The position numbers and the translations under genes were made by a program. Shown piece after piece: positions 1-64,000 of a stretch of 64,000 bases of DNA. How positions within the stretch are numbered: the first letter of the stretch is position 1; each line of letters begins with the position of its first letter. This stretch comes from Psychrobacillus glaciei (lineage in GTDB: Bacteria; Bacillota; Bacilli; Bacillales_A; Planococcaceae), in assembly GCF_008973485.1 (NCBI RefSeq), contig NZ_CP031223.1, positions 1,922,001-1,986,000 on the forward strand, read 5' to 3'. Below the pieces are notes generated by a model. That model worked only from the letters and a program-made list of their open reading frames with translations. It had not been told where the DNA came from and ran no database searches.

Positions 1-1
1 T

Positions 2-694
2 CAAAGTACTGTTGCAAGTATTGCAAGTGGAATAACTTCTATTGTTGGTGCAGTAACAAGCTTTATCTTATCTATAGTAATGGTTCCTTTTATCCTTTTC
101 TATTTATTGAAAGACGGAGAAAAGTTACCACAATATATTATGAAGTTATTTCCACCTCGTATGAGGGATGATTTACATTCCGTATTTAAAAATATCGATA
201 AACAAATTAGCTCATATATCCAAGGCCAAATATTAGTGTCTATGTGTATAGGTTTTATGATCTATATCGGATTTACAATTATTGGAATGGACTATGCGTT
301 GTTACTTGGAGTAATAGCAATGGTGACAAGTGTTGTTCCATATTTAGGTCCTGTTATAGCAATAACACCAGCTGCAATCATTGCATTAGTTACGCCACAT
401 TTTATGTTAATCAAGCTTGCGATAGTATGGACAGTTGTTCAATTAGTGGAAGGGAAATTTATCTCCCCTCAAATTATGGGTAAATCACTACATATTCATC
501 CAATTACGATTATTTTTGTTTTAATTACTTCTGGGTCATTGTTTGGTGTACCAGGTGTAATTTTAGGAATTCCAGGGTATGCAATATTAAAAGTAATTGT
601 TTCACATTTTTATACCTTATTTAAAAAGCGTTATAATAGATATGAATCGAATATAGAAAAACATTATGAGTATACAAATAACAAGGTGGACTGA
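2..694 (+). CDS. AI-2E family transporter (PerM/YueF-like permease), C-terminal part
   Basis: The reading frame is open from base 2, so the gene begins outside the window and only the last 230 residues are here; the internal ATG at 90 is not the start. The protein is a multi-pass membrane protein of the AI-2E/PerM family: it shows the family's conserved KDGEKL segment after a membrane helix, a long amphipathic stretch with GQILVS, then the [18 protein letters not shown] helix pair and the hydrophobic [16 protein letters not shown] end. The C-terminus is a basic cytoplasmic tail. Members export or import small signals or act as sodium/proton antiporters; which applies here cannot be seen. It ends five bases before the next gene, so they probably share a transcript. 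Confidence 0.85.
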
Positions 695-699
695 GAGAA

Positions 700-1095
700 A
701 TGACGAAGAAGTTTGAATCCTCCATAAAAGTACAAACGTTTAAAATTGATACAGTTGTGGATCACCCTTATATTGAGCATGGGATTAACCTTTCCGGAAC
801 AATTTATATTGACGGAGTACACGATGACGAATCAATAGAAAACATAAAACTAGAAGTTTTTAAATTAATAAATGGAGAAATATCCAAAATCGTTTCCAAG
901 CATTCTATCGAACTAGTTGGCTCGTCAGCATCAAAAGACATGCAAATGATTCCTTTTGAAATTATGCCTGATGAACGTTGGTTGCCTGATGGAAATAACG
1001 AAGTAACAAACTTAATATTACGTACAACCGTTTTATTTGAAAATGGATCGGAATATAATGACGAAGACGAGATTTACTTTGATATTGAAGAATAA
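700..1095 (+). CDS. Spo0M-like (arrestin-fold) small protein
   Basis: 131 residues, start ATG 700 just behind the upstream stop. It is soluble, acidic and rich in beta-strand patterns. The order 'KIDTVVD...G..LSGTIYIDG...ESIENIKLEVF', then 'IPFEIMPDERW' and a final 'LRTTVLFENGSEYNDEDEIYF' resembles one lobe of the sporulation-control protein Spo0M, which has an arrestin-like fold of about 250 residues. Here only one lobe length is present. The relation is inferred from pattern memory and is moderate; it could instead be an unrelated beta-sandwich protein. A strong terminator follows directly. Confidence 0.5.
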   Translation: MTKKFESSIKVQTFKIDTVVDHPYIEHGINLSGTIYIDGVHDDESIENIKLEVFKLINGEISKIVSKHSIELVGSSASKDMQMIPFEIMPDERWLPDGNNEVTNLILRTTVLFENGSEYNDEDEIYFDIEE

Positions 1096-1108
1096 CCTGT
1101 TTTTTAAC

Positions 1109-1138
1109 ACTCCAGTGAAAGTCAGCTGGAGTTTTTTT
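1109..1138 (+). terminator. Rho-independent terminator
   Basis: Seven-base stem ACTCCAG/CTGGAGT followed by seven Ts, 13 bases after the stop of the Spo0M-like gene. Confidence 0.85.
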
Positions 1139-1191
1139 GCGCATATTTTATTAATTAACGGGCAATATAATGAAAAATGAGGAGAGATGTT

Positions 1192-1413
1192 ATGCGGAAA
1201 TTTTTTGTCGTCCTTCTGATTGTCCTAACGCTTAGTTTATCTGCTTGTGGTTTTAACAGAAATTCTAATGGACCACCTAACCCTGAGACCCAGATCAATG
1301 GTAATGCAAATTCAAATACGGTGCCAAATACAGGAAATAAAAAAGTGGATATGGAAAATGATGTTGGACTTCCAGATAAAGATGAAAATAATGACCATCT
1401 TTTAGATAAATAA
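1192..1413 (+). CDS. small lipoprotein, hypothetical
   Basis: Start chosen at ATG 1192, which has GAGGAGAG about six bases upstream; an in-frame ATG at 1177 lies inside that ribosome site. The 73-residue product has a short basic N-terminus, a hydrophobic core and the lipobox LSAC (Cys near residue 19), so it should be a lipid-anchored surface protein. The mature part is low-complexity and rich in Asn, Pro, Gly and Asp/Glu, ending DENNDHLLDK. No function can be assigned. Confidence 0.7.
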   Translation: MRKFFVVLLIVLTLSLSACGFNRNSNGPPNPETQINGNANSNTVPNTGNKKVDMENDVGLPDKDENNDHLLDK

Positions 1414-1484
1414 GGAAAAAATTTGGCGTAAAGTAAAAAGTGTGATAGAATATTCTAAACTAACTGAACGGAGGTGAAGAAAGA

Positions 1485-1616
1485 ATGAAGAACGCTGTGA
1501 ATGCACATAGATTTATATTGGAATTTTTATCCACGTCTTGTGCGATTACTCATGAAATTGGTATTAACGGGACTAGTCTGTCCATTTTTAGTCAATTAAA
1601 TGAATTTCACAGCTGA
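1485..1616 (+). CDS. leader peptide of the ABC-F gene
   Basis: A 43-codon ORF with a strong site (GGAGGTGAAG) nine bases before ATG 1485. It encodes MKNAVNAHRFILEF... ending QLNEFHS and resembles nothing with an enzymatic function. It sits between a promoter-like region and an attenuator hairpin, directly upstream of an ABC-F ribosome-protection gene. Translated leader ORFs of this kind sense ribosome-stalling antibiotics in front of ABC-F, erm and cat genes; that role is inferred from position and not from the peptide sequence. Confidence 0.65.
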   Translation: MKNAVNAHRFILEFLSTSCAITHEIGINGTSLSIFSQLNEFHS

Positions 1617-1648
1617 TAAGCCATTCTTTCTGAACCATATTTTGGGAG

Positions 1649-1674
1649 AAGACTGCTTATATGCAGTCTTTTTT
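1649..1674 (+). terminator. attenuator hairpin upstream of ABC-F gene
   Basis: Perfect eight-base stem AAGACTGC/GCAGTCTT with a six-base loop and a T-run, 33 bases after the leader-peptide stop and 53 bases before the ABC-F start. It should stop transcription unless antiterminated, as in the leaders of vmlR-type genes. Confidence 0.75.
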
Positions 1675-1726
1675 CTATGCAGAAAAATGCTTCCAGCTAA
1701 ATCAGAGATGAGAGGAAGCGGAAAAT

Positions 1727-3592
1727 ATGATATGTACTATCCAAGAAATAAGTAAAATGCTCGGAGGAAATACAATTTTCGAAAATTTGTCTTTATGCAT
1801 TAAAACTGGAGATAAATTAGGGATAGTTGGACGAAATGGTAGTGGAAAAACAACGCTGCTGACATTAATCACTGGGGTGGAATTACCAGACGAAGGAAGC
1901 ATTCATTTCAAAAAAGGTACAAAAATTGGCTATTTAACACAAATACCTTCATTTTCAGAAGACGTATCTGGCTTCGATGTATTAAATACAGCATTTGAGG
2001 AATTAATGCAAATACAAACAAAGATGAAAGAACTGGAAGGAAAGCTATCCACAGCAGCTCCTAATGAGTTAGAGAAATTACTACAACTATACGGAGATAT
2101 TCAAGAGGAATTCACGAATCGGAATGGGTATGCAATTGATTCGGAAATTAATAAAGTCATAGAAGGTCTGCAATTATTCACCTTTGTCCACCAACCCTTT
2201 ACGACATTAAGCGGTGGAGAACAGACGAAAATTATGCTTGGAAAGCTCTTGTTAATGAAACCTGATTTATTATTATTAGATGAGCCTACAAACCATTTAG
2301 ATTTATTTGCAGTTGAATGGTTAGAACAATATTTAGTTTCTTATTCGGGTACTGTAGTTATTATTTCGCATGATCGATATTTTCTAGATCAAGTTGTTAC
2401 GAAAATTGCAGACTTAGAAGAAGGAGAAATAACTTTATATCATGGGAATTATTCATCTTTTATTATCGAAAAAGAAGAAGCATTAATGCGTGAGTTCCAA
2501 GAATATGAAGAACAACAAAAAAAGATAAAGAAAATGAAAGAAACCATTAAGCGACTGAGAATATGGGCAAACGAGGCTGTGCCGCCAAACGCTGGGCTTC
2601 ACAGACAAGCGAGAAATATGGAACGTGCACTAGAAAGAATGGAGAAGATAAGGAAACCACTGATAGATCCAAAGAAGATGAGCTTATCGTTTGATGCGGC
2701 TCCTAGAAGTGGGAAAGAAGTAGTTATCATGGAACAAGTATCGAAATCATATGGAGAAAAAGTGCTGCTTCAAGATGCAAATTTACATGTATATTGGAAA
2801 GAACGTGTTGCGATTGTTGGACGAAATGGAACAGGAAAATCAACGATTTTAAAATCACTTCTGCAAGAATTACCAGTGGATTCAGGAAAGGTTCGTTTAG
2901 GCAGTAATGTTCGAGTTGGTTTTTTATCCCAGCACTTTGAAACGCAGGAACCAAAAGCAAAGCTAATTGATGTGTTTCGTAGTGAGGTTAATGTTTTAGA
3001 GGGTGACGCTCGTCACATACTTGCAAAGTTTATGTTTTACGGACCAGATGTATTTAAACGAGTAGGAGATTTGAGTGGGGGTGAACGTATGCGCCTGCGA
3101 CTTGCTCAACTTATGCATCAAGATATCAACCTATTGATGCTAGATGAACCAACGAATCATCTGGATATTGATTCACGAGAAGTTTTAGAGGATGCTTTGG
3201 ATGACTTTCAAGGAACAATATTAGCGGTTTCGCACGATCGGTACTTTTTAAATAAATTATTTCCTCGAACTGCATGGTTAGACCAAGGTCAACTTACTAC
3301 TTTTGAAGGACCATACAAATGGGCACGTGAAAAATGGGAGGAACAGCAGTCAAAACAAATTGCATCAGTTATCATACAAAAAAAAGATCCGATAAAATTA
3401 GCAAAAGTTAAGCCTCCAAATATTCGACCTTTTGAAGAAGATATTAGGTTGTTGGAAGAGGAAATACTAGTGTTAAAGATGCAAATTGATGTGGAAGAAG
3501 ACTGGCCAAAATATGAAAATCTACTTACTATCAGAAATGTGAAAGAAAAAGAATTAGAAGACTTGATTGGACAATGGATGGAATCCCAGTAA
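1727..3592 (+). CDS. ABC-F family ATPase, probable ribosome protection protein
   Basis: 621 residues, ATG 1727 with GAGAGGAAG nine bases upstream. Two ABC domains and no membrane segments define the ABC-F class. Domain 1 has Walker A GRNGSGKTT (about residues 36-44), signature LSGGEQ and Walker B LLLLDEPTNHLD; domain 2 has Walker A GRNGTGKST (about 367), signature LSGGERMRLRLAQ and LLMLDEPTNHLD. Between them (about 240-330) is a charged helical linker, the P-site tRNA interaction motif that decides which drugs are displaced. A C-terminal coiled coil follows. The leader peptide and attenuator upstream argue for drug-induced expression, so a role in resistance to lincosamides, streptogramins or pleuromutilins is likely but the spectrum cannot be read. 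A housekeeping YdiF/YfmR-type role is the alternative. Confidence 0.85.
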   Translation: MICTIQEISKMLGGNTIFENLSLCIKTGDKLGIVGRNGSGKTTLLTLITGVELPDEGSIHFKKGTKIGYLTQIPSFSEDVSGFDVLNTAFEELMQIQTKMKELEGKLSTAAPNELEKLLQLYGDIQEEFTNRNGYAIDSEINKVIEGLQLFTFVHQPFTTLSGGEQTKIMLGKLLLMKPDLLLLDEPTNHLDLFAVEWLEQYLVSYSGTVVIISHDRYFLDQVVTKIADLEEGEITLYHGNYSSFIIEKEEALMREFQEYEEQQKKIKKMKETIKRLRIWANEAVPPNAGLHRQARNMERALERMEKIRKPLIDPKKMSLSFDAAPRSGKEVVIMEQVSKSYGEKVLLQDANLHVYWKERVAIVGRNGTGKSTILKSLLQELPVDSGKVRLGSNVRVGFLSQHFETQEPKAKLIDVFRSEVNVLEGDARHILAKFMFYGPDVFKRVGDLSGGERMRLRLAQLMHQDINLLMLDEPTNHLDIDSREVLEDALDDFQGTILAVSHDRYFLNKLFPRTAWLDQGQLTTFEGPYKWAREKWEEQQSKQIASVIIQKKDPIKLAKVKPPNIRPFEEDIRLLEEEILVLKMQIDVEEDWPKYENLLTIRNVKEKELEDLIGQWMESQ

Positions 3593-3722
3593 ACATAGGT
3601 TCTAGATAGTAGTTACTCAATAATCAATTTGGAAATAGTTTGTGTCATTGTTTAACATTTGTTGCTTAAATGTTCTGAGAATGATAATATGAAATAATTA
3701 ATTTATACAAACATATAATATA

Positions 3723-3886
3723 CTCTTATAAAGAGAAGCTGAGGGATATGGCCCTTTGACGCTTCAGCAACCTCTGACTATGTCAGAAAGGTGCTACTTC
3801 CATCAAGATTACTAATCTTGAGAGATAAGAACAGAGAGCTTAAAAGTTCACCCTCTTTTCTTAACAATTAGAAGAGAGGGTTTTTT
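3723..3886 (+). promoter_or_regulatory. SAM (S-box, SAM-I) riboswitch with terminator
   Basis: The aptamer shows the S-box landmarks in order: CTTATAAAGAG at the P1 5' strand, GAGGGATATGGCCC, GCTTCAGCAACC, AAGGTGCTA and the closing GAGAGATAAG near 3829. A terminator follows at 3850-3886 (ACCCTCTT.../...AAGAGAGGG plus TTTTTT). When S-adenosylmethionine is bound the terminator forms and metA is switched off. A promoter -10 like TATAAT lies just upstream near 3714. Confidence 0.93.
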
Positions 3887-3918
3887 ATATTATATACACT
3901 GAAAAGGAGACAAAATAA

Positions 3919-4833
3919 ATGCCTATTAATATCCCTCCACAGTTACCTGCTGCGGAATTGCTTAAGAAAGAAAAAATATTTGTTATGGATGAAGAACGCG
4001 CCTCCACTCAGGATATCCGTCCCTTGAACATTATTATTTTAAATTTAATGCCTGAAAAAGAGCGAACAGAATTACAGTTATTAAGACTATTGGGAAATAC
4101 ACCCCTTCAAGTAAATGTGACGTTTCTAAACACGGCGACGCATGAATCGAAAAATGTCAGCAAAACGCATTTAGATTCGTTCTACACTACTTTTGAACAA
4201 ATAAAACATAAGCGTTATGACGGGATGATCATTACTGGTGCACCAATTGAACATTTAGCATTTGAAGAAGTGGATTTCTGGGAAGAAATATCTCAAATTA
4301 TGGATTGGACCAAAACAAATGTAACGTCCGTTTTACATATTTGTTGGGGAGCGCAAGCTGCTTTGTATCATCATTATGGTGTTGGCAAATATGACTTACC
4401 TCAAAAGTGCTCTGGAATATACACACATCGAATTTCCGATCCAACAATCAATCTAGTTCGAGGATTTAATGATGAATTTAATGCTCCCCATTCACGTTAT
4501 ACGGCCGTATCTATGGAGCAAATTCAAAATGATCCACGATTAACGCTTCTTGCAAAGTCAGAAGATGCTGGGATTTTCCTTGTTATATCAGATGATAATA
4601 AACATATTATGATCACGGGACATTTAGAGTATGATGCAGGTACGCTCGCAGAAGAATATAATCGTGATAGGAATAAAGGACTTGAAATCGATGTACCTAA
4701 AAATTACTTTCCAGACGATGATCCAACGAAACAACCAATAAATTCTTGGCGTTCTCATACGCATCTATTGTTTTCAAATTGGTTGAATTATTATGTTTAC
4801 CAAGAAACGCCTTATGAGTGGGTATATTTCTGA
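3919..4833 (+). CDS. metA: homoserine O-acetyltransferase (MetA family)
   Basis: 304 residues, the normal length for MetA (EC 2.3.1.31/46), first committed step of methionine synthesis from homoserine. Start ATG 3919 follows AAAAGGAGAC. The catalytic residues fall at canonical positions: Cys142 in HICWGAQ, and His235 and Glu237 in GHLEYD. Residue 111 is Glu (GAPIEHL), the residue that in the Bacillus cereus enzyme gives preference for acetyl-CoA; E. coli has Gly there and uses succinyl-CoA. The product is therefore called an acetyltransferase although the fold is that of succinyltransferases. Control by the upstream SAM riboswitch agrees with the role. Confidence 0.95.
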
Positions 4834-5061
4834 GGGGGCTATTCGGTGATGGATGCCTCCTAATTAGGTAGGCAAATTTGTGATTTCGTCTCGATTGTGT
4901 GAATTAGGTCTCGAATTTATCAGGATTGGTTGCGGTTTCATATATTTTCGTCTCGTTTAAGGACAAAATGGTCTTGTTCTGCCAATTGATGGAAGAGGGT
5001 GGGCTATTTATTAGTAGAAAATACAATATTTAATGAGACATATCATTCACGAAATGTGATA

Positions 5062-5107
5062 AAAAAGTTGTCTTTTAGTCAATTGAATGACTTAAAAGAC
5101 AACTTTT
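5062..5107. terminator. bidirectional terminator
   Basis: Long stem AAAGTTGTCTTTTAGTC / GACTTAAAAGACAACTTT between the convergent metA and aldo/keto reductase genes, A-rich on one side and T-rich on the other, so it can serve both. The 228 bases between metA and this stem show no gene. Confidence 0.8.
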
Positions 5108-5113
5108 CGTAGA

Positions 5114-6046
5114 TTATTGGAAGATTTGGTCGATTTTTCTTATTTCTTGCTGGCTAAGCTGCACTTCTAAGGTCTTTATATTATCTAGTACTTGCTCCGG
5201 TTTTTTCGCACCAGGAATTATCACATCGATAGTATCTTGCGTTAAATACCAAGCAAGCACAATATTAGATACAGCTACGTTTTTATCGTTTGCTATTTGT
5301 CTCAATTGTTCTACTTTTTCAAGATTTCGACCAAATGCTTCCCCTTGAAATAAAGGATTTTTGGAACGGCCATCTTCAAAAGTACTGTTTTTATCGAATT
5401 TTCCAGTAAGTAAACCCGATGCTAGTGGAAAGTATGGTATAAAGGAAATATTATGCTCGGAAGTATAAGGTATTAAATCATTCTCTGCCTCTCGTTTTAA
5501 TAAGTTATAACCTGATTGAAGGACGTCAATATATCCATCTTGATTACCTTCTTTTAATTGTTCTAGTGTAAAATTCGATACACCAATAGCCCGTATTTTT
5601 CCTTCTTCTTTTAATCGAAAAAGCGACCCGATGGCTTCTTCTTTGGGGGTAGTATCATCTGGAAAATGAATATAAAATAAATCGATATAATCCGTTTGAA
5701 GTCGTCTCAAGCTATTTTCAACTGTTTCTTTTAGAAAATTAGGGTTATTATCCACTACCACTTTTCCATCCAAAAATTTATGTGCCCCTTTTGTAGCTAG
5801 AACTATTTCTTGACGGGTCCCAGTTTCTTTCAATACTTCACCAATTAACTCTTCTGATCTTCCCGGACCGTAAATAAAGGCTGTATCCAAAAAGTCAATT
5901 CCATTATTAATAGCAGTGCGTACTATTTCTTTGCCGGTCTCATCATTTAGGTTGGGGAAAAGATTATGCCCTCCAACTGCATTGGTACCAAGTCCCACGG
6001 GATTTACAAATAGTCCAGTTTTACCGATTTCTACTCTTTTACTCAT
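5114..6046 (-). CDS. aldo/keto reductase
   Basis: 310 residues, ATG at 6046 on the minus strand with AAGGAG about 13 bases upstream. It is a cytosolic NADPH-dependent oxidoreductase with the (beta/alpha)8 fold. The catalytic tetrad is visible: Asp54 and Tyr59 in FLDTAFIYG, Lys86 in ATKGAH and His127 in FYIHFPD. The NADPH-binding end ([14 protein letters not shown]) is also present. It resembles the YccK/IolS-type group rather than the plant-like AKR5 group, judging by length. Substrate unknown. It is monocistronic and convergent with metA. Confidence 0.88.
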
Positions 6047-6662
6047 AGCTAGTTTTACAACTCCTTTTTCCGTATAGTTACACTACCATAATAGCAATAT
6101 TGCAAACAATCACAAAATGAACTGCTTTTAATGATAAAATTAGAAGGAATGAGAATAGTTTCTGAGAAAACAATTATGCAAAAGTATTATTTTTGTCATC
6201 AAATAGCCAATAGAAGAATTCATTCGATGCATAGTCCAAATTTTAAGTCATGTTAGTAAGATAATTAGTTATGCGCAATATTATGTCCATACTCGCAATA
6301 TAGGAATAGGAATTCGCGATATTTTGGTGGATATGTGCAAGATAATCATATAGTTTCGTTTTATGGGTTTATGGAATCGGTAGGGGCATATGCCATCCGT
6401 TTATGGGCGGATAGCATCATTTTATGGTCATATAGCACTGCTTTATGGGTTTATGGAGTTGGTATGTGCTTATTTCATTTGTTTATGCGCGAATAGCCTC
6501 GCTTTACGGGTGGATGGTTTTGATAGGGGCATATGCCATCCGTTTATGGGCATACTACCCCTCTAAGAAAGTTATCCTGTTGTATATGATGTTGCACCGA
6601 GAATTAAAGTTACTTATTAGAATTCATTGACTTCAAGCTATTTGAATAAAAGGATATTTCAA
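6047..6662. other. 616-bp intergenic region without genes
   Basis: The first 70 bases carry the promoter side of the aldo/keto reductase. From about 6280 a degenerate repeat fills the space (separate entry). An open frame at 6445-6630 translates this repeat and has no ribosome site, so it is not called. Confidence 0.6.
6285..6565. repeat. degenerate tandem repeat ('tttatggg...atagcat' units)
   Basis: Words such as TTTATGGGTTTATGG, TAGGGGCATATGCCATCCG (at about 6382 and again at about 6524) and GGGCGGATAGCAT / GCGAATAGCCT recur in slightly changed form. The unit is roughly 30 bases and there are about eight to nine copies. No coding property. Confidence 0.6.
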
Positions 6663-6700
6663 CCTCTATGACGAATAATATTCGTTATAGGGGTGTTTTT
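6663..6700 (+). terminator. Rho-independent terminator or attenuator overlapping the upstream ATG
   Basis: CCTCTATGACGAA and TTCGTTATAGGGG form a 13-position stem (one mismatch) with a five-base loop and a T-run. It covers an in-frame ATG at 6668, which is why that ATG is rejected as a start. The downstream ribosome site AGGGGTG is part of the 3' arm. Confidence 0.7.
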
Positions 6701-7537
6701 TTGAATAATATAGAAATAATTAATCTTGTACCAAGATTTTTAAACTTTTATGATAAAGCGATTCAACCAATGATAGATGAAGAGCAAAGATGGGCTCTTT
6801 GGGAGCAACATTATAATTTCGCAGCAGTACCTCCTGGAGATGCAGGTAGAAAAATAGCTAGATCTTTGTTTGAGCAGGCTTGGCCACACTATGATGCAAA
6901 ATTGGAATCAATAAAACAATGGAAATCCGATGAAACAAAACTGCAACTTTATTTAAAACAAGTTAAGTCGTTGTTAAAATGTTTTGAACCGATTAATTTA
7001 GTGGTCATTTACTTTGTAGGTGCAATGGAAAATAATGCATTTGTTGCTCCGTTTGATGAGAAGAAATTAGCATTGTGTTTACCGATAGAAGATGGGATAA
7101 CAGAAACCACGCTTGTACATGAATTAACGCATGTTGTCCACACTCATACAGCAAACTTAGCGACCGAATGGGAACGTACGATAGGCTCTACTATTTTGCA
7201 AGAAGGCCTAGCGACACAGATTAGTAAGTACCTAGTTCCTGGGAAGCCAGACTATGAGTATATTGAATATAAAGAAGGATGGCTTGATTCTTGTATAGTA
7301 AATAAAAAAGAAATATTCAAAGGTGCTTTTCAATTCCTAAATGATTCTTCTTCTGAAGCAGTTGAAAAATTTACATTTGGTACTGGTACAACACAACATG
7401 AAAGAGAAGCTTACTTTATGGGGTGGGAAATTGTTCAATTATTATTGAAGAATGGCATGAGTTTCTCGGAAATGGCGAGTGTACAAGAGCGAGACATACC
7501 AGACTTTATTGGAAAAATCTTTCCGGAGTTGATTTAA
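6701..7537 (+). CDS. DUF2268-type putative zinc protease
   Basis: Start set at TTG 6701 with AGGGGTG six bases upstream; 278 residues. The zinc-binding motif HELTH is at about residues 140-144 (TLVHELTHVVHTH) and a downstream glutamate in ILQEGLATQ (about 168) fits the third ligand, as in the DUF2268 family of predicted Zn-dependent proteases. No signal peptide, so it is probably cytoplasmic. Its ribosome site is buried in the terminator stem just upstream, so translation may depend on opening of that stem. The next gene follows after about 12 bases. Confidence 0.75.
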   Translation: MNNIEIINLVPRFLNFYDKAIQPMIDEEQRWALWEQHYNFAAVPPGDAGRKIARSLFEQAWPHYDAKLESIKQWKSDETKLQLYLKQVKSLLKCFEPINLVVIYFVGAMENNAFVAPFDEKKLALCLPIEDGITETTLVHELTHVVHTHTANLATEWERTIGSTILQEGLATQISKYLVPGKPDYEYIEYKEGWLDSCIVNKKEIFKGAFQFLNDSSSEAVEKFTFGTGTTQHEREAYFMGWEIVQLLLKNGMSFSEMASVQERDIPDFIGKIFPELI

Positions 7538-7549
7538 AAGGTGGAGAAA

Positions 7550-8398
7550 ATGACTTATTCATCACATGAAATAGATGAGGAACAAATGAGGGAGCTAATT
7601 GAGTTCTGTCAGGAAGATTATTTTTTGCTTGGAATATTAAAAAGTAAAAAATTGATATTCAAACAAACAGCATATATTGAAGGCAAACTGGTTGGGGTAA
7701 TAATGGCATGGAAAAATGATTTTCATCCATACTGCACATATTTTCGCCTTTTAACAAATCCTTTTTATAGTAGTTGGAATATTGAAAGTCTGCTACTTGC
7801 TAAATTGGGAAAACAAAGCCTTCCTTTACAAACGTCGATATGGGAATCTACTACTAATCTGAAACAATTGTATGAAGCAAATGGTTTTAAAGAAATTAGA
7901 AGAACCTATATGCCAGTTTTGAAAGTAGATGCAGTAGATTTAGAGATTGTGAATGATTGTTCTATCAAGAAGTTGAAAGAACTATTAATCAATCCAACTT
8001 TGAAAATTAAACTTTTACAATTCGTTAGAAAGACGTATGAAGAGACGCATTTGGATAATCCAGTAGCAGATAAATCGTTGGAAGAATGGGAAAAGCTTCT
8101 GATTGAAGATGTCCTAGTAGAGGGTAGCTTCATTTATTTAGATAAATTAGAACAAAATGTTAAAGCATATTCTTTTCTTCACGAATCTGATCAACCTAAT
8201 ACACTGGAATTGGGGTGGTGTGGAGGTGTGGAATTTGATTTCCTTCACTCCTTGCTTCTTACACAACTACATTATGCAAAAGAGCATAATGTTGAATTCT
8301 TACAAGGAGAATTTGATACTACTAGTCCATATGCAATGTTCTCACTAAGTGCACTTCCGTTTGCCCCTTCCTCTGCATGGGTAACGTATCGAAATTAA
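7550..8398 (+). CDS. two-domain GNAT acetyltransferase
   Basis: Start ATG 7550 is spaced correctly from AAAGGTGGAG; GTG 7541 is within that site. 282 residues, about twice a single GNAT domain. The N-terminal half (to about 125) has GNAT features (LVGVIMAWKN, then ESTTNLKQLYEANGFKEIRRTYMPV); the C-terminal half has FIYLDKLEQNVKAYSFLH and LGWCGGVEFDFLHSLLL. Probably co-transcribed with the DUF2268 gene. Substrate unknown; the family acetylates amines of small molecules or proteins. Confidence 0.65.
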   Translation: MTYSSHEIDEEQMRELIEFCQEDYFLLGILKSKKLIFKQTAYIEGKLVGVIMAWKNDFHPYCTYFRLLTNPFYSSWNIESLLLAKLGKQSLPLQTSIWESTTNLKQLYEANGFKEIRRTYMPVLKVDAVDLEIVNDCSIKKLKELLINPTLKIKLLQFVRKTYEETHLDNPVADKSLEEWEKLLIEDVLVEGSFIYLDKLEQNVKAYSFLHESDQPNTLELGWCGGVEFDFLHSLLLTQLHYAKEHNVEFLQGEFDTTSPYAMFSLSALPFAPSSAWVTYRN

Positions 8399-8429
8399 TA
8401 ATTAAACTTAAAAAATTGGAGACAATACC

Positions 8430-9239
8430 ATGATTCAATACGAAAACGAAAATGTTAGAATTTACCAAAGCTCTTTATATGTAACTACGTCAGCAGTGAT
8501 TGAACTTGATGAAGCAATTATTTTGACCGACCCTAATTGGCTACCACAAGAGGTTGAGGAAATTAGGATATATATTAACCAAATAATAAAAGACAAACAG
8601 CTTTATATTATTTACACACATAGTGATTTTGACCATATTATTGGTTCAGGTGCATTTCCTAACGCGAAAGTGATAGCTACAAATAAGTTTAGCGAAAATA
8701 AACATAAAGAGGAAGCGATGAATCAAGTACATACATTTGATCAAAAGTACTATTTACAGCGAAATTATAAACCTGTATATCCTCAAGTGGATCATATCGT
8801 ATCAAAAGATGGACAAGAATTAGCGTTAGGAACAAGTAAGTTAACATTTTATTTAGCGCCAGGTCACACTGATGATGGTTTATTTACAGTGATTGAGCCT
8901 TCTGGAATATTCCTTTCAGGTGACTATTTATCAGATGTTGAATTTCCATTTATATATAGTAGTTATCTTGATTATCTTAAAACTATAGCTAAAGCCAATG
9001 ACATATTTTCTAGACACAATATTTCCATTCATGTTCCTGGACATGGTCATACAACTGAAAACGTTGAAGAAATCCAAAGTAGAATAGAGTTTTCCGAAAA
9101 TTATCTAAATCATCTATTGGATGATCTAGATAATATGGAAGAAGTATTGCAACGTAAATATCCATTCTTTGAAGGTATGAAAAAATTGCATAATGATAAT
9201 AAGGAGTTGGCAATGAAAGAAATGGAAAAACCAAGTTGA
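8430..9239 (+). CDS. MBL-fold metallo-hydrolase
   Basis: 269 residues, start ATG 8430 with GGAGAC upstream. Metal-binding motifs of the metallo-beta-lactamase fold occur in order: THSDFDH (residues 63-69), APGHTDDG, FLSGDYL and VPGHGHT. In the first motif the second histidine of HxHxDH is Asp (H-S-D-F-D-H), a variant seen in several subfamilies, so metal binding may be altered but is not lost. No signal peptide. The C-terminal 60 residues are helical and charged. Substrate unknown; likely a small-molecule hydrolase. Confidence 0.85.
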   Translation: MIQYENENVRIYQSSLYVTTSAVIELDEAIILTDPNWLPQEVEEIRIYINQIIKDKQLYIIYTHSDFDHIIGSGAFPNAKVIATNKFSENKHKEEAMNQVHTFDQKYYLQRNYKPVYPQVDHIVSKDGQELALGTSKLTFYLAPGHTDDGLFTVIEPSGIFLSGDYLSDVEFPFIYSSYLDYLKTIAKANDIFSRHNISIHVPGHGHTTENVEEIQSRIEFSENYLNHLLDDLDNMEEVLQRKYPFFEGMKKLHNDNKELAMKEMEKPS

Positions 9240-9329
9240 TGTTGACTAATCCAAAGTTGAATTAAAAAATATAAGTTTAATTATAATTTGAAATAGAGGG
9301 AGAATACAAATGAATGGGAAGTTCTACCA

Positions 9330-9710
9330 ATGATTGCTCAAGGAATAATAGTTCAAGGTAATAGTGTTTTAATGGTTAAGCTGTACGTCCAAAGGGGGAA
9401 TATCGTTTGGAATTTTCCAGGTGGAGGTGTAGAAGAAAATGAAACACCTGAACAAGGTTGCGTCAGCGAAGTAAAAGAGGAAACTGGTTACGATGTTCAA
9501 ATAACAAAACTGCTGCATGAAAAAAATTATAATTACACATATTTAACAGAAATTATTGGAGGTGAACTTTTTCTTGATAGAGAGAAAGAATATAACCAAG
9601 ATATCCTTGAAACTGCATGGATTGATTTAAGCAACTCCTATCCATTTGACTCTTTTACTAAGCCTTTGTTGCAACGATATTTGAATGAAATAGAAGTGAA
9701 AAATGGTTAG
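9330..9710 (+). CDS. NUDIX hydrolase
   Basis: 126 residues. The NUDIX box GGGVEENETPEQGCVSEVKEETGYDV is seen as GGGVEENE and SEVKEETG; the usual Arg of REUxEE is Ser here, while the metal-binding glutamates of EVKEE remain. A small ORF (ATG 9310) with a good ribosome site, GAGGGAGA, ends in ATGA over this start, so translation may be coupled, or one base has been lost and the true N-terminus is MNGKFYQ. The enzyme would cleave a nucleoside diphosphate linked to a variable group. Confidence 0.8.
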   Translation: MIAQGIIVQGNSVLMVKLYVQRGNIVWNFPGGGVEENETPEQGCVSEVKEETGYDVQITKLLHEKNYNYTYLTEIIGGELFLDREKEYNQDILETAWIDLSNSYPFDSFTKPLLQRYLNEIEVKNG

Positions 9711-9721
9711 TTTTCTATATA

Positions 9722-10146
9722 AGTTACCAATTGACTAAAAAAGAGATTAGAAAATGAATTGAAGCTTGGTTTATATAAAAACGAATTGTATAGCACATAT
9801 CTGAAGTACAGCAATTACAGATATGGTGGCAAAGTCGATAATAGACATATTAGTTGGTGTGGCCGATATAGAAAGAGTAGATATACCCTTCATGAAAGCT
9901 TTACATCAAGCCGGCTTTTGAAGACTTAAAGTGGAGAGACCGGGTGAAATCGTGTTCGCTAAATTTACGGATGATACGTTTGAAGTGAAAACACATTTCA
10001 ATCATGTAGTTGATTATGACAAAGAACCTTGGAGAAACCTAGTTTTTTTCAAAGATTATTTAAATGCAAATGAAAAAGCTAGAGAAGAATATAAAAGGTT
10101 GAAAATAAGCTATTCCGCCAACGGAAATATGAAAATAAAGGAATAA
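9722..10146 (+). pseudogene. GrpB (UPF0157)-like protein, decayed
   Basis: Fragments of a GrpB-like protein (a nucleotidyltransferase-related fold): VAKSIIDILVGVADIERVD matches the conserved GSTxVPGLxAKPIIDI region, and THFNHVVDYDKEPWRNLVFF with EEYKRLK matches the C-terminal HLHVV...W...L.FRDYL region. Between them at about 9918 there is an in-frame TGA after HQAGF, explained by one inserted T and one lost G. The N-terminal part is shifted again near 9800. The open part from 9931 to 10146 has no proper start. Confidence 0.65.
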
Positions 10147-10215
10147 ACCGAATTAAAGGAGCTATTCGTGAAAAGTATTCTTGCTAAAAGAAATAACTAG
10201 GAGGTTGAATTATTT

Positions 10216-10779
10216 TTGATTACGAATTTATATTTTGTTAGACATGCACATTCTACCTATACACCAGACGAGCTTGGAAGACCATTGTCTGAACGTGGAA
10301 TGACAGATGCAAAGAGAATGACTAGACTTCTGCAAATGGAGGAAATAGATCATGTCGTTTCTAGCCCATTTAAGAGAGCAATGCAAACAGTTGAAGGGAT
10401 TGCTAATGAATTAGGTAAAGATATCGAAATTATTGATGGTTTTAAAGAACGGTTATTGTCGGACCGGCCAGTAGCAGACTTTAACGAGGCGATCAAAAAA
10501 GTTTGGTCTAATTTTGATTTTTCTTTAGATGGCGGTGAATCAAATAACATCGCTCAGGAAAGAGGCGTTGCAGCAACTATTCAAGTTCTTGATAAATACA
10601 ACGGTCAAAACGTTGCTATCGGAACGCATGGAAACATTATGGTGTTAATCATGAACTATTTTGATCCACAATATGATGTTCATTTCTGGGAGCAGCTTGC
10701 AATGCCTGATATATACAAACTCACTTTTCATGAAAAGCATTTAATAGAAGTGATAAGAATCGATGAAAATAATATCTGA
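10216..10779 (+). CDS. histidine phosphatase family protein
   Basis: 187 residues, start TTG 10216 behind TAGGAGGTTG. The phosphohistidine motif is YFVRHAHS (Arg9, His10), with SSPFKRAMQT carrying the second arginine, and THGN near the end carrying the second histidine. It belongs to the phosphoglycerate-mutase-like superfamily and probably dephosphorylates a small molecule. A related but broken copy occurs at 51630-52218 within the cassette array, sharing the GGESN segment and the 'PDIY+++F' end. Confidence 0.85.
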   Translation: MITNLYFVRHAHSTYTPDELGRPLSERGMTDAKRMTRLLQMEEIDHVVSSPFKRAMQTVEGIANELGKDIEIIDGFKERLLSDRPVADFNEAIKKVWSNFDFSLDGGESNNIAQERGVAATIQVLDKYNGQNVAIGTHGNIMVLIMNYFDPQYDVHFWEQLAMPDIYKLTFHEKHLIEVIRIDENNI

Positions 10780-10955
10780 TCTAACACTGACTATATATGT
10801 AGCTTTGAATTAAAGTTTGATAATTTATAATAGAGATTGATAATTTCGAATAAAGTCTGATGCAATTTAATTGATACACTGAAATCCTCAGTTCAGTAAT
10901 CAGGCCATTTAACGGAGTAACTTCTAGAATAGAGAGAAGAGGTAGGTGAAGTTTG

Positions 10956-11786
10956 ATGATATTGGAATTAGATAAAGCAGAATATAGTAAGTGTAGAAAT
11001 TTGTTAAATGAACAAGGGCAATTGGAAGCAATAGCAGTTGTTGAAAGAATAAATCCGGGTCGTATATTTGTAGATAATATTAATAACCCGGCATCTGGCC
11101 TTATTTGGTTAGGAAATAATGATGGATTTATATTTTTTGGAAGTGAGCAAAACGAGGGGTTTAATAATGGATTAAACCATTTTATTAACAAAGTAATCAT
11201 TCCAGAAGCAAAAAAAGTCCAACTAAAATGGTTCGAAGGAATTGGCAATCATGAAAAATGGGATAACATAATTGAAAAAGTTTTTGAACATCGTAAATTA
11301 GATACCTGGAATCAAAGGGTTTACTCCTTACAGCTAGGTGACTATAAAGGTCATTCTGAACCTATAATAGATCAAGGATATAAGGTTATTAAAATCTCTG
11401 ATACCGTTCTTGAAAATAGTGATAATTCAATAATAAACATTGGATTTTTACAATCAAAAATATTAGATTTTTGGTCCTCAACTGAAACTTTCATTAGTAA
11501 AGGAATGGGGTATTGTATTATTCATCAAAATGAAGTTGTGAGTATTTGTTTTTCAGGTTTTGTTGTTGGAAATGTACACTGCATAGATATTGAAACATTA
11601 GAGGCTCATCAGAGGAAAAAATTAGCACAAAGGGTAGTGCACAGTTTTGTTAAAGATTGCTTGAAGAAGAATATTGTTCCGTATTGGGATTGTATGGAAA
11701 TGAACAAGCCTTCTGTTGCAGTTGCAGAGAATATGGGGTTCGGAAATATATTTAATTATGTTGGCTATCAATTTTTACTCGAATAA
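10956..11786 (+). CDS. GNAT acetyltransferase, ZmaR-like (PF12746 type)
   Basis: 276 residues from ATG 10956 (GAGGTAGGTG upstream; a TTG directly before it is less likely). The layout fits the larger GNAT group that includes the zwittermicin A resistance protein: N-terminal domain with PGRIFVDNINNPASGLIWLGN, and a C-terminal GNAT core with EVVSICFSGFVVGNVHCIDIETLEAHQ, KLAQRVVHSFVKDC, and PYWDCMEMNKPSVAVAENMGF. Likely N-acetylates a small amine; resistance to a peptide antibiotic is possible but not shown. Confidence 0.75.
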   Translation: MILELDKAEYSKCRNLLNEQGQLEAIAVVERINPGRIFVDNINNPASGLIWLGNNDGFIFFGSEQNEGFNNGLNHFINKVIIPEAKKVQLKWFEGIGNHEKWDNIIEKVFEHRKLDTWNQRVYSLQLGDYKGHSEPIIDQGYKVIKISDTVLENSDNSIINIGFLQSKILDFWSSTETFISKGMGYCIIHQNEVVSICFSGFVVGNVHCIDIETLEAHQRKKLAQRVVHSFVKDCLKKNIVPYWDCMEMNKPSVAVAENMGFGNIFNYVGYQFLLE

Positions 11787-11821
11787 TTAGGTTGAAGAAA
11801 CTTTGACTATTCCGCAATCGG

Positions 11822-12289
11822 GTGCGATTGTGCAGCAACACAGTTAAGAAAAGGGCAAGTAAGGTCCAAAAGTATTGCCTAATGGTTTATTCAATGGGGG
11901 GGGCATATGCCATTAGGATTGCAGTTGAACAGGCGAATTTGAAAGGATTAATCTTATGTGATTATCCTGCGAAATATTCTTCTATTCCTACTTCATGGTC
12001 AGATAAAGTAATTAGTAATGGATTTATAAGGGAAGAAAAGAAACATGTAGTGATAGGTATTCAAAAAGATTCAATGCAAACAGAGCTTTATCATGAATTA
12101 TCGCTTCTAGATATACCAGTAAAAATTTTTAAAGGTGGAACAGATGGGTCACTTTTAAAAGAAAGTGAATTGGAAAAATATAGATGGTACTTTAAGGATA
12201 TAACTATTTGTGAAATACAGGAAGCAGGACATAAATTATGAATGCCTGAAAAAGGCCATTTTATAGGAAGTATAAATGATTTCTTATAA
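11822..12289 (+). pseudogene. alpha/beta hydrolase, truncated and interrupted
   Basis: The frame contains the nucleophile elbow VYSMGGAYAIRIA, then DIPVKIFKGGTDGS (acid-residue strand) and EAGHKL (catalytic His), so it is the C-terminal two thirds of an alpha/beta hydrolase. An in-frame TGA at 12239 cuts the natural end MPEKGHFIGSINDFL, which runs on to 12289. The N-terminal beta sheet is missing and the preceding bases hold only shifted remnants. The first Gly of GxSxG is Val-Tyr, also unusual. Confidence 0.65.
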
Positions 12290-12327
12290 AACTAGATATT
12301 TTCAATTTAAGGTGAGGGTTCTATATT

Positions 12328-12750
12328 GTGACTATAAAAGGCTTAAATCATTTGTTGTTTTCTGTGTCAAACCTAGAAAAATCAATTAAGTTCTATCAAG
12401 ATGTTTTTGAAGCAAGGCTATTAGTGAAAGGAAGAAGTACAGCCTATTTTGACCTAAATGGTATATGGCTTGCTTTGAATGAAGAAAAAGATATACCTCG
12501 TAATGAAATAACGGAATCCTATACACATATAGCTTTTTCAATTGAAGGAGTAGACTTTGAAAATACATATAAAAAACTCCGGGATTTAGATGTAAATATC
12601 CTTGAAGGCCGTCAAAGAGATGCAAAAGATAAAAAATCTATTTACTTTACGGATTTAGATGGGCATAAATTTGAATTCCATACTGGAACTCTTCCAGACA
12701 GAATGGATTATTACAAGACGGATAAAGAACATATGGAATTTTTCGATTAA
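12328..12750 (+). CDS. fosB: FosB-type metallothiol transferase (fosfomycin resistance)
   Basis: 140 residues, GTG start with AAGGTGAGGG upstream. The protein follows FosB throughout: [51 protein letters not shown], then [17 protein letters not shown]. Metal ligands are His8, His67 and Glu116. FosB adds bacillithiol to fosfomycin and opens the epoxide, which suits a Bacillales host. The Cys found at the equivalent of residue 10 in the B. cereus enzyme is Leu here; it is not essential for the chemistry. The gene stands alone. Confidence 0.88.
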
Positions 12751-12780
12751 AGTGTTATTAAAAGTAGCGGAGGTATGATT

Positions 12781-12984
12781 TTGAGTAAAGTATGTAACCA
12801 ATGCCAATCAGAAATGACTGAAGGCTGTGATGTATTAGTAGAAGGTGTCATGTACGGGATAAAAGTAAAGAAAAGAAGAAGAGGATTGTTTAAGAGTATA
12901 TCTGCCAAACCCAAAGCAGCTGTTTGCCCAAACTGTGGTTATGTTGCACTGTATATTAATAATTATGAAGAGTTTTCCGATTGA
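12781..12984 (+). CDS. small zinc-ribbon protein
   Basis: 67 residues. TTG 12781 is preferred because GGAGG ends seven bases before it; ATG 12775 lies too close to the site. Two Cys pairs (CNQCQ near the start, CPNCGY near residue 50) make a zinc ribbon. The middle is strongly basic (KVKKRRRGLFKS), which suggests nucleic-acid binding. Family of uncharacterised Bacillus zinc-ribbon proteins; no function assigned. Confidence 0.7.
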   Translation: MSKVCNQCQSEMTEGCDVLVEGVMYGIKVKKRRRGLFKSISAKPKAAVCPNCGYVALYINNYEEFSD

Positions 12985-13011
12985 TGAAAAAAAGAAAAGG
13001 AAGTGCAAAAT

Positions 13012-13668
13012 ATGAAAGCAATTATTTTTGACTTTGATGGAACTCTTGCCAACACTTTACCGATTTGTTATTACTCTTTTCAAAGCGTATTTAAAGAGTT
13101 TGACAACAGAGACCTTTCAAATGAAGATATTAAAGCTATGTTTGGTCCGTCTGAGACAGGAATTATTAAAGAAAATCTTATTCATTTGAACAAAGAGCAA
13201 GCAATTGAGATGTATTATGAAAAGTACTTAGAAAATCATCTGCAATTGGTTAAACAAAATCATGAAATGGATGAATTGTTAAAATATATAAAAAATTCGG
13301 GATTAAAGCTTGCTATTGTCACGGGAAAAGCAAAGAGAAGCTTAGATATTTCGTTAAGAGCACTTCAAATGGAAGACTTGTTTGAGGTACTAGTAACTGG
13401 GGATGATGTGATAGATCCGAAACCTCATCCAGAGGGAGTTATTAAGGCGTTATCATTCTTAAATGTCCAAAAAGAGGATGTGATATTCATAGGGGACAGC
13501 GAGGCAGATATAGTAGCGGGTTTGCAAGCTGAAGTTGTTACAATTGGCGTACAATGGTTAGAGGATTATCAAACTGTTGAATTTACTACACAGCCTAATC
13601 AAGTATTTAAAGAAATTAATGATTTCAAACAATTTTTACAAGAAAGTATACTTCAAACTAAGCGATGA
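13012..13668 (+). CDS. HAD-superfamily hydrolase (phosphoglycolate-phosphatase-like)
   Basis: 218 residues from ATG 13012, with AAAGGAAG about nine bases upstream (GTG 13003 is inside the spacer). HAD motifs: FDFDGTLAN with nucleophile Asp7 and Asp9, IVTGKAKRS (motif II Thr), KPHPEGV (motif III Lys) and IFIGDSEADIVAG (motif IV acids). The alpha-helical cap between motifs I and II places it in the PpaX/Gph group. The next gene overlaps by four bases (ATGA), so the two are translationally coupled. Confidence 0.85.
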   Translation: MKAIIFDFDGTLANTLPICYYSFQSVFKEFDNRDLSNEDIKAMFGPSETGIIKENLIHLNKEQAIEMYYEKYLENHLQLVKQNHEMDELLKYIKNSGLKLAIVTGKAKRSLDISLRALQMEDLFEVLVTGDDVIDPKPHPEGVIKALSFLNVQKEDVIFIGDSEADIVAGLQAEVVTIGVQWLEDYQTVEFTTQPNQVFKEINDFKQFLQESILQTKR

Positions 13669-14306
13669 AATATATTCTAGATCGAGCTTATGCCAGAGAA
13701 TTACTTGATTATGCTAACCAACTTAATCCAGGTCCATGGTATAAACACTCACTTAATGTTGCAAAAGCAGCTGAATTTATTGTTTATGAACTGACAAAAA
13801 ATGGTCATAGTCTAGATTGTGATATTGCTTATAATGCTGGATTACTTCACGATATTGGTAGGTATAAAGGGTTTACTAGATCAGTTATCCACTCCTATGA
13901 TGGTTATAAGTTCTTGGACGAACTTGGTTATAAAGGAAATGCAATGATATGCGTTACACACTCATTTCCTTGTGAAAATAAAAATATTGAAACAGCTGCT
14001 GATTGGACAATTGTCCCACCATATATGAAAGATAAGTTAGTGGATGTTTTAAATGGGAATAGTAATTATGATTTATACAATAAAGTAATTACCCTATGCG
14101 ATGCTTTAGCGGATGAAAGTGGATTTACAACCCTTGAGAAACGTTTCATTTCAGTTGGTATGAGGCATGGTACAGACGTTAATACCGCCATCCGTTGGAA
14201 AGGTTTTTACGAGATTAAAAAAGAGATAGAGTCGTTAATCCATAAAAGTATATATAAGCTCTTTCCAACTATAGAACAGTCTATTTATACTGATGTGGAG
14301 TACTAA
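13665..14306 (+). CDS. HD-domain phosphohydrolase
   Basis: 213 residues starting in the ATGA overlap with the HAD gene. The metal-binding HD signature is His28, then GLLHDIGR (His62-Asp63), with VIHSYDGYKF and later ITLCDALAD providing the distal Asp. These proteins hydrolyse nucleotides or other phosphoesters. Coupling with a HAD phosphatase hints at two successive dephosphorylation steps on one substrate, but that is inference. Confidence 0.8.
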   Translation: MKYILDRAYARELLDYANQLNPGPWYKHSLNVAKAAEFIVYELTKNGHSLDCDIAYNAGLLHDIGRYKGFTRSVIHSYDGYKFLDELGYKGNAMICVTHSFPCENKNIETAADWTIVPPYMKDKLVDVLNGNSNYDLYNKVITLCDALADESGFTTLEKRFISVGMRHGTDVNTAIRWKGFYEIKKEIESLIHKSIYKLFPTIEQSIYTDVEY

Positions 14307-14440
14307 TCAAAGGTTGTTTAAGAGGATAATCCAAAAAATTGCTCATTTTGAAGAGAGAAATAATATGATCAGTTATTGTTATAGGGAGTTATAACATTGG
14401 AATGTTTGCACAATTATATTTCAAATATAACGTACATAGA

Positions 14441-14488
14441 AACTGCACCATCAATTGTTTGGTTATGTCTAACAATTGTGGTGCAGTT
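14441..14488. repeat. long inverted repeat between convergent transcripts
   Basis: AACTGCACCA-CAATTGTT and AACAATTG-TGGTGCAGTT pair over 18 bases around an 11-base loop. No T-run on the plus side. It lies between the HD gene and the end of the leftward sigma operon and may act as a bidirectional terminator. Confidence 0.55.
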
Positions 14489-14575
14489 CATATAAGGATG
14501 GAGGTTACTCCAAAGATTGATTGTAGTGTTAGTAATATAGTCAACTTACTAAATAGAAAATAAGAAAGAATTTTT

Positions 14576-14800
14576 TCAGCACCTCGTTAGCCCTTCAGAA
14601 TAGTCTAGCATCAGTTCTTCTCCTATAAGGTCAAAAAAGCTTGGAACTTCAAGGTTGATATTATTTTTAATTATGTTGATGATACGTTCTTTTAAATCCT
14701 GTTCTAGATCTTCACGGTAGTCATTTCTTGTTTGAAATAATACACTTTGCAGTTTGGGTTCCAGCTGTTTTATAATTGACAGAATATCATTTTCATCCAT
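14576..14800 (-). CDS. 74-aa hypothetical protein of the sigma/YvrJ operon
   Basis: Starts at ATG 14800, immediately after the TAA of the yvrJ-like gene, with the ribosome site GGAGGTG inside that gene. Acidic helical protein (MDENDILSIIKQLEPKLQ... ending EELMLDYSEGLTRC). Not recognised. Tight coupling to the YvrJ and sigma-like genes says it works with them. Confidence 0.65.
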   Translation of the reverse strand: MDENDILSIIKQLEPKLQSVLFQTRNDYREDLEQDLKERIINIIKNNINLEVPSFFDLIGEELMLDYSEGLTRC

Positions 14801-14974
14801 TTATTCACCTCCTTTTCTTTTTTTTATACTACCATTAACAACATTTTCTATACTGTGGACGGCATTTTCAAGGGATTCTAGTTTATTTTCAAAACGATGT
14901 AAGAGGTAGATACTAACGACAATAGGAAATCCAAAGTTTCCAATTAATTGTACGATGTTCCCTGCATCAATCAT
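14801..14974 (-). CDS. YvrJ family small membrane protein
   Basis: 57 residues from ATG 14974: one membrane helix (IGNFGFPIVVSIYLLHRF) followed by a charged coil (ENKLESLENAVHSIENVV). The NFGFP..VS.YLL.R.E pattern is that of the YvrJ family, which in Bacillus subtilis lies beside the SigO/RsoA genes. The start overlaps the end of the sigma-like gene by eight bases and GAAAGGAGA precedes it. Holin-like proteins of the BhlA/UviB type share this layout and are the alternative. Confidence 0.75.
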   Translation of the reverse strand: MIDAGNIVQLIGNFGFPIVVSIYLLHRFENKLESLENAVHSIENVVNGSIKKRKGGE

Positions 14975-15485
14975 GGGTAATCTCCTTTCTAATATTTTTT
15001 ATTACATTTCTTCTTGTCTTTGAGACAGCTTGTTGAGTAATACCTAAATATTGAGCAATTTCTTTATCTGTCATTTGCCTTACGTAAACAAGTGAAAGTA
15101 TTTCCTTTTGCCTATCAGTAAGTTTACTTAAACAATCAAACAAGTTATTGCTAGATATATGGTCAACAATGCCTTTAGAAAAACCATTTGAATCGGAAGA
15201 AAATGATTTCTCGAGATAAATTGGCGAAAGATCTAAATTACTTGTAAGATTTAATTGGTTTCTATTTTTATAAGCTCGCATCTTTCTATCAAAATGTTTA
15301 CTCTCATAGTGTAAAACTTTTATTAGATAGGATATAATTCTGTAATTTTGGTAATGTTTCTTAAATTTTGAATCAATCTCTAATTTTAATTCTTCTGAAT
15401 TAGTAGCTTTGAATTCTTCAAATAGTGTTCTGTTGGAAGGAAATCTTAAGAACTCTTGTATTATCTTCTGTTTTTCGGAACTCAC
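14967..15485 (-). CDS. sigma-70 family RNA polymerase sigma factor (SigO/phage-type)
   Basis: GTG 15485 is taken as start since GGAGGGG ends about eight bases upstream; a TTG at 15503 lies before that site. 172 residues. The C-terminal part is a clear region 4 with LTDRQKEILSLVYVRQMTDKEIAQYLGITQQAVSKTRR, a helix-turn-helix for the -35 element. The N-terminal part has a region 2-like helical segment with KHYQNYRIISYLIKVLHY. Gene order sigma, yvrJ, short acidic protein resembles the SigO/RsoA neighbourhood of B. subtilis and some phage late regulators. Target promoters are unknown. Confidence 0.75.
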   Translation of the reverse strand: MSSEKQKIIQEFLRFPSNRTLFEEFKATNSEELKLEIDSKFKKHYQNYRIISYLIKVLHYESKHFDRKMRAYKNRNQLNLTSNLDLSPIYLEKSFSSDSNGFSKGIVDHISSNNLFDCLSKLTDRQKEILSLVYVRQMTDKEIAQYLGITQQAVSKTRRNVIKNIRKEITHD

Positions 15486-16025
15486 TTTATCACCCCTCCA
15501 CAAATAAGAATCAAAGTTCTGATTTGGCGTGTGAAAAATAACGTGTTACTTCCTGATATTAAGATATATCTTGTCCTATAAAGGGAATTTCTTCGTGCTA
15601 TTAACAACCACTTTTCAAAAAAACTTTTTTTATTAGAAAATACGGTGTGCGTATGATGATTGCGTAAAGTGTAAGCATTAGATGTTTGATATTATACGTC
15701 TTAAGATACAATTAAGTGAAATAAATATTTAGTAAAAAGTAATTGTTCTTACCTAAATATTACTATAAATCAAACGTATATAGAACAAAAGTAGGTTGGG
15801 AAATATTGTTTTATACTTATATATATTCGTACGTAAATACTTCTAATTTCATAAAAGAAGGAAATTTTAATAATATATAATAACTTTTGGATTTCAGGCA
15901 TATCTATATATTATACTTGTTAATCACCTAATTAACTTCGTTGTAAAATGTCGAGCGATTGATAAAGGTTTTTTAAAATTTTTAAAGAACTAATATATGT
16001 ACTACGTTCATAGAGGTGGGGAAAA
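15486..16025. other. 540-bp divergent intergenic region
   Basis: Lies between the leftward sigma operon and the rightward HTH-TPR gene, so it holds both promoters. It is very AT-rich, with several TATAAT-like words (for example TATATAATAAC near 15875) that cannot be ranked by eye. No ORF with a ribosome site was found apart from the site GAGGTGGGG at 16013-16021 for the next gene. Confidence 0.5.
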
Positions 16026-17333
16026 ATGAGTAGTCTAGGGTATATCATCAAACAAGAGAGATTAGACCAAAAAATCAAACAGTCCGTATTAGCAAGGGGG
16101 ATCTGTTCTACTTCCTATCTCAGTAAAATCGAGAATAATTCGACTGTTGCGAGCGAAGAAGTAATAACATTTTTACTGAAAAGGCTGAATTTAGAGATAG
16201 GTAAGTTGTCAAACGAAGAGGAAAATAGGTTCATAGAAGCTTTTTATGAACAATATAAAAGAGCAGTTATTCAAAGGGATAAGGTATGGATCAGAGCATC
16301 CTTAAATGAGTTTTCTGTTCAAAAGATCTACTTTTTGAAACTAACAAATTTTTATACCTATAACCTTTATATGTTTCGATTAATGTTGATACTGAATGAA
16401 AAGCAAGAAATCTTACAATCCGCATATGATGTGATCATAAAAACGGAAGAGAAATTTGACGAAAAGCAAAGATTTTTATCAAATTTAAATATAGGAATTT
16501 ATTTATATTTAAATGGTGACTATTACAAAGCGCTAAGTAGATTAGAAAGATCCTTGAAATTTGTGAGTAATGTTTCGAATGAAGAATGGGAGGTAGCAGA
16601 TTTTCACAATGTACTTAGTTTGATTTACTTTAAATGTAATGAGTTTTTTAACACAATTAATTACGCTTCTAAATCATTGAAGTACTATAAAGACAATCTC
16701 CTATTTGAAAGAGCTATTGATAGCTATATCGTTATGGGAGTTGCACATAAAAAAATGAGAAAATATGAAGAAGCAGAAAAAAATTATAATCTAGCAAAAA
16801 AATTAGTGATAGATTATAAACTGGTTAATTATGAAGGGATGATTTATCAAAATATAGGTTCATTGCATGCAATACAGGGGAGTCATGAGAAGGCAATTGA
16901 GCATTACAAGCTCAGTTTAAAATGCAAGGAAGAAAACTTTAATACGGAAGGATATTTTATAACTATTCTTTCTATAATTAAGGAGTATTCCAAGCAAATT
17001 AATCATGTAGAGGTCATTAGATGGTGTGAAAAAGGTTTTGAGGCAATAGAGGATCTAAAGAATGAATATCATAAAGAATACCATTCCTATTATTGTCATC
17101 TAGAAATATATAGAGCTCTCCATTCTTCAACCGATGAGCTTGAAGTAGTACTAAAGAGAGGAATAAGTCATTTCGAGATGATCAATGACGATCGGCATAT
17201 ACAAAAGTATTCCATTTTATTGGCGAATTATTATTTTAAACAAAGTAAATTTAAAGCAGCTGATTTATATTATCAAAAATCAATACAAGTTCTGTTTAAA
17301 CAAAATTTTATTACGAAGTGGGAGGATTTGTGA
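16026..17333 (+). CDS. RRNPP-type quorum-sensing regulator (HTH-TPR)
   Basis: 435 residues. The N-terminus is an XRE helix-turn-helix (LGYIIKQERLDQKIKQSVLA...STSYLSKIEN, about residues 4-60). The rest is a superhelix of tetratricopeptide repeats, recognisable in GIYLYLNGDYYKALSRLE, MGVAHKKMRKYEEAEKNY and QNIGSLHAIQGSHEKAIEHY. This is the architecture of PlcR, NprR and similar regulators that bind a small re-imported peptide. Directly downstream, one base after its stop, starts a gene for a secreted pro-peptide, the usual arrangement of receptor and cognate signal. Target genes are unknown. Confidence 0.85.
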   Translation: MSSLGYIIKQERLDQKIKQSVLARGICSTSYLSKIENNSTVASEEVITFLLKRLNLEIGKLSNEEENRFIEAFYEQYKRAVIQRDKVWIRASLNEFSVQKIYFLKLTNFYTYNLYMFRLMLILNEKQEILQSAYDVIIKTEEKFDEKQRFLSNLNIGIYLYLNGDYYKALSRLERSLKFVSNVSNEEWEVADFHNVLSLIYFKCNEFFNTINYASKSLKYYKDNLLFERAIDSYIVMGVAHKKMRKYEEAEKNYNLAKKLVIDYKLVNYEGMIYQNIGSLHAIQGSHEKAIEHYKLSLKCKEENFNTEGYFITILSIIKEYSKQINHVEVIRWCEKGFEAIEDLKNEYHKEYHSYYCHLEIYRALHSSTDELEVVLKRGISHFEMINDDRHIQKYSILLANYYFKQSKFKAADLYYQKSIQVLFKQNFITKWEDL

Positions 17334-17334
17334 A

Positions 17335-17472
17335 TTGAAAAAGAAAAACGTATTGTTGTGTTTATCTTTAGTTTTGATCTTGATCTTAAGTTTTACAACC
17401 AACATTAGTAATACTGCTAAAGAAGAAGAAGTACCGAGACCTACATCAATAGAATACTCATCCTTTATATGA
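17335..17472 (+). CDS. signalling pro-peptide cognate to the HTH-TPR regulator
   Basis: 45 codons from TTG 17335, with GGGAGG nine bases upstream. The product has KKK at the N-terminus, a hydrophobic signal core (VLLCLSLVLILILSF) and a short acidic to neutral exported tail that ends EEVPRPTSIEYSSFI. Layout and position match PapR, NprX and Phr precursors, whose C-terminal 5-8 residues become the pheromone. The mature peptide is therefore probably within PTSIEYSSFI; exact ends cannot be read. It sits one base after the regulator stop. Confidence 0.8.
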   Translation: MKKKNVLLCLSLVLILILSFTTNISNTAKEEEVPRPTSIEYSSFI

Positions 17473-17513
17473 AACTATTTGTTGTTAATTAGTACTTCTA
17501 AATATGTAATGCA

Positions 17514-17550
17514 TACTCATCAGCCTAAGGGGCTGATGAGTACCTTTTTA
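17514..17550 (+). terminator. Rho-independent terminator of the quorum-sensing pair
   Basis: TACTCATCAGCC/GGCTGATGAGTA, 12 perfect pairs with a four-base loop, followed by CCTTTTTA. Confidence 0.85.
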
Positions 17551-17652
17551 TGAATAGAAATAAAAGAGGTGTATATGAAATGGATTGTACAATTTCACAA
17601 CATTTCTGTAAAAGGCGAGATGTCTCTATATAGTTATACTAGTCGCACTTTT

Positions 17653-18300
17653 TTACTCGGCTTCGAGCTTTGACCACTCAATGTTTGGTTCCTTCACTAA
17701 TCGCATAGCTTTATTTCCAGCAAACAAAAATCCAATAAATATCAAACCTGAAAATACAATACCTAATGCTTTTCTAACGATAATTAAATGCATAAACGCA
17801 TCTACACCATGATCTATAATTAGCCAGACCATAATGGAGTTCATGAGAAGTCCCCTAATAACGAAAATGGCAGTAACGAACTGAAATAGCTTCACATTCC
17901 CTTTCATAAAATATAATTTTTTACTTTTTTCTCTCGAGTATCCTTGTAGGTACATGAATTCAACTGCAAGATAAATTGCTAAAGGTTTTTGCATAATCAT
18001 TGAAAAAATATAAATTGAAGTAAATGCATAACTCAACCAAACAGAATTCCAAAGCATTTGAATGGCAGACCCAGCAAGTAAATCAAGTATAGAACTAAGC
18101 ATTAGTGAAGAAATAATGAAAAAACCAATCATATTAAATTGCCGGTCTTTCATGAAACGATAAATAGTATAGACGATTGCAGGAATTGTAGATAATAACA
18201 TTGCATAATAGTCACCTATAAAACCTCTACCATGTGTCCAAATGAAATAAGGTAAACCTAAATATACAATTAACTCTAATAAGATATAGTTTATTTTCAT
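17653..18300 (-). CDS. polytopic membrane protein (VC0807-like)
   Basis: 215 residues, ATG 18300, beginning two bases after the MerR gene stop, so it is the second gene of that operon. Six or so hydrophobic segments, with a WTHGRGFIGDYYAMLL segment after the first and a basic loop at GYSREKSKK. It resembles the VC0807 family of unknown function. Being under a MerR/TipAS regulator, it may protect against a hydrophobic toxic compound; this is inference. Confidence 0.65.
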   Translation of the reverse strand: MKINYILLELIVYLGLPYFIWTHGRGFIGDYYAMLLSTIPAIVYTIYRFMKDRQFNMIGFFIISSLMLSSILDLLAGSAIQMLWNSVWLSYAFTSIYIFSMIMQKPLAIYLAVEFMYLQGYSREKSKKLYFMKGNVKLFQFVTAIFVIRGLLMNSIMVWLIIDHGVDAFMHLIIVRKALGIVFSGLIFIGFLFAGNKAMRLVKEPNIEWSKLEAE

Positions 18301-18301
18301 T

Positions 18302-19054
18302 TTAATATTCCTTCTCTTTTAGTTGGAAATAATGAGTAATTGCTTTTTCTATAAAGTCTACAATAGCTTGTTCGAATCGATAAAATCCAATATCGCCTTT
18401 TCCTTCTTTTTGTTTATTCCATACTTTTTCGGCAAATTTAAAATTCCCGTTGAAGTCTCTTTCAAGTAGATTAATCCATCTGGTTGCCAAATCTTGAGCC
18501 TTTGGACTTGAAATATCAATATGAATGTTTTGTCTAATATCGTTTATTAACGTAGTGTAGACCTTTATTGTATCAGTATCGTCTCCAATTTTCGGAAGTT
18601 GTATTAGATATTGAACTTCATCCTTGGAAAAATGTTTACTCCAAATCTTTTCATATACTTCTATAGGAGTGGGAGAGGAATTCATTGGAATACGATCAAA
18701 AACATCTTTCCAATTTTCTAAATCTTCAAATTCACTCACTTGAAGTAAATACCGAATAGATCGTTTACGTTCCTCGATACGTTCCTTCTCTACTTCTAAC
18801 ACTTTTAATTGCATTGCAAGAGCTTCTTTATGACTCAAATTTTGATTTTCCAACATTTGTCTTATAGAGATTAAATTAAAGCCCATTTCCTTTAATACCT
18901 TAATATAATGTAATTTAATAACATCTTTTTCTTCATAGTATCGATGCCCTCCATCACTCAAATATGATGGGGTCAACAGTCCTATTTCATCGTAGTAACG
19001 GAGCGTTCTTACTGTTGAATTGCTCATATTCGCCAAATTTCCAATAGAATACAC
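18302..19054 (-). CDS. MerR family regulator with TipAS-type drug-binding domain
   Basis: 250 residues. Residues 1-70 are a MerR winged helix (YSIGNLANMSNSTVRTLRYYDEIGLLTPSY...GHRYY), followed by a coiled-coil dimer helix (LEVEKERIEERKRSIRYLL). The C-terminal 120 residues resemble the TipAS antibiotic-binding domain (WSKHFSKDEVQYLIQLPK...ATRWINLLERDFNG). Such regulators bind drugs and activate their own promoter by twisting a 19-bp spacer, and exactly such a promoter lies upstream. The downstream membrane protein gene is probably part of the response. Confidence 0.85.
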   Translation of the reverse strand: MYSIGNLANMSNSTVRTLRYYDEIGLLTPSYLSDGGHRYYEEKDVIKLHYIKVLKEMGFNLISIRQMLENQNLSHKEALAMQLKVLEVEKERIEERKRSIRYLLQVSEFEDLENWKDVFDRIPMNSSPTPIEVYEKIWSKHFSKDEVQYLIQLPKIGDDTDTIKVYTTLINDIRQNIHIDISSPKAQDLATRWINLLERDFNGNFKFAEKVWNKQKEGKGDIGFYRFEQAIVDFIEKAITHYFQLKEKEY

Positions 19055-19084
19055 GAGGCACCTCCATATCTAAATCTTATAATC

Positions 19085-19115
19085 ATTATAGAACCTTACG
19101 TTACGTTAGAATCAA
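19085..19115 (-). promoter_or_regulatory. MerR-type promoter with 19-bp spacer
   Basis: On the minus strand: -35 TTGATT (19115-19110), a spacer of exactly 19 bases with the dyad-like core CTAACGTAACGTAAG, and -10 TATAAT (19090-19085), 31 bases before the merR start. The overlong spacer is the hallmark of MerR-activated promoters. Confidence 0.8.
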
Positions 19116-19253
19116 GCATTATTTTAAATAATATGATATTTTAGAAATTATTGAATAGATTACCAAATGTCAATATAATAAAGTGAATGTACATATATTT
19201 TCACAAAAAAAAGTAATTACTTCAGAGTATTAATAATAAAGGAGGTTAACATA

Positions 19254-19808
19254 TTGAATGAAAAGCTATTATTTGCTGAAACAGAGGGACTTATTTTAAG
19301 ACCTTTTCAAGATGATGACTATGAAAATTGGTATAAAGGGTTTAATGATCGTCTACAATCACAATACAAATACGATGATGGGTTTTCGGATATGTCTTAT
19401 TCTACTGAGGAATGGTTTGTCAAATGGATCGATGGGTTTCGGCAAGCTGCTGAAAAAGATGAAATGTACATATTAGGAGTATTTCGAAAAGAAGATGGAG
19501 TAAATGTTGGAAAAGTAGAATTAATCACAATTCTAAGAATGGATTATCAATGGGCAATGATGGGATATTCGATACATAATCAGTTTTGGAAAAATGGGTA
19601 TGGTGTTGACAGTGTGAACGCAGCAACTAAACTATTCTTCTCTGAATTAAATTTTCATCGTATTGAATTGCATATAAATACGGATAATGAACCCTCTAAA
19701 AAATTAGCCGAGCAGGCTGGATTTGCTTTTGAATGCAATCGAGAACAATTCTCTCTAGAAAACGATAAATGGACGGATTTTCTGATTTATTATCAAAACA
19801 ATAACTGA
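19254..19808 (+). CDS. GNAT acetyltransferase (RimJ/RimL-like)
   Basis: 184 residues, TTG 19254 after AAAGGAGG. RimL-type pattern: LILRPFQDDDYENWY at the start, VGKVELITI, MMGYSIHNQFWKNGYGVDSV as the acetyl-CoA loop, HRIELHINTDNEPSKKLAEQAGFAFE. Usual length for the group. Substrate unknown. Divergent from the MerR operon and followed by a kinase-like gene after 48 bases. Confidence 0.82.
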   Translation: MNEKLLFAETEGLILRPFQDDDYENWYKGFNDRLQSQYKYDDGFSDMSYSTEEWFVKWIDGFRQAAEKDEMYILGVFRKEDGVNVGKVELITILRMDYQWAMMGYSIHNQFWKNGYGVDSVNAATKLFFSELNFHRIELHINTDNEPSKKLAEQAGFAFECNREQFSLENDKWTDFLIYYQNNN

Positions 19809-19856
19809 AAATAATATACAGATATACTTTATCACTCAAACTACAGAGGTGAGAAA

Positions 19857-20756
19857 ATGATAGAAACCTTAGCAAAGCAGATTCCTATTATTAGTAATTT
19901 TATAGACATAGTTCAAATTAAAAAAGGATTTTCAGCAGATGAAAAGTATCTAATACATTTTGATAATCATAAGTTACTTCTTCGGTTGTTTAACCTAGCA
20001 GAGCTTGAATCTAAAAAGATAGAGTATTCTATTTTAAAGAGAATGCAGGATTACAATGTTATGTGCTCACGACCGATTACTATTGGTGAGATAGGAAATC
20101 AAGGGTATATGATTACAACCTATATAGAAGGTAAAGATGCTGAAGAAGAAATCCGAAATTACACAGATCAAGAACAATTTAGTATTGGCATTGAGGCTGG
20201 TAAAGAATTAAAGAAAATGCATCAATATGTTGCCCCTAATCATGTCTCATCGTGGTATTCAAGAAAAGTGGAAAAACATAAGAAATACATGGACGCATAC
20301 TTAAAATGTGGCGTTAAAGTAAAGAATGATCAAAAAATAATGGATTTTATTGATAACAATATTCACCTAATGAAACAACGACCAAACTTATTTCAACATG
20401 ATGATTTCCATGTTGGGAATATCATTGTTAATAACAGGGGATTCTCGGGAGTAATTGACTTTAACAGGTATGATTGGGGTGATCCAATTCATGAATTTCT
20501 TAAAATTGGAATTTTTAGCAGAGAAATAAGTATTCCTTTTTCAATTGGACAAATCAGAGGGTATTTTAATAATGAAGAGCCCGATGAATACTTTTGGAGG
20601 ATGTATTCACTCTACTTAGCCATGTGCGTTTTTTCTTCTGTGGTATGGACTTTAAAAACTATTCCAGATGACATGAATAAGATGTTAGATAAAGTGTATA
20701 TGTTTTTAGAAGATCATGATTACTTCAGTAAATTAAAACCTAAGTGGTACATCTAG
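19857..20756 (+). CDS. aminoglycoside phosphotransferase-like kinase (APH family)
   Basis: 299 residues, ATG 19857 after GAGGTGAG. Kinase motifs of the APH/choline-kinase group: LFQHDDFHVGNIIVN (catalytic HxDxxxxN) and GVIDFNRYDWGDPIHEF (metal-binding D). The N-lobe has KLLLRLFN with a Lys/Arg pair. Family members phosphorylate aminoglycosides, macrolides or metabolites such as choline; this one is not clearly a known resistance enzyme. Confidence 0.8.
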   Translation: MIETLAKQIPIISNFIDIVQIKKGFSADEKYLIHFDNHKLLLRLFNLAELESKKIEYSILKRMQDYNVMCSRPITIGEIGNQGYMITTYIEGKDAEEEIRNYTDQEQFSIGIEAGKELKKMHQYVAPNHVSSWYSRKVEKHKKYMDAYLKCGVKVKNDQKIMDFIDNNIHLMKQRPNLFQHDDFHVGNIIVNNRGFSGVIDFNRYDWGDPIHEFLKIGIFSREISIPFSIGQIRGYFNNEEPDEYFWRMYSLYLAMCVFSSVVWTLKTIPDDMNKMLDKVYMFLEDHDYFSKLKPKWYI

Positions 20757-21344
20757 AAACTACTTGTGGCGATCAATTGTAAAAAAATGAGGAGCGCGAA
20801 AATTAATTAGGTAATGGATTATGGTAAGTATAAGTATTAAAACTTCCTAACCATCTTCATTCTTTTTAGTTTAATAGAGAATGAGATATTGCTGATAATA
20901 CTTTTAATCTCTTGAGTGTGGGTAATACGTACTATGCTTTTTAAAAAGGTGTAAAAAAAGTGTCCATTTCTTTGACCTCTACTATTTATTATCCCAAAGA
21001 AAGATAGGAACTGTAAAAAGCAAAATCCTTATTTGCAAGAACAACATAAAACCCTCATTTATTAGGATTTAAGGAGTCAGTTACTTACTACTTAATTAAA
21101 TTTCATATGACCACTTTTTGAGAAGGTCTTTCATCAGTTTGCTAAACTGTTGGCGGCCTTTTCTTCTATGTTTTCCATCATAAATAGAAACATCCAAATC
21201 TCTACACTCCATTTGAAGTGTACTAGAGTTTACTCCATTTCTTGAATCCCCTGAATTGAAGGAGCTCATACTATATGAAATATTAATCTGTCATGGTAAA
21301 ATATACTATAAATATAAAAAATTAAATGAATGGAGAATGAATGA
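20757..21344. other. 588-bp intergenic region
   Basis: Mostly non-coding. It contains one possible short minus-strand ORF (listed separately) and an AT-rich promoter region (TATACTATAAATATAAAA near 21300) ahead of the lysozyme-like gene. Confidence 0.5.
21096..21269 (-). CDS. possible 57-aa basic protein
   Basis: ATG 21269 to TAA 21096. The C-terminal half is strongly basic and looks protein-like (VSIYDGKHRRKGRQQFSKLM, then KDLLKKWSYEI). No ribosome site is visible before the ATG, so the gene may be a remnant or start elsewhere. No family recognised. Confidence 0.3.
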   Translation of the reverse strand: MSSFNSGDSRNGVNSSTLQMECRDLDVSIYDGKHRRKGRQQFSKLMKDLLKKWSYEI

Positions 21345-22574
21345 ATGAAATCAATTAAAATGAGACTAGGATTCATAACTTGTTTAATCCTCCTGGGTTG
21401 GTCTTACGAAGAAGCTTACGCTGAGTCAATATGGACATCTAAATGTTCATCATATGGTGAAATTAAACCAAACCAAAATCCTGCTTTTCAGCATTTGAAC
21501 TGCTTACTTACGAATGCGGCTTTAGAAGCAAAAATCCCACCCGAAGTTGTAAAGGCTGTGGCTTCAAAAGAAAATGGGGCTTGGAAACAATTTGATGAGA
21601 ATGGTGAGCCTGTAATATCAAAAGATAACGGGATCGGAATTATGCAAATCACCAATCAACTAGGATATGATCAAGAGAAATTAAAATATGATATCAACTA
21701 CAATATTAAGGTAGGCGTCGAAATTCTTAGCGACATGTATGGTCGTAAAGATCTTCCAAAAATAAAAGGGACAGGACGAGAAATAATTGAAAATTGGTAC
21801 TTTCCCATCATGGCTTATAACGGTACAAAGCCTAGCAACAGTCCTATTTATCAGTCTAGTGGATTGAAGAACATAGATGCCTATCAAGAAAAAGTTTTTG
21901 CATTTATTGAAAAAGATAGTTACATAAATAATACGAAATTAGGGCAGTTCCCTTTTAATACAGCTGATTTTGAATATGACCCTAACAGCAGTAAAAATAT
22001 TTATTTCAAAAAAATGGAATATACTTTAACGAATCAGATGCATACTACTGCATATCAATTTCAAATAGGAGACAAGGTGGAGATAACAGAAAACACTGTA
22101 AACCTAAGGTCACAACCTAGTACTTCTTCAGTTGCAAAAACCATAGCAAACAATACTACATTGACTATAGATGGGAATTTTTTATATGACCAATCTTTAA
22201 CAAGTATTAATCAATTTGTATGGTACCCAGTTAAAACACAGGATCAAAAGTTAGCAGGATATATTTCCTCTGCTTACATTACGAAGAAGCTAGATGTACC
22301 GGCTGTAAAAGTTATGTGGGGAAAAACAGAATTAAAATTAGGACAAACAGGTAAAGTTACTATTCTGTCTAATACAAACTTGGTAAAAATGGAGAGTAAC
22401 GGTTCATTGTCTACGGTCCGTACTTTGAAAAAAGGCGAAGAATACCGAGTTTATAGTTTTAATAGTAATCTTGGCGGTTTATACGGTGTGGGTGGTGGAA
22501 ATTATATTCAGAACTCCGCAAATATAAAATACGAAACACCTTCTAAAAGCAAGTTAGCATTACTTTCTCAATAA
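21345..22574 (+). CDS. secreted lysozyme/SLT-like protein with SH3b domain
   Basis: 409 residues with a signal peptide (KSIKMRLGFITCLILLGW, probable cleavage after AYA-26). Residues 50-190 resemble a soluble lytic transglycosylase: catalytic Glu76 in ASKENGAWKQF, then GIGIMQITN, and IMAYNG. Residues 245-315 form a bacterial SH3 domain (VEITENTVNLRSQPS...GYISSAYI) that should bind cell wall, and the end carries another beta-rich module. Likely exported and acting on peptidoglycan. Promoter-like sequence and terminator flank it, so it is a single-gene unit. Confidence 0.82.
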   Translation: MKSIKMRLGFITCLILLGWSYEEAYAESIWTSKCSSYGEIKPNQNPAFQHLNCLLTNAALEAKIPPEVVKAVASKENGAWKQFDENGEPVISKDNGIGIMQITNQLGYDQEKLKYDINYNIKVGVEILSDMYGRKDLPKIKGTGREIIENWYFPIMAYNGTKPSNSPIYQSSGLKNIDAYQEKVFAFIEKDSYINNTKLGQFPFNTADFEYDPNSSKNIYFKKMEYTLTNQMHTTAYQFQIGDKVEITENTVNLRSQPSTSSVAKTIANNTTLTIDGNFLYDQSLTSINQFVWYPVKTQDQKLAGYISSAYITKKLDVPAVKVMWGKTELKLGQTGKVTILSNTNLVKMESNGSLSTVRTLKKGEEYRVYSFNSNLGGLYGVGGGNYIQNSANIKYETPSKSKLALLSQ

Positions 22575-22590
22575 CCAAAGCACCAATAGT

Positions 22591-22625
22591 AAATCCAACT
22601 TCATTTGCCGTGAAGTTGGATTTTT
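22591..22625 (+). terminator. Rho-independent terminator
   Basis: AAATCCAACTTCA / TGAAGTTGGATTT with a seven-base loop and T-run, 16 bases after the lysozyme-like gene. Confidence 0.88.
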
Positions 22626-23491
22626 AAATTGCACTAATATGCTTTATGTCTATCGAAATGGTTTATTGTTCTCTTGAATTGTTAAATTGGAGATATTAAT
22701 TTATGGCTTTCTGACATCTCTAATAGGTCAAAACTTTGTTTGCTTGTAATAACTAGATTAGGTTTAATCTGCCATAAAATTTACCTGAAAAGGGTGAGGC
22801 AGTCTGTAAAGCACCTACATCGTTGGAATCAGAAACATAAAGACTCTATAGCACCATTGTTCGTCACCACTTTCGCCAACCATAGAATAATTATGATTGC
22901 TTTTTCAATATTTTCATTCTCTATGGTGAAGCCCTTATTTTGCGTTTAACGGATGTAAAACTGTTAAATAAGTTTATTTAATTAGGTTTTCGTGATTGTG
23001 AAGGTCATAACTGTAAATTAAAATCATACAAAAATTTAATAATGCTTAGTTATGTCTTTTTTGTTGTGGTCGGTATTAAATTTTAATAAAGGACTCCCTC
23101 ATATGGTTTTATTTATATAGAATAGAGGTTATTAAACTACGATGGGGTTGTTATAAGAAGGATTAACGCAAAAACAACTGAAAATCGATCAATGAAGACG
23201 GAAATATGAAGATAAAGCTGTTTTCGAACGAGTTGAACCTGAATATAGAGGTTTTGAAAAAACTAATGTAATTATGATGAGTGTTGATTCTGGAAGGATT
23301 AACGCTTTTTTTCTTGTACTTCTCTAGCTCCCATGAAAATTAAAAAATGCTCAAAATCGAATAAATTACATAACAAAAGAGATACCGAAAATTATGAGGC
23401 CACCTGACTTACATATAATATTTTATTATAAGCGTCTTCTAATTGGATATTTATGTTAATATATGAATGAGATTGTGAAGGTTTACACTTA
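22626..23491. other. 866-bp region without genes, with a relic of the 186-bp element
   Basis: No ORF with a ribosome site; the frame at 22740-22949 is rejected. At about 22915-22955 the words TTTTCATTCTCTATGGTGAAG, CTTATTTTGCG and TTTAACGGATG match the right end of the 186-bp MITE-like element and the left arm of an array site, so the repeat array once began further left than its first clear site at 23492. Confidence 0.5.
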
Positions 23492-23520
23492 AACTAACGC
23501 AGCAGGTTAGTTCAATAAGG
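23492..23520 (+). repeat. array site 1, right arm only
   Basis: AACTAACGCAGCAGGTTAGTT followed by CAATAAGG. This is the right-arm consensus of the repeat that separates genes from here to 63.5 kb. The two halves AACTAAC and GTTAGTT are complementary. A complete site adds, on the left, AACTAACGG, then a stem GCTTTACT...AGTAAAGC and a T-run that would act as terminator for the preceding gene. Confidence 0.8.
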
Positions 23521-23585
23521 TAATTGGATTCATGTGGTAAAATTAGTTATTCAATTTAACTTAATGCTTGGAGGGATTTATAGCG

Positions 23586-23780
23586 ATGGAAGCAATTGTG
23601 TTATATCTAGCAGGATTGTTTGTTCTATTTATAGTTATCAAAGTAGCTGTGACTAAAGGTATTAACAATTCAATAATTGGAGAAGTGTTTGAGAAACAAT
23701 ATGGAAAAAGAGATGAAGAAAAAGGAATTAGTGAATTGTTGGAAAAATACGGCGAAATAGAAGATGATGTTAAGAAATAA
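23586..23780 (+). CDS. small membrane protein (cassette)
   Basis: 64 residues from ATG 23586, with GGAGGG upstream. One membrane helix (EAIVLYLAGLFVLFIVI) followed by a conserved tail: KGINNSIIGEVFEKQYGKRDEEK and an acidic end. A paralogue with the same layout lies at 58306-58503 in the same array. Function unknown. The gene is enclosed by array sites 1 and 2. Confidence 0.7.
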   Translation: MEAIVLYLAGLFVLFIVIKVAVTKGINNSIIGEVFEKQYGKRDEEKGISELLEKYGEIEDDVKK

Positions 23781-23787
23781 GTTGTTA

Positions 23788-23858
23788 AACTAACGGGTGC
23801 TTTACTTCAATAGGGAGTAGAGCCTTTTTTACCAACGCAGCAGTTTAGTTCAATAAGG
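23788..23858 (+). repeat. array site 2, complete
   Basis: Left arm AACTAACGGG, stem GCTTTACT/AGTAGAGC with T-run, right arm ACCAACGCAGCAG then TTTAGTTCAATAAGG. Confidence 0.85.
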
Positions 23859-23884
23859 TCATAATGGAAAATTAGGGGGAGAAG

Positions 23885-24349
23885 ATGAAGAAAGGAAAAT
23901 TGTTGTTAATCATATTAATTATCTTGCTCGGTGTAATATTTGGCTGTTCAGTTAATAAAGTCGAATTTGATGACAAAAATATTATTTTTAATGTTGTTAA
24001 AACCGAGTCAACCGATGAGTATGAATCTTATTCGATTGAAATATCAAATAAAACTGGATTTGATTTAACTCATCTTACGTTTTATTTAAGTTACCCGATA
24101 AAAACATCCAATGGATCAAAAGGTAATCCTTTTGCGGTTGAAGGAAAAACTAATACAAATAGACCAATAAATTTAAAATCAGGTGAGACAATAACTTTTT
24201 CAATTTTTGCACCTATTAAAGAGGTTTTTGGTGAATCCCAACTACTTAAATTTGAAGATCCAAGTATTAAGTTGCAAGGGTATTATAAAGATGAAAAAGA
24301 GGAAATCCCATTTGGTATTGTTGGTGGATTGAGCGTTTTTGTTAATTAA
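23885..24349 (+). CDS. lipoprotein, hypothetical (cassette)
   Basis: 154 residues, ATG 23885 after TTAGGGGGAGA. Signal peptide with lipobox at about residues 18-21 (VIFGCS), so it is lipid-anchored outside the membrane. The mature part is beta-rich with an 'EISNKTGFDLTHLTFYLSYP' region and ends GIVGGLSVFVN; it resembles generic extracellular beta-sandwich domains. Sole gene between sites 2 and 3. Confidence 0.72.
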   Translation: MKKGKLLLIILIILLGVIFGCSVNKVEFDDKNIIFNVVKTESTDEYESYSIEISNKTGFDLTHLTFYLSYPIKTSNGSKGNPFAVEGKTNTNRPINLKSGETITFSIFAPIKEVFGESQLLKFEDPSIKLQGYYKDEKEEIPFGIVGGLSVFVN

Positions 24350-24367
24350 TATTCAAATTCGTTCTTC

Positions 24368-24448
24368 AACTAACGGAGTGCTTTACTTCAATAAAGGGGT
24401 AAAGCCTTTTTCCTTATTGTGTTAACGCAGCAGTTTAGTTGAAGAAGG
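24368..24448 (+). repeat. array site 3, complete
   Basis: CAACTAACGGAG, stem GCTTTACT...GGGTAAAGC with T-run, then TTAACGCAGCAG and TTTAGTTGAAGAAGG. Confidence 0.85.
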
Positions 24449-24545
24449 AAATTTAAGGCATTGACTTACTGAGTTAGATTATTTAGAATAATAGGAAATA
24501 TAATATCATAAACGCTTTGATTAGGAATATTAAGGAAATGTTTTT

Positions 24546-24750
24546 GTGTAGAGAGCTGTCGGTAGGTGCAAGACAGTCAATTATTTCCCCAACTCGTCTA
24601 TGAGTGGATAGATTGATATGTAAATCTATACGGGTAACTTCCGTAAACAAGTTCCCAAGAAGTTTCGTTAGAGTTAAACGAAACAAGAAGAGTGGTACCA
24701 CGATAAAAAACCTATCGTCTCTTTTAGAGACCTGGACTAACCTAAAATAG
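24546..24750 (+). promoter_or_regulatory. T-box leader, split from its gene by an IS3-family element
   Basis: The leader starts with the stem I motif GTAGAGAGCTGTCGGTAGGTGCAAG and carries the T-box core AGAGTGGTACCACG (about 24690) and the CGTCTCTTTT strand. It would sense an uncharged tRNA; the specifier codon could not be assigned with confidence. The terminator half is displaced by the IS: AACCTA before the element (24739-24744) pairs with TAGGTT after it (about 26031) followed by a T-run. The downstream gene is the HIT protein at 26082. Confidence 0.75.
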
Positions 24751-24819
24751 TGAGACAATATAAAACACCTTCGGTAATGGTACACTTAAAACAAGTACTT
24801 AAATCGGAGGTGTTTTTGC

Positions 24820-25137
24820 ATGGGCAAAAACGTGTATACAAGCGAGATTAAATGGGCAGTCGTCAAAGAAAAAATGAGTGGTAAACTAACAACGAAAGAA
24901 ATTATGGAGAAATACGGAATTAAGAATAAATCTCAAGTTGAGACATGGATGAGATGGTATAGAGCGAATGAAATTCATCGTTTTGACCAACCGATTGGGA
25001 AACAATATACGTTTGGGCATGGGCCTGATTTTAAAAGTGAAGAAGAGAAGAAAGATACGCAGATGAACCATTTAAAAATGGAGAATGAGATTCTAAAAAA
25101 GTATTTGGAAATGATAAAGGAGTTGAAAAACACATAG
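24820..25137 (+). CDS. IS3-family transposase OrfA
   Basis: 105 residues, ATG 24820 after GGAGGTG. Helix-turn-helix of the IS3 OrfA type (EIKWAVVKEKMSGKLTTKEIMEKYGIKNKSQVETWMRWY) and a C-terminal leucine-zipper helix (HLKMENEILKKYLEMIKEL). The slippery heptamer A AAA AAG at 25095-25101 is in the right phase for -1 frameshifting into orfB, which would give the OrfAB transposase. Confidence 0.88.
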   Translation: MGKNVYTSEIKWAVVKEKMSGKLTTKEIMEKYGIKNKSQVETWMRWYRANEIHRFDQPIGKQYTFGHGPDFKSEEEKKDTQMNHLKMENEILKKYLEMIKELKNT

Positions 25138-25148
25138 TTCTTCAAATC

Positions 25149-25985
25149 GTGGAAAAGTTCCGGAAAAACTATACAGTAAGTGTCATTTTATCAGCCTTAG
25201 AAATACCACGTTCCAGCTTTTATCGTTGGTTAGCTGAAGGTGTTGAGAAGATTTTAACCTTAGCAGAAGAAGCAATCATCGAACTATGCAAGAAAACGAA
25301 ATACCGCAATGGTCATCGTAAAATAAAGGCGTTATTGAAAAGAGATTATGGAATTAAATTAGACCGCAATACCGTTCAGAAAACCATGCAAAAGTTTCAT
25401 CTTCAATGCAAAGTAAAGCAAAAAAGAAAATGGAAATCTCAAGGTGAGTCAGTAGTAATTGCCCCAAATGTATTGAATCGTAACTTTATAGCTAGTAAAC
25501 CGAACGAAAAATGGGTAACGGATATTACGTATATTCAATATGGTAGCGTCACATTATATCTTTCGACGATCATGGATTTATATAACAATGAAATTGTCAC
25601 TTATAAGCTTTATAATCACCAACAGACTCCGTTAGTCATGGATACGTTGCGTGAAGCGTTAATAGCTCGCGGAAACCCCCAAGGTGTTATTGTTCATTCT
25701 GATCAAGGAAGTGTCTATACATCGTATGCTTATCAAAATGCCTTGAAGGAAAACCATTTAGTTAGCAGTATGTCCAGACGTGGAAACTGTTGGGATAATG
25801 CAGTAATTGAGTCCTTTCATTCTAGTTTAAAAACAGAAGAGTTTAGCCTAGCCAAGTTTAATTCATTAAGTAATGTCAGTGTTGTGCAAAGAATTGACGA
25901 GTATATTCGTCATTACAATGAAGAACGGATCCAAGAAAAATTAGGCTACCTTACGCCAAAAGAATTTGGCATTGCGGCAGCCTAA
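25149..25985 (+). CDS. IS3-family transposase OrfB (DDE integrase core)
   Basis: 278 residues counted from GTG 25149, but the frame is open back to the slippery heptamer at 25095, so it is normally made as an OrfAB fusion. HTH_21-type region (RYRNGHRKIKALL region with LDRNTVQKTMQKF), then the DDE core: WVTDITYIQ, TIMDLYNNEIV, HSDQGSVY and NCWDNAVIESFHSSLKTE with its glutamate, ending IRHYNEERIQEKLGYLTP. Length is normal, so the element may be active. Confidence 0.92.
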   Translation: MEKFRKNYTVSVILSALEIPRSSFYRWLAEGVEKILTLAEEAIIELCKKTKYRNGHRKIKALLKRDYGIKLDRNTVQKTMQKFHLQCKVKQKRKWKSQGESVVIAPNVLNRNFIASKPNEKWVTDITYIQYGSVTLYLSTIMDLYNNEIVTYKLYNHQQTPLVMDTLREALIARGNPQGVIVHSDQGSVYTSYAYQNALKENHLVSSMSRRGNCWDNAVIESFHSSLKTEEFSLAKFNSLSNVSVVQRIDEYIRHYNEERIQEKLGYLTPKEFGIAAA

Positions 25986-26081
25986 AAAGGTGTTTTATAT
26001 GTGTCTCATATCGCTAGGTCAGTTCAACCGTAGGTTTTTTTATTTTTATAATAAAAGAAATAATTAAGGGAGGCATATTAA

Positions 26082-26546
26082 ATGAATGAGAGCTGCTTTA
26101 TATGTAACAAACATAATGGGAGAGTTAATACCTCTGGTATTACGATTTATGAAGATGAGTATGTTTTAGTCGGTCATATTGATAAGAAAGCGAAACAAAA
26201 TTACTTAGGGCACATTATGGTCGATTTGAAAAGACATGTGCCATCCCTTGCTGAAATGACAATACAAGAAGCAAAGGCTTTTGGGATTGTTATGTCTAAA
26301 GTAAGTAAAGCTCTAAAAGAAACTGAAAATGCAGAGCATGTATATGCACTTGTTTCTGGGAATTCAGTCCCTCATTTACATCTACATTTGGTAGCACGAT
26401 ATCCTAATACGCCTAAAGAATTTTGGGGTCCTATGGAAGTGTATGGTTGGGCTGAAGCACCTATGGGTGGTAACGGTGAAGTAATTGAGCTTTGTAGACG
26501 AATAAAAACCTTTTTACAAAAAGAAGCTCAAAGTGAACTATCATGA
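26082..26546 (+). CDS. HIT family hydrolase
   Basis: 154 residues, ATG 26082 after AAGGGAGG. The histidine triad is PHLHLHLVA near residue 105, and an N-terminal CFICNKH could bind zinc. HIT proteins hydrolyse nucleotide phosphoramidates or related bonds. The gene was originally under a T-box leader, which is rare for a HIT protein and would link it to amino acid supply; the IS insertion has probably cut this control, so it now depends on read-through or an IS promoter. It overlaps the next gene by four bases. Confidence 0.85.
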   Translation: MNESCFICNKHNGRVNTSGITIYEDEYVLVGHIDKKAKQNYLGHIMVDLKRHVPSLAEMTIQEAKAFGIVMSKVSKALKETENAEHVYALVSGNSVPHLHLHLVARYPNTPKEFWGPMEVYGWAEAPMGGNGEVIELCRRIKTFLQKEAQSELS

Positions 26547-27346
26547 CTGAGTATCAATGGGTAGGTAGTCAAAAAACATTTGTGGATGAAATTGATATTC
26601 TAAAAACCGATAATAATATGATTTTAGGACGTTTTGGTGGGAATTCATCAGCAGGACAATACAAGAATGAGGATGGTTGTTTAATCTGGGAAGATCAAGA
26701 TAATAATTGGGAATTTGTTATAATACTTGATGCTCATAACTCTGCCCAAAGTGCAGAACTCGTTATAAATACTTTTAAAAGTAATAAGGAGCCTATAAAT
26801 AAACATCTTAATTTGGAAATTAATGAAGCATTCATTAATATTAAAAAACATATCTTAGGTATATTTTGTGGTAATAAGTTTAAAGCGGCTTGCGAGAAAG
26901 TAATAGGAGAAACAGCATGTCTAATTGTTATAAGAAAAGAAAATTATCTTTGGTGGTTTTCTATCGGAGATTGTGTTCTCCTTTTAAATCATCCTGAATT
27001 ATCATCATTAGGTGAGTATCAACAAAACCATAGAAGTTTTTATGAATGGATAGGACAAAATAGTACGTTTAATAAAAAAGTACCTTGTTATAGTTCAGGA
27101 ACGAAAGAATTAAGAAAGGGCGAAAATCATATATTCCTTACTACTGATGGTCTTATAGAATGTCCGAATACAACCTTCAATCTTCCAGAGGCGATATTTG
27201 AAAAGTTTGTTGGTTTATCAAATGAAAATGGTGTGAAGGAATTACTTAAGATAATTAAGAAGTGTAATGTTCGTGATAGTACAACAATAGTATCCTGGAA
27301 AATAATCAATGAAAAAAATGCTACAATGCCAAGTGATGTTAAGTAA
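26543..27346 (+). CDS. PP2C-like serine/threonine phosphatase
   Basis: 267 residues, starting in an ATGA overlap with the HIT gene. Pattern of the PP2C/SpoIIE phosphatase fold: NNMILGRFGGNSSAGQYKNEDGC, FVIILDAHNSAQ (motif with metal-binding Asp; the usual DGHGG is changed), WWFSIGDCVLLL, HIFLTTDGLIE and the closing RDSTTIVSWK where Asp replaces the family's DD/DN. Likely active but divergent. Coupling with the HIT gene suggests a shared role. Confidence 0.7.
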   Translation: MTEYQWVGSQKTFVDEIDILKTDNNMILGRFGGNSSAGQYKNEDGCLIWEDQDNNWEFVIILDAHNSAQSAELVINTFKSNKEPINKHLNLEINEAFINIKKHILGIFCGNKFKAACEKVIGETACLIVIRKENYLWWFSIGDCVLLLNHPELSSLGEYQQNHRSFYEWIGQNSTFNKKVPCYSSGTKELRKGENHIFLTTDGLIECPNTTFNLPEAIFEKFVGLSNENGVKELLKIIKKCNVRDSTTIVSWKIINEKNATMPSDVK

Positions 27347-27366
27347 GATATAGGAGTAAAAAAAAG

Positions 27367-27837
27367 ATGAAAATTAGATTGGCCACGTCAAACGATCAGC
27401 AACAAATGGTGAATGTATTAAATAAGGCGACGTTAGGTTTGCAAGCAAAGGGGATTTACCAGTGGGATTACCCTTGGGATATAAATAAAATTGTAACCGA
27501 AATAAAAAATAATTATGCGTATGTATTATTATTAGATGAAGATATAGTTGGGACTTTTTGTATAAAGGATATAGATGCTTTAAGTGAATTAACAATTGAT
27601 TCTAAAAGTAATTACTTGTCTCAAATTGCCATTTTGCCAGAATACCAAGGTAATAATTATGGTTCCGAAGTAACGGACTTTGCTTGTTCTTTTGCAAAGG
27701 AAGGAAATAAGACGATGTATTTAGATTGTTGGGCTGGAAATAAAAAGTTAATAGACTTCTATTTGAATCATGGTTTTGAGTATCTAGGTGATTTTCCTGA
27801 AGAAGATTATTTCATCAGTATTTTTATATTTAACTAA
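27367..27837 (+). CDS. GNAT acetyltransferase (cassette)
   Basis: 156 residues, ATG 27367 after TAGGAGT. Pattern: MKIRLATSNDQQQMVNVLN, LLLDEDIVGTFCIKD, LSQIAILPEYQGNNYGSEV (acetyl-CoA loop QGNNYG), LDCWAGNKKLIDFYLNHGFEYLG. Third gene of the HIT-PP2C unit, just before the left arm of array site 4. Confidence 0.82.
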   Translation: MKIRLATSNDQQQMVNVLNKATLGLQAKGIYQWDYPWDINKIVTEIKNNYAYVLLLDEDIVGTFCIKDIDALSELTIDSKSNYLSQIAILPEYQGNNYGSEVTDFACSFAKEGNKTMYLDCWAGNKKLIDFYLNHGFEYLGDFPEEDYFISIFIFN

Positions 27838-27852
27838 TTATAAACCTTATTC

Positions 27853-27896
27853 AACTAACGGGTGCTTTACTTCAATAAGGAGTAGAGCTTTTTTAC
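27853..27896 (+). repeat. array site 4, left arm
   Basis: AACTAACGGGTGCTTTACTTC, loop, AGTAGAGC and T-run. Its right arm is found only at 28756, after an 860-bp stretch without genes. Confidence 0.75.
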
Positions 27897-28484
27897 AAGA
27901 TAAGAAAGTATATGGTTTTTCCTGCTGCTAAACCAGTGTTCATAGTGCTTTAAAGGATTATTTTACCCCGACGGATTTCTGTTTCAGGAGGGCTCTTTCC
28001 TCGGGTTGAGCGATGAGGCATCACCGCCGCATTCGCAAGCTTGCGATGGCTCATCTGTCTAACTCATGATGGCGCTGAAAAACAAAAATCAGAAATTAAA
28101 GTCACCATTTGAGAAGTATATTTACCTTATAATTAGTCTTACATCCCCACAAACTCCCTAAAAATTGATGTAAATACGGGATATCATTTTTATTTTTTGA
28201 ATAATAGTGACTTTTTCAGTGGCCTCTCACTCATCCCGATGGAATTGCCACTTTTCACTACAATCCATTAAGTGAGTAGTACCTTATAAAAAAATATGAA
28301 ATTAATAAACTAGAAATCGAGTATTCACAACGACTTGAAATGCTTTTTAATGGTGACTACCTTACGTAGGAGTTCCTATATGTTTTTACTTTTACCGTCC
28401 ATAGAATACATGAATATGTGGGTAGATGATTAGAGTTGGTGGAACCTAAAAAAATAGGTAGCATCTATAGATAAAGAAGCGCTG

Positions 28485-28516
28485 AGCGGACGAAATTGTA
28501 TCTTCGTCCGCTTTTA
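28485..28516 (+). terminator. Rho-independent terminator without an obvious gene
   Basis: GCGGACGAA/TTCGTCCGC with an eight-base loop and TTTT. The transcript it would end is not apparent. Confidence 0.7.
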
Positions 28517-28626
28517 AAAGAATAAGAAAGGATTTATTCTCTCATTAACCAAAACAAATGCATTATGTCTTTACATATTTCAAGAAGGCGACGGACAAAC
28601 AGCCGCCCCAAGATTACCGAAAAAAA

Positions 28627-28661
28627 TAGCTCGTGAAGTGACGCAGTCACTTCACGAGCTA
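28627..28661. repeat. perfect 16-bp inverted repeat
   Basis: TAGCTCGTGAAGTGAC / GTCACTTCACGAGCTA with a three-base loop. It is not followed by a T-run. Purpose unknown; could be the end of a decayed element. Confidence 0.7.
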
Positions 28662-28755
28662 AATTACTACGTTAATAGTGTAGCTGATGTTTCGTCCAAA
28701 GCACTCTAGAAATAGAGAAGACAAGGTGCACTTAAAGGGCGCTTGCGCTTTTCTT

Positions 28756-28783
28756 ACTAACGCAGCAGATTAGTTGAAGAAGG
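28756..28783 (+). repeat. array site 4, right arm
   Basis: ACTAACGCAGCAG then ATTAGTTGAAGAAGG. Confidence 0.8.
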
Positions 28784-28828
28784 AGTTCAGAAGAAGATGG
28801 AGAAATTAACTACTAGGGGGAGATACAT

Positions 28829-29362
28829 CTGAAAAGAAATATATTTATAGGATTTTTATTTTTCATAGTTTTTTTAGTCGGGTGTTCAGACGAACAAACA
28901 TTTGAAGGTTTTTTTTAACAAAAAATGAAAGAAATTCATATAGGTGAAGAAAGTTATTCGTATTCACTTGTTAATAAACAGTTTAATGTCGTACATGAAG
29001 ACGATGCAATCGCGGTATTCAAAGAGCATAAGAATCAAGAGGAAAAGATATTTATTGCATACTTCGAGAAAGGAGATAATCAATGGGAATGGAAACAAAC
29101 AAAAGGCTCCACATGGAATCCACCTGTTAAATGGTCTTCTATGAAAAATGAACCTTATATTTACTCTGGTTCAATCAATGATAATTCAATAGCTGAAGTA
29201 TATGCTGGTGATGAACGAGCAACAATAATTAACGTTGAAGATGAAAAAAGATTTTGGTTTTCTATTAGTCCAATTAAAGACGTGAAAGTTAAGATGGTTA
29301 AAACAGGTGGTAATGAAGAAATTATTGAAGAAATTAACTACGAAGAATTAGATAGTAAATAA
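28829..29362 (+). pseudogene. lipoprotein gene with in-frame stop after the signal peptide
   Basis: After the site GGGGGAGA a frame starting at CTG 28829 gives KRNIFIGFLFFIVFLVGCSDE, a typical lipoprotein signal with VGCS lipobox. The same frame stops at TAA 28918 after TFEGFF and then continues, still in frame, as the 145-residue open stretch from ATG 28925 (MKEIHIGEESYSYSLVNKQF... EEINYEELDSK). One substitution (sense codon to TAA) therefore removes export. The 3' part could be made alone from ATG 28925, but no ribosome site precedes it. Confidence 0.65.
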
Positions 29363-29383
29363 TATTTTGAAGAAATGTAATTT

Positions 29384-29441
29384 AACTAACGAGTGCTGGA
29401 GTAAAGCCTTTTTTACTAACGGTGCAGGTTAGTAAAAAAGG
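29384..29441 (+). repeat. array site 5, shortened
   Basis: AACTAACGAGTGCTGGAGTAAAGCC with T-run, then ACTAACGGTGCAGGTTAGTAAAAAAGG. The central stem has lost its 5' half. Confidence 0.75.
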
Positions 29442-29503
29442 AAATTTAGAAAATAAGTAGAATAGTTATAGTTAAAATAAGAAATATGGTGAGGCGAGAT
29501 AAA

Positions 29504-29887
29504 ATGCGTAAAACTATTTCTATAATCCTTTTTCTTTTGTTGGTAGTATTGCTTTCGGCTTGTAATGGCAAAACCTCAACGTTTTTTGGGGAAAATGAAA
29601 ATTGGATAGTAAAATTTAATATCAATAAGAATAATGGTTCAATTGAGGGAACTTTCATTGCAGAATATAAAGGCGGAAATTTAGAAGAACTTTTGAATAA
29701 GGAAGTTCTTTATGAGGTAGGTTTTAAAGAACCAACATCTGGAGGTGTTGGTTTTTTAAATGACGAAGGAGTATTAGAAGGTACAGCATTTAAAAAGAGT
29801 TGCTATTCAAATTGTGATGGTTCAGAACTTGTTTTTAACGTAATAATAGATGGCAAAGAGGAGAATATAATGCTTAATAAAAAATAG
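29504..29887 (+). CDS. lipoprotein, hypothetical (cassette, family A)
   Basis: 127 residues from ATG 29504. Lipobox LSAC (Cys about 19) followed by NGKTSTFFGENENWIVKFNI. The mature domain carries two Cys near residue 97-101 (KSCYSNC). A close paralogue is at 36657-37058 between other array sites; the two share the signal region and most of the mature part. Function unknown. Confidence 0.72.
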   Translation: MRKTISIILFLLLVVLLSACNGKTSTFFGENENWIVKFNINKNNGSIEGTFIAEYKGGNLEELLNKEVLYEVGFKEPTSGGVGFLNDEGVLEGTAFKKSCYSNCDGSELVFNVIIDGKEENIMLNKK

Positions 29888-29937
29888 GGATAAAATTGAG
29901 GGAACCTTTGATGCCATTTGTGAAGTGTTTTTCATTT

Positions 29938-30009
29938 AAGCTAACGGGTGCTTTACTTCAATAAGGAGTAAAGCCTTTTTTACTAACGCAGCAGGTTAGT
30001 TCAATAAGG
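29938..30009 (+). repeat. array site 6, complete
   Basis: AAGCTAACGGGT, stem GCTTTACT/AGTAAAGC, T-run, ACTAACGCAGCAG, GTTAGTTCAATAAGG. Close to the consensus. Confidence 0.88.
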
Positions 30010-30181
30010 AGTTGGATTGAGATTATCGGATAGTAAGGAAAAAAAGGTAATATCAAGAATTTGTCGAAAAACATATATAACAGAGTTATGAGGTGTTTGT
30101 GATGTTCAATAATTGTAAAAGTTAGTTGATGTCAAAATTTTTATTGGCAGTATTAATATTAAACTAAAAGAGGTGTTTTAC

Positions 30182-31300
30182 TTGAAAGACCCGAGGATAC
30201 AAAAGATTGCAGCGTTAATAGTAAACCATTCAATAAAGGTACAACCAAACGAGCATATATTGATACAAACTAATACAGAAATTGAGCTTAGTGTTGTAAG
30301 AGAGATTATTAAGGAAATTCATATAGCTGGCGGTTTTGCACATAGCGATTTAAGAGATGCAACAGTAACAAGACAATTGGTTCTAGGTGGAACAAAAGAG
30401 CAGTTTGAAATCCTAGCTGAAATTGAAGTAGATCGCTTGGCGAAAATGGACGGATATATTAACTTGAGAAGTCCAGTAAATACTTCTGAGCACTCCGATA
30501 TTCCCAGTGAAAAAATGGAGCTATATGCAAAGACATATGGTAAGTTGCAGTCTGAAGCCATCTATAAGAAAAAGTGGATGACAACTCGTTTTCCTAATGC
30601 GTCTATGGCACAGGAAGCTCGTATGAGTACAGAAGCTTTTGAAGACTTCTATTTTGATATTTGTACGGTGGACTACAAGAAACTTTCTGAAGCAATGGAA
30701 CCATTAAAAGATTATATGGAAAAAACAAAGGTGGTCGAAATTAAAGGACCGCAAACTGATTTAACTTTCTCCATTGAAAATATGGGTGTGATTAAAGGCG
30801 ATGGTACCGATAATATTCCCGATGGCGAGTTGTATACAGCGCCTATTAGAGATTCTGTAAATGGAACCATCACTTTTAATACACCTTCGACGTTCAATGG
30901 ATTTACATATGAAAATATTTCACTGACATTTGCCAATGGAAAAGTGGTCAATGCATCAGCAAATCATTCGGAGAAACTTAATGAAATACTTAATACAGAT
31001 GAAGGAGCAAGTTTCGTTGGTGAATTTGCGTTAGCCTTTAATCCGAAAGTGAAAGTTCCAATGAATAATACGTTATTCGATGAAAAAATTGATGGGAGTT
31101 TCCATATTGCTTTAGGTAGCTGTTTTGACGAAGCAGATAATGGGAATAAATCCGCCATTCATTGGGATTTAATATCTATACAGCGACCTGATTATGGTGG
31201 GGGAGAAATCTATTTTGATGGTCAGTTAATAAGGAAAGACGGGCGGTTTGTTATTCCTGAATTAGATGTATTAAATCCAGAAAAAATACTAGCTCAATAA
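30182..31300 (+). CDS. M29-family aminopeptidase
   Basis: 372 residues. TTG 30182 is chosen because AGAGGTG is six bases upstream; GTG 30173 lies in that site. The protein follows the AmpS/AmpT (M29) metallo-aminopeptidases: N-terminal KDPRIQKIAALIVNHSIKVQPNEHILIQ, catalytic domain with YTAPIRDSVNGTITF (ligand Glu is in the preceding DGELYTAP), and C-terminal GEFALAFNP, GSCFDEADNGNKSAIHWDLI with the zinc-binding His and Asp, and EIYFDGQLIRKDG. Slightly shorter than the typical 410 residues. A housekeeping-type enzyme as array cargo is notable. Confidence 0.88.
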   Translation: MKDPRIQKIAALIVNHSIKVQPNEHILIQTNTEIELSVVREIIKEIHIAGGFAHSDLRDATVTRQLVLGGTKEQFEILAEIEVDRLAKMDGYINLRSPVNTSEHSDIPSEKMELYAKTYGKLQSEAIYKKKWMTTRFPNASMAQEARMSTEAFEDFYFDICTVDYKKLSEAMEPLKDYMEKTKVVEIKGPQTDLTFSIENMGVIKGDGTDNIPDGELYTAPIRDSVNGTITFNTPSTFNGFTYENISLTFANGKVVNASANHSEKLNEILNTDEGASFVGEFALAFNPKVKVPMNNTLFDEKIDGSFHIALGSCFDEADNGNKSAIHWDLISIQRPDYGGGEIYFDGQLIRKDGRFVIPELDVLNPEKILAQ

Positions 31301-31344
31301 AATCACAGTATAGCTCGGAAGTGTAAAATAAATAGTCCTTATTG

Positions 31345-31415
31345 AACTAACGGGTGCTTTACTTTAATAAGGAGTAGAGTCTTTTTTACTAAAGCAACAG
31401 TTTAGTTGAAGAAGG
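31345..31415 (+). repeat. array site 7, complete
   Basis: GAACTAACGGGT, stem GCTTTACT/AGTAGAGT, T-run, ACTAAAGCAACAG, TTTAGTTGAAGAAGG. Confidence 0.85.
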
Positions 31416-31463
31416 AATTATTCAACTTAGCGAGAATCTTATTACATTGGAGGGGAAATGAAT

Positions 31464-32009
31464 ATGAACGATTTATTTACAATAGACTGCGGTGAAATAC
31501 TATTAAGAGAGTTTAGAATAGAAGATGTAGATGCTATTTATGAACTGACTTCACAACCTGAAATTTATGAGTTTTTACCAGATTGGCGTTCGACTAGAGA
31601 ACAAAGGTTAGATTGGGTTACAAATTATGAGATACCGGATAATAAAGAGTTTTTAGCTAATGTCCCAAGCATAGGTGAAAGGTGGCTGAAGTTGGGAATT
31701 GTTTTAAAAGAAACTGATGAATTTATTGGTTTCTGTAATACTGGTATTAAAGAGGAACTAATTGGAACAAATCGAGAAGTTGCTTACTCTATTTCTAAGC
31801 ATTATAGAAATAAGGGGTACACAACACAAGCAGTAAAAGGATTAGTAAATTACCTATTTGAAAACACTGATGTTAAACAATTGAACGCTGTGGTTCTTCC
31901 ACGCAATGCAGCTTCAAATAAAGTAATAGCAAAATGTGGCTTTCATCTTAGAGGGAATGTTGAGATTGAAGATCAAATACATTATCATTACATGCTTGTA
32001 AAAAAATGA
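31464..32009 (+). CDS. GNAT acetyltransferase (RimL-like, cassette)
   Basis: 181 residues from ATG 31464, eight bases after GGAGGGG (ATG 31458 is too close). Pattern: ILLREFRIEDVDAIYELTSQPEIYEFLPDW, LGIVLKETDEFIGFCNTG, EVAYSISKHYRNKGYTTQAVKGLVNYLF, LNAVVLPRNAASNKVIAKCGFHLRG. Sole gene between sites 7 and 8. Confidence 0.85.
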   Translation: MNDLFTIDCGEILLREFRIEDVDAIYELTSQPEIYEFLPDWRSTREQRLDWVTNYEIPDNKEFLANVPSIGERWLKLGIVLKETDEFIGFCNTGIKEELIGTNREVAYSISKHYRNKGYTTQAVKGLVNYLFENTDVKQLNAVVLPRNAASNKVIAKCGFHLRGNVEIEDQIHYHYMLVKK

Positions 32010-32022
32010 TGAATTAAGTTTC

Positions 32023-32077
32023 AACTAACGGGTGCGTTAGTCAAATAGAGCAACGTCCTTTAAGACGTTGCTCCTTT
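32023..32077 (+). repeat. array site 8, left arm with terminator
   Basis: AACTAACGGGTGCGTTAG, then a different stem AGCAACGTC/GACGTTGCT with CCTTTT. The stem can also end the leftward recombinase transcript. Confidence 0.78.
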
Positions 32078-32082
32078 TGCAT

Positions 32083-32922
32083 TTAAAAGTACTTCTGATA
32101 ATACTCTTTTCTTAACCTTCCGCTTAACTGAGCATAGATCTTGGTGGTTTCACTTTTCTCATGCCCCATAAGACTTTGTATGACTTCAAGAGGAGCTCCA
32201 TTATTCAACAAATGAGTTGCGTAGCTGTGTCGAAGTTGGTGTGGATGAATTTCTTTATTAATTTCCGCACGATTGGAGATTCGCTTGATAATGTATCGCA
32301 TTTGGGCGACGCTCATTTTGTGTGGCTGTCTGGCTGTTACAAAAATAGCAGAGTTCTGATCATTCCGACTTTCTATATAGCGTTTAAGCCATATATCGCA
32401 ACGTGTATTAAAATAGACCTCCCTTTCCTTGTCTCCTTTTCCTCTTACGATCGCGGATTGATTGGACCAATTAATATGGTTCTTTTCTAACGCAACTACT
32501 TCTCCAATTCGACAACCAGTAGAAAACATGAATTCAAAAATTGCTTTTTCGATTGGGGAATGACAGGATTCACGAAGGTGTTCGATCTCCCGTTCGGTTA
32601 AATATTTAGGTATCCGCTTTCCCACTTTGGGTTCTTTGATTTTGGAAGTTGGATTCTTACTCAGATAGCCTTCTTCGTGCGACCAACGAAAAAATGACTT
32701 CATAAAACGAATGCGATGTGCAAGACTTGCTGGTTTTAAATGCTTACCGGATATAGCGAGATATTCTTTCAGTTGATTTGTATCCAGTAACTCTATCTCT
32801 ACATCCTTAAAATAATCAATTAGTAACAAAGACTGTAATCGGTAGGCCTTCAACGTTTGTGGCGAAAAGCCCTCTATTCGCTTATCAGCTTCAAACGAAG
32901 CCCATGCTTTTGTTAGTAACAA
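32083..32922 (-). CDS. XerC/D-like tyrosine recombinase (cassette, reversed)
   Basis: 279 residues from TTG 32922 with AGGGGG upstream. Residues 1-95 form the SAM-like core-binding domain (FSPQTLKAYRLQSLLLIDYF). The catalytic set is complete: Arg138 in STGCRIGEV, Lys162 in RGKGDKE, His228 and Arg231 in HPHQLRHSYATHLL, His254 in LMGHE and nucleophile Tyr263 in TKIYAQ. It lacks the extra insert that marks integron IntI enzymes. It is the only whole array gene on the minus strand and is enclosed by the two arms of site 8, so it is itself cargo. A decayed copy lies at 41148-41963. It is the best candidate in the window for moving the cassettes, but this is inference. Confidence 0.9.
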   Translation of the reverse strand: MLLTKAWASFEADKRIEGFSPQTLKAYRLQSLLLIDYFKDVEIELLDTNQLKEYLAISGKHLKPASLAHRIRFMKSFFRWSHEEGYLSKNPTSKIKEPKVGKRIPKYLTEREIEHLRESCHSPIEKAIFEFMFSTGCRIGEVVALEKNHINWSNQSAIVRGKGDKEREVYFNTRCDIWLKRYIESRNDQNSAIFVTARQPHKMSVAQMRYIIKRISNRAEINKEIHPHQLRHSYATHLLNNGAPLEVIQSLMGHEKSETTKIYAQLSGRLRKEYYQKYF

Positions 32923-32998
32923 TTCTATTCCCCCTAAAATAGTAATATTAAAAGGATTATTGCCAATTTTATAGAATTATAGACATATGGTCTGTTTT

Positions 32999-33026
32999 GA
33001 CTAACGCAGCAGTTTAGTTGAAGAAG
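32999..33026 (+). repeat. array site 8, right arm
   Basis: GACTAACGCAGCAG then TTTAGTTGAAGAAG, upstream of the reversed recombinase start. Confidence 0.85.
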
Positions 33027-33185
33027 AAATGAACTTTTGATAATTCCAAATGGAAAATTTAATCCTAATTGAATCTTTTATTTGTTTCTAACGTAGTAAA
33101 GAAAAGGGGGTTTAATTCATCATTTCTAAAAAAGAAATAAAAGTAACAATTACTATTTACTCATAGGGAAATGGGGGTTATCTTT

Positions 33186-33703
33186 TTGTGGAATGTTTTT
33201 GAAGTGGTTGTAATACTAATTGTTTTTACAATGGCAATTTTAATACATGAAATGGGCCATGCAATTGCAGTACTTTTACGAAATAAGAAAGCAAAGGCAG
33301 ATATATATATATTGGTTCATTAAGTAAAGAGAAAAAACTGAAGCTAAGTCTTGGAAGAATTACATTTTATCTAACCATATCCTTTTCAGGTTTCTGTTGT
33401 GTTTCGAATCCAGAAGAATTACCGCCATCTACAAATAAACAAAGACTTATTTTTTTTGCGGGTGGACCGATAGCTTCATTGTTTGGTTTTGTAACACTAT
33501 ATTTTATCTCCCATTTAATTTCTGGCGTGTTAGGCATTATAATTAACAGAGTTGAAATCATTAGTTTTATTGTATTCTTAACTTCATCAATTCCCTATAC
33601 TTATCCTTCATTCCTAAGACATTTAGGCGGTTTTCAATCTGATGGTTTAAGAATTTTTAACCTACTTAAAGAAATTAGAAAACACCATAAAGTAGTTTCA
33701 TAA
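33186..33703 (+). pseudogene. M50-like membrane metalloprotease with AT-tract frameshift
   Basis: TTG 33186 (GGGGGTTATC upstream) opens WNVFEVVVILIVFTMAILIHEMGHAIAV with the site-2-protease motif HEMGH in a membrane helix, and reaches RNKKAKADIYILVH before a TAA. The next frame carries on as GSLSKEKKLKLSLGRITFYL, then FFAGGPIASLFGFVTLYFISHLI (second transmembrane block) to 33703. The shift falls in an (AT)n tract at about 33301-33312 and removal of one AT unit restores 171 residues. This may be a fixed mutation or a reversible slip. Confidence 0.75.
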
Positions 33704-33832
33704 GAAGAAAATCTCTTATTATACCTACAGGGGCATTGATCCAGCAATGGGTTTAGCGTCCTATTTGTTGAACTTATTGTACCCTTCTAATCGCAACACT
33801 GGTTGGGAGAAAAATAAACAAGTAATTTTGTT

Positions 33833-33852
33833 AAGCTAACGGGTGCTTTAGC
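33833..33852 (+). repeat. array site 9, left arm only
   Basis: TAAGCTAACGGGTGCTTTA; the usual stem and right arm are replaced by ATCAAAACCATCATTTCGATGG, which can itself form a weak hairpin. Confidence 0.65.
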
Positions 33853-33955
33853 AGATCAAAACCATCATTTCGATGGTCTATTTATTTATCCAAAATATCA
33901 AGTAATTCGTAAAATACAATATGGAACCATTTTAGTCTAAATGGAGGTGAGTGTA

Positions 33956-34039
33956 TTGAGTTTAGCTACTTGGTTTGCCGTCGGCATTGGCACGGCTGTT
34001 GCAATAGGTTTATTCGGAAAATCGAAAAGGAAAAAATAA
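33956..34039 (+). CDS. 27-aa small membrane protein (cassette)
   Basis: TTG 33956 lies six bases after a very strong site, ATGGAGGTGAG. The product is SLATWFAVGIGTAVAIGLFG plus a basic tail KSKRKK: one glycine-rich membrane helix. A strong terminator follows at once, so this short ORF is a complete transcription unit and the only content between sites 9 and 10. Function unknown; size and shape resemble type I toxins or small membrane modulators. Confidence 0.65.
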   Translation: MSLATWFAVGIGTAVAIGLFGKSKRKK

Positions 34040-34042
34040 ATT

Positions 34043-34075
34043 CGTTTCTTCAATTTGAAGAAACGTTCTTTTTTT
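34043..34075 (+). terminator. Rho-independent terminator
   Basis: CGTTTCTTCA/TGAAGAAACG with a short loop and eight Ts, four bases after the 27-codon ORF. Confidence 0.88.
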
Positions 34076-34150
34076 ACTAACGGGTGCTTTACTTCAAGAA
34101 GGTGTTAAGCCTTTTTCTTATTGACCTTACGAAGCAGGTTATATAGGGGT
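34076..34150 (+). repeat. array site 10, complete
   Basis: ACTAACGGGT, stem GCTTTACTTC.../GGTGTTAAGCC with T-run, then CTTACGAAGCAGGTTATATAGGGG; the right arm is degenerate. Confidence 0.72.
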
Positions 34151-34263
34151 AGTTGTATGAAAAAATCTTAAAAGACATTCATTTTTGGAAAAGTAATATT
34201 ATTAATTTTGATAGTGGCAATAGATAATTAACTTTAAAGAGATATTAAGATAGGAGAGGTTTC

Positions 34264-34755
34264 TTGAATAAAAGATTTAAGATTTTGATTATCTTATCAA
34301 TCATTTTAGCTGTTTCATGGTTGGCTGTATCTTTTTTTAGCCAAGATAAAAAGACTGCTGAAGAGATTGCAAATAAAGTCTTTTCTTATCCACTTCCTCC
34401 AAAAACAAAATTACTGGAACAAGGATTTGATTATGGAGTAGGGTACGGTGGAGGACCATGGGGTAGTGGGGGACGACCAACTTTAGTTGTCTATAAAAAG
34501 TTATATTCTGAACTTAGTGAAAAAGAAGTGTATGAATATTATAAAGAATCAGAAAGAGTATTAGAAAGTGGTTTCGAAATTTACTTTGAAGGCGACGAAG
34601 AGATTAATAAGACTTTTGATGGTAAGAGGACTTGGTATGAAGGAAAGACCCGTGAGAATCTTCATGCCAAAGATAATACCGGAGAACCGATAGAATTCAT
34701 CGTCCAGGTAAGAACAGAATTTACTTCTGCCTTCGGAGCTTTGGCTAGATATTAA
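34264..34755 (+). CDS. membrane-anchored hypothetical protein (cassette)
   Basis: 163 residues, TTG 34264 after GGAGAGG. One N-terminal membrane helix (FKILIILSIILAVSWLAVSFF), then an extracellular domain with a glycine-rich loop (YGVGYGGGPWGSGGRPTLVV) and KKLYSELSEKEVYEYYKE. Not recognised. It occupies the cassette between sites 10 and 11. Confidence 0.68.
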   Translation: MNKRFKILIILSIILAVSWLAVSFFSQDKKTAEEIANKVFSYPLPPKTKLLEQGFDYGVGYGGGPWGSGGRPTLVVYKKLYSELSEKEVYEYYKESERVLESGFEIYFEGDEEINKTFDGKRTWYEGKTRENLHAKDNTGEPIEFIVQVRTEFTSAFGALARY

Positions 34756-34798
34756 ATACTAAGAAGAAATGGCACTGACTCCCCTTATTACTCCTTGT

Positions 34799-34822
34799 TC
34801 AACTAACGCAGCAGTTTAGTGA
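34799..34822 (+). repeat. array site 11, right arm only
   Basis: TCAACTAACGCAGCAG then TTTAGTGAAAA; no central stem. Confidence 0.75.
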
Positions 34823-34855
34823 AAATATATAAATGACAAATGGAGGGGTTGGAGA

Positions 34856-35212
34856 ATGGGGAGAACTAAGAAGATTTTTAAAATTACACTATTGATTATT
34901 CTTATTGGAATAGTAATTGTACCGATAGTATCAATACAAGCAAATAAATATATCTACAAAAATAGGGTAACTACTTACCTGATTGAAGAAAAAGGCTTTA
35001 AAAAACAGGATATTGAATCCGTTGAGGGTGTATGGGGATTTAAGCTACCAGCATTCTATGCAATTGTTACCTTCAAAAATGAACCATATGTTGAGTATAC
35101 CTATTTTGCGCACGACAACGATGTATTTCAATTTAATTACGAAATCATTGAAGAGGGACAGAAAGAAGGCATTAAAGAGGAAGACTTAAAGAACTATAAT
35201 CCACGTTATTGA
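34856..35212 (+). CDS. DUF3139 family membrane protein (cassette)
   Basis: 118 residues, ATG 34856 after GGAGGGGTTGGAG. An N-terminal helix (IFKITLLIILIGIVIVPIVSI) then YLIEEKGFKKQDIESVEGVWGFKLPAFYAIVTF and YFAHDNDVFQFNYEI match the DUF3139 pattern (short Gram-positive proteins with a conserved KG-x-V-F-EP-type domain). Function unknown. Between sites 11 and 12. Confidence 0.75.
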   Translation: MGRTKKIFKITLLIILIGIVIVPIVSIQANKYIYKNRVTTYLIEEKGFKKQDIESVEGVWGFKLPAFYAIVTFKNEPYVEYTYFAHDNDVFQFNYEIIEEGQKEGIKEEDLKNYNPRY

Positions 35213-35240
35213 AATAACGCCGCAGTTTAGTTTAATAAGA
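35212..35240 (+). repeat. array site 12, right arm only
   Basis: AAATAACGCCGCAG then TTTAGTTTAATAAG, starting at the stop of the DUF3139 gene. Confidence 0.72.
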
Positions 35241-35262
35241 ACTTTTATTGGGAGGTGGTATT

Positions 35263-35658
35263 TTGTTCAATTGTTCTCGTAAAAAATGGGTAGTTTGGTT
35301 GGTTATTTTATTCTTAATAGTAGGTTTTTTATTTTATTTATATTTTGAGGAAGAAAAATCTTATAAAAGTAGTTCGATGTTTTTTGAAATTGAAAAGAAA
35401 GAACATTATATTGAACCAGGAAAATATATGAAGATGTGGGTTATAGGCTCTAATGCTAATGATAACAGTCCAAATAAAGAGAGATATAAGGTAATGATTG
35501 AGGACTCAAGAATATATAATTTGTTAGAGGAAGGTAATGAATACTTTGTAAATATTCAAGGTGTAAATAAGAGGAATCAATCAGAATATATATATACTTT
35601 TGGTCAATTAGGTTTGGTTGATGGAACACAATTGGTTGGAAAAGGAATAATTGAATAA
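35263..35658 (+). CDS. membrane-anchored hypothetical protein (cassette)
   Basis: 131 residues. TTG 35263 follows GGGAGGTGG by six bases; an in-frame TTG at 35248 lies before that site. N-terminal basic segment, one helix (WVVWLVILFLIVGFLFYLYF), then a beta-rich exterior domain ending GTQLVGKGIIE. Not recognised. Confidence 0.65.
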   Translation: MFNCSRKKWVVWLVILFLIVGFLFYLYFEEEKSYKSSSMFFEIEKKEHYIEPGKYMKMWVIGSNANDNSPNKERYKVMIEDSRIYNLLEEGNEYFVNIQGVNKRNQSEYIYTFGQLGLVDGTQLVGKGIIE

Positions 35659-35660
35659 TT

Positions 35661-35723
35661 AACTAACGGGTGCTTTTCTTCAAGAAGGAGTAAAGCCTTT
35701 TTCCTTATTGGACTAACGCAGCA
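35661..35723 (+). repeat. array site 13, left arm and 5' part of right arm
   Basis: AACTAACGGGTGCTTTTCTTC, AGTAAAGC, T-run, ACTAACGCAGCA. The rest of the right arm (GTTTAGTTTAAGAAGG) is at 36578 after a group II intron. Confidence 0.85.
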
Positions 35724-36577
35724 GCGCGACAAGTTTTGTTATAAGCACTAATGTGTGAAAAAACAAGGGATTTCTTCGGAAATCCTAACTTTATAACCGA
35801 GGATAGGAATGATAAAACCACGTATTTTGAAACTATCCCATTGATACTCCTGCATGCGTCATAATAGACAGATTATGGGGTCTGAAGCTCAGGTAAAGTC
35901 GGCAGAACAAAGGCTGAAGCCACTCCTCACGGAAAAGGTATGCCAATGGATATGTCGGATGGCTGAAAAACTAAATATGGTGAGAATTTTCTTACGGAAA
36001 AGAACAGACGAACTTCCGAATGTACGGGTCTAAAGTTAGAGCATAAGGAAACTTGTGTACCATCCAACGATGGGGTGAGTGACGTGGAGTAAAAATTGCT
36101 GCTCTGAAACACGTTATACCGAACAATGGCGGTATCCAGCTCATAGGCTTACAGGAAGCACCTAAGTTTAGAAAAAGATAGCTAGGTTATAAGGTACTTG
36201 GAAAATAAGGAACGTTGGATCAAGGGCTGTCACCCGAAACGGTTGCTATAAGCTAAATGGCGAAATGCATTTGTCCTTATGAGGGTAGGGGTACGACCAG
36301 TGAAACCTCTGTAATGGAGGTGGAGGAACAGCCCCAAGTCTAGCGATAGGTAATAATTATTTTTCAACTGTGCATTGCACCGGTCTGGTAAGAACGTGGG
36401 AACATCATTTCATATAAGAATGATGCCACAGTGCAAGCTCTTCGATGAAGAGTAACTTGAAACTTATAATTAATAATACCATCGTTAGATGGAACGCGGA
36501 ATGCTTGGAAACTGGCACGTTCCGTGCGGAGTAGGGGAAAAGCCAGAGATAACTTCAAACGTTTACCTATTACTAAC
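35724..36577 (+). mobile_element. ORF-less group II intron, copy 1
   Basis: 854 bp, starting GCGCGACAAG and ending TTACTAAC. Near the 3' end is a domain V hairpin (36495-36526): a CGC triad pairing with GTG through a G-U wobble, lower stem CGCGGAA/TTCCGTG, a two-base CG bulge and a GAAA tetraloop. A domain VI-like hairpin follows. No reverse transcriptase is encoded, so it needs a maturase in trans. Joining the flanks (ACGCAGCA + GTTTAGTTTAAGAAGG) restores an array site exactly. The copy at 45663 is about 95% identical by eye. Confidence 0.78.
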
Positions 36578-36593
36578 GTTTAGTTTAAGAAGG
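36578..36593 (+). repeat. array site 13, 3' part of right arm
   Basis: GTTTAGTTTAAGAAGG, the 3' exon of the intron. Confidence 0.75.
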
Positions 36594-36656
36594 AAATTTA
36601 GAAAAAAAGTCGAATAGATATAGTTAAAATAAGGAATATGGTGAGGAGAGATAAAA

Positions 36657-37058
36657 ATGCGTAAAACTGTTTCTATCGTCCTTTTTTTATTGTTGGTAGT
36701 ATTTCTTTTAGCTTATAATGGCAAAACCTCAACATTTTTGGGGGAAAGTGAAAATTGGACAGTAAAATTTAATATCAATAAGAATAATAAGCTAGTTGAG
36801 GGAAATTATGCTGCAGAATTTAAAGGCAAAAATTTAGAAGAACTTTTGAAGAAGGAAGTTCATTATCAGGTAGATTATAAAACATCATCATCTGGGGGCA
36901 GTGCTTACTTAAATGATAAGGGAATATTAGAAGGTACAGCGTTTAAAAAGGGTTGTGGATGGGGTTGTTCATATGCCGAAATTGATAGTTCAGAACTTAT
37001 TTTTACTGTAATGATAGATGGTGAAAGTGAGAATATAACACTTAATCCAAGCAGGTAG
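36657..37058 (+). CDS. exported protein, paralogue of family A lipoprotein (cassette)
   Basis: 133 residues from ATG 36657 after GAGGAGAG. Paralogue of the lipoprotein at 29504 (same MRKT start, same hydrophobic core, NGKTSTFLGE, EELLKKEV, EGTAFKKGC). The lipobox has lost its cysteine: FLLAYNGK replaces LLSACNGK, so it should stay as an uncleaved membrane-anchored protein or be non-functional. It also has an extra Cys-containing loop (GCGWGCSYAEI). Confidence 0.7.
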   Translation: MRKTVSIVLFLLLVVFLLAYNGKTSTFLGESENWTVKFNINKNNKLVEGNYAAEFKGKNLEELLKKEVHYQVDYKTSSSGGSAYLNDKGILEGTAFKKGCGWGCSYAEIDSSELIFTVMIDGESENITLNPSR

Positions 37059-37134
37059 TATAAAGATAAAAAAATAACTAATGTGATTGAAATAAACCTT
37101 TATTGCCAGTTGTGAAGTCTTTTTTGTTGAACTA

Positions 37135-37320
37135 CCATGAAAATTAATTTCTTCAAGTAAAGAAAAATGACAATACTTAAGAAGACCCCTGCTTAATCGT
37201 AAAAAAAAAGAGGAGAGCGGAGATTAATAAGTCTATTGATTTCGGTGGACTACTAGTATTGACTCCTCTAACCATTTTCATTCTCTGTGGTGCAGCATTG
37301 ATTTTGTGCTGGATGTATGG
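37135..37320 (+). mobile_element. 186-bp MITE-like element, copy 1
   Basis: Begins CCATGAAAATTAATTTC and ends ...GGATGTATGG; flanked by CTA on both sides (AACTA | element | CTAACGG). Copies 2 (51027) and 3 (52243) are over 90% identical by eye and sit at the same base of an array site. No ORF. Confidence 0.75.
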
Positions 37321-37395
37321 CTAACGGGTGCTTAGTTGAAGATCATAGAACTGTTAAGACGGCTCTTTTTTTTGGATTAGCTTAACTGGTAAGAG
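37321..37395 (+). repeat. array site 14 (left arm interrupted by MITE copy 1)
   Basis: CTAACGGGTGCTTAGTTGAAG, hairpin GTTAAGACGGC region with T-run, then GATTAGCTTAACTGGTAAG; degenerate right arm. Confidence 0.65.
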
Positions 37396-37527
37396 GAAGA
37401 AGAAGGAGCTTATAGGAAGTTGTCGAAGTAAATATTATATGGGGAACATCTCAACAACCTCGTAATAATAGAACAATAGACTACGAAAGAGTAAAAAGGA
37501 TTACTCTATTACGAAGGTGGAATAAAA

Positions 37528-37827
37528 TTGAAAATTTTATTAGAACTAGTACGAATAATAATTATCTTTACATTTTTCGGTGTTTTGGGTGCGACGATTA
37601 TAGGAAACACATATATAAGATTCGGAATATACGAAAATTACTCATTGTCGGGTGGAATAGCTATTTTGTTGCTACTCTTTGTTTTGTATAGGAATAAGTG
37701 GCAATTCTCTGGGTGGTATAAAGGAAAAGGTAGAGAAAAGCTTTCAAAGACTGTTTCATGGACACTAGTTTTAGTTTCTTTTGTACTAATTATCTCACCA
37801 TTGATATTAAGTTCTTTATTTAACTAA
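37528..37827 (+). CDS. small polytopic membrane protein (cassette)
   Basis: 99 residues, TTG 37528 after GAAGGTGG. Three hydrophobic helices (IIIIFTFFGVLGATIIG; GGIAILLLLFVLY; WTLVLVSFVLIISPLIL) with a basic loop (KGKGREKLSKT) between the last two. Not recognised. The stop is followed directly by the left arm of site 15. Confidence 0.65.
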   Translation: MKILLELVRIIIIFTFFGVLGATIIGNTYIRFGIYENYSLSGGIAILLLLFVLYRNKWQFSGWYKGKGREKLSKTVSWTLVLVSFVLIISPLILSSLFN

Positions 37828-37830
37828 CGG
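37822..37830 (+). repeat. array site 15, left arm, cut by IS110 element
   Basis: AACTAACGG overlapping the stop of the upstream gene; the right arm lies beyond the IS at 39588. Confidence 0.7.
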
Positions 37831-39587
37831 GGCAGCATTCCTGTTTGAAAGATGTTCGGGGTCTTGCAGAAAAAAGAGCCCTCTAGTATGATGCTGAGTG
37901 TCAACGACCATTGACCCATCATCTACAAGGAGGACTCCTAAATGCATTCTAAAATGAATAACAAAATTAATCAAGTAACTGAAAATACACTCGTCGTTGG
38001 TATAGACATAGCGAAGCACGTGCATTACGCCTGCTTTGTCGATGAACGAGGACGTGTGATAGAAAAAGCATTTTCTGTACATCAATCAAAAGAAGGATTC
38101 GAAAGCTTGTATGAAAAAATTAGACAAACGCTGCTGGAAACACAGAAAACGGAAGTCATCGTCGGCATTGAACCAACAGGTCACTACTGGATGAACTTAG
38201 CCTATTTTTTAGATCAATACGACATTCCACTTGTCATGGTAAATCCAATGCACGTCAAACGTTCGAAAGAACTTGATGATAATTTGCCGACTAAAAATGA
38301 TAAAAAAGATGCATTAGTCATCGCGCGATTATTGAAAGATGGACGCTTTAGCTATCCGCGAATATTAAAAGAAGTAGAAGCTGAACTACGGATTGGTTCT
38401 ACTCTTAGATCAAAGTTAACGGAGGATCTAGCAAGTATTAAAAATCGAATCATTCGTTGGCTCGATCGATATTTTCCTGAATTCACTCAAGTCTTTCCTT
38501 CTTTCGGAAAAATGGCACTTACTGCATTAGAAAGAACACCAATGCCACAGGACATTCAAGGGAAAACCGCGGAAGAACTTGTATTTCTCTACCGTCAGGT
38601 AGGGGGTATGAGAGCTCCACAACTACCAAAAGCTAAGCTACTCATTGAAAAGGCTTCAAACTCTATTGGACTGACAGAAGGACAAAAGATGGCCAAACAT
38701 GAAATCGCCACACTCCTACGTCAGTTTCGCTTATTAGAAGCTGAAATCGAAGCAGTGAATGACCAATTAACTGAAATGGCAAAGACAACGATGGAATATG
38801 ACCTACTCGCGTCAGTACCAGGTTTAGGTGATGCGACGATTGTTGATCTACTTTCCGAAGTAGGGAGCTTTTCACTTTACGAAAATCCACGCCAACTCAT
38901 TAAACTAGCGGGACTAACATTACGTGAAAACTCTTCTGGTCAACATAAGGGTCAAAAACATATATCAAAACGTGGACGTAAGAGACTTAGACATATCCTT
39001 TTCAAAGTGATTGTTCCTTTGATTCGGCATAACCTAGCATTCAAACAACTTCATGAATACTACACCACAAGGAATCAGAATCCCTTAAGGGGCAAGCAAT
39101 CGATGGTAGTACTCTGTGGTAAATTACTAAAAATATTACATGGGATTTGTAAAAAGAAAGTGTATTTTAACGAGCAACTTATGATGAAAGATCTCTACTG
39201 TCTCGGAGAGGCAGCGTAAGCATTTCAATCAAAGAGCTATAACAAAAAGGATGATACGGAGAAGCCGGCAATATTACTAAACTTAGACTATGAGTCCCCG
39301 GGGCAGCTTAGCAGGCCTCTGCCTTATGAATAGACCGAACGAAGGAATGTAAGCGCGTTGACGCTAAGAGACATGGGAGGGTACGTCGTCATAAGCATCG
39401 CAGAGATCCATTGTGCATCGAAATAATGGAGATAAAAGCTAATGATTTCCATTAGTTTTAGCGAAGCGTACGCTCAACTTGGTAATAAAATCTATAAATT
39501 CAAGACTCTGTTTATCAGAGAAGAGAAAAATATTTTTCTTTAATCACGAAGTGATGAAAACCGTTGATATCTCAATGTTTATAGAGG
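37831..39587 (+). mobile_element. IS110-family insertion sequence within array site 15
   Basis: About 1.75 kb; ends approximate because the family lacks clear terminal repeats. One DEDD transposase gene, a short left non-coding region (about 110 bp) and a long right one (about 370 bp) with several hairpins (CCCCGGGGCAGCTTAGC...; GCGAAGCGTACGC). In IS1111-type members the guide (bridge) RNA lies in the right region, which would suit this layout. The flanks AACTAACGG and GTTTAGTCGAACAAGG are the two arms of one array site, so it inserted into a site. Confidence 0.8.
37942..39219 (+). CDS. IS110-family transposase (DEDD type)
   Basis: 425 residues, ATG 37942 after AAGGAGGAC. N-terminal RuvC-like DEDD domain: VVGIDIAKHVHYA (first Asp), VGIEPTGHYWMNLA (Glu), DKKDALVIARLL (Asp pair). 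The C-terminal transposase_20 domain has LLASVPGLGDATIVDLLSEVG and SSGQHKGQKHISKRGRKRLRHILFK with the conserved serine. Complete and of normal length, so probably active. Confidence 0.93.
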   Translation: MHSKMNNKINQVTENTLVVGIDIAKHVHYACFVDERGRVIEKAFSVHQSKEGFESLYEKIRQTLLETQKTEVIVGIEPTGHYWMNLAYFLDQYDIPLVMVNPMHVKRSKELDDNLPTKNDKKDALVIARLLKDGRFSYPRILKEVEAELRIGSTLRSKLTEDLASIKNRIIRWLDRYFPEFTQVFPSFGKMALTALERTPMPQDIQGKTAEELVFLYRQVGGMRAPQLPKAKLLIEKASNSIGLTEGQKMAKHEIATLLRQFRLLEAEIEAVNDQLTEMAKTTMEYDLLASVPGLGDATIVDLLSEVGSFSLYENPRQLIKLAGLTLRENSSGQHKGQKHISKRGRKRLRHILFKVIVPLIRHNLAFKQLHEYYTTRNQNPLRGKQSMVVLCGKLLKILHGICKKKVYFNEQLMMKDLYCLGEAA

Positions 39588-39605
39588 GAGTTTAGTCGAA
39601 CAAGG
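39588..39605 (+). repeat. array site 15, right arm
   Basis: AGTTTAGTCGAACAAGG after the IS110 element. Confidence 0.65.
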
Positions 39606-39652
39606 TAAATGGATGGATGAGATTGTAATAGTGATGTAAGGGAGAAATAATT

Positions 39653-40117
39653 ATGGGATATAAGTTTAAAATTATGACACAAGAACAAGCGGAAGATATT
39701 GCATTTAATTGGCACTATGAAGCTGAATATTCTTTTTACGATATGGAGGCAGATAAAGAAGATTTAGTTGAGTTCTTAGACTCTAAAAAACGAGGTGACT
39801 CAAATTTTGTTGTTACTAAAGACAATAATATTATAGGCTTCTTTAGCTTTAATAAAGTTGATATAAATACCATAGATATAGGGTTAGGGATGAGACCAAA
39901 TTTAATCGGTAATGGAAATGGATTGGAATTTTTAAAAGCAGGTTTAGAGTTTGCTAAATCAAAATATACACCCCAAAAAATAACGTTATCAGTAGCAGTT
40001 TTCAATCAGAGGGCGATAAAAGTATATAGAAAAATTGGATTTGAAGATGTCGATACTTTTATGCAGGATACAAACGGAGATAGTTTTGAATTTCTAAAGA
40101 TGTCTTACCAATGCTAA
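39653..40117 (+). CDS. GNAT acetyltransferase (cassette)
   Basis: 154 residues, ATG 39653 after AAGGGAGA. Pattern: QEQAEDIAFNWHYEAEYSFYDMEAD, NNIIGFFSFN, DIGLGMRPNLIGNGNGLEFL (acetyl-CoA loop GNGNG), ITLSVAVFNQRAIKVYRKIGFED. A compact single-domain enzyme; substrate unknown. Sole gene between sites 15 and 16. Confidence 0.85.
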   Translation: MGYKFKIMTQEQAEDIAFNWHYEAEYSFYDMEADKEDLVEFLDSKKRGDSNFVVTKDNNIIGFFSFNKVDINTIDIGLGMRPNLIGNGNGLEFLKAGLEFAKSKYTPQKITLSVAVFNQRAIKVYRKIGFEDVDTFMQDTNGDSFEFLKMSYQC

Positions 40118-40134
40118 TTTAGATAGTAGGTCTT

Positions 40135-40206
40135 CTTCAAAGAATGGGTGCTTTACTTCAAGAAGGAGTAAAGCCTTTTTACTAACGCAGCAGTTTAGTT
40201 GAACTA
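40135..40206 (+). repeat. array site 16, complete
   Basis: TTCAAAGAATGGGT, stem GCTTTACT/AGTAAAGC, T-run, ACTAACGCAGCAG, TTTAGTTGAAC. Confidence 0.85.
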
Positions 40207-40258
40207 GTAGATTTTGTTTTAAAGTTTTTAGATAGTCATATTAAGGAGGAGTTTATAG

Positions 40259-41050
40259 GTGTCAAACCATGAGAACGAAGAAATTCTAACAGGAGGGAAT
40301 GTCTCTAATGTTTATCGTTCGGGAGATACTGTGCGAAGAGAATTAAAGCCAGATAGTCCCAAAGTTCATAAGCTATTAAAACATTTGGAGAACAAAGGTT
40401 TCAGTTATGCACCAAATTTTTTAGGTATTGATGAAAAAGGAAGAGAAATATTATCATTTATTGAAGGGGAAGCTGGTAATTATCCTTTAAAAGAATATAT
40501 GTGGTCTAATGATTTTTTAAAAGAAATAGCGAAGATGCTCTGTCTTTATCATGATTCTGTGAGTGATTTTTCAATTGAAGAAAGCTGGCAAGCAATAGAT
40601 AATACCCCCGAACCATTTGAGGTACTATGTCATAATGATTTTGCAATATACAATCTTATTTTTAATCATAGAAAACTAGTAGGTATTATTGATTTTGATG
40701 TTGCCGGGCCTGGTCCAAGACTTTGGGACATAGCCTATACTCTTTACACTTGCGTTCCCTTAAGTAGAGTTTATCATTCTGAGACAGGTGAGGCTGTTTA
40801 TTATAATTCATTACAGCATTCCGACCGTATAAAACAAAGAGTCAAATTGTTTTTTGAATCCTATGGTAAGGGAATAGAAAAGGATTATTTGGAGATGGTA
40901 TTGTTACGATTAGAAGGATTATGTAAAACCATTAAAAGAAAAGCTAGTGAAGGTGATATTGCTTTTCAAAAGATGATAGATGAAGGGCACGTTGAACATT
41001 ATCAAAATGATATTAAATTTATTCATGAACATGGAAAAGAGTGGATTTAA
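40259..41050 (+). CDS. aminoglycoside phosphotransferase-like kinase (cassette)
   Basis: 263 residues, GTG 40259 after AAGGAGGAG. APH-fold motifs: GNVSNVYRSGDTVRRELKP (N-lobe), FEVLCHNDFAIYNLIFN (HxDxxxxN) and GIIDFDVAGPGPRLWDIAYTLY (metal site and after-loop typical of phosphotransferase PF01636). Similar to uncharacterised Bacillus APH-like enzymes; antibiotic target unproven. Resistance-type cargo fits an integron-like array. Confidence 0.82.
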   Translation: MSNHENEEILTGGNVSNVYRSGDTVRRELKPDSPKVHKLLKHLENKGFSYAPNFLGIDEKGREILSFIEGEAGNYPLKEYMWSNDFLKEIAKMLCLYHDSVSDFSIEESWQAIDNTPEPFEVLCHNDFAIYNLIFNHRKLVGIIDFDVAGPGPRLWDIAYTLYTCVPLSRVYHSETGEAVYYNSLQHSDRIKQRVKLFFESYGKGIEKDYLEMVLLRLEGLCKTIKRKASEGDIAFQKMIDEGHVEHYQNDIKFIHEHGKEWI

Positions 41051-41065
41051 GAGTAGGTTTTATTG

Positions 41066-41121
41066 AACTAACTGGTGCTTTAGTCAAGTAGAGCAACGTC
41101 TTTTAAGGCGTTGCTCCTTTT
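41066..41121 (+). repeat. array site 17, left arm with terminator
   Basis: AACTAACTGGTGCTTTAGTC, stem AGCAACGTC/GGCGTTGCT with T-run, as in site 8 beside the first recombinase. Confidence 0.78.
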
Positions 41122-41138
41122 TACATTTAAAAGTACTT

Positions 41139-41963
41139 CTGATAATACTATTTCCTTAACCTTCCACTTAATTGAGCGTATATCCTTGTGGTTGCACTTT
41201 TCTCATGCCCCATTAGTCTTTGTATGATTTCAATAGGAGCTCCATTATACAACAAATGAGTTGCATAGCTGTGTCTAAGTTGGTGTGGATGAATCTCTTT
41301 GATAATTTCAGCACGATTGGAAATCCGCTTGATGATGTATCGCATTTGAGCGACACTCATTTTATGTGGCTGCCTTGCTGTTACAAAGATGGCGGGATTA
41401 TTATCATTAAGACTTTCAATATAACGTTTAAGCCAGATGTCGCAACGTATATTAAAATAAACTACCCTCTCCTTATCACCTTTCACTCTAACAATTGCGG
41501 ATTGATTGGACCAATTAATATGGTTCTTTTCTAAAGCAACTAATTCTCCAATTCGACAACCGGTAGAAAACATGAATTCGAAAATCGCTCTTTCCATTGG
41601 GGAATTACAGGATTCACGAAGGTGTTTAATCTTCCGTTCAGTTAAATACTTGGGTATACGCTTCCCTATCTTGGGCTCTTTAATTCTGGATGTTGGATTC
41701 TTAATCAAGTAGCCTTCTTCATAAGACCATCGAAAAAACGATTTCATAAAGCGGGTACGATGTGCAAGACTGGCTGGTTCAAATGCTTACCGGATGTAGC
41801 AAGATATTCCTTCAGTTGATTTGTATCCAGCAGTTCCATCTCTACATCTTTAAAATAACCAATTAGTAGCAAAAACTGTAACTGGTATGCTTTCAACGTA
41901 TGGGAAGAAAAGCCATCTATTCTCTTATCCGTTTCAAAAGAATCCCATGCTTTTGACAGTTAC
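41139..41963 (-). pseudogene. XerC/D-like tyrosine recombinase, decayed second copy
   Basis: Same gene, orientation and flanks as 32083-32922. Three lesions: the third codon is TAA instead of CTA near the start, one base is lost near 41780 (GGTTCAAATG against GGTTTTAAATG), and Lys-Glu becomes Lys-stop at 41148, removing the last eight residues. The catalytic region between (41148-41747) is still open with GCRIGE, HPHQLRH and IYAQ intact. Confidence 0.85.
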
Positions 41964-42040
41964 AATTCCATACCCCCTAAAATAGTAATATTAAAGGGAT
42001 TATTGCCAACTTAATAGAATTATAGACATAATGCGTGATT

Positions 42041-42055
42041 TTACTAACGAGGCAG
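42041..42055 (+). repeat. array site 17, right arm, split by a group II intron remnant
   Basis: TTACTAACGAGGCAG; the remainder TAGTTG resumes at 42390, beyond the intron. Confidence 0.75.
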
Positions 42056-42057
42056 GT

Positions 42058-42389
42058 GTGCGGCCGAGCCTAGGTCGTATCATATAGCGGGTGGGTAGAA
42101 AGCCAAATGGTTGAAGGGATTGAGCTCCATAATGTTAGTAAATCGAGAGGGCCCTACCGGTCTTTTCTTCTTATAGAAGAGTATGGTGTACAAGCGATAA
42201 AAAGCAAGGAAACCAAATGCCGATGTAGGGAGTCGGATAGCAGAATAAGCAAATCTGATCGAAAGAGATTAGGTACATCTTGTGAATGGTGACTTGGAGG
42301 AGCCGTGTGCGTAAATAGCGCAAGAACGGTTCTGTGAGGGGGGAGGAACACAATCTACCGCAAGGTAGAAAGGTTCCCTTCTACTCGAC
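42058..42389 (+). mobile_element. short group II intron remnant (IIC-like)
   Basis: 5' end GTGCGGCCGAGCCTAGGTCG (or two bases earlier, GTGTG). A domain V-like hairpin is at 42300-42332: GAGCCGT paired with ACGGTTC, AGC triad at 42301-42303. It is followed by TGTGAGGGGGG and a domain VI hairpin (CTACCGCAAGGTAG) and an end CTACTCGAC. The whole is only about 332 bp: most of domains I-IV and any maturase are missing. Joined flanks GAGGCAGGT + TAGTTG restore the array right arm. Confidence 0.75.
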
Positions 42390-42670
42390 TAGTTGCACAG
42401 TGTTGATTAACTTGTGTTCAACTATCGAGCCATTTTGCTGAATAATTGTTAAAAGAAATGTAACTGTAATTGTATTAGAACAGGAAGGAGGATTACTATG
42501 ACAATAAATAGGGGAAATTTAAAGATCTGCTCTATGCAAAGTTAGCACTATGAACAACGGCGGTTGTTTGTATAGGGCTAGAAATTTTTTCCGTCTGCAA
42601 AGTGATCATTGTTTATAGTAATGACTTTGCTACCTTAAAAATTTATTCTAATTTAAGGAGCGAAGCTAAC

Positions 42671-42937
42671 ATGAAATATGTAAATGCAAAAAGCATCTTT
42701 CCAAAAGAACTGCTGAAGGAAATACAGAAATATGTAAATGGAGAAATGGTTTATGTCCCTATTTCAAAGGGATTACACATGAAATGGGGAGAAAGTTCAG
42801 GGAGTAAAAATTATTTAAACCATAGAAACCATGAGATCCGGCAACAATTTTCGGTAGGGGTAACTATAGATCAACTTTCAAATCAATTCTTTCTTTCTCA
42901 CGATAGTATTAAAAAAATAGTATACTCAAAAAAATAG
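42671..42937 (+). CDS. CD3324-family DNA-binding protein (Mor-like, cassette)
   Basis: 88 residues from ATG 42671, with AAGGAGC upstream. The sequence MKYVNAKSIFPKELLKEIQK, YVPISKGLHMKWGESSGSK, then an HTH (TIDQLSNQFFLSHDSIKKIVY) matches the CD3324 family of small Mor-activator-like proteins of Bacilli and Clostridia. Probably a transcription regulator. An in-frame extension to 42602 lacks a ribosome site. Confidence 0.8.
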   Translation: MKYVNAKSIFPKELLKEIQKYVNGEMVYVPISKGLHMKWGESSGSKNYLNHRNHEIRQQFSVGVTIDQLSNQFFLSHDSIKKIVYSKK

Positions 42938-43078
42938 TTTTTATATATCACAATGGATTAAATCTGAGGTGACTTTTCTAAGTAAAGAACATTTTATAAT
43001 CGTTTATTATATATATTCATTGGACTGCTCTTATTACAATTACAGCATATACAAATACAGTTTTAAAAGGAGAAGCCT

Positions 43079-43621
43079 ATGAAAATTGATGTTCGTTTAA
43101 CAGATAAAAGTGAAGCTTATATTATAAAAAACTTATATCCTTTATACCTATATGACCTTTCTGGACAATATGGTAGAATCCCGAATGTTCACGGGATATA
43201 TGAGGATAGCGACGATTTTCGAACATTAAATGATCAGTATGAAGTTCAAAATATTTGGTGGGAAAAGCCAGAAATTTTATTCCCCTACGTAATTTTATTA
43301 GATGGGATACCAGCAGGATTTATCCTAATAGCAACCCCACCACATTGTAATAAAGGAATTGACTATTTTGTAAATGAGTTCTTCTTAATTCAATCATTAA
43401 GAGGGAAAGGTATTGCTGAAATAGCAACAAATATAGTATTTGAGCAATTTAAAGGGAACTGGGAGTTGTTTACTAACCCATTTGAGAAAAACATTGCTGG
43501 ACAAAAATTTTGGAGGAGGTCAATATCAAATTACACTAATGGAGTCTACACAGAGATATACGGGGAAACGTTTGATGGACAAAAGAGTATTTTTCGATTT
43601 GATAATTCCGGAAAACAATAG
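43079..43621 (+). CDS. GNAT acetyltransferase (cassette)
   Basis: 180 residues, ATG 43079 after AAAGGAGAAG. Pattern: IKNLYPLYLYDLSGQYG, YVILLDGIPAGFILIATPP, YFVNEFFLIQSLRGKGIAEIATNIVF (acetyl-CoA loop RGKGIA), GQKFWRRSISNYTNG. Similar to uncharacterised Bacillus GNATs. Shares a cassette with the CD3324-like gene, between sites 17 and 18. Confidence 0.82.
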   Translation: MKIDVRLTDKSEAYIIKNLYPLYLYDLSGQYGRIPNVHGIYEDSDDFRTLNDQYEVQNIWWEKPEILFPYVILLDGIPAGFILIATPPHCNKGIDYFVNEFFLIQSLRGKGIAEIATNIVFEQFKGNWELFTNPFEKNIAGQKFWRRSISNYTNGVYTEIYGETFDGQKSIFRFDNSGKQ

Positions 43622-43723
43622 ATTTCCAAATAGCTCATTTTAACAACGGGTAGTGTTATTTGAATAGACTATGTTCTTACATAAACAGGCGCGATTGTTG
43701 TATAAGCTTCACGTATTTTCTTC

Positions 43724-43816
43724 AACTAACGGAGGCTTTTGTGAAAGGTCGTTGAGCTGCTTAAGCAACTCTTTTCTCTTATTCAACTAAAGCAGCAGTT
43801 TAGTTGAATAAGAAGG
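43724..43816 (+). repeat. array site 18, complete
   Basis: CAACTAACGGAGGC, stem GTTGAGCTGCTTAAGCAACTC with T-rich end, CAACTAAAGCAGCAG, TTTAGTTGAATAAG. Confidence 0.82.
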
Positions 43817-43929
43817 TTCTATTGCGATTATGGTGAATAAGTTAATATATGTAAATTATTGAACAAAAGCTAATAAGTAAGTGTAACAGTAGGGTTATTT
43901 ATAACTAATTGTGAGAGGAGGCGTTGGGG

Positions 43930-44142
43930 GTGAACGGAAACAAATTAAAGATATCCGTGTTAATAATAAGTATCTTTTTTATACTATCAACAACACTTTT
44001 TATGATTTTCAATATTAACTCAAATTATCAAGCAAACAGACTAGAGATGACTAAATGCTTTGATAAGGATGCGGGTATAAGCTTGGTAGTAGAGAAAAAA
44101 TTCTTGACATCCAAAACTACAGTTACTTGCGAAGAAAGCTAA
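43930..44142 (+). CDS. small membrane-anchored protein (cassette)
   Basis: 70 residues from GTG 43930 (AGAGGAGG eight bases upstream; TTG 43924 is too close). One helix (ISVLIISIFFILSTTLFMIF), then a 45-residue exterior part with two Cys (TKCFDKD...TVTCEES) that could form a disulfide. Not recognised. Confidence 0.6.
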   Translation: MNGNKLKISVLIISIFFILSTTLFMIFNINSNYQANRLEMTKCFDKDAGISLVVEKKFLTSKTTVTCEES

Positions 44143-44253
44143 CTTGAATTTAGAACTCTTATTTGAGGTCTTTTATTACGAACATCCCATCAACTCAACT
44201 GTTGTATTATTGGTATTTCAACACGCTGGTGCCATAATCTTTTTAGCTTTCCT

Positions 44254-44340
44254 AACTAACGAGTACTTTAGCAGAACAGGGCTGTCAGTAGACAGCCTTT
44301 ATTGTTATTCAACTAAAGTAAACAGTAGAGTTTAACAAGG
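44254..44340 (+). repeat. array site 19, complete
   Basis: AACTAACGAGT, stem GGCTGTC/GACAGCC with T-rich end, CAACTAAAGTAAACAG, AGTTTAACAAGG. Confidence 0.8.
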
Positions 44341-44376
44341 ATATAAATAAATAAGTTGTGGCAAGGAGGAATTGTA

Positions 44377-44937
44377 GTGAATCCATTATTATTAGATATA
44401 CCATTACAATTAGAGACAGAAAGGTTATTATTACGAGCACCTAGGCAATCAGGAGACGGTAGTGTTGTTAATGATGCAATAAAAGATTCTTTTAATGCAT
44501 TAAAGAATTGGTTGCCATTTGCACAGACAATCCCTACTCTTGAGGAAACAGAAGGGAATTTGAGAGAAGCATATATTAACTTCTTAAAAAGAGATAGTTT
44601 ACGTTTTCTGATATTCCATAAAGACACTAAAGATTTTATAGGAGTAACAAGCTTTGAGTGTTTAAACTGGGACATCCCAAAAAGTCATATTGGGTATTGG
44701 ATTAACACAAGGTTTAGTGGTAACGGATATATGTTAGAAGCGGTAAGAGGATTATGTGAATTAGGTTTAAATCATATTAACTTTAAGAGAGTTGAAATTA
44801 GATGTGAATCCACAAATCTAAAGAGTCGTTCTATTCCCGAAAAATTAGGATTTGAGTTAGAAGGGATTTTAAAGAATGAGGATTTATCAGCAGATGGTAG
44901 TAAACTAACAGATACTTGTATTTATGTCAAAGTTTAA
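44377..44937 (+). CDS. GNAT acetyltransferase (RimJ/RimL-like, cassette)
   Basis: 186 residues from GTG 44377, seven bases after AAGGAGG. Ribosomal-protein-type acetyltransferase pattern: LQLETERLLLRAPRQSGDG, LNALKNWLPFAQ region, FLIFHKDTKDFIGVTSFE, HIGYWINTRFSGNGYMLEAVRGLCELGL, VEIRCESTNLKSRSIPEKLGFELEGIL. Sole gene between sites 19 and 20. Confidence 0.88.
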   Translation: MNPLLLDIPLQLETERLLLRAPRQSGDGSVVNDAIKDSFNALKNWLPFAQTIPTLEETEGNLREAYINFLKRDSLRFLIFHKDTKDFIGVTSFECLNWDIPKSHIGYWINTRFSGNGYMLEAVRGLCELGLNHINFKRVEIRCESTNLKSRSIPEKLGFELEGILKNEDLSADGSKLTDTCIYVKV

Positions 44938-44965
44938 AAAAGTACATTGTGAAGAATTACACTTA

Positions 44966-45052
44966 AACTAACGAGTGCTTTAGTGGAAGTTAATTGAGTT
45001 GCAATGCAGCTCATTTTTTTGTTCAACTAAAGCAGCAGGTTACTTGAATAAG
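44966..45052 (+). repeat. array site 20, complete
   Basis: AACTAACGAGT, AATTGAGTTGCAATGCAGCTC with T-run, CAACTAAAGCAGCAG, GTTACTTGAATAAG. Confidence 0.8.
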
Positions 45053-45091
45053 AATATATGTCGATTGTTATTAGAAAAGGAGAAAAATCAC

Positions 45092-45496
45092 ATGTTTGAA
45101 ATAATCTATGCATTAATTGGGCTAATCATTTGCACCTCTATAGTAATCTTTTTTATGAAAAAAAACGGGGGCATAAAGATTTTTATTCTAGTGTTATTAC
45201 AGTACCCTTTTTTGGAATCCTATGTTTATTGATTATAAATTGGGGGGTTCAGAGGATTATATTGCCATTAAAAATAAGAACTTTCAAACAGTGAGTGGTC
45301 AATGTGTCGTAACAGAATTTGAATCAACGGGTAGAACAACTATCCATCAACTTCACGTAGAAATTAATGGTCTTGTTGTTTTGGAGAGTTTGATGATTTT
45401 AGTGATGTTAGGCAAGGGACCTATCCCTGTACTATAAAATATATCGAGAAAACTCGCACACTGTTTAGCATCATGCCCAATTCCACTAACAAATAA
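45092..45496 (+). pseudogene. membrane protein with two frameshifts (cassette)
   Basis: ATG 45092 after AAAGGAG gives MFEIIYALIGLIICTSIVIF, then a shift in the A8/G5 run near 45165 leads to DFYSSVITVPFFGILCLLIIN (second helix), and the following exterior domain is spread over two frames: GQCVVTEFESTGRTTIHQLH and FGEFDDFSDVRQGTYPCTIK, ending STNK at 45496. The intact ancestor would have about 135 residues with two helices. Not recognised. Confidence 0.6.
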
Positions 45497-45590
45497 ATTT
45501 GGATGAAAATTGATCTGAATTGTAATAATAAAAAAAAATCTTAGTGAACATTTCGCCCATTACTTGAATTAGATGAAATGGTGCTTGTTC

Positions 45591-45662
45591 AACTAACGGA
45601 GTGCTTTAGTAAAAAACCATTGAGCTTAGGTGGCTTTATTTTCTTATAGAACTAACGCAGCA
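45591..45662 (+). repeat. array site 21, left arm and 5' part of right arm
   Basis: AACTAACGGAGTGCTTTAGT, TTGAGCTTAGGTGGCTTTATT, ACTAACGCAGCA. The rest (GATTAGTGAAATAAG) is at 46512, after the intron. Confidence 0.8.
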
Positions 45663-46511
45663 GCGCGACAAGTTTTGTTATAAGCACTAATGTGTAAAAC
45701 AAGGGATTTCTTCGGAAATCCTAACTTTATAACCGAGGATAGGAATGATAAAACCACGTATTTTGAAACTATCCCATTGATACTCCAGCATGCGTCATAA
45801 TAGACAGATTATGGGGTCTGAAGCTCAGGTGAAGTCGGGAACAAAGGCTGAAGCCACTCCTCACGGAAAAGGTTTGCCAATGGATATGTCGGATGGCTGA
45901 AAAACTAAATATGGTGAGAATTTTCTTATGGAAAAGAACAGACGAGCTTCCGAATGTACGGGTCTAAAGTTAGAACATAAGGAAACTTGTGTACCATCCA
46001 ACGATGGGGTGAGTGACGTGGAGTAAAAATTGCTGCTCTGAAACACGTTATACCGAACAATGGCGGTATCCAGCTCATAGGCTTACAGGAAGCACCTAAG
46101 TTTAGAAAAAGATAGCTAGGTTATAAGGTACTTGGAAAATAAGGAACGTTGGATCAAGGGCTGTCACCCGAAACGGTAGCTATAAGCTATATGGCGAAAT
46201 GTATTTGTCCTAATGAGGGTAGGGGTACGACCAGTGAAAGCTCTGTAATGGAGGTGGAGGAACAGCCCCAAGTCTAGCGATAGGTAATAATTATTTTTCA
46301 ACTGTGCATTGCACCGGTCGGGTAAGAACGTGGGAACATCATTCCATAGTAGAATGATGCCACAGTGCAAGCTCTTCGATGAAGAGTAACTTGAAACTTA
46401 TAATTAATAATACCATCGCTAGATGGAACGCGGAATGCTTGGAAACTGGCACGTTCCGTGCGGAGTAGGGGAAAAGCCGGAGATAACTTCAAACGTTTAC
46501 TTATTACTAAC
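45663..46511 (+). mobile_element. ORF-less group II intron, copy 2
   Basis: 849 bp, GCGCGACAAG to TTACTAAC, nearly identical to the copy at 35724 with small indels. Domain V at 46429-46460 is unchanged. It lies at the same base of its array site as copy 1 (GCA | intron | G-TTAGT). Confidence 0.78.
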
Positions 46512-46528
46512 GATTAGTGAAATAAGAG
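46512..46528 (+). repeat. array site 21, 3' part of right arm
   Basis: GATTAGTGAAATAAGAG. Confidence 0.65.
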
Positions 46529-46575
46529 TGTAAACTTTTGTTGTACAGTTGGGAATAGAAGGGGGAGTTAATATC

Positions 46576-46965
46576 TTGGAGATTTCTAAGAATAAGACTC
46601 TGAAAAATCGGATTGCTTTCTTAATATTTGTTTTAGTAATAGTTGTTGGGGCAACGTATTATGGTTATTTCTATAAACCTAAAAATTCATTGGATCTATA
46701 TCAAGCAATTGCATTTGCAGATGACTTTGAAGAGGTAAAAAAGTTAATGTTAGACGGGTATGAAGATAATTTTAAGGAAGAAGATTTTGAATTTATAAAG
46801 AAATTGGATACGTCTCCAAATCGTATTGGACAATTCACTCTTTTTGAATATGATGAAAGAACTTTTGTGATTATGACTTCACCAGGTACAGAAAAGTTAG
46901 AAGTGCTAGCAGTTGATGAATTGCCTAAAGAAATAAGGGATTACTTTCTTCAATTAGCACCATAA
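46576..46965 (+). CDS. membrane-anchored hypothetical protein (cassette)
   Basis: 129 residues from TTG 46576, with GAAGGGGGAG ahead (TTG 46549 lies before the site). One helix (IAFLIFVLVIVVGATYYGYF), then an acidic exterior domain: NSLDLYQAIAFADDFEEVKKLMLDGYEDNF, and TLFEYDERTFVIMTSPG. Similar small proteins exist in Bacilli but no function is known to me. Confidence 0.65.
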   Translation: MEISKNKTLKNRIAFLIFVLVIVVGATYYGYFYKPKNSLDLYQAIAFADDFEEVKKLMLDGYEDNFKEEDFEFIKKLDTSPNRIGQFTLFEYDERTFVIMTSPGTEKLEVLAVDELPKEIRDYFLQLAP

Positions 46966-46976
46966 AAACTTGTTAT

Positions 46977-47067
46977 TTAAATAACGGAGGCAAGAGTTGA
47001 ATAACAAGGATGTCGTTGTGGCAACTTTTTCTTATTGTGCTAACTCAGCAGTTTAGTTGAATAAGAA
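46977..47067 (+). repeat. array site 22, complete
   Basis: AAATAACGGAGG, stem region AATAACAAGGATGTCGTTGTGGC with T-run, GCTAACTCAGCAG, TTTAGTTGAATAAG. Confidence 0.78.
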
Positions 47068-47108
47068 TTTTCTAATGAACTTCAATATATTTAATTTTTT
47101 TGAAACCG

Positions 47109-47136
47109 AAAAGACCTGTCTTTGGCAGGTCTTTTT
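47109..47136 (+). terminator. Rho-independent terminator
   Basis: AAGACCTG/CAGGTCTT with a four- to five-base loop and T-run, between site 22 and the ECF sigma gene. Confidence 0.85.
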
Positions 47137-47281
47137 GTTGTAGTCTAAGAAACAAAGGGAAAGGTATTCCGGCTTTATAATTTTATAAAAATCAAATTTT
47201 ATTAAATGTGAGAAAAAAAGTGTATTTATTACGTTGTATATAGTGTGAGGGATTTTACAAAAAGTAAGGAGACAAATACTT

Positions 47282-47857
47282 ATGAGAACTACCGACCATA
47301 ATTTTATAAAACGGCTTAAACGTCAAAAAGAAGATGCTTTAGAATATACAGTTGATAAATATTTACCGTTAGTTAAGGGTATTACCTATAAAGTATTGTC
47401 ACCATTAGGAAACCCTGGTCTAGTTGATGAATGTATAAATGATGTTTTTTTAACTATTTGGCATCACGCAAATCAGTTTGAAGGGGACACTGATGATTTT
47501 CGGAAATGGCTCTGTGTGGTCACAAAATTTAAAGCAATTGATACCTATCGGATAGCAAACAAACGTCTTGAAGTTGAAATTGTTGGTACAAATGATTTAG
47601 AGGTAGGTAGTGGTCCTTCTGTAGAAAACGAAATCCTCCTTTCTGAAAATAAAAATGAATTATTAAAGTTAATGTGTGGGTTTGAAGTGATTGACCGAGA
47701 TATTTTTATGATGAAATTTTTCTTGGATATGACAAGTGAAGAAATTGCAAAAAATATTGGTTTAACGAAAGCCGCAGTCGATAATCGCATTTACCGTGGA
47801 AAGAAAAGACTAAAACTACAGCAGACTAATAATAACTTAGGGGAGATTTTTGCATGA
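47282..47857 (+). CDS. ECF-type RNA polymerase sigma factor
   Basis: 191 residues, ATG 47282 after AAGGAG. Region 2: EDALEYTVDKYLPLVKGITY and CINDVFLTIWHHANQFEG; region 4: VIDRDIFMMKFFLDMTSEEIAKNIGLTKAAVDNRIYRGKKRL. The downstream gene overlaps by four bases (ATGA) and encodes a membrane protein with a cytoplasmic N-terminus, the usual anti-sigma arrangement. Target genes unknown, possibly its own operon. Confidence 0.88.
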   Translation: MRTTDHNFIKRLKRQKEDALEYTVDKYLPLVKGITYKVLSPLGNPGLVDECINDVFLTIWHHANQFEGDTDDFRKWLCVVTKFKAIDTYRIANKRLEVEIVGTNDLEVGSGPSVENEILLSENKNELLKLMCGFEVIDRDIFMMKFFLDMTSEEIAKNIGLTKAAVDNRIYRGKKRLKLQQTNNNLGEIFA

Positions 47858-48864
47858 AAGATTTCTATGAGCATTTAAATAATCTCAAGTTGGATAATGA
47901 AGATTTTGAAGAGATGGAAGTAAATGAAGTCGAAAAGGCAAGGGTAAAGGCAAAATTAAAGCAATCAATGGAAAAGAACCAGTCACAACAGTTGAGAAAA
48001 CAGTCAACTCGAAAAAAATGGGGTTATGGCATTGGGGCAGCAGTTTTGGCTTTTGGATTGTTAGTCACTTCTGCGGCGGTGTCTCCAGCTATGGCACAGG
48101 TCGTCTCTTCTATACCATTAATTGGTCAAATATATAAGAACTTAGGAGATATCGGATTGAAAAATGTTTCAGAAGCAGGATTGAGTGAGATTTCTGGGGA
48201 ATCTAAAACAATCAACGGGATTACGATAACACTAGGGGAAATCTATTACGATGATGCCCGGGTAACAGCCGGTTTTTCCATCGATTCTAAAAAAACTATA
48301 ACGTCGGATTATTTTAACATTAAACATAATTATAAAGGTGGAATGCCTTCATCGAATTATGGACTTACAACGGATGAAAGTTCACCGACAAATTGGACTG
48401 GAATTCTAAATATTAATTACTATAGTTTTAACCCTGATACACTTGAATTGGGTATAACTTTTGAAGGTAATCAAGGGGAATTATTTGAGTTTACGAAGGA
48501 AGTAGTTAAAGCACAGTATGAAAATAAGATTGATATTGCAATATCTCAACAAATGGACAACTTGAAATACGAGATACATGATATTAAATGGGGTACTCCT
48601 GGCGTTCTCATTGCGTATGATGCCCAGTATAAGGAAGAAAATTATGGGAGAGGCGTTAAACTTGAATTTGAGGTGGTCGACTCTTCTAACAAACGATTAA
48701 AGGAGATTAGTGGGAAGTACGGTAAGCAATTATTTGAACCGGTCGAAAATGATGTGACTGAATTGACAATCACCCCTTATGCTAAATTTGATATTCAAAG
48801 AGGAGATGGTCATATAGAATTGAGGGAACTTAAGTTGGAGCCCTTTAAAATATCGATTCCGTAA
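47854..48864 (+). CDS. DUF4179-type membrane protein, probable anti-sigma factor
   Basis: 336 residues. Residues 1-52 are a charged cytoplasmic part (DFEEMEVNEVEKARVKAKLKQ), 53-75 one membrane helix (WGYGIGAAVLAFGLLVTSAAV), followed by the DUF4179 hallmark SPAMAQVVSSIPLIGQIY and a large exterior beta-rich domain (GITITLGEIYYDDARVTAGF; a second DUF5643-like part ends LRELKLEPFKISIP). Such proteins are found beside ECF sigma factors and should hold the sigma factor until a surface signal arrives. Confidence 0.82.
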   Translation: MKDFYEHLNNLKLDNEDFEEMEVNEVEKARVKAKLKQSMEKNQSQQLRKQSTRKKWGYGIGAAVLAFGLLVTSAAVSPAMAQVVSSIPLIGQIYKNLGDIGLKNVSEAGLSEISGESKTINGITITLGEIYYDDARVTAGFSIDSKKTITSDYFNIKHNYKGGMPSSNYGLTTDESSPTNWTGILNINYYSFNPDTLELGITFEGNQGELFEFTKEVVKAQYENKIDIAISQQMDNLKYEIHDIKWGTPGVLIAYDAQYKEENYGRGVKLEFEVVDSSNKRLKEISGKYGKQLFEPVENDVTELTITPYAKFDIQRGDGHIELRELKLEPFKISIP

Positions 48865-48884
48865 GTATGTCGCACAGCCAGCAA

Positions 48885-49071
48885 TGGTTGTCTTTTATAG
48901 TAAAAATTTTAGTATTCTGTTTGTCCTATCGCTATTACTTTCTGCTTGTAATTAAGCGTGTAGTGATGCAAAGACTACTCTTCTTGGATTGCCAATAATA
49001 ATGAACAAGAAGAAAAATACTACAAAATCGCAATTGAGTTTAATACCGATTATGAAGGTCTTTTTTAACTA
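48885..49071 (+). pseudogene. lipoprotein remnant
   Basis: A signal-like stretch FSILFVLSLLLSACN ends in TAA at about 48952; another frame further on gives WIANNNEQEEKYYKIAIEFN and TDYEGLF then TAA at 49069. Together they look like a decayed short lipoprotein of the array type. No start with ribosome site. Confidence 0.45.
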
Positions 49072-49187
49072 CCATGAGTGCTACTCGTATAGAGTGCGAC
49101 AGTCTGAGATACACCGTGGTCATTGGAGTCAGACTAACAGATGGGACTCAATGGCACCATAGATGATCGTGGTATGTCAACACTAAA

Positions 49188-50044
49188 TCAAACAACTTTA
49201 TTAAGGGCTAAGTTTTTATAAGCTACCGGACTTAGATAACCCAGTTTACTGTGCGACCGGATATTATTGTACCAATTGACATAATCGAAAAGTTCAAGAG
49301 ACAGCTGTTCAAGGGTAGGGTAGGGCGATCCGTTGATGAGTTCTGTTTTTAAAATCTTAAAAGTCGCTTCTGCCACCGTATTATCATAAGGATTTCCTTT
49401 TTGACTTAGAGATCGCTTAATCTTAAATGTACTTAATAATTCATCGATACCAACATTTTTAAATTCAGATCCACGATCTGTATGGAACATTTTTACGTTT
49501 TGCAGAGGATATCTAACAGACTTAAAGGCACGCTGAACTAGAGCTGCGTCCTTTTGTTCTCCGACACTATAACCGACGATTTCTCTGTTATATAAATCGA
49601 TTAAAAAACAAATATAATTCCAGTTTCCTCCTACTCTCACATACGTTAAGTCACTTACTAACACAGGCATCTCTTTATCAACGTTAAATGATCAATTTAA
49701 TACATTTCGAACTGATTCTTCATTTGGAGGGGTAGACATTGGTTTATAGGATGGTTTTGTATATTTCGATTGAATTCCTAGTTCGTCCATCAATCGAACA
49801 ATACGTCGTCTAGAGACTGTTAACCCAGCGTTTTTAAGGCATCTTTTATTTTTCTGGTTCCATATACTTTACGATTCTCTTCGAAAATCACTACTATTTT
49901 ATCTTTTAATTTTTGCTCTTCAGCTAGATTTTTTTGTTCTTTTTGAATGGCTATTCCCGTGTCATGATAAAAAGTGCTACGAGCTATTTTTAGGACTTTA
50001 CACATTGCTAATACAGAATATTTGTGACGATTTTCTTGAATCAC
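49188..50044 (-). pseudogene. IS3-family transposase OrfB, broken
   Basis: Piece one (50044-49820) has the HTH_21 part VLAMCKVLKIARSTFYHD and VYGTRKIKDALK; a lost A then shifts the frame. The next frame continues with VSRRRIVRLMDELGIQ and reaches an in-frame TGA before SFNVDKEMPVLVSDLTYV. Piece two (49670-49188) holds the DDE core: DLTYVRVGG, HTDRGSEFKN and NPYDNTVAEATFKILKTEL. Confidence 0.85.
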
Positions 50045-50079
50045 ATCTATTTTCGTCCCATGATCAGCGCGGCTTGCTT

Positions 50080-50327
50080 TAAAATGTCGACTTCCATTTC
50101 GAGTTGCTTATTTCTCTTACGCAAGTCAATCAGTTCTTGCTCAACCGAAGGTCGGTTGTCTTTCTCTTAAAGGAGCCTGACTGTTTGAATTGCGTAATCC
50201 ATCTGTCTAAAGCAGACGCGGTTAATTCATATTCTCGGGCAATATCTTGACGGCTTTTTCCATTTTCATATAGGGCCACCACTTGTTTTTTAAATTCTGT
50301 TGAAAACGTTCTTCTTTTACTGGACAT
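50080..50327 (-). pseudogene. IS3-family transposase OrfA, frameshifted
   Basis: RRTFSTEFKKQVVALYENGK and YELTASALDRWITQFK form the HTH. One lost base after SGSFK shifts the frame; the correct frame then reads [19 protein letters not shown] and [20 protein letters not shown]. Confidence 0.82.
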
Positions 50328-50439
50328 AGTAGATTCTCCTTCTTGTTATCTATTATTCTACTTGCCCTTAATTTTACTGTCCAACTAAGTGTAGACTATT
50401 CATATATATAAAGATAAATCGAAAGGAATTGGTCTTAAG

Positions 50440-50919
50440 ATGAAAAAAATTAAGTATTTAGCCTTTGCGATAGTTATAGTTTTATTATCAATCTATCTCT
50501 ATAAGAGTTTCATATATTATTTGATTCCTTTCAATCCTATTAAGGAGTACTCATCTGAATCCGATGTTGACTTTCATTTTTCAAAAAATTTACCTAAAGG
50601 TGTAGGAGTCAATGCAAAATGCCAGGATGCAAAAACTTGTGGCTTAGTTTTGGAATACCTTAGCGGTCTAGAATTAATCCCTTTAAAGGATAAGGCAGCA
50701 CAAGAAATGCTTAATTATGAAAATGCAACCTATTTTAATGGGATGCTAAAGTTTAATGAATCGGAAATGATATCTATCTCGGATATATCTATAGACACCC
50801 CTAATGTTCTTCGTATTAGTTCTTCCATAATTGGGTTCAAGAATGGATATTATGAAATTGAGGATTCTACTTTTGACTATAACTATATTTATGATTTGAT
50901 TGGTGATACCAAAGAATAA
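50440..50919 (+). CDS. membrane-anchored hypothetical protein (cassette)
   Basis: 159 residues from ATG 50440; the ribosome site (GAAAGGAATTGG) is weak and far. N-terminal helix (YLAFAIVIVLLSIYLYKSF), then an exterior domain with a Cys pair (AKCQDAKTCGL) and EDSTFDYNYIYDLIGD near the end. Not recognised. It starts 44 bases beyond the broken IS3 element, so its upstream region has been replaced. Confidence 0.6.
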   Translation: MKKIKYLAFAIVIVLLSIYLYKSFIYYLIPFNPIKEYSSESDVDFHFSKNLPKGVGVNAKCQDAKTCGLVLEYLSGLELIPLKDKAAQEMLNYENATYFNGMLKFNESEMISISDISIDTPNVLRISSSIIGFKNGYYEIEDSTFDYNYIYDLIGDTKE

Positions 50920-51021
50920 CGATGATTAAATGTATAGGTCTGAACTGAATCACCTTTTGCTTTGGTGCTATTGTTACAGCAAACGGGCGTGATTGTTGAA
51001 TAAGCATCACTTTTCTTCTTC

Positions 51022-51026
51022 AACTA
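51022..51026 (+). repeat. array site 23, left end (AACTA) before MITE copy 2
   Basis: AACTA, continued after the element as CTAACGGGGCAAGATAGTTCA at 51210-51236. Confidence 0.6.
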
Positions 51027-51209
51027 CCATGAAATTAGTTTCTTCAAGAAAAGAAAAATGATAATACTTAAGAAAACCCCTTCTTAATCGTAAAAAAAAG
51101 AGGAGAGCGGATATTAATAAGTCTATTGATTTTGGTAGACTACTAGTATTGACTCCTCTAACCATTTTCATTCTCTGTGGTGAAGCGCTGATTTTGGCTT
51201 TAAGGATGG
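51027..51209 (+). mobile_element. 186-bp MITE-like element, copy 2
   Basis: 183 bp, CCATGAAATTAG... to ...TAAGGATGG, flanked by CTA on both sides, same position in the array site as copies 1 and 3. Confidence 0.75.
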
Positions 51210-51236
51210 CTAACGGGGCAAGATAGTTCAATAAAC
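51210..51236 (+). repeat. array site 23, remainder
   Basis: CTAACGGGGCAAG then ATAGTTCAATAAACG; left and right arms are fused without the central stem. Confidence 0.65.
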
Positions 51237-51291
51237 GTTTTTAGGTTTTGTGGTAAAATTAACCTATTTAATGTTAGGAAGAGGTGATTGG

Positions 51292-51492
51292 GTGGGATTT
51301 TATTATTTATTATTACTTCTGATAGGTGTTTTTTTTCTTATTGCTGGATTACTCAGGAAAGATGTATCTTGGTCCGTTAAAGTCGTAATTATTTTGTTTG
51401 TTGTTGGTATTCTTTGTATCGTTTCGGCTGTTATTTTGTTAATGCCTGGTAGTTCTGATATTATTGCTGAACTTTTGAAATTGAACCAATAG
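51292..51492 (+). CDS. small two-helix membrane protein (cassette)
   Basis: 66 residues from GTG 51292, with GAAGAGGTG ahead. Two helices (FYYLLLLLIGVFFLIAGLL; VVIILFVVGILCIVSAVILLM) joined by RKDVSWSVK. Not recognised. Alternative start GTG 51250 has no ribosome site. Confidence 0.6.
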   Translation: MGFYYLLLLLIGVFFLIAGLLRKDVSWSVKVVIILFVVGILCIVSAVILLMPGSSDIIAELLKLNQ

Positions 51493-51501
51493 ATATTATT
51501 T

Positions 51502-51592
51502 AACTAACTAACGGCTGCTTAAGAAGAACAACAGGCTTCCTGTAAAGGTAGCTTTTTCTTATTGAAGTAACGCTGTAGGTTAGTTCAATAAG
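51502..51592 (+). repeat. array site 24, complete
   Basis: AACTAACTAACGGCTGC, stem CAGGCTTCCTGTAAAGGTAGC with T-run, AGTAACGCTGTAGGTTAGTTCAATAAG. Confidence 0.78.
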
Positions 51593-51629
51593 AAAAAAAG
51601 AGGAAGTTATTGGAGGGAGAAATTATATT

Positions 51630-52218
51630 ATGAGTACATTTGTTTATATGGTGAGACACGGTGAATCGCCAAAAGAAGGAAATGATAGAGCTAGGGGATT
51701 AACTGAAAAAGGTTATTTAGATGCTAAACGAGTGACTGACATTTTGAAAGATAAAGAAATTGATGTAGTTGTTTCAAGTCCATATATACGCTCAATTTTA
51801 ACTGTAGAACAGTTAGCTCAACAAATAGGAGAGGAAGTTTTAGTTTTTGAAGATTTAAAAGAGAAGATATTCTCTTCTGGAAACAACCGAGTATCAGATA
51901 AAGAACTGGTCACACTTTTGGAAAAGTCATTTTCTGAATCAAATTTCTCTTTAAAGGGAGGAGAATCAAATGCTGATTGTCAAAAAAGAGCCATAAAGGT
52001 CTTAAAAGAACTATTAGAAATTTTTAGAGATAAAAAATTAGTGATAGGTACTCACGGGGGTTGTTATGACCTTAATGATGGGTTATTTCAATAGCACTTA
52101 TGACTTGAATTTTTTACATAGCACATCAAAACCTGATATTTATAGAATGGAATTCAATGAACAGGAATTAGTGTATGTTCAAAGACTATGGGGTGTAAAT
52201 ATTGGCGTTAACCAATAA
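51630..52218 (+). pseudogene. histidine phosphatase family protein with late frameshift (cassette)
   Basis: ATG 51630 after GGAGGGAG. STFVYMVRHGESPKEGND has the RHG motif, VVSSPYIRSILTVEQ the second arginine and LVIGTHGG the second histidine. One extra T near 52064 then truncates it; the other frame continues VMTLMMGYFNSTYDLNFLHS and PDIYRMEFNEQELVYVQRLW to 52218. The intact form (about 195 residues) would be a paralogue of the enzyme at 10216. Confidence 0.8.
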
Positions 52219-52242
52219 AAAATATTTTTTGTTATTGAACTA

Positions 52243-52428
52243 CCATGAAAATTAATTTCTTCAAGATAAGAAAAATGACAATACTTAAGAAGACCCCTGC
52301 TTAATCGTTTAAAAAATGAGAGGTGCGGATATTAATAAGTCTATTAATTTTGGTGGACTACTAGTATTAACTCCACTAACCATTTTCATTCTCTGTGGTG
52401 AAGCGCTGATTTTGCGCTTCATGGATGG
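52243..52428 (+). mobile_element. 186-bp MITE-like element, copy 3
   Basis: CCATGAAAATTAATTTC to GCTTCATGGATGG, flanked by CTA (AACTA | element | CTAACGGG). Nearly identical to copy 1. Confidence 0.77.
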
Positions 52429-52497
52429 CTAACGGGTGCTTTATTTCAATAAGGAGTAGAGCCTTTTTTCCTAACGAAGTAGTTTAGTTGAAGATGG
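52429..52497 (+). repeat. array site 25 (left arm interrupted by MITE copy 3)
   Basis: CTAACGGGTGCTTTATTTC, AGTAGAGC, T-run, CTAACGAAGTAG, TTTAGTTGAAGATGG. Confidence 0.82.
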
Positions 52498-52560
52498 AAT
52501 TAAACGCTTCTTTGTAGAAGTTAATGGATAAAAGTGATAATATAGGAAAAACAAAGGACG

Positions 52561-52680
52561 ATTAAAATAGGTTTTCATGTTTTTGTTCATAACAAGGTAG
52601 CAAGAGGATTATATGAGAAATTAGGTTATCAATTTACAAATGTTTTGATGGAAAAAGAAATACAATGTTGCTTATATTGA
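52561..52680 (+). pseudogene. GNAT acetyltransferase C-terminal fragment
   Basis: IKIGFHVFVHNKVARGLYEKLGYQFTNVLMEKE is the last part of a GNAT domain (VxxxNxxAxxLYxKLGY). The N-terminal 100 residues are missing. It lies between sites 25 and 26. Confidence 0.7.
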
Positions 52681-52756
52681 ATTAGTTGGGGTGTTACTTA
52701 AGGAGGGGTAACGCCATTTTCTTTTTGAACTAAATGGGAAGCCTAGTTTAATAATG
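52681..52756 (+). repeat. array site 26, degenerate
   Basis: ATTAGTTGGGGTGTTACTTAAGG, GGGGTAACGCC with T-run, GAACTAAATGGGAAGCC, TAGTTTAATAATG. Confidence 0.68.
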
Positions 52757-53007
52757 TAGATTTATTAGTGAGATTACTATTTTTTATATTCAAGCATTAA
52801 ATTTGGCATATCGAATTGTTGTTTGGAGTGGGAATTTAAATGGAATTATAAAAAAGAGGTTAATGAAAGTATTATTGATTTACGTATAGGGAAAGTGATA
52901 TCAGAAAGAAGAATCACTATTTATAGAAATTTTAAAAATCATTATTACTTTGTTCGTCATCTTTAGGGTCTGTTTATTTTATAGGTACTTTAGGAGGTTT
53001 GTCTACC

Positions 53008-53697
53008 ATGAAACATATTAAGGTTGAAAAAGTATCAAAACATTATAAGGGTGATGGAGTAGAGACTAGGGCGCTGTCTGATGTGGATGTTAAGTTTACT
53101 AAAGGGGAATTTGTTTCAATTATGGGTCCTTCAGGTTCAGGTAAATCTACCTTACTTAGTATTGTAGGGACTTTAGACCAACAAACAAGTGGGAAGCTTT
53201 ATTTTGATGAAAAACTTATAAATAATCTTGGTTTAGATGACTTGGCTGATATTAGATTTAACAATATTGGTTTTGTCTTTCAACAATTTCAATTATTACA
53301 GACATTAACTGCTTTGGAAAATGTATTGATTCCATTATTTAATAGAACTATTCATTTCAATAAAAAGGAGAGAGCAATAGAGTTATTAAATTTAGTAGGA
53401 CTTTCTGATAAGTTAAATTCATTCCCTTCTCAATTATCTGGTGGTCAACAACAACGTGTTGCTATTGCCCGTGCCCTAATTGCTCACCCAGATTGGATTT
53501 TGGCTGATGAGCCGACAGGGAACTTAGATACGCAAACTGGTAACACTATCTTTGAACTACTTCAACAATTAAACAGAGAGAAAAAATGCGGAGTAATCTT
53601 TGTCACACATGACCCATTATTAGCGGAAAAAGCAAGTCGAGTTATTGAAATGAAGGATGGGTCAATTATAAAAGACCGTGAAGGTAGATCTGTATGA
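53008..53697 (+). CDS. ABC transporter ATP-binding protein (LolD/MacB-type)
   Basis: 229 residues from ATG 53008; AGGAGG ends ten bases upstream and the TTG at 52999 is too close. Walker A MGPSGSGKSTLL, Q-loop FVFQQFQLL, signature LSGGQQQRVAIARAL, Walker B WILADEPTGNLD and H-loop FVTHDP. The sequence type is that of MacB/LolD/BceA ATPases that serve FtsX-like permeases. It overlaps by four bases (ATGA) the permease-peptidase gene, its obvious partner. Confidence 0.92.
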   Translation: MKHIKVEKVSKHYKGDGVETRALSDVDVKFTKGEFVSIMGPSGSGKSTLLSIVGTLDQQTSGKLYFDEKLINNLGLDDLADIRFNNIGFVFQQFQLLQTLTALENVLIPLFNRTIHFNKKERAIELLNLVGLSDKLNSFPSQLSGGQQQRVAIARALIAHPDWILADEPTGNLDTQTGNTIFELLQQLNREKKCGVIFVTHDPLLAEKASRVIEMKDGSIIKDREGRSV

Positions 53698-56600
53698 TTT
53701 CGTTTATTATCAAAGGATGGATTAGACAAAAGGAACGATTTTTACTGATGATGATTGGTGCCTTATTAATCAGCGGGGGTCTAAGTACATTAATCGGATT
53801 GTCTGAATCAAATAAAGGAACGGTAATTGAATCATTACAGAAGAAATGGGATGCATCTTATCATATTGTAGTAAGACCCGAAGGTACTAGAGGTATTGCC
53901 GAGAACGACAATTTTTTTGATCCAAATTATATAAGTGGGATATCAGGTGGAATTTCTTTGGATGATTACAACAAAGTTAAAGAAATCTCAGATATTGATA
54001 TAGCAGCTCCTATTAGTATGATCGGATTTACTTCATATGATGTTATATTAAAAAATCTTGTTATTTCGGAACCTGGAATTTATAGACTGACGAGTATAAC
54101 ACAAGATCTTGAGGGATTTGATTCTAGGGAAGAGAAGAGTGAGTTTTATTTTTCAAAGGGCATATACGAACTACCTGATTCAACTCTATATAAAAAATAT
54201 GGAATAATTGCTTTTGAAAATAACCTAACTAGTTATACAAGAGTTTTGTTAGCAGGTGTAGATCCAATTGAGGAAGCAAGACTAGTTGGTTTAGAAAATG
54301 CCGTGTTACCACTAGAAGGACAGGAGTATTTTTCAGATAGTAGTATGGTTCACTCAACTGATTTCAACTTTGAAGGAATGGATGGAAAGGAAATAAACGT
54401 AAAAGATACTGGATTCCCCATACTCTTATCTAATCGATCTTTTATAAATCAGAATTTAAACTTCAAATTAGAGAAATTAGATATCCCTTTTAAAGACAAT
54501 GCAATGATGAAAAAGTCCTTAGACGTTATAGAAAAAAATGGAGGAGAAAAATATTTAAAGTCGTTGTTAGCAGAAGATACAAAAGAATACTCTTATAATT
54601 CTGAAAAGTTACACGAATCTTTAATAGAAAACCTGACTGGAGTTGATAGTAAAACAGGAAAAATAATTAAGAAAAATGATTCAACTACACTAAGTTTGGG
54701 TAATATTCTTATTGAAAAAACTGGACCACTTACATATCAATCGGTAGAGAGTCCATTTCCTGAAAAGTGGAAAAAAGCACTTCAACTGATTCCTTATGAA
54801 GATGTTTCACATGAATTAACGAGATATACCTATACCTATCGTAAACCTCAAATAATAGATAAAAGTATGGCAAGCAACCCGAGATTAAGTCCTTATTTTA
54901 TTGGTTTATATGATCCATCAAAATTGAACATTTCAAAGGACCTTTTGAATGAATTACCTTTGGAAACATACAGCATCCCAACAGCAACTCATGTTCTAAA
55001 TATAGACGGAAAACCTATTAATCCACCCCGAAAAATAAATTCTACTTCAAATATTTATGGATTTTTAATGCAACCACCTACAATGCTTACAACCATAGAA
55101 GCTGCAGAACAAATTTTAGGAGATAAACCGATTTCTGCTATTCGAATAAAGGTAAAGAATGTTACAACATTAGGTGAAGAGAGCCAAAAAAAATTAGAAG
55201 TTGTAGCAAAAGAAATTGAAAAACAAACAGGGCTGCATACGGATATTACGTTAGGATCATCGCCACAACCTTTATTAATAAATATCCCTAAAGTAGGGAG
55301 TAATGAAGAGGTAGGATGGGTAGAACAGCTTTGGATAAAAAAGGGAGCTTCAATTAATATTTTTAAAGAAACAAAACTAGGTTACTCGGGGATAATTATT
55401 AGTTTAATCCTTGTAGCGATTATTTATGTATTCTCCACCAACTTAGTCTCGTATCTATCAAGAAAACAAGAGTTTGCGGTTCTTCTTTCTATAGGCTGGA
55501 AAACAAGGCAATTAAAAAACATCCTCATGATTGAGTCTTTGTTAATAGGTATAATTGCTTCCTTATTAACATTCGTGGTTCAATTAGGGCTAAGTTTTAA
55601 AGATAAGGATACTTTATCAATATCAGAGATTCTTTTATTAACATTTTTCATTTTCCTTATTTATATAATTGGCCCTTTATTTCCTTCTCGTTTAATCAAT
55701 AAAATTCACCCTTGGCATGTAATGAGAGCAGGTGAAACTAATCTACCAGGGAAAAGAGTCATTAAAACAAAAGGCTTATTTTCAATGGTTTTCAACACAG
55801 TTATGGGAAGGTTACAAAGAAATTTAGTCTCGATCTTAGCAATAGCCTTACCAACTGCATTATTAATTATGTTTATCTATGTTACCTTTCGTTTAAATGG
55901 TGTTTTATATACCTCTTGGTTGGGTCAATATGTTTCTATGGAAGTTGGAATACATCATTATATTGCAGTTTCAATTTCTTTAATTATTTCTATACTAACT
56001 ACTTCAGAAATCATGTGGCAAAATATCAAAGAACGCAGGAATGAGATATCCCTATTAAAAGCATTAGGTTGGAAGAATGCCCATATACGAAAAATGGTGT
56101 TAGTTGAGGGTGCAGTTATAGGACTAGTTGGAGGATTAGTTGGTGGAGTTTTGTCATACACAATCATTTACTTTATGTATGGACCAATACCCATAACAGA
56201 ACTATGGTTACCACTAATAAGTTGTTTAATTCCAATTATAGTAGGGATATTAGGAAGTTGGATTCCATCTAGGATTGCTATGAAAATGCAGCCTATTGAA
56301 GGAAATATAGACATAATTAGCAATTCAAAAAAAAATGGAAAACAATTTAAAGTTGTCATTAGTTTTGTAGGAGCAGCATTAATTGTTGGTGTACTTATGC
56401 TGTTAGTAATTGCAAAACCCGATTTTGAAAAAGAAACGTCTGAAATGGTTACGACGAATTCGGACTTGAAAACCAACTTGGATATTCCAGCTGTTCAAGA
56501 TACGTCAATTGAACCCGCTATTCACCCTGGTGCAAATGGGGAATACTTAATAGACGTGAAATTAGATAAAAAAAATATATTTCATATAAGTGCTGAAATA

Positions 56601-57800
56601 GATGTTACAAATGAGTCTCAAGATACTTGGAATGATATAGGGTTCTATTTTATCCCAAATGCGTTTACTGGAGAATATAAACCTAAAATTTTACAGGATG
56701 CCGCGGATGTTTCGATTACTTCAGTTACTGTATCAGGAGAAGAAATACAGTACGATTTATCAAACAATAAGCTGTTACTTAAACTGGATAATGAGCTATT
56801 GCCAGGTGCGAAGAAGCGAGTGAAAATTGTATACTCAATGAAAATACCTGAAAATGGGAACCGATTATCTAGAGTGGGTGCAAACTTCTATTTGGCCCAA
56901 TGGTATCCAATGTTAGGGCACTACCAAAATGGCTGGAATATTGAAGACTATGAAATTAAAGGAGAGTCTTATCATACAAGTTATGGTAGTTATAAAGTGA
57001 ACTACAGCCTTCCAAAAGAATTTCTTGTGGTTAGTTCAGTAGAAGATGGAGAAATTCGTCCAACAATGACAGGGAAACTTGAGGGAAAAAACATTAAAGA
57101 CTTTTACATGGCATTCTTAAATCCACAGGAATGGACCAGTGAGTCATTAAAAGTTAATGACACTACATTGAGGATATTTCTTCCACTTAACAGAAGAAAA
57201 ATTTTGATGGAAGAGCTTAAAGCTGCAGGGGATGCCTTTGCCTATCTCGAGGAAAAGGTTGGGGACTATCAATACACTGAGCTAGACTTGATAGGAAATG
57301 GTGGAAACATGGAGTATCCGTGTGTAGTAGAAGTTTCGAATAGCGAAGATAACTATGAGGTTACTCTTGTTCATGAGATAGCACATCAATGGTTTTATAA
57401 TATGGTTTCGAATGATCCTTACCATGATGCTTGGCTCGATGAAAGTTTAGCAGTATTTGTTACCTCAATGTTCTTAACAGATAAATATAAGGACGAGACA
57501 ATCGGGTATGAATTTGCTAATAATCTAGCAAAAATTAAAAGTACTAGTAGTAAAGTAAATCTTGCGTTAGATGAATTTAAAGAATCTGAATATGCGTCCA
57601 CTATATATGGAAAAACTCCACTTTTATTAAGGAATTTTTTTAGAGAACGTGGAGGACAAGAAGAAGCAATTCAATTTTTATCCGATTACTTTAATGAATA
57701 CCAATACAAGTATGTAGATAGTAAGACCTTTTACCGCTTCTTTATTGAGTATTTCGGAGAAGAAAATAGAGAGTTTCTTGATGGATGGTTAGACAAATAA
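53694..57800 (+). CDS. FtsX-like ABC permease fused to an M1-type zinc peptidase
   Basis: 1368 residues. Helix 1 is at about 14-34, followed by a large exterior domain (40-560), then eight helices at about 567-588, 612-632, 645-662, 711-730, 755-775, 800-825, 838-856 and 887-907, of which two blocks resemble FtsX domains (SRKQEFAVLLSIGWKTRQLKN and KERRNEISLLKALGWKNAHIRKM). After the last helix a 460-residue exterior domain carries the gluzincin motif: HEIAHQWF at 1227-1234 and the third ligand Glu1250 in WLDESLAVF, spaced as in M1 aminopeptidases; GNGGNMEYP stands for the GAMEN exopeptidase motif. The frame is continuous, with no sign of two fused genes or a broken linker. Transport substrate unknown; trimming of an exported or imported peptide is the natural inference. 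Confidence 0.88.
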   Translation: MISFIIKGWIRQKERFLLMMIGALLISGGLSTLIGLSESNKGTVIESLQKKWDASYHIVVRPEGTRGIAENDNFFDPNYISGISGGISLDDYNKVKEISDIDIAAPISMIGFTSYDVILKNLVISEPGIYRLTSITQDLEGFDSREEKSEFYFSKGIYELPDSTLYKKYGIIAFENNLTSYTRVLLAGVDPIEEARLVGLENAVLPLEGQEYFSDSSMVHSTDFNFEGMDGKEINVKDTGFPILLSNRSFINQNLNFKLEKLDIPFKDNAMMKKSLDVIEKNGGEKYLKSLLAEDTKEYSYNSEKLHESLIENLTGVDSKTGKIIKKNDSTTLSLGNILIEKTGPLTYQSVESPFPEKWKKALQLIPYEDVSHELTRYTYTYRKPQIIDKSMASNPRLSPYFIGLYDPSKLNISKDLLNELPLETYSIPTATHVLNIDGKPINPPRKINSTSNIYGFLMQPPTMLTTIEAAEQILGDKPISAIRIKVKNVTTLGEESQKKLEVVAKEIEKQTGLHTDITLGSSPQPLLINIPKVGSNEEVGWVEQLWIKKGASINIFKETKLGYSGIIISLILVAIIYVFSTNLVSYLSRKQEFAVLLSIGWKTRQLKNILMIESLLIGIIASLLTFVVQLGLSFKDKDTLSISEILLLTFFIFLIYIIGPLFPSRLINKIHPWHVMRAGETNLPGKRVIKTKGLFSMVFNTVMGRLQRNLVSILAIALPTALLIMFIYVTFRLNGVLYTSWLGQYVSMEVGIHHYIAVSISLIISILTTSEIMWQNIKERRNEISLLKALGWKNAHIRKMVLVEGAVIGLVGGLVGGVLSYTIIYFMYGPIPITELWLPLISCLIPIIVGILGSWIPSRIAMKMQPIEGNIDIISNSKKNGKQFKVVISFVGAALIVGVLMLLVIAKPDFEKETSEMVTTNSDLKTNLDIPAVQDTSIEPAIHPGANGEYLIDVKLDKKNIFHISAEIDVTNESQDTWNDIGFYFIPNAFTGEYKPKILQDAADVSITSVTVSGEEIQYDLSNNKLLLKLDNELLPGAKKRVKIVYSMKIPENGNRLSRVGANFYLAQWYPMLGHYQNGWNIEDYEIKGESYHTSYGSYKVNYSLPKEFLVVSSVEDGEIRPTMTGKLEGKNIKDFYMAFLNPQEWTSESLKVNDTTLRIFLPLNRRKILMEELKAAGDAFAYLEEKVGDYQYTELDLIGNGGNMEYPCVVEVSNSEDNYEVTLVHEIAHQWFYNMVSNDPYHDAWLDESLAVFVTSMFLTDKYKDETIGYEFANNLAKIKSTSSKVNLALDEFKESEYASTIYGKTPLLLRNFFRERGGQEEAIQFLSDYFNEYQYKYVDSKTFYRFFIEYFGEENREFLDGWLDK

Positions 57801-58195
57801 AAAGAAATCAACAGAATTATGGTTGAACCATGGAGATTGCAATAAAATTAAGTGAAATTGACTTTTCCACTTTTTATAATCAGCAGGTTCTCGATGTCAT
57901 TAACAGCGGGCAATGAATTAATAAGAGGTAAATAATGGTGATTCAAATATAGTATGTTCGTGGAAATTAAGAAACAGCAAAGATATTTTAATAAGCATAA
58001 CTTGCAAGACAGGGGCTATTCGTTTTAAAAAATATTTATTAAATAAATCAATTTCAAATGTATATCATTTTGGGCTCAAATAAAATTTAAAAATTGAATT
58101 TAACAATGGAATATATTTAGACCAATTTGCTATCGTTGTCATATGAACAATATTAATTGTATCAAGGAGATAGACTATTTTTAATTGGTTAATGA
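57801..58195. other. 395-bp region without genes
   Basis: AT-rich; short disabled frames only. No ribosome site with a sensible ORF was found. Confidence 0.5.
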
Positions 58196-58271
58196 ATTAA
58201 CTAGTGGATTATTTCAATAAGCAGTAATGCCCTTTCTTCTTCAAGTTACGCAGCAGGTTAGTTCAATAAGG
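58196..58271 (+). repeat. array site 27, complete
   Basis: ATTAACTAGTGGATTATTTC, GCAGTAATGCCC with T-run, AGTTACGCAGCAGGTTAGTTC and AATAAGG. Confidence 0.8.
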
Positions 58272-58305
58272 TTTTAAAGAAATAATTAAATGTGGGGAGA
58301 GATAA

Positions 58306-58503
58306 ATGTTATTGGGTACTATTTTACTATGGATTGTCGGTTTATTAATTTTGTACGTTGTAATCTTTGCAGCAGTAAAAGATGGGATTGATAAGTCAGA
58401 GGTTGGTCAGTTAATAAAAATGAAGTATGGAGTTAGAGATGAAATTATTACGGTTAGTGATGATGAAATTGAAAAGGAATTAGAAGATGAATTTAAGAAA
58501 TAA
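58306..58503 (+). CDS. small membrane protein (cassette), paralogue of 23586-23780
   Basis: 65 residues, ATG 58306 after GGGGAGAG. One helix (LGTILLWIVGLLILYVVIF) and the tail KDGIDKSEVGQLIKMKYGVRDE plus an acidic end. It matches the cassette protein at 23586 in layout and in K.GI..S.VG.......KYG.RDE. Function unknown. Confidence 0.7.
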   Translation: MLLGTILLWIVGLLILYVVIFAAVKDGIDKSEVGQLIKMKYGVRDEIITVSDDEIEKELEDEFKK

Positions 58504-58649
58504 GAAATAAGAAATAGTGGATGATAAATAGTTTTGAAAAAAGTGCGAATGACCAAAGAAGGTAAATAAGTGAAGACGTGTTGATTAACAATGTCTGGCG
58601 AGACTAATTATTATAAGGTGTTTTAGCACACGAATTAAAAAAAAATCAG

Positions 58650-58725
58650 TAAACCTTGCTTTACTGAAAATCATTGAGCTGGTTAGATTTTTATCCTTAT
58701 TGAACTAAAGGTTAGTTGAATAAGG
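58650..58725 (+). repeat. array site 28, partly degenerate
   Basis: AAACCTTGCTTTACTG, CATTGAGCTGGTTAG with T-run, GAACTAAAGGTTAGTTGAATAAGG. The GCAGCA core is missing. Confidence 0.72.
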
Positions 58726-58908
58726 AATAGAAAATTAAGATGGATTAGATGTTACATTTAATGAAAAATAATTCATTGTAATTCAGGGGAGAATATAATA
58801 ATGGGATGATTAATCATTGTTGTTATTGGATATCTACCAATTATTTAGAGATCAATAAACGTCCCATCCACTTTCAAAATTTTTAGAGATTAGAAGGAGA
58901 ATATTGTA
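58726..58908. other. remnant of a small membrane-protein gene
   Basis: After AGGGGAGAATATAATA an ATG at 58801 gives M-G-stop, then LIIVVIGYLPII in the same frame. It looks like a disabled short membrane protein gene. Confidence 0.35.
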
Positions 58909-59355
58909 ATGAAAAAAATAATAGTGTTAATGTTTTTTGTTATTAATATAGCTGGTTGTAATGGAATACCTATGCCTTCTAATTCTACTAATTATGTTCA
59001 AGCGCAGGGCAATGTTATTGTAAAAGATCAAAATTATCCAATGATCATAGGTGATTTCGAATGGAAAGAAAATGACTTTGAAACTAGAAAGATTAGTGAG
59101 TCCAATATATATGACTTAGCTGATGAATTCAATACATTAGAAGTTGAAAAAAATGAGAAATTAAAAATTGAAATTGAACAAAATCCTTCTTCGATAATTG
59201 TAAACCAGTGGAATGAAGATGGGACAATCGTTACTTTTGAACGCAAAGGTAATGAAATCATCCTACCATCAGAAGTGGGATACTATATTTATGAAGTATT
59301 AGCAGAATGGAATGAAGGAAGAATAACTTATATTTTTGATATTAATATCAAATGA
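58909..59355 (+). CDS. lipoprotein, hypothetical (cassette)
   Basis: 148 residues, ATG 58909 after GAAGGAGAA. Signal peptide with lipobox IAGC (Cys about 17): KKIIVLMFFVINIAGCNG. The mature part is acidic and beta-rich (QNYPMIIGDFEWKENDFETR; IVNQWNEDGTIVTFERKGNE; YIYEVLAEWNEGRITYIFDI). The end resembles domains that hold a carbohydrate-binding-like sandwich, but I cannot name it. Confidence 0.72.
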   Translation: MKKIIVLMFFVINIAGCNGIPMPSNSTNYVQAQGNVIVKDQNYPMIIGDFEWKENDFETRKISESNIYDLADEFNTLEVEKNEKLKIEIEQNPSSIIVNQWNEDGTIVTFERKGNEIILPSEVGYYIYEVLAEWNEGRITYIFDINIK

Positions 59356-59369
59356 AGCAAAAAACCTAC

Positions 59370-59449
59370 TTGTACTTTACTTGAAGATCATTGAGCGGCT
59401 CAGATGGCTAATTTCTTATTGTGCAAACGAAGCAGGTTAGTTGAAGAAA
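59370..59449 (+). repeat. array site 29, complete
   Basis: CTTGTACTTTACTTG, TTGAGCGGCTCAG with T-rich end, GCAAACGAAGCAGGTTAGTTGAAG. Confidence 0.75.
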
Positions 59450-59530
59450 AAAGAGCAATATTAAAGTGATTGTTAAAGAGTAATGTTCTAGTAAGGATAA
59501 TAAAACTATACTATGTATAGGGTCGAAAAA

Positions 59531-59902
59531 ATGAAAAAACTCTTTTTATTGCCATTATTGCTGTTATTTTTAACAGGTTGCAGTTTTAATAAAGATGGTT
59601 ATAACTTTACAGAAATTTCATCATTAGACTATTTAGATGATACTGTACAAGAATTTTTTATACGTAAGGAAAATAGCGAAGATAAAAATGGGAAAGGTAT
59701 TTTCACTTATAAAGTTAGCAAGGATAAGTTTTATTTGTATCTTAGCCCAAAATATATAGCTAATAACGGTAAAAACTTCATGATTGATGTTAAAACAGAA
59801 AAGGATTCATTTGATATTTACATAACTGACTTTTTACCAAAAGAAGTAGACGATATACGTGAATATCGTGTATATGAAGTTAATATAGAAAAAGGAATAT
59901 GA
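59531..59902 (+). CDS. lipoprotein, hypothetical (cassette)
   Basis: 123 residues from ATG 59531; only a weak AGGG precedes it (an in-frame ATG at 59513 has no site). Lipobox LTGC (Cys about 17) in KKLFLLPLLLLFLTGCSF. Exterior part with YLYLSPKYIANNGKNFMIDV and KEVDDIREYRVYEVN. Not recognised. Confidence 0.65.
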   Translation: MKKLFLLPLLLLFLTGCSFNKDGYNFTEISSLDYLDDTVQEFFIRKENSEDKNGKGIFTYKVSKDKFYLYLSPKYIANNGKNFMIDVKTEKDSFDIYITDFLPKEVDDIREYRVYEVNIEKGI

Positions 59903-60112
59903 ATACTTGAGAATCTTTGAGATTCATATTCGGGTAATTGGCAGTTAATCCTCTTGTATAGATTTATTCAACTAAAATAGCCAATAGTAGTTTGTCAATA
60001 TTTATTAATGAAAAACAAAAATAGTTCTTGCTATACTAAAATTGTGCATGCCAAATAACCTTTCGAATATCTGTTTTTGGAAAGGTTTAGGCTCTTTGGT
60101 TATATTTTTGAA

Positions 60113-61368
60113 CTAGGCTAGATCTTGGAAATCTGATTTGCTTTTTAAAAGTGCATAAATCCAATGTAAAATCTTATTCGCACATGCTATAACAGCTACT
60201 CTAAAGGGCTTTCCTTCGTCACATTTCTTATCATAAAATTCCCGTAACCTCTTATTTCGAGGAATGTGTTCATCTGTCGTTTTCTTCTTGCGACTATCAC
60301 GAATGGCACTTTTTACGGCCATATATAAGGCGTGTCGTAGTCAACTAGAACCTCTTTTGGTAATACGATTCAAAGTACCTTTGAATGCACCAGATTCAAA
60401 AAAACTTGGATCAATTCCTGCAAAGGCAACTAGTTTTTTAGTGTGATTAAACCGATTAATTTCCCCAATCTCAGATATAATCGTTGCAGCGATTTTCTCT
60501 CCGATACCGGGGATGGATTGGAGAATCTTATATTCTTCCATGCTTTTCGCTAAAGCATCTATCTCTTCTTTCAGATTGGATAGATGTTTTTTGTATTCCA
60601 GAAGCATTTTAATATACATATCCATGCTTAAGATAAGACTATTGTATAAGGTTTTCTGGAAAGGGTTGCGATCTGCGGCAGCCTTCCATTTTTTTGACTG
60701 ATTGTTTGCCCATTGTTGCGAACGGCTTTTACATAATTCTTTTATTTTTTTGGCGATTGTTTCTTCACTAGTTGTTAATACTTCCTCTGAAGTAGGAAGT
60801 GCTTGTAATGTAAGTAAGGAAACGTTTGAATACAAATCTCCAAAAACTCTACAGTATTCAGGAAATACTTGATCTAAAACGGCTTGGAATTGTAGTTTAG
60901 TTTGTACGTACATACCAGTAATATTTTCGTGTTGTCTTGTAAGGTTACGTAAATTTAAGAGCTTGATTCCTCGTTGTTTATAAGGCTCTAGGTCCTCTTT
61001 ATAAAACATCTCGCAGAGATGACGAGCGTCTATGATATCAGTCTTTACTTTACGTAAACTTGAGCTATTTGCTCGATACGAAACGAGTGGATTAACCATG
61101 ATTATTAAATAACCTCTGTCTTCGAAAAATAGAACAACTGGTGTATGATAATGGCCTGTAGATTCCAAAACAATGGGGGCCTTTCTCCAGAAACCTCTTC
61201 TATTTCTCTCATAAACTCTAAAAGAATTGTCAGCCCTTCCAGTGTATGTGCTACTTTAAAGCTCTTTTTGTACGCTTGCTTTTTATCCAAGAATGCTTGA
61301 ACCTGACTTTCGCCTTTTGCCACATCCAGACCAATTACTGGATTCATCATTATTTTTCTCCTTGTCAT
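60113..61368 (-). pseudogene. IS110-family transposase, broken
   Basis: Frame one (61368-61105) opens with NPVIGLDVAKGESQVQAFLD, the DEDD start. A one-base change near the G5 run at about 61178 shifts into frame two, which reads VLESTGHYHTPVV, KTDIIDARHLCEMF and the transposase_20 part ILQSIPGIGEKIAATIISEIG to KRGSS, where TGA (60341) replaces an Arg codon. The same frame goes on as LRHALYMAVKSAIRDSRKK and ends at 60113. Different subgroup from the IS110 copy at 37942. Confidence 0.88.
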
Positions 61369-61560
61369 ACAATTAACCGGTAACCCCTATTCCTCCATGT
61401 AGTATCATAGCTTCACTTGTTATACGAGATCAGAGTCCCAACCAGCCTCAATCATGTTTCAACATGTAGGGGGCGAACTGTTTAGTTGACGGGATCATTA
61501 GCGCCACGGGTGCTTACGTTCTACCCCGGCTACCGCAATCATCTATCCTCATTTAACTAT
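61369..61560 (-). other. left end of the broken IS110 element
   Basis: Upstream non-coding region of the transposase, GC-richer than its surroundings, where IS110-group elements carry their guide RNA. It contains CTGTTTAGTTGACGGG and CACGGGTGCTTACG, which echo the right and left arms of the array site. Confidence 0.5.
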
Positions 61561-61624
61561 ATAACGTTATAACACTTTAATCATGACTTTTGTAAAATAA
61601 GACTTAATTAACCCTTGCTATTCG

Positions 61625-61648
61625 ATGTACCATGTAATACGATATAAT
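61625..61648 (+). promoter_or_regulatory. promoter and possible PadR operator
   Basis: ATGTACCATGTAATAC followed by GATATAAT; the repeated ATGTA words resemble PadR boxes. The -35 is not clear. Confidence 0.5.
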
Positions 61649-61680
61649 TGTAAAGTAATTTTCTAAAAAGGAGATTTCAT

Positions 61681-62043
61681 ATGGATAAAGAAATAATGAA
61701 AGGCAGTATCGATATATTAATTCTTTCACTGTTATCTAAAAAGGATATGTATGGGTATGGAATTGTCAAAAGTCTAAAAGAGAATAGTAAAGAATTGTAT
61801 AACATGAGCGAGGGAACACTCTATCCTGCTTTAAAGCGATTAGAGAAAAATGAGTGGATACAATCTTATTGGGAAGATGCTGAATTAGGGGGAAGAAGAA
61901 AATACTATCGAATTTTGGAGAGCGGGAGGAAGGAACTAAATAGAAAACTTGGTGAATGGAAAAAGGTAAATGATTTAATCAAAATCACTTCGGAGGGTTT
62001 AGCTTGGATAAAAAATTCGAATCCTATATTGACCAAATCGTAA
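61681..62043 (+). CDS. PadR family transcriptional regulator
   Basis: 120 residues, ATG 61681 after AAAGGAGA. Winged-helix PadR pattern: KGSIDILILSLLSKKDMYGYGIVKSLKE, SEGTLYPALKRLEKNEWIQSYW, GGRRKYYRILESGRKELNR. Overlaps the next gene by 40 bases. A typical -10 (TATAAT, 61643-61648) lies 33 bases upstream, with ATGTACCATGTA just before it as a possible operator, so autorepression is likely. Confidence 0.9.
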   Translation: MDKEIMKGSIDILILSLLSKKDMYGYGIVKSLKENSKELYNMSEGTLYPALKRLEKNEWIQSYWEDAELGGRRKYYRILESGRKELNRKLGEWKKVNDLIKITSEGLAWIKNSNPILTKS

Positions 62044-62774
62044 AAGACTTAGACTGTGATAAAGAAGAGAAAAAAGAGATTTCCGAAGAGATTAGTGACC
62101 ACTTAAAACTGTTAAAACAAGATTATATAGAACAAGGTTTCACAGATGAAAAAGCTATAAATAAAGCCTTGGAATGTTTTGGAGATGAAAAGCAGTTAAG
62201 GCAAGGTTATAAAGAATCTATATCTCCATATTATAAATTATTCAAGATTAGTAACTGGATTATATTTTCACTGTCTTCTTTTGTAGTACTTTGGATGTTG
62301 ATATTTCAAAGAATACTGCAACGAGTGAGAAATTATAGTCACGGTTTCAATCAAAGTGATTACTTTTTTTCCAATGAAGTGCAAGAAGGTTTCTTTGCTT
62401 TTAATATAGACGCTTGGAAATTGAACATCAATTTAATACCATTTAAGAACACAATCAATTACATAATTAACCATGACAAGTTTAACTTAGATATTGTAAT
62501 TAATAACACGTTAGGGAACATCCTAATTTTCATACCTTTAGGAATATTTCTTCCTATTCTATTTAAAAGGTACACTTCTTTCTCCAAAGCAATCGCTTTT
62601 TCTATTATTGTTAGTTTCACAATAGAGTCAATACAACTTCTTTTACAAATAGGGCAATTCGATATAGATGATCTAATTTTAAACGGAATAGGCAGCATAG
62701 TAGGATTCTTATTCATAAAATTAATTTTCAAATTCCAGAACATATTTCAAAAACCAAGATTATTTAGAAGTTGA
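62004..62774 (+). CDS. VanZ-like membrane protein with permease-prefix domain
   Basis: 256 residues, TTG 62004 within the PadR gene, with CGGAGGG upstream. Residues 1-75 are the helical prefix seen in genes next to PadR regulators (FESYIDQIVKDLDCDKEEKKEISEEISDHL, ALECFGDEKQLRQGYKE). The rest is a VanZ-like domain: NLIPFKNTINYI, NNTLGNILIFIPLGIFLPIL, SIIVSFTIESIQLLLQIGQFDIDDLILNGIGSIVG. VanZ-like proteins affect teicoplanin or lipid-related phenotypes. The PadR protein probably controls it. Confidence 0.87.
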   Translation: MDKKFESYIDQIVKDLDCDKEEKKEISEEISDHLKLLKQDYIEQGFTDEKAINKALECFGDEKQLRQGYKESISPYYKLFKISNWIIFSLSSFVVLWMLIFQRILQRVRNYSHGFNQSDYFFSNEVQEGFFAFNIDAWKLNINLIPFKNTINYIINHDKFNLDIVINNTLGNILIFIPLGIFLPILFKRYTSFSKAIAFSIIVSFTIESIQLLLQIGQFDIDDLILNGIGSIVGFLFIKLIFKFQNIFQKPRLFRS

Positions 62775-62844
62775 TAAGTAAGCATAATTGTATTTATCTA
62801 TAAATCTATCAGACATGGAATTATACTTTCTATTCATCCTCTTT

Positions 62845-62890
62845 AACTAACGGATGCTTTACTTCAATAAGGAATATGGTTTTTTATGGT
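62845..62890 (+). repeat. array site 30, left arm only
   Basis: AACTAACGGATGCTTTACTTCAATAAGG followed by AATATGG and a T-run; no right arm before the next gene. Confidence 0.72.
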
Positions 62891-62913
62891 AAAATAATTA
62901 TCGAGGGGTTCTT

Positions 62914-63419
62914 TTTTAAAAAAAATTTATTATGTATAAGTATTTTATTTTTTTTTGTTTACAGTAGTAGGTTATAGTAATCAGGAGAAGGCTGTAACAG
63001 GTGAATTCCTTTTGATTAATTTTGGATTCGACTTAAAATCAAATGAAACTTATTATCTTGTTGTTCCAATTGAATGGACAGGCGAATCGGTTGTGACAAT
63101 TAAGTCCCTAGAGTTGATTAAAAGAGATGAAAAGCCTATTACATACGGGGAAGATGGTATAAAGTATGAAATTTTCGGTGCTGACCCATTAAAGCAGTCT
63201 GGGATACATGGTGAATCAGATGTAGGGGAGTTAAAAGACATCAACAATTTAGAAATCAATGGTGAAGGAAAAATTGTGTTCAAATTTTCAATGAGAGATG
63301 TAAAAAAAGATAGTGAACGAAGGGTTAAAATCAGCTTCAGCGTTAATGGAGAAGAATGTGAAAAAATTGTTGAATGGAACACTCTAGAACAATTAACTAC
63401 GGATAACAAATATAAATAG
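62914..63419 (+). pseudogene. exported protein with disrupted signal region (cassette)
   Basis: After GAGGGG (62903) one frame reads KKNLLCISILFFFVYSS, a good signal core without a proper start codon (TTA) and closed at VYSSRL-stop. The other frame, open from the T9 tract (62948-62956), gives TVVGYSNQEKAVTGEF and a 150-residue exterior domain to 63419 (YYLVVPIEWTGESVVTIKSLEL; GEGKIVFKFSMRDVKKD). The lipobox Cys appears as Tyr (VVGYS). The gene is probably off as it stands. Confidence 0.55.
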
Positions 63420-63441
63420 TTACATATATACATTGTTTCAT

Positions 63442-63502
63442 GTAACGGGTGCCTTTCTACAATAAGCGGAGACTATTTTTCACTAACGTCGCAAGTTATT
63501 GA
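63442..63502 (+). repeat. array site 31, complete but diverged
   Basis: TGTAACGGGTGCCTTTCTAC, GCGGAGACT with T-run, ACTAACGTCGCAAGTTATTGATAG. Confidence 0.7.
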
Positions 63503-63565
63503 TAGAAAATCATGTCCTTGTTTCGAGTAAAGTTAATGTTCCAAAAAGTAAAGGAGGTATAAAAA

Positions 63566-64000
63566 ATGAAATTGAGTAAGTATATTATTAACTTTTTCCT
63601 TTTTAATAATTACTCTCTCTGCTTGTTCATCAACTGAAAACTCAATATCCAATGAAATCGAAGGGATAGAATTAAAATTAACCATCAATAAACAAAAAAT
63701 ATCGTCTGATGATGAAGTTAATGCTAAAGTAACGTTAACAAACCACAATGATACACAGAGAGAAATTTTTGTACCAATTCCAAAAGATATAGATGAAGGG
63801 ATATCAGCCGTAATGGTTGAACGAAAAGGTGAAATGTTATCGCAATTACTAAATCCAAATAATAATCAAGATATACCAAATATCAAAGGGCGTTCATTCT
63901 ATGATTTTGTTCTGGTGGAATTAGGGGCTTATGAAACAATTGAACAAGAGTTTCGTTGGAATAAGAAGTTATTGAACCAAGAAAGTATGGAATTTGAAGA
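63566..64000 (+). pseudogene. lipoprotein gene with frameshift in the signal peptide, runs off the window
   Basis: ATG 63566 has a perfect site (AAAGGAGG) but its frame stops at codon 24. The next frame reads VSILLTFSFLIITLSACSSTEN, an ideal lipobox (LSAC), and continues open to the window end (IEGIELKLTINKQKISSDDE; NAKVTLTNHNDTQREIFVPIP). Removing the G of the third codon TTG joins both frames. The mature part resembles an Ig-like intracellular-proteinase-inhibitor (BsuPI) type domain, which is a guess. Confidence 0.65.

Follow-up and report, generated by a model that had tools for sequence, protein, structure and literature searches.

The locus considered here holds a gene for an HTH-TPR protein and, one base downstream, a small ORF of 45 codons. 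It raises the question of whether the two form a receptor-peptide pair of the RRNPP type and, if they do, which genes the pair controls. The locus lies in a window of 64,000 nucleotides (G000:C1:1922001-1986000) taken from the 4.35 Mb genome of Psychrobacillus, a soil bacterium, which we call the source genome. An earlier note on this DNA had described it as a complete quorum-sensing cassette of the PlcR-PapR/NprR-NprX kind. We find very good grounds for regarding it as a genuine RRNPP receptor-peptide pair. The best candidate for its target would be a divergently transcribed operon for a SigO-like sigma factor, a YvrJ protein and an RsoA-like protein, which the earlier note had overlooked.

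Receptor gene and pro-peptide gene

The receptor gene runs on the forward strand from the ATG at 16026 to the TGA at 17333 and encodes 435 aa. The ORF call, Pfam and a structural model assign to it an N-terminal HTH_3 DNA-binding domain (PF01381, 29.8 bits with a cut-off of 23) and nine helical pairs of the TPR type, and its length and TPR superhelix fit the RRNPP(A) criterion of about 250-500 aa. The nearest named relative that we found is from Psychrobacillus soli, with 84% identity. A phage origin was dropped, the receptor locus having no match in the phage collection. The source genome also encodes two related receptors elsewhere. One (L138 / L002, G000:C1:801285-802520; 26% identical) is RRNPP-like and has a small ORF, MKKAILLMLIMAIAIATNMNAEKVEAAIDSNEIYEMNSFPIHPPIVKD, 15 nt downstream, and behind the other (L003, G000:C1:935017-936237; 23% identical) no signal-like ORF was seen.

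The pro-peptide gene begins with a TTG at 17335, one base (17334) after the receptor gene, and ends with the TGA at 17472 on the same strand; its product of 45 aa is (M)KKKNVLLCLSLVLILILSFTTNISNTAKEEEVPRPTSIEYSSFI. It consists of a basic N-terminus, a hydrophobic stretch, the acidic linker KEEE, the conserved word PRPTS and a variable end, IEYSSFI. The hydropathy and the early lysines fit a putative Sec signal. The short tail mentioned in the earlier note is present, as KEEEVPRPTSIEYSSFI; the conserved word is not its end, however, but the internal PRPTS. The candidate signal stretch in the tail is EEEVPRPTSIEYSSFI, and candidates for the derived peptide are EEEVPRPTS, VPRPTS, PRPTSIEY and PRPTSIEYSSFI, with APRPTSSGNTN as the counterpart from another clade. 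The ribosome-binding site of the small ORF is GGGAGG at 17320-17325 (forward strand), within the codons for the C-terminal WEDL of the receptor, an end that is kept among the orthologs (WEDF in one). The start codon, TTG in the window, is ATG or GTG in 16 of the 18 orthologs. The gene order with its single spacer base and the ribosome site were thus correctly described in the earlier note. Its strong terminator is borne out in part. A terminator-like hairpin with a 13-pair stem is found at 17514-17542 on the forward strand, and under loose criteria 14 of the 18 orthologs and an extra copy, L021, also have a hairpin behind the small ORF (a count without a shuffled control), but the crude terminator scan gave one hit with 1.0 expected per shuffle, so that the scan score alone is no evidence.

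A signal-like ORF was defined as one of 30-60 aa with at least two K/R in residues 2-6 and a hydrophobic stretch; these criteria were fixed after the pro-peptide ORF was known, and the chance control was confined to the window. Of the 44 window ORFs of at least 150 aa, one is followed by an ORF of this kind at a distance of no more than 25 nt: the receptor gene, with the pro-peptide ORF. At 20,000 random window positions the same criteria were satisfied in 0.28% of cases, and in 0.04% when a ribosome site was included. Given its conservation and coding constraint (see below), the small ORF is to be regarded as a gene, and within the part predicted to be exported the best-conserved segment lies internally.

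Conservation across Psychrobacillus

The receptor is present in 18 of the 19 genomes of the genus, and the window's receptor shares 59-84% identity with the other 17; genome G018 has a second copy (L021), which is 50% identical. The small ORF is kept in all 18 orthologs and also behind the extra copy in G018 (19 loci), with a gap of 0-1 base to the receptor in 18 of 18. The conservation beside orthologous regulators on which the earlier note had let its reading depend is therefore complete. In the alignment of 18 distinct small-ORF sequences, K2, E30, E32, P34, R35 and T37 are invariant. The conserved word is ExExPRxT, with PRPT in all but two sequences (PRVT, PRIT), and the end of the pro-peptide varies in both sequence and length.

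Calculated over the whole ORF for three clades, L021 being left out, pN/pS is 0.49 (8 loci), 0.31 (7 loci) and 0.09 (3 loci). The acidic-plus-core segment has values of 0.23, 0.59 and 0.00 in these clades, compared with 0.47, 0.62 and 0.22 in the tail. By this short measure, the second clade keeps its core no better than its tail (0.59 vs 0.62). By this substitution pattern, the whole small ORF is under purifying selection, or coding constraint, in the relatives.

Paralogs and family survey

A second system occurs in the genus. Its receptor, a paralog found in twelve genus genomes, is 27-31% identical to that of the window, and in 11 of the 12 loci a small ORF with the word DKPxIT, or a near form, overlaps the receptor stop. 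In one of them (L022, G008:C1:3715109-3719389) the pro-peptide holds five tandem copies of DKP(D/E)ITS, and since the word is tandemly repeated, the view that a proline-centred word is the signal is supported. Pro-peptides of the superfamily are known to carry tandem words, which among the atypically long ones were present in 17 of 17 of the NprR type (PMC9765709). The word of L022 is closer to that of NprX (KPDIVG) than PRPTS is. Another second-system receptor (L024, G001:C56) has an early stop where its pro-peptide would be, and may possibly be an orphan.

A profile of the two systems matched 157 of 250 family genomes at E up to 1e-15. For the family set we took 72 of the 74 hits that were listed down to E 4.5e-75 in genomes of other genera, two being passed over. 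Over genus and family together, a signal-like ORF lies within 25 nt in 82 of 103 receptor loci, and 81 of these 82 small ORFs match the loose pattern of a proline followed by one of R/K/G/D/E/P/S/L. By the set criteria no signal-like ORF was found at 20 of the 72 loci outside the genus and at one of the 12 second-system loci; at seven of those 20 the receptor is the first in a tandem pair. Such tandem receptors are seen in one genus of the family (g11: L047, L049, L051-L055 with L086, L078, L090, L064, L094, L067, L096), where the first receptor has no signal-like ORF and the second is followed by one with PRITS, PKITS or PRITG.

In the receptor tree the words group by clade: PRPTS in Psychrobacillus, and PRITS, PK(V/L/I)F, DKPEITS and others elsewhere. 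The tree omits rows below 250 bits (including the two paralogs of the source genome) and twelve duplicate loci, and its deep placements are unsure because of the long branches that carry the three named plasmid receptors and several more. The co-variation of receptor and peptide in relatives, which the earlier note had put forward as a check, was evaluated with a Mantel comparison over 81 loci. Receptor identity correlates with word similarity (r 0.654; none of 2000 permutations as high), but it correlates equally with the similarity of the signal part (r 0.692). The two genes therefore diverge together, as expected from co-inheritance, which is no proof of specificity, and the claim of a specific receptor-peptide coevolution was dropped.

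Predicted structure

The AlphaFold2 model of the receptor has a mean pLDDT of 88.9 and comprises the HTH and nine helical pairs. In VIA-align it scores Z 31.7 against apo NprR (5dbk; 348 residues, 3.5 A) and the same value, 31.7, against apo RapI. Residues 64-424 are colinear with 67-418 of 5dbk, which has no HTH. Peptide-bound Rap proteins score about 28, and NprR with NprX scores 26.6, as does the unrelated TPR protein LGN. In Foldseek the Rap chains are on top and apo NprR is at rank 17. The profile search reaches Rap proteins, NprR and PlcR, and several Rap proteins outscore NprR.

PMC4970707 names the NprR residues that are involved in NprX binding, in locking the superhelix, in Spo0F binding and in dimerisation. 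By sequence alignment, R126, Y165, W167, H201, N306, D309 and R343 of NprR correspond to E125, G164, Y166, K203, G309, I312 and H349 in our receptor, and among the peptide-contact and lock columns only Y166 resembles NprR (the aromatic W167). The chemistry of the groove hence differs, since the NprX-contact residues are mostly changed. The residues that NprR needs for Spo0F are D107, Y118, E188 and Y223 (PMC4970707). Their counterparts are K105, M116, V190 and L225, none of the four identical to NprR, with E189 adjoining the E188 column. The column of NprR D107 and RapH Q47 has Q in 14 of the 18 orthologs. The dimer residue Y410 of NprR is Y416 in our receptor and is kept in 18 of 18 orthologs.

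Divergent operon

The operon at 14576-15503 on the reverse strand is divergent from the receptor gene. Its candidate target genes, assigned with the help of synteny, encode a SigO-like sigma factor with region 4 (14967-15503; domain search), a YvrJ family small protein of 57 aa (14801-14974; domain search) and an RsoA-like protein of 74 aa, a sigma region 2-like partner (14576-14800; profile). The sigma factor has 178 aa when read from a TTG, although comparison with relatives makes the GTG at 15485 the more likely start. The NCBIfam RsoA model matches 11 of 11 members of the 74-aa family. The match of the window's own member (E 1.3e-5, 25.1 bits) is below the curated cut-off of 100 bits, and this protein matches the uncharacterised PRK14082 better (2.2e-11). 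In Bacillus subtilis, SigO and RsoA are described as two halves of one sigma factor, with yvrJ among their transcripts (PMC8103513).

The YvrJ gene adjoins that of the receptor in 18 of 18 orthologs, and the sigma and RsoA-like genes in 11 of 18, whereas the downstream neighbours of the pro-peptide gene (VC0807-like, MerR) are found at few loci. Of the seven genomes whose receptor locus is without sigma and RsoA-like genes, three hold a more distant copy elsewhere and the other four do not. The sigma factor hence cannot be the only target, because the receptor persists at all seven loci. The sole genus genome without the receptor gave no YvrJ, SigO-like or RsoA-like match. RsoA-like genes occur in 73 of the 250 family genomes. 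We looked at 15 loci of the sigma-YvrJ-RsoA module elsewhere (5 in the genus, 10 in the family); none has an RRNPP receptor within about 3 kb, and tblastn recovered all three module proteins in 14 of them. Examples of the module without an RRNPP neighbour are L133-L136 and L140-L149. As far as examined, the link between module and receptor is peculiar to this receptor and to Psychrobacillus.

Sequence between the divergent genes

A candidate operator, CCTAAATATTACTA with GTTGGGAAAT, lies at 15751-15804 and is conserved between the divergent genes; it is AT-rich and defined by its footprint only. CCTAAATATTACTA is kept in the 11 orthologs with the sigma gene and takes a weaker form, ATACTAAA, in the other seven, and GTTGGGAAAT is kept in most orthologs without sigma too. 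GTTGGGAAA is found in the other two clades and is absent from the clade of L017, L018 and L020, and TCTTGTCCTATAAAGGGGAT is found near the sigma start in the clade of the window. Comparison of orthologs also gave a conserved block 5' of the divergent operon at 15571-15588 on the reverse strand (TTGTCCTATAAAGGGAAT in forward-strand letters), which is possibly part of its promoter. Genome-wide, the block before the sigma operon has 4 matches compared with 6 in the reversed control, which is no excess, and the intergenic region has 15 pairs of inverted repeats in AT-rich DNA, none of them decisive. With 0-1 mismatch, TCCTAAATATTACTAWAA has one site in the genome, the locus itself (15751-15768), and a single site fits a local regulator. 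With up to three mismatches it has 39 matches, fewer than the 57 of the reversed control, so that no regulon can be called; a shared operator across the genome was dropped for this reason.

A SigH-like promoter position of the receptor gene was found at 15964-15990, and just 5' of it a Spo0A-box-like heptamer, TGTCGAG, at 15949-15955, both on the forward strand and both assigned with what we take to be the SigH and Spo0A consensus sequences. Sites of the SigH type, 60-72 nt before the receptor start, have 0-1 mismatch in 13 of the 18 orthologs and up to two in 16, with none at L006 and L007; the background is 0.053 per 150 nt for 0-1 mismatch and 0.36 for two. The window's own site has two mismatches, which are common by chance, and would not stand alone. 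The Spo0A-box-like match precedes the SigH-like site in 14 of the 18 orthologs (background 0.018). The orthologs being related, neither set of counts is independent. SigH is present in the source genome, as are ten matches to oligopeptide-binding proteins.

Proposed mechanism and alternatives

We consider it probable that the locus is an RRNPP pair of NprR-like architecture whose two products are made together, whose peptide is exported and re-imported, and whose receptor controls the shared region locally. At the transition to stationary phase, the SigH-type promoter, to judge from its conserved sequence, would probably raise expression. The ribosome site in the receptor's end and the gap of 0-1 base make co-transcription and translational coupling of the two genes probable. 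The pro-peptide would leave the cell through Sec, and cleavage by signal peptidase with further trimming would yield a short signal bearing PRPTS; that the signal contains this word is likely. By analogy with the family, the signal would be taken up by an oligopeptide permease, bind the TPR groove and alter DNA binding by the receptor. Synteny and the locus-specific conserved motif suggest that the receptor acts on the shared intergenic region, 15486-16025, and so on its own operon and the divergent one. Direct control of the SigO-like/YvrJ/RsoA-like operon, or of YvrJ where sigma was lost, is the assignment toward which we lean slightly. The fuller proposal is that the PRPTS quorum signal gates a two-chain sigma factor (SigO-like and RsoA-like) together with YvrJ, the RRNPP pair having captured a module that is free-standing in other genera; we put it forward tentatively, with somewhat less than even confidence.

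The proposed target may be questioned. The pair could be real with its target elsewhere, the SigO/YvrJ/RsoA operon being a stable neighbour under its own control. The three-gene module stands alone at the 15 loci examined, and seven species have retained the receptor although, of the three genes, their locus now has YvrJ alone, sigma and RsoA-like genes having been lost. Against this, YvrJ is divergent from the receptor in 18 of 18 orthologs while the VC0807-like and MerR genes adjoin it at few, and there are conserved blocks between the divergent genes, the best of them without a second good copy in the genome. We regard a target elsewhere as a possibility of some weight, though a doubtful one.

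The function of the two proteins may be questioned as well. The receptor might have a dual function like the NprR of Bacillus thuringiensis, binding Spo0F too and delaying sporulation without peptide in the manner of Rap. Its fold matches that of RapI as closely as that of apo NprR, Rap chains precede apo NprR in Foldseek, several Rap proteins rank above NprR by profile, SigH is present, and Q, the RapH residue, fills the D107/Q47 column in most orthologs. Nevertheless, no Spo0F contact of NprR is identical in our receptor, and all 18 orthologs have M/L at the second Spo0F column and L at the fourth, which makes a Rap-like action on Spo0F appear unlikely. For the small ORF, a hydrophobic N-terminus alone would fit a peptide that is bound to the membrane or secreted, such as an anchor or a leader, and is no signal for the receptor. 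This we hold to be very improbable in view of its position and coupling, the conserved hydrophilic PRxT tail in 19 of 19 loci, the tandem amplification of the word in the paralog and the family pattern (82 of 103 loci).

Surveys of the superfamily describe such an architecture and thousands of pairs (PMC9765709, PMC10075063). Their main texts contain no mention of Psychrobacillus, Planococcaceae, Lysinibacillus or Sporosarcina, and their supplements may list the pair. A full-text literature search on RRNPP quorum sensing in Psychrobacillus returned no paper, and of the papers found to contain both RsoA and quorum sensing none is, by title, about a link between a receptor and a sigma factor. 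The sigma-factor link, which is unproven, would be the more novel part. The analysis adds to Psychrobacillus a receptor-signal pair whose word is defined and conserved, and the 82 natural receptor-peptide loci are material for decoding which residues read which word. The proposed output, a split sigma factor, is testable.

Comparison with known systems

The two systems named in the earlier note compare differently with the locus. The PlcR-PapR system shares with it an HTH-TPR regulator, to which the profile match extends over 2-216, and a downstream pro-peptide. The solved PlcR chain, however, has 293 aa and about five repeats, compared with 435 aa and nine helical pairs here, and no PlcR box (motif as we presume it to be) was found within one mismatch between 8288 and 63411. 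A PlcR-type identity was ruled out by the length, the repeat number and the missing box near the locus.

The NprR-NprX system of the Bacillus cereus group (PDB 4gpk, 5dbk) has the same HTH and TPR superhelix, a pro-peptide gene directly downstream and a proline-centred word; its pro-peptide is of the Sec type (PMC9765709), and ours has a signal-like N-terminus. The differences are that R126, H201, N306, D309, the lock Y165-R343 and the Spo0F contacts are not kept, and that the word is PRPTS rather than KPDIVG and is not at the very C-terminus. Since the residues contacting NprX and Spo0F are mostly not kept, the name NprR-NprX denotes a type and not an ortholog.

Two NprR-NprX systems are reported for Priestia koreensis FS-1 (PMC10075063), and a plasmid of this strain encodes a related receptor (28% identical over 98%), presumably that of one of the two. 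Its pro-peptide tail, SEEEFPEPTVAQVLI, has the acid-P-x-P-T pattern of the window's pro-peptide, and this resemblance places our pair near the NprR-NprX cluster in a broad sense. The FS-1 system differs in being plasmid-borne with other neighbours, and its place in the tree, on a long branch, is unsure, so the tree does not settle the matter.

In SigO-RsoA of Bacillus subtilis and in the window alike, a region-4 sigma factor, YvrJ and an RsoA-like protein are adjacent; here the module faces an RRNPP pair, and its RsoA-like match is under the cut-off. The Rap-Phr systems (RapI, RapH, Rap3T) share the TPR superhelix, but Rap proteins have no HTH, which our receptor has, and the Spo0F contacts differ save for the Q at one column in 14 of the 18 orthologs. 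The nearest case of an RRNPP receptor switching on an alternative sigma factor would be ComRS-SigX of streptococci, in which the receptor is of the Rgg type, the peptide export is different and the sigma factor is a single chain; we claim no homology between that system and the one described here.
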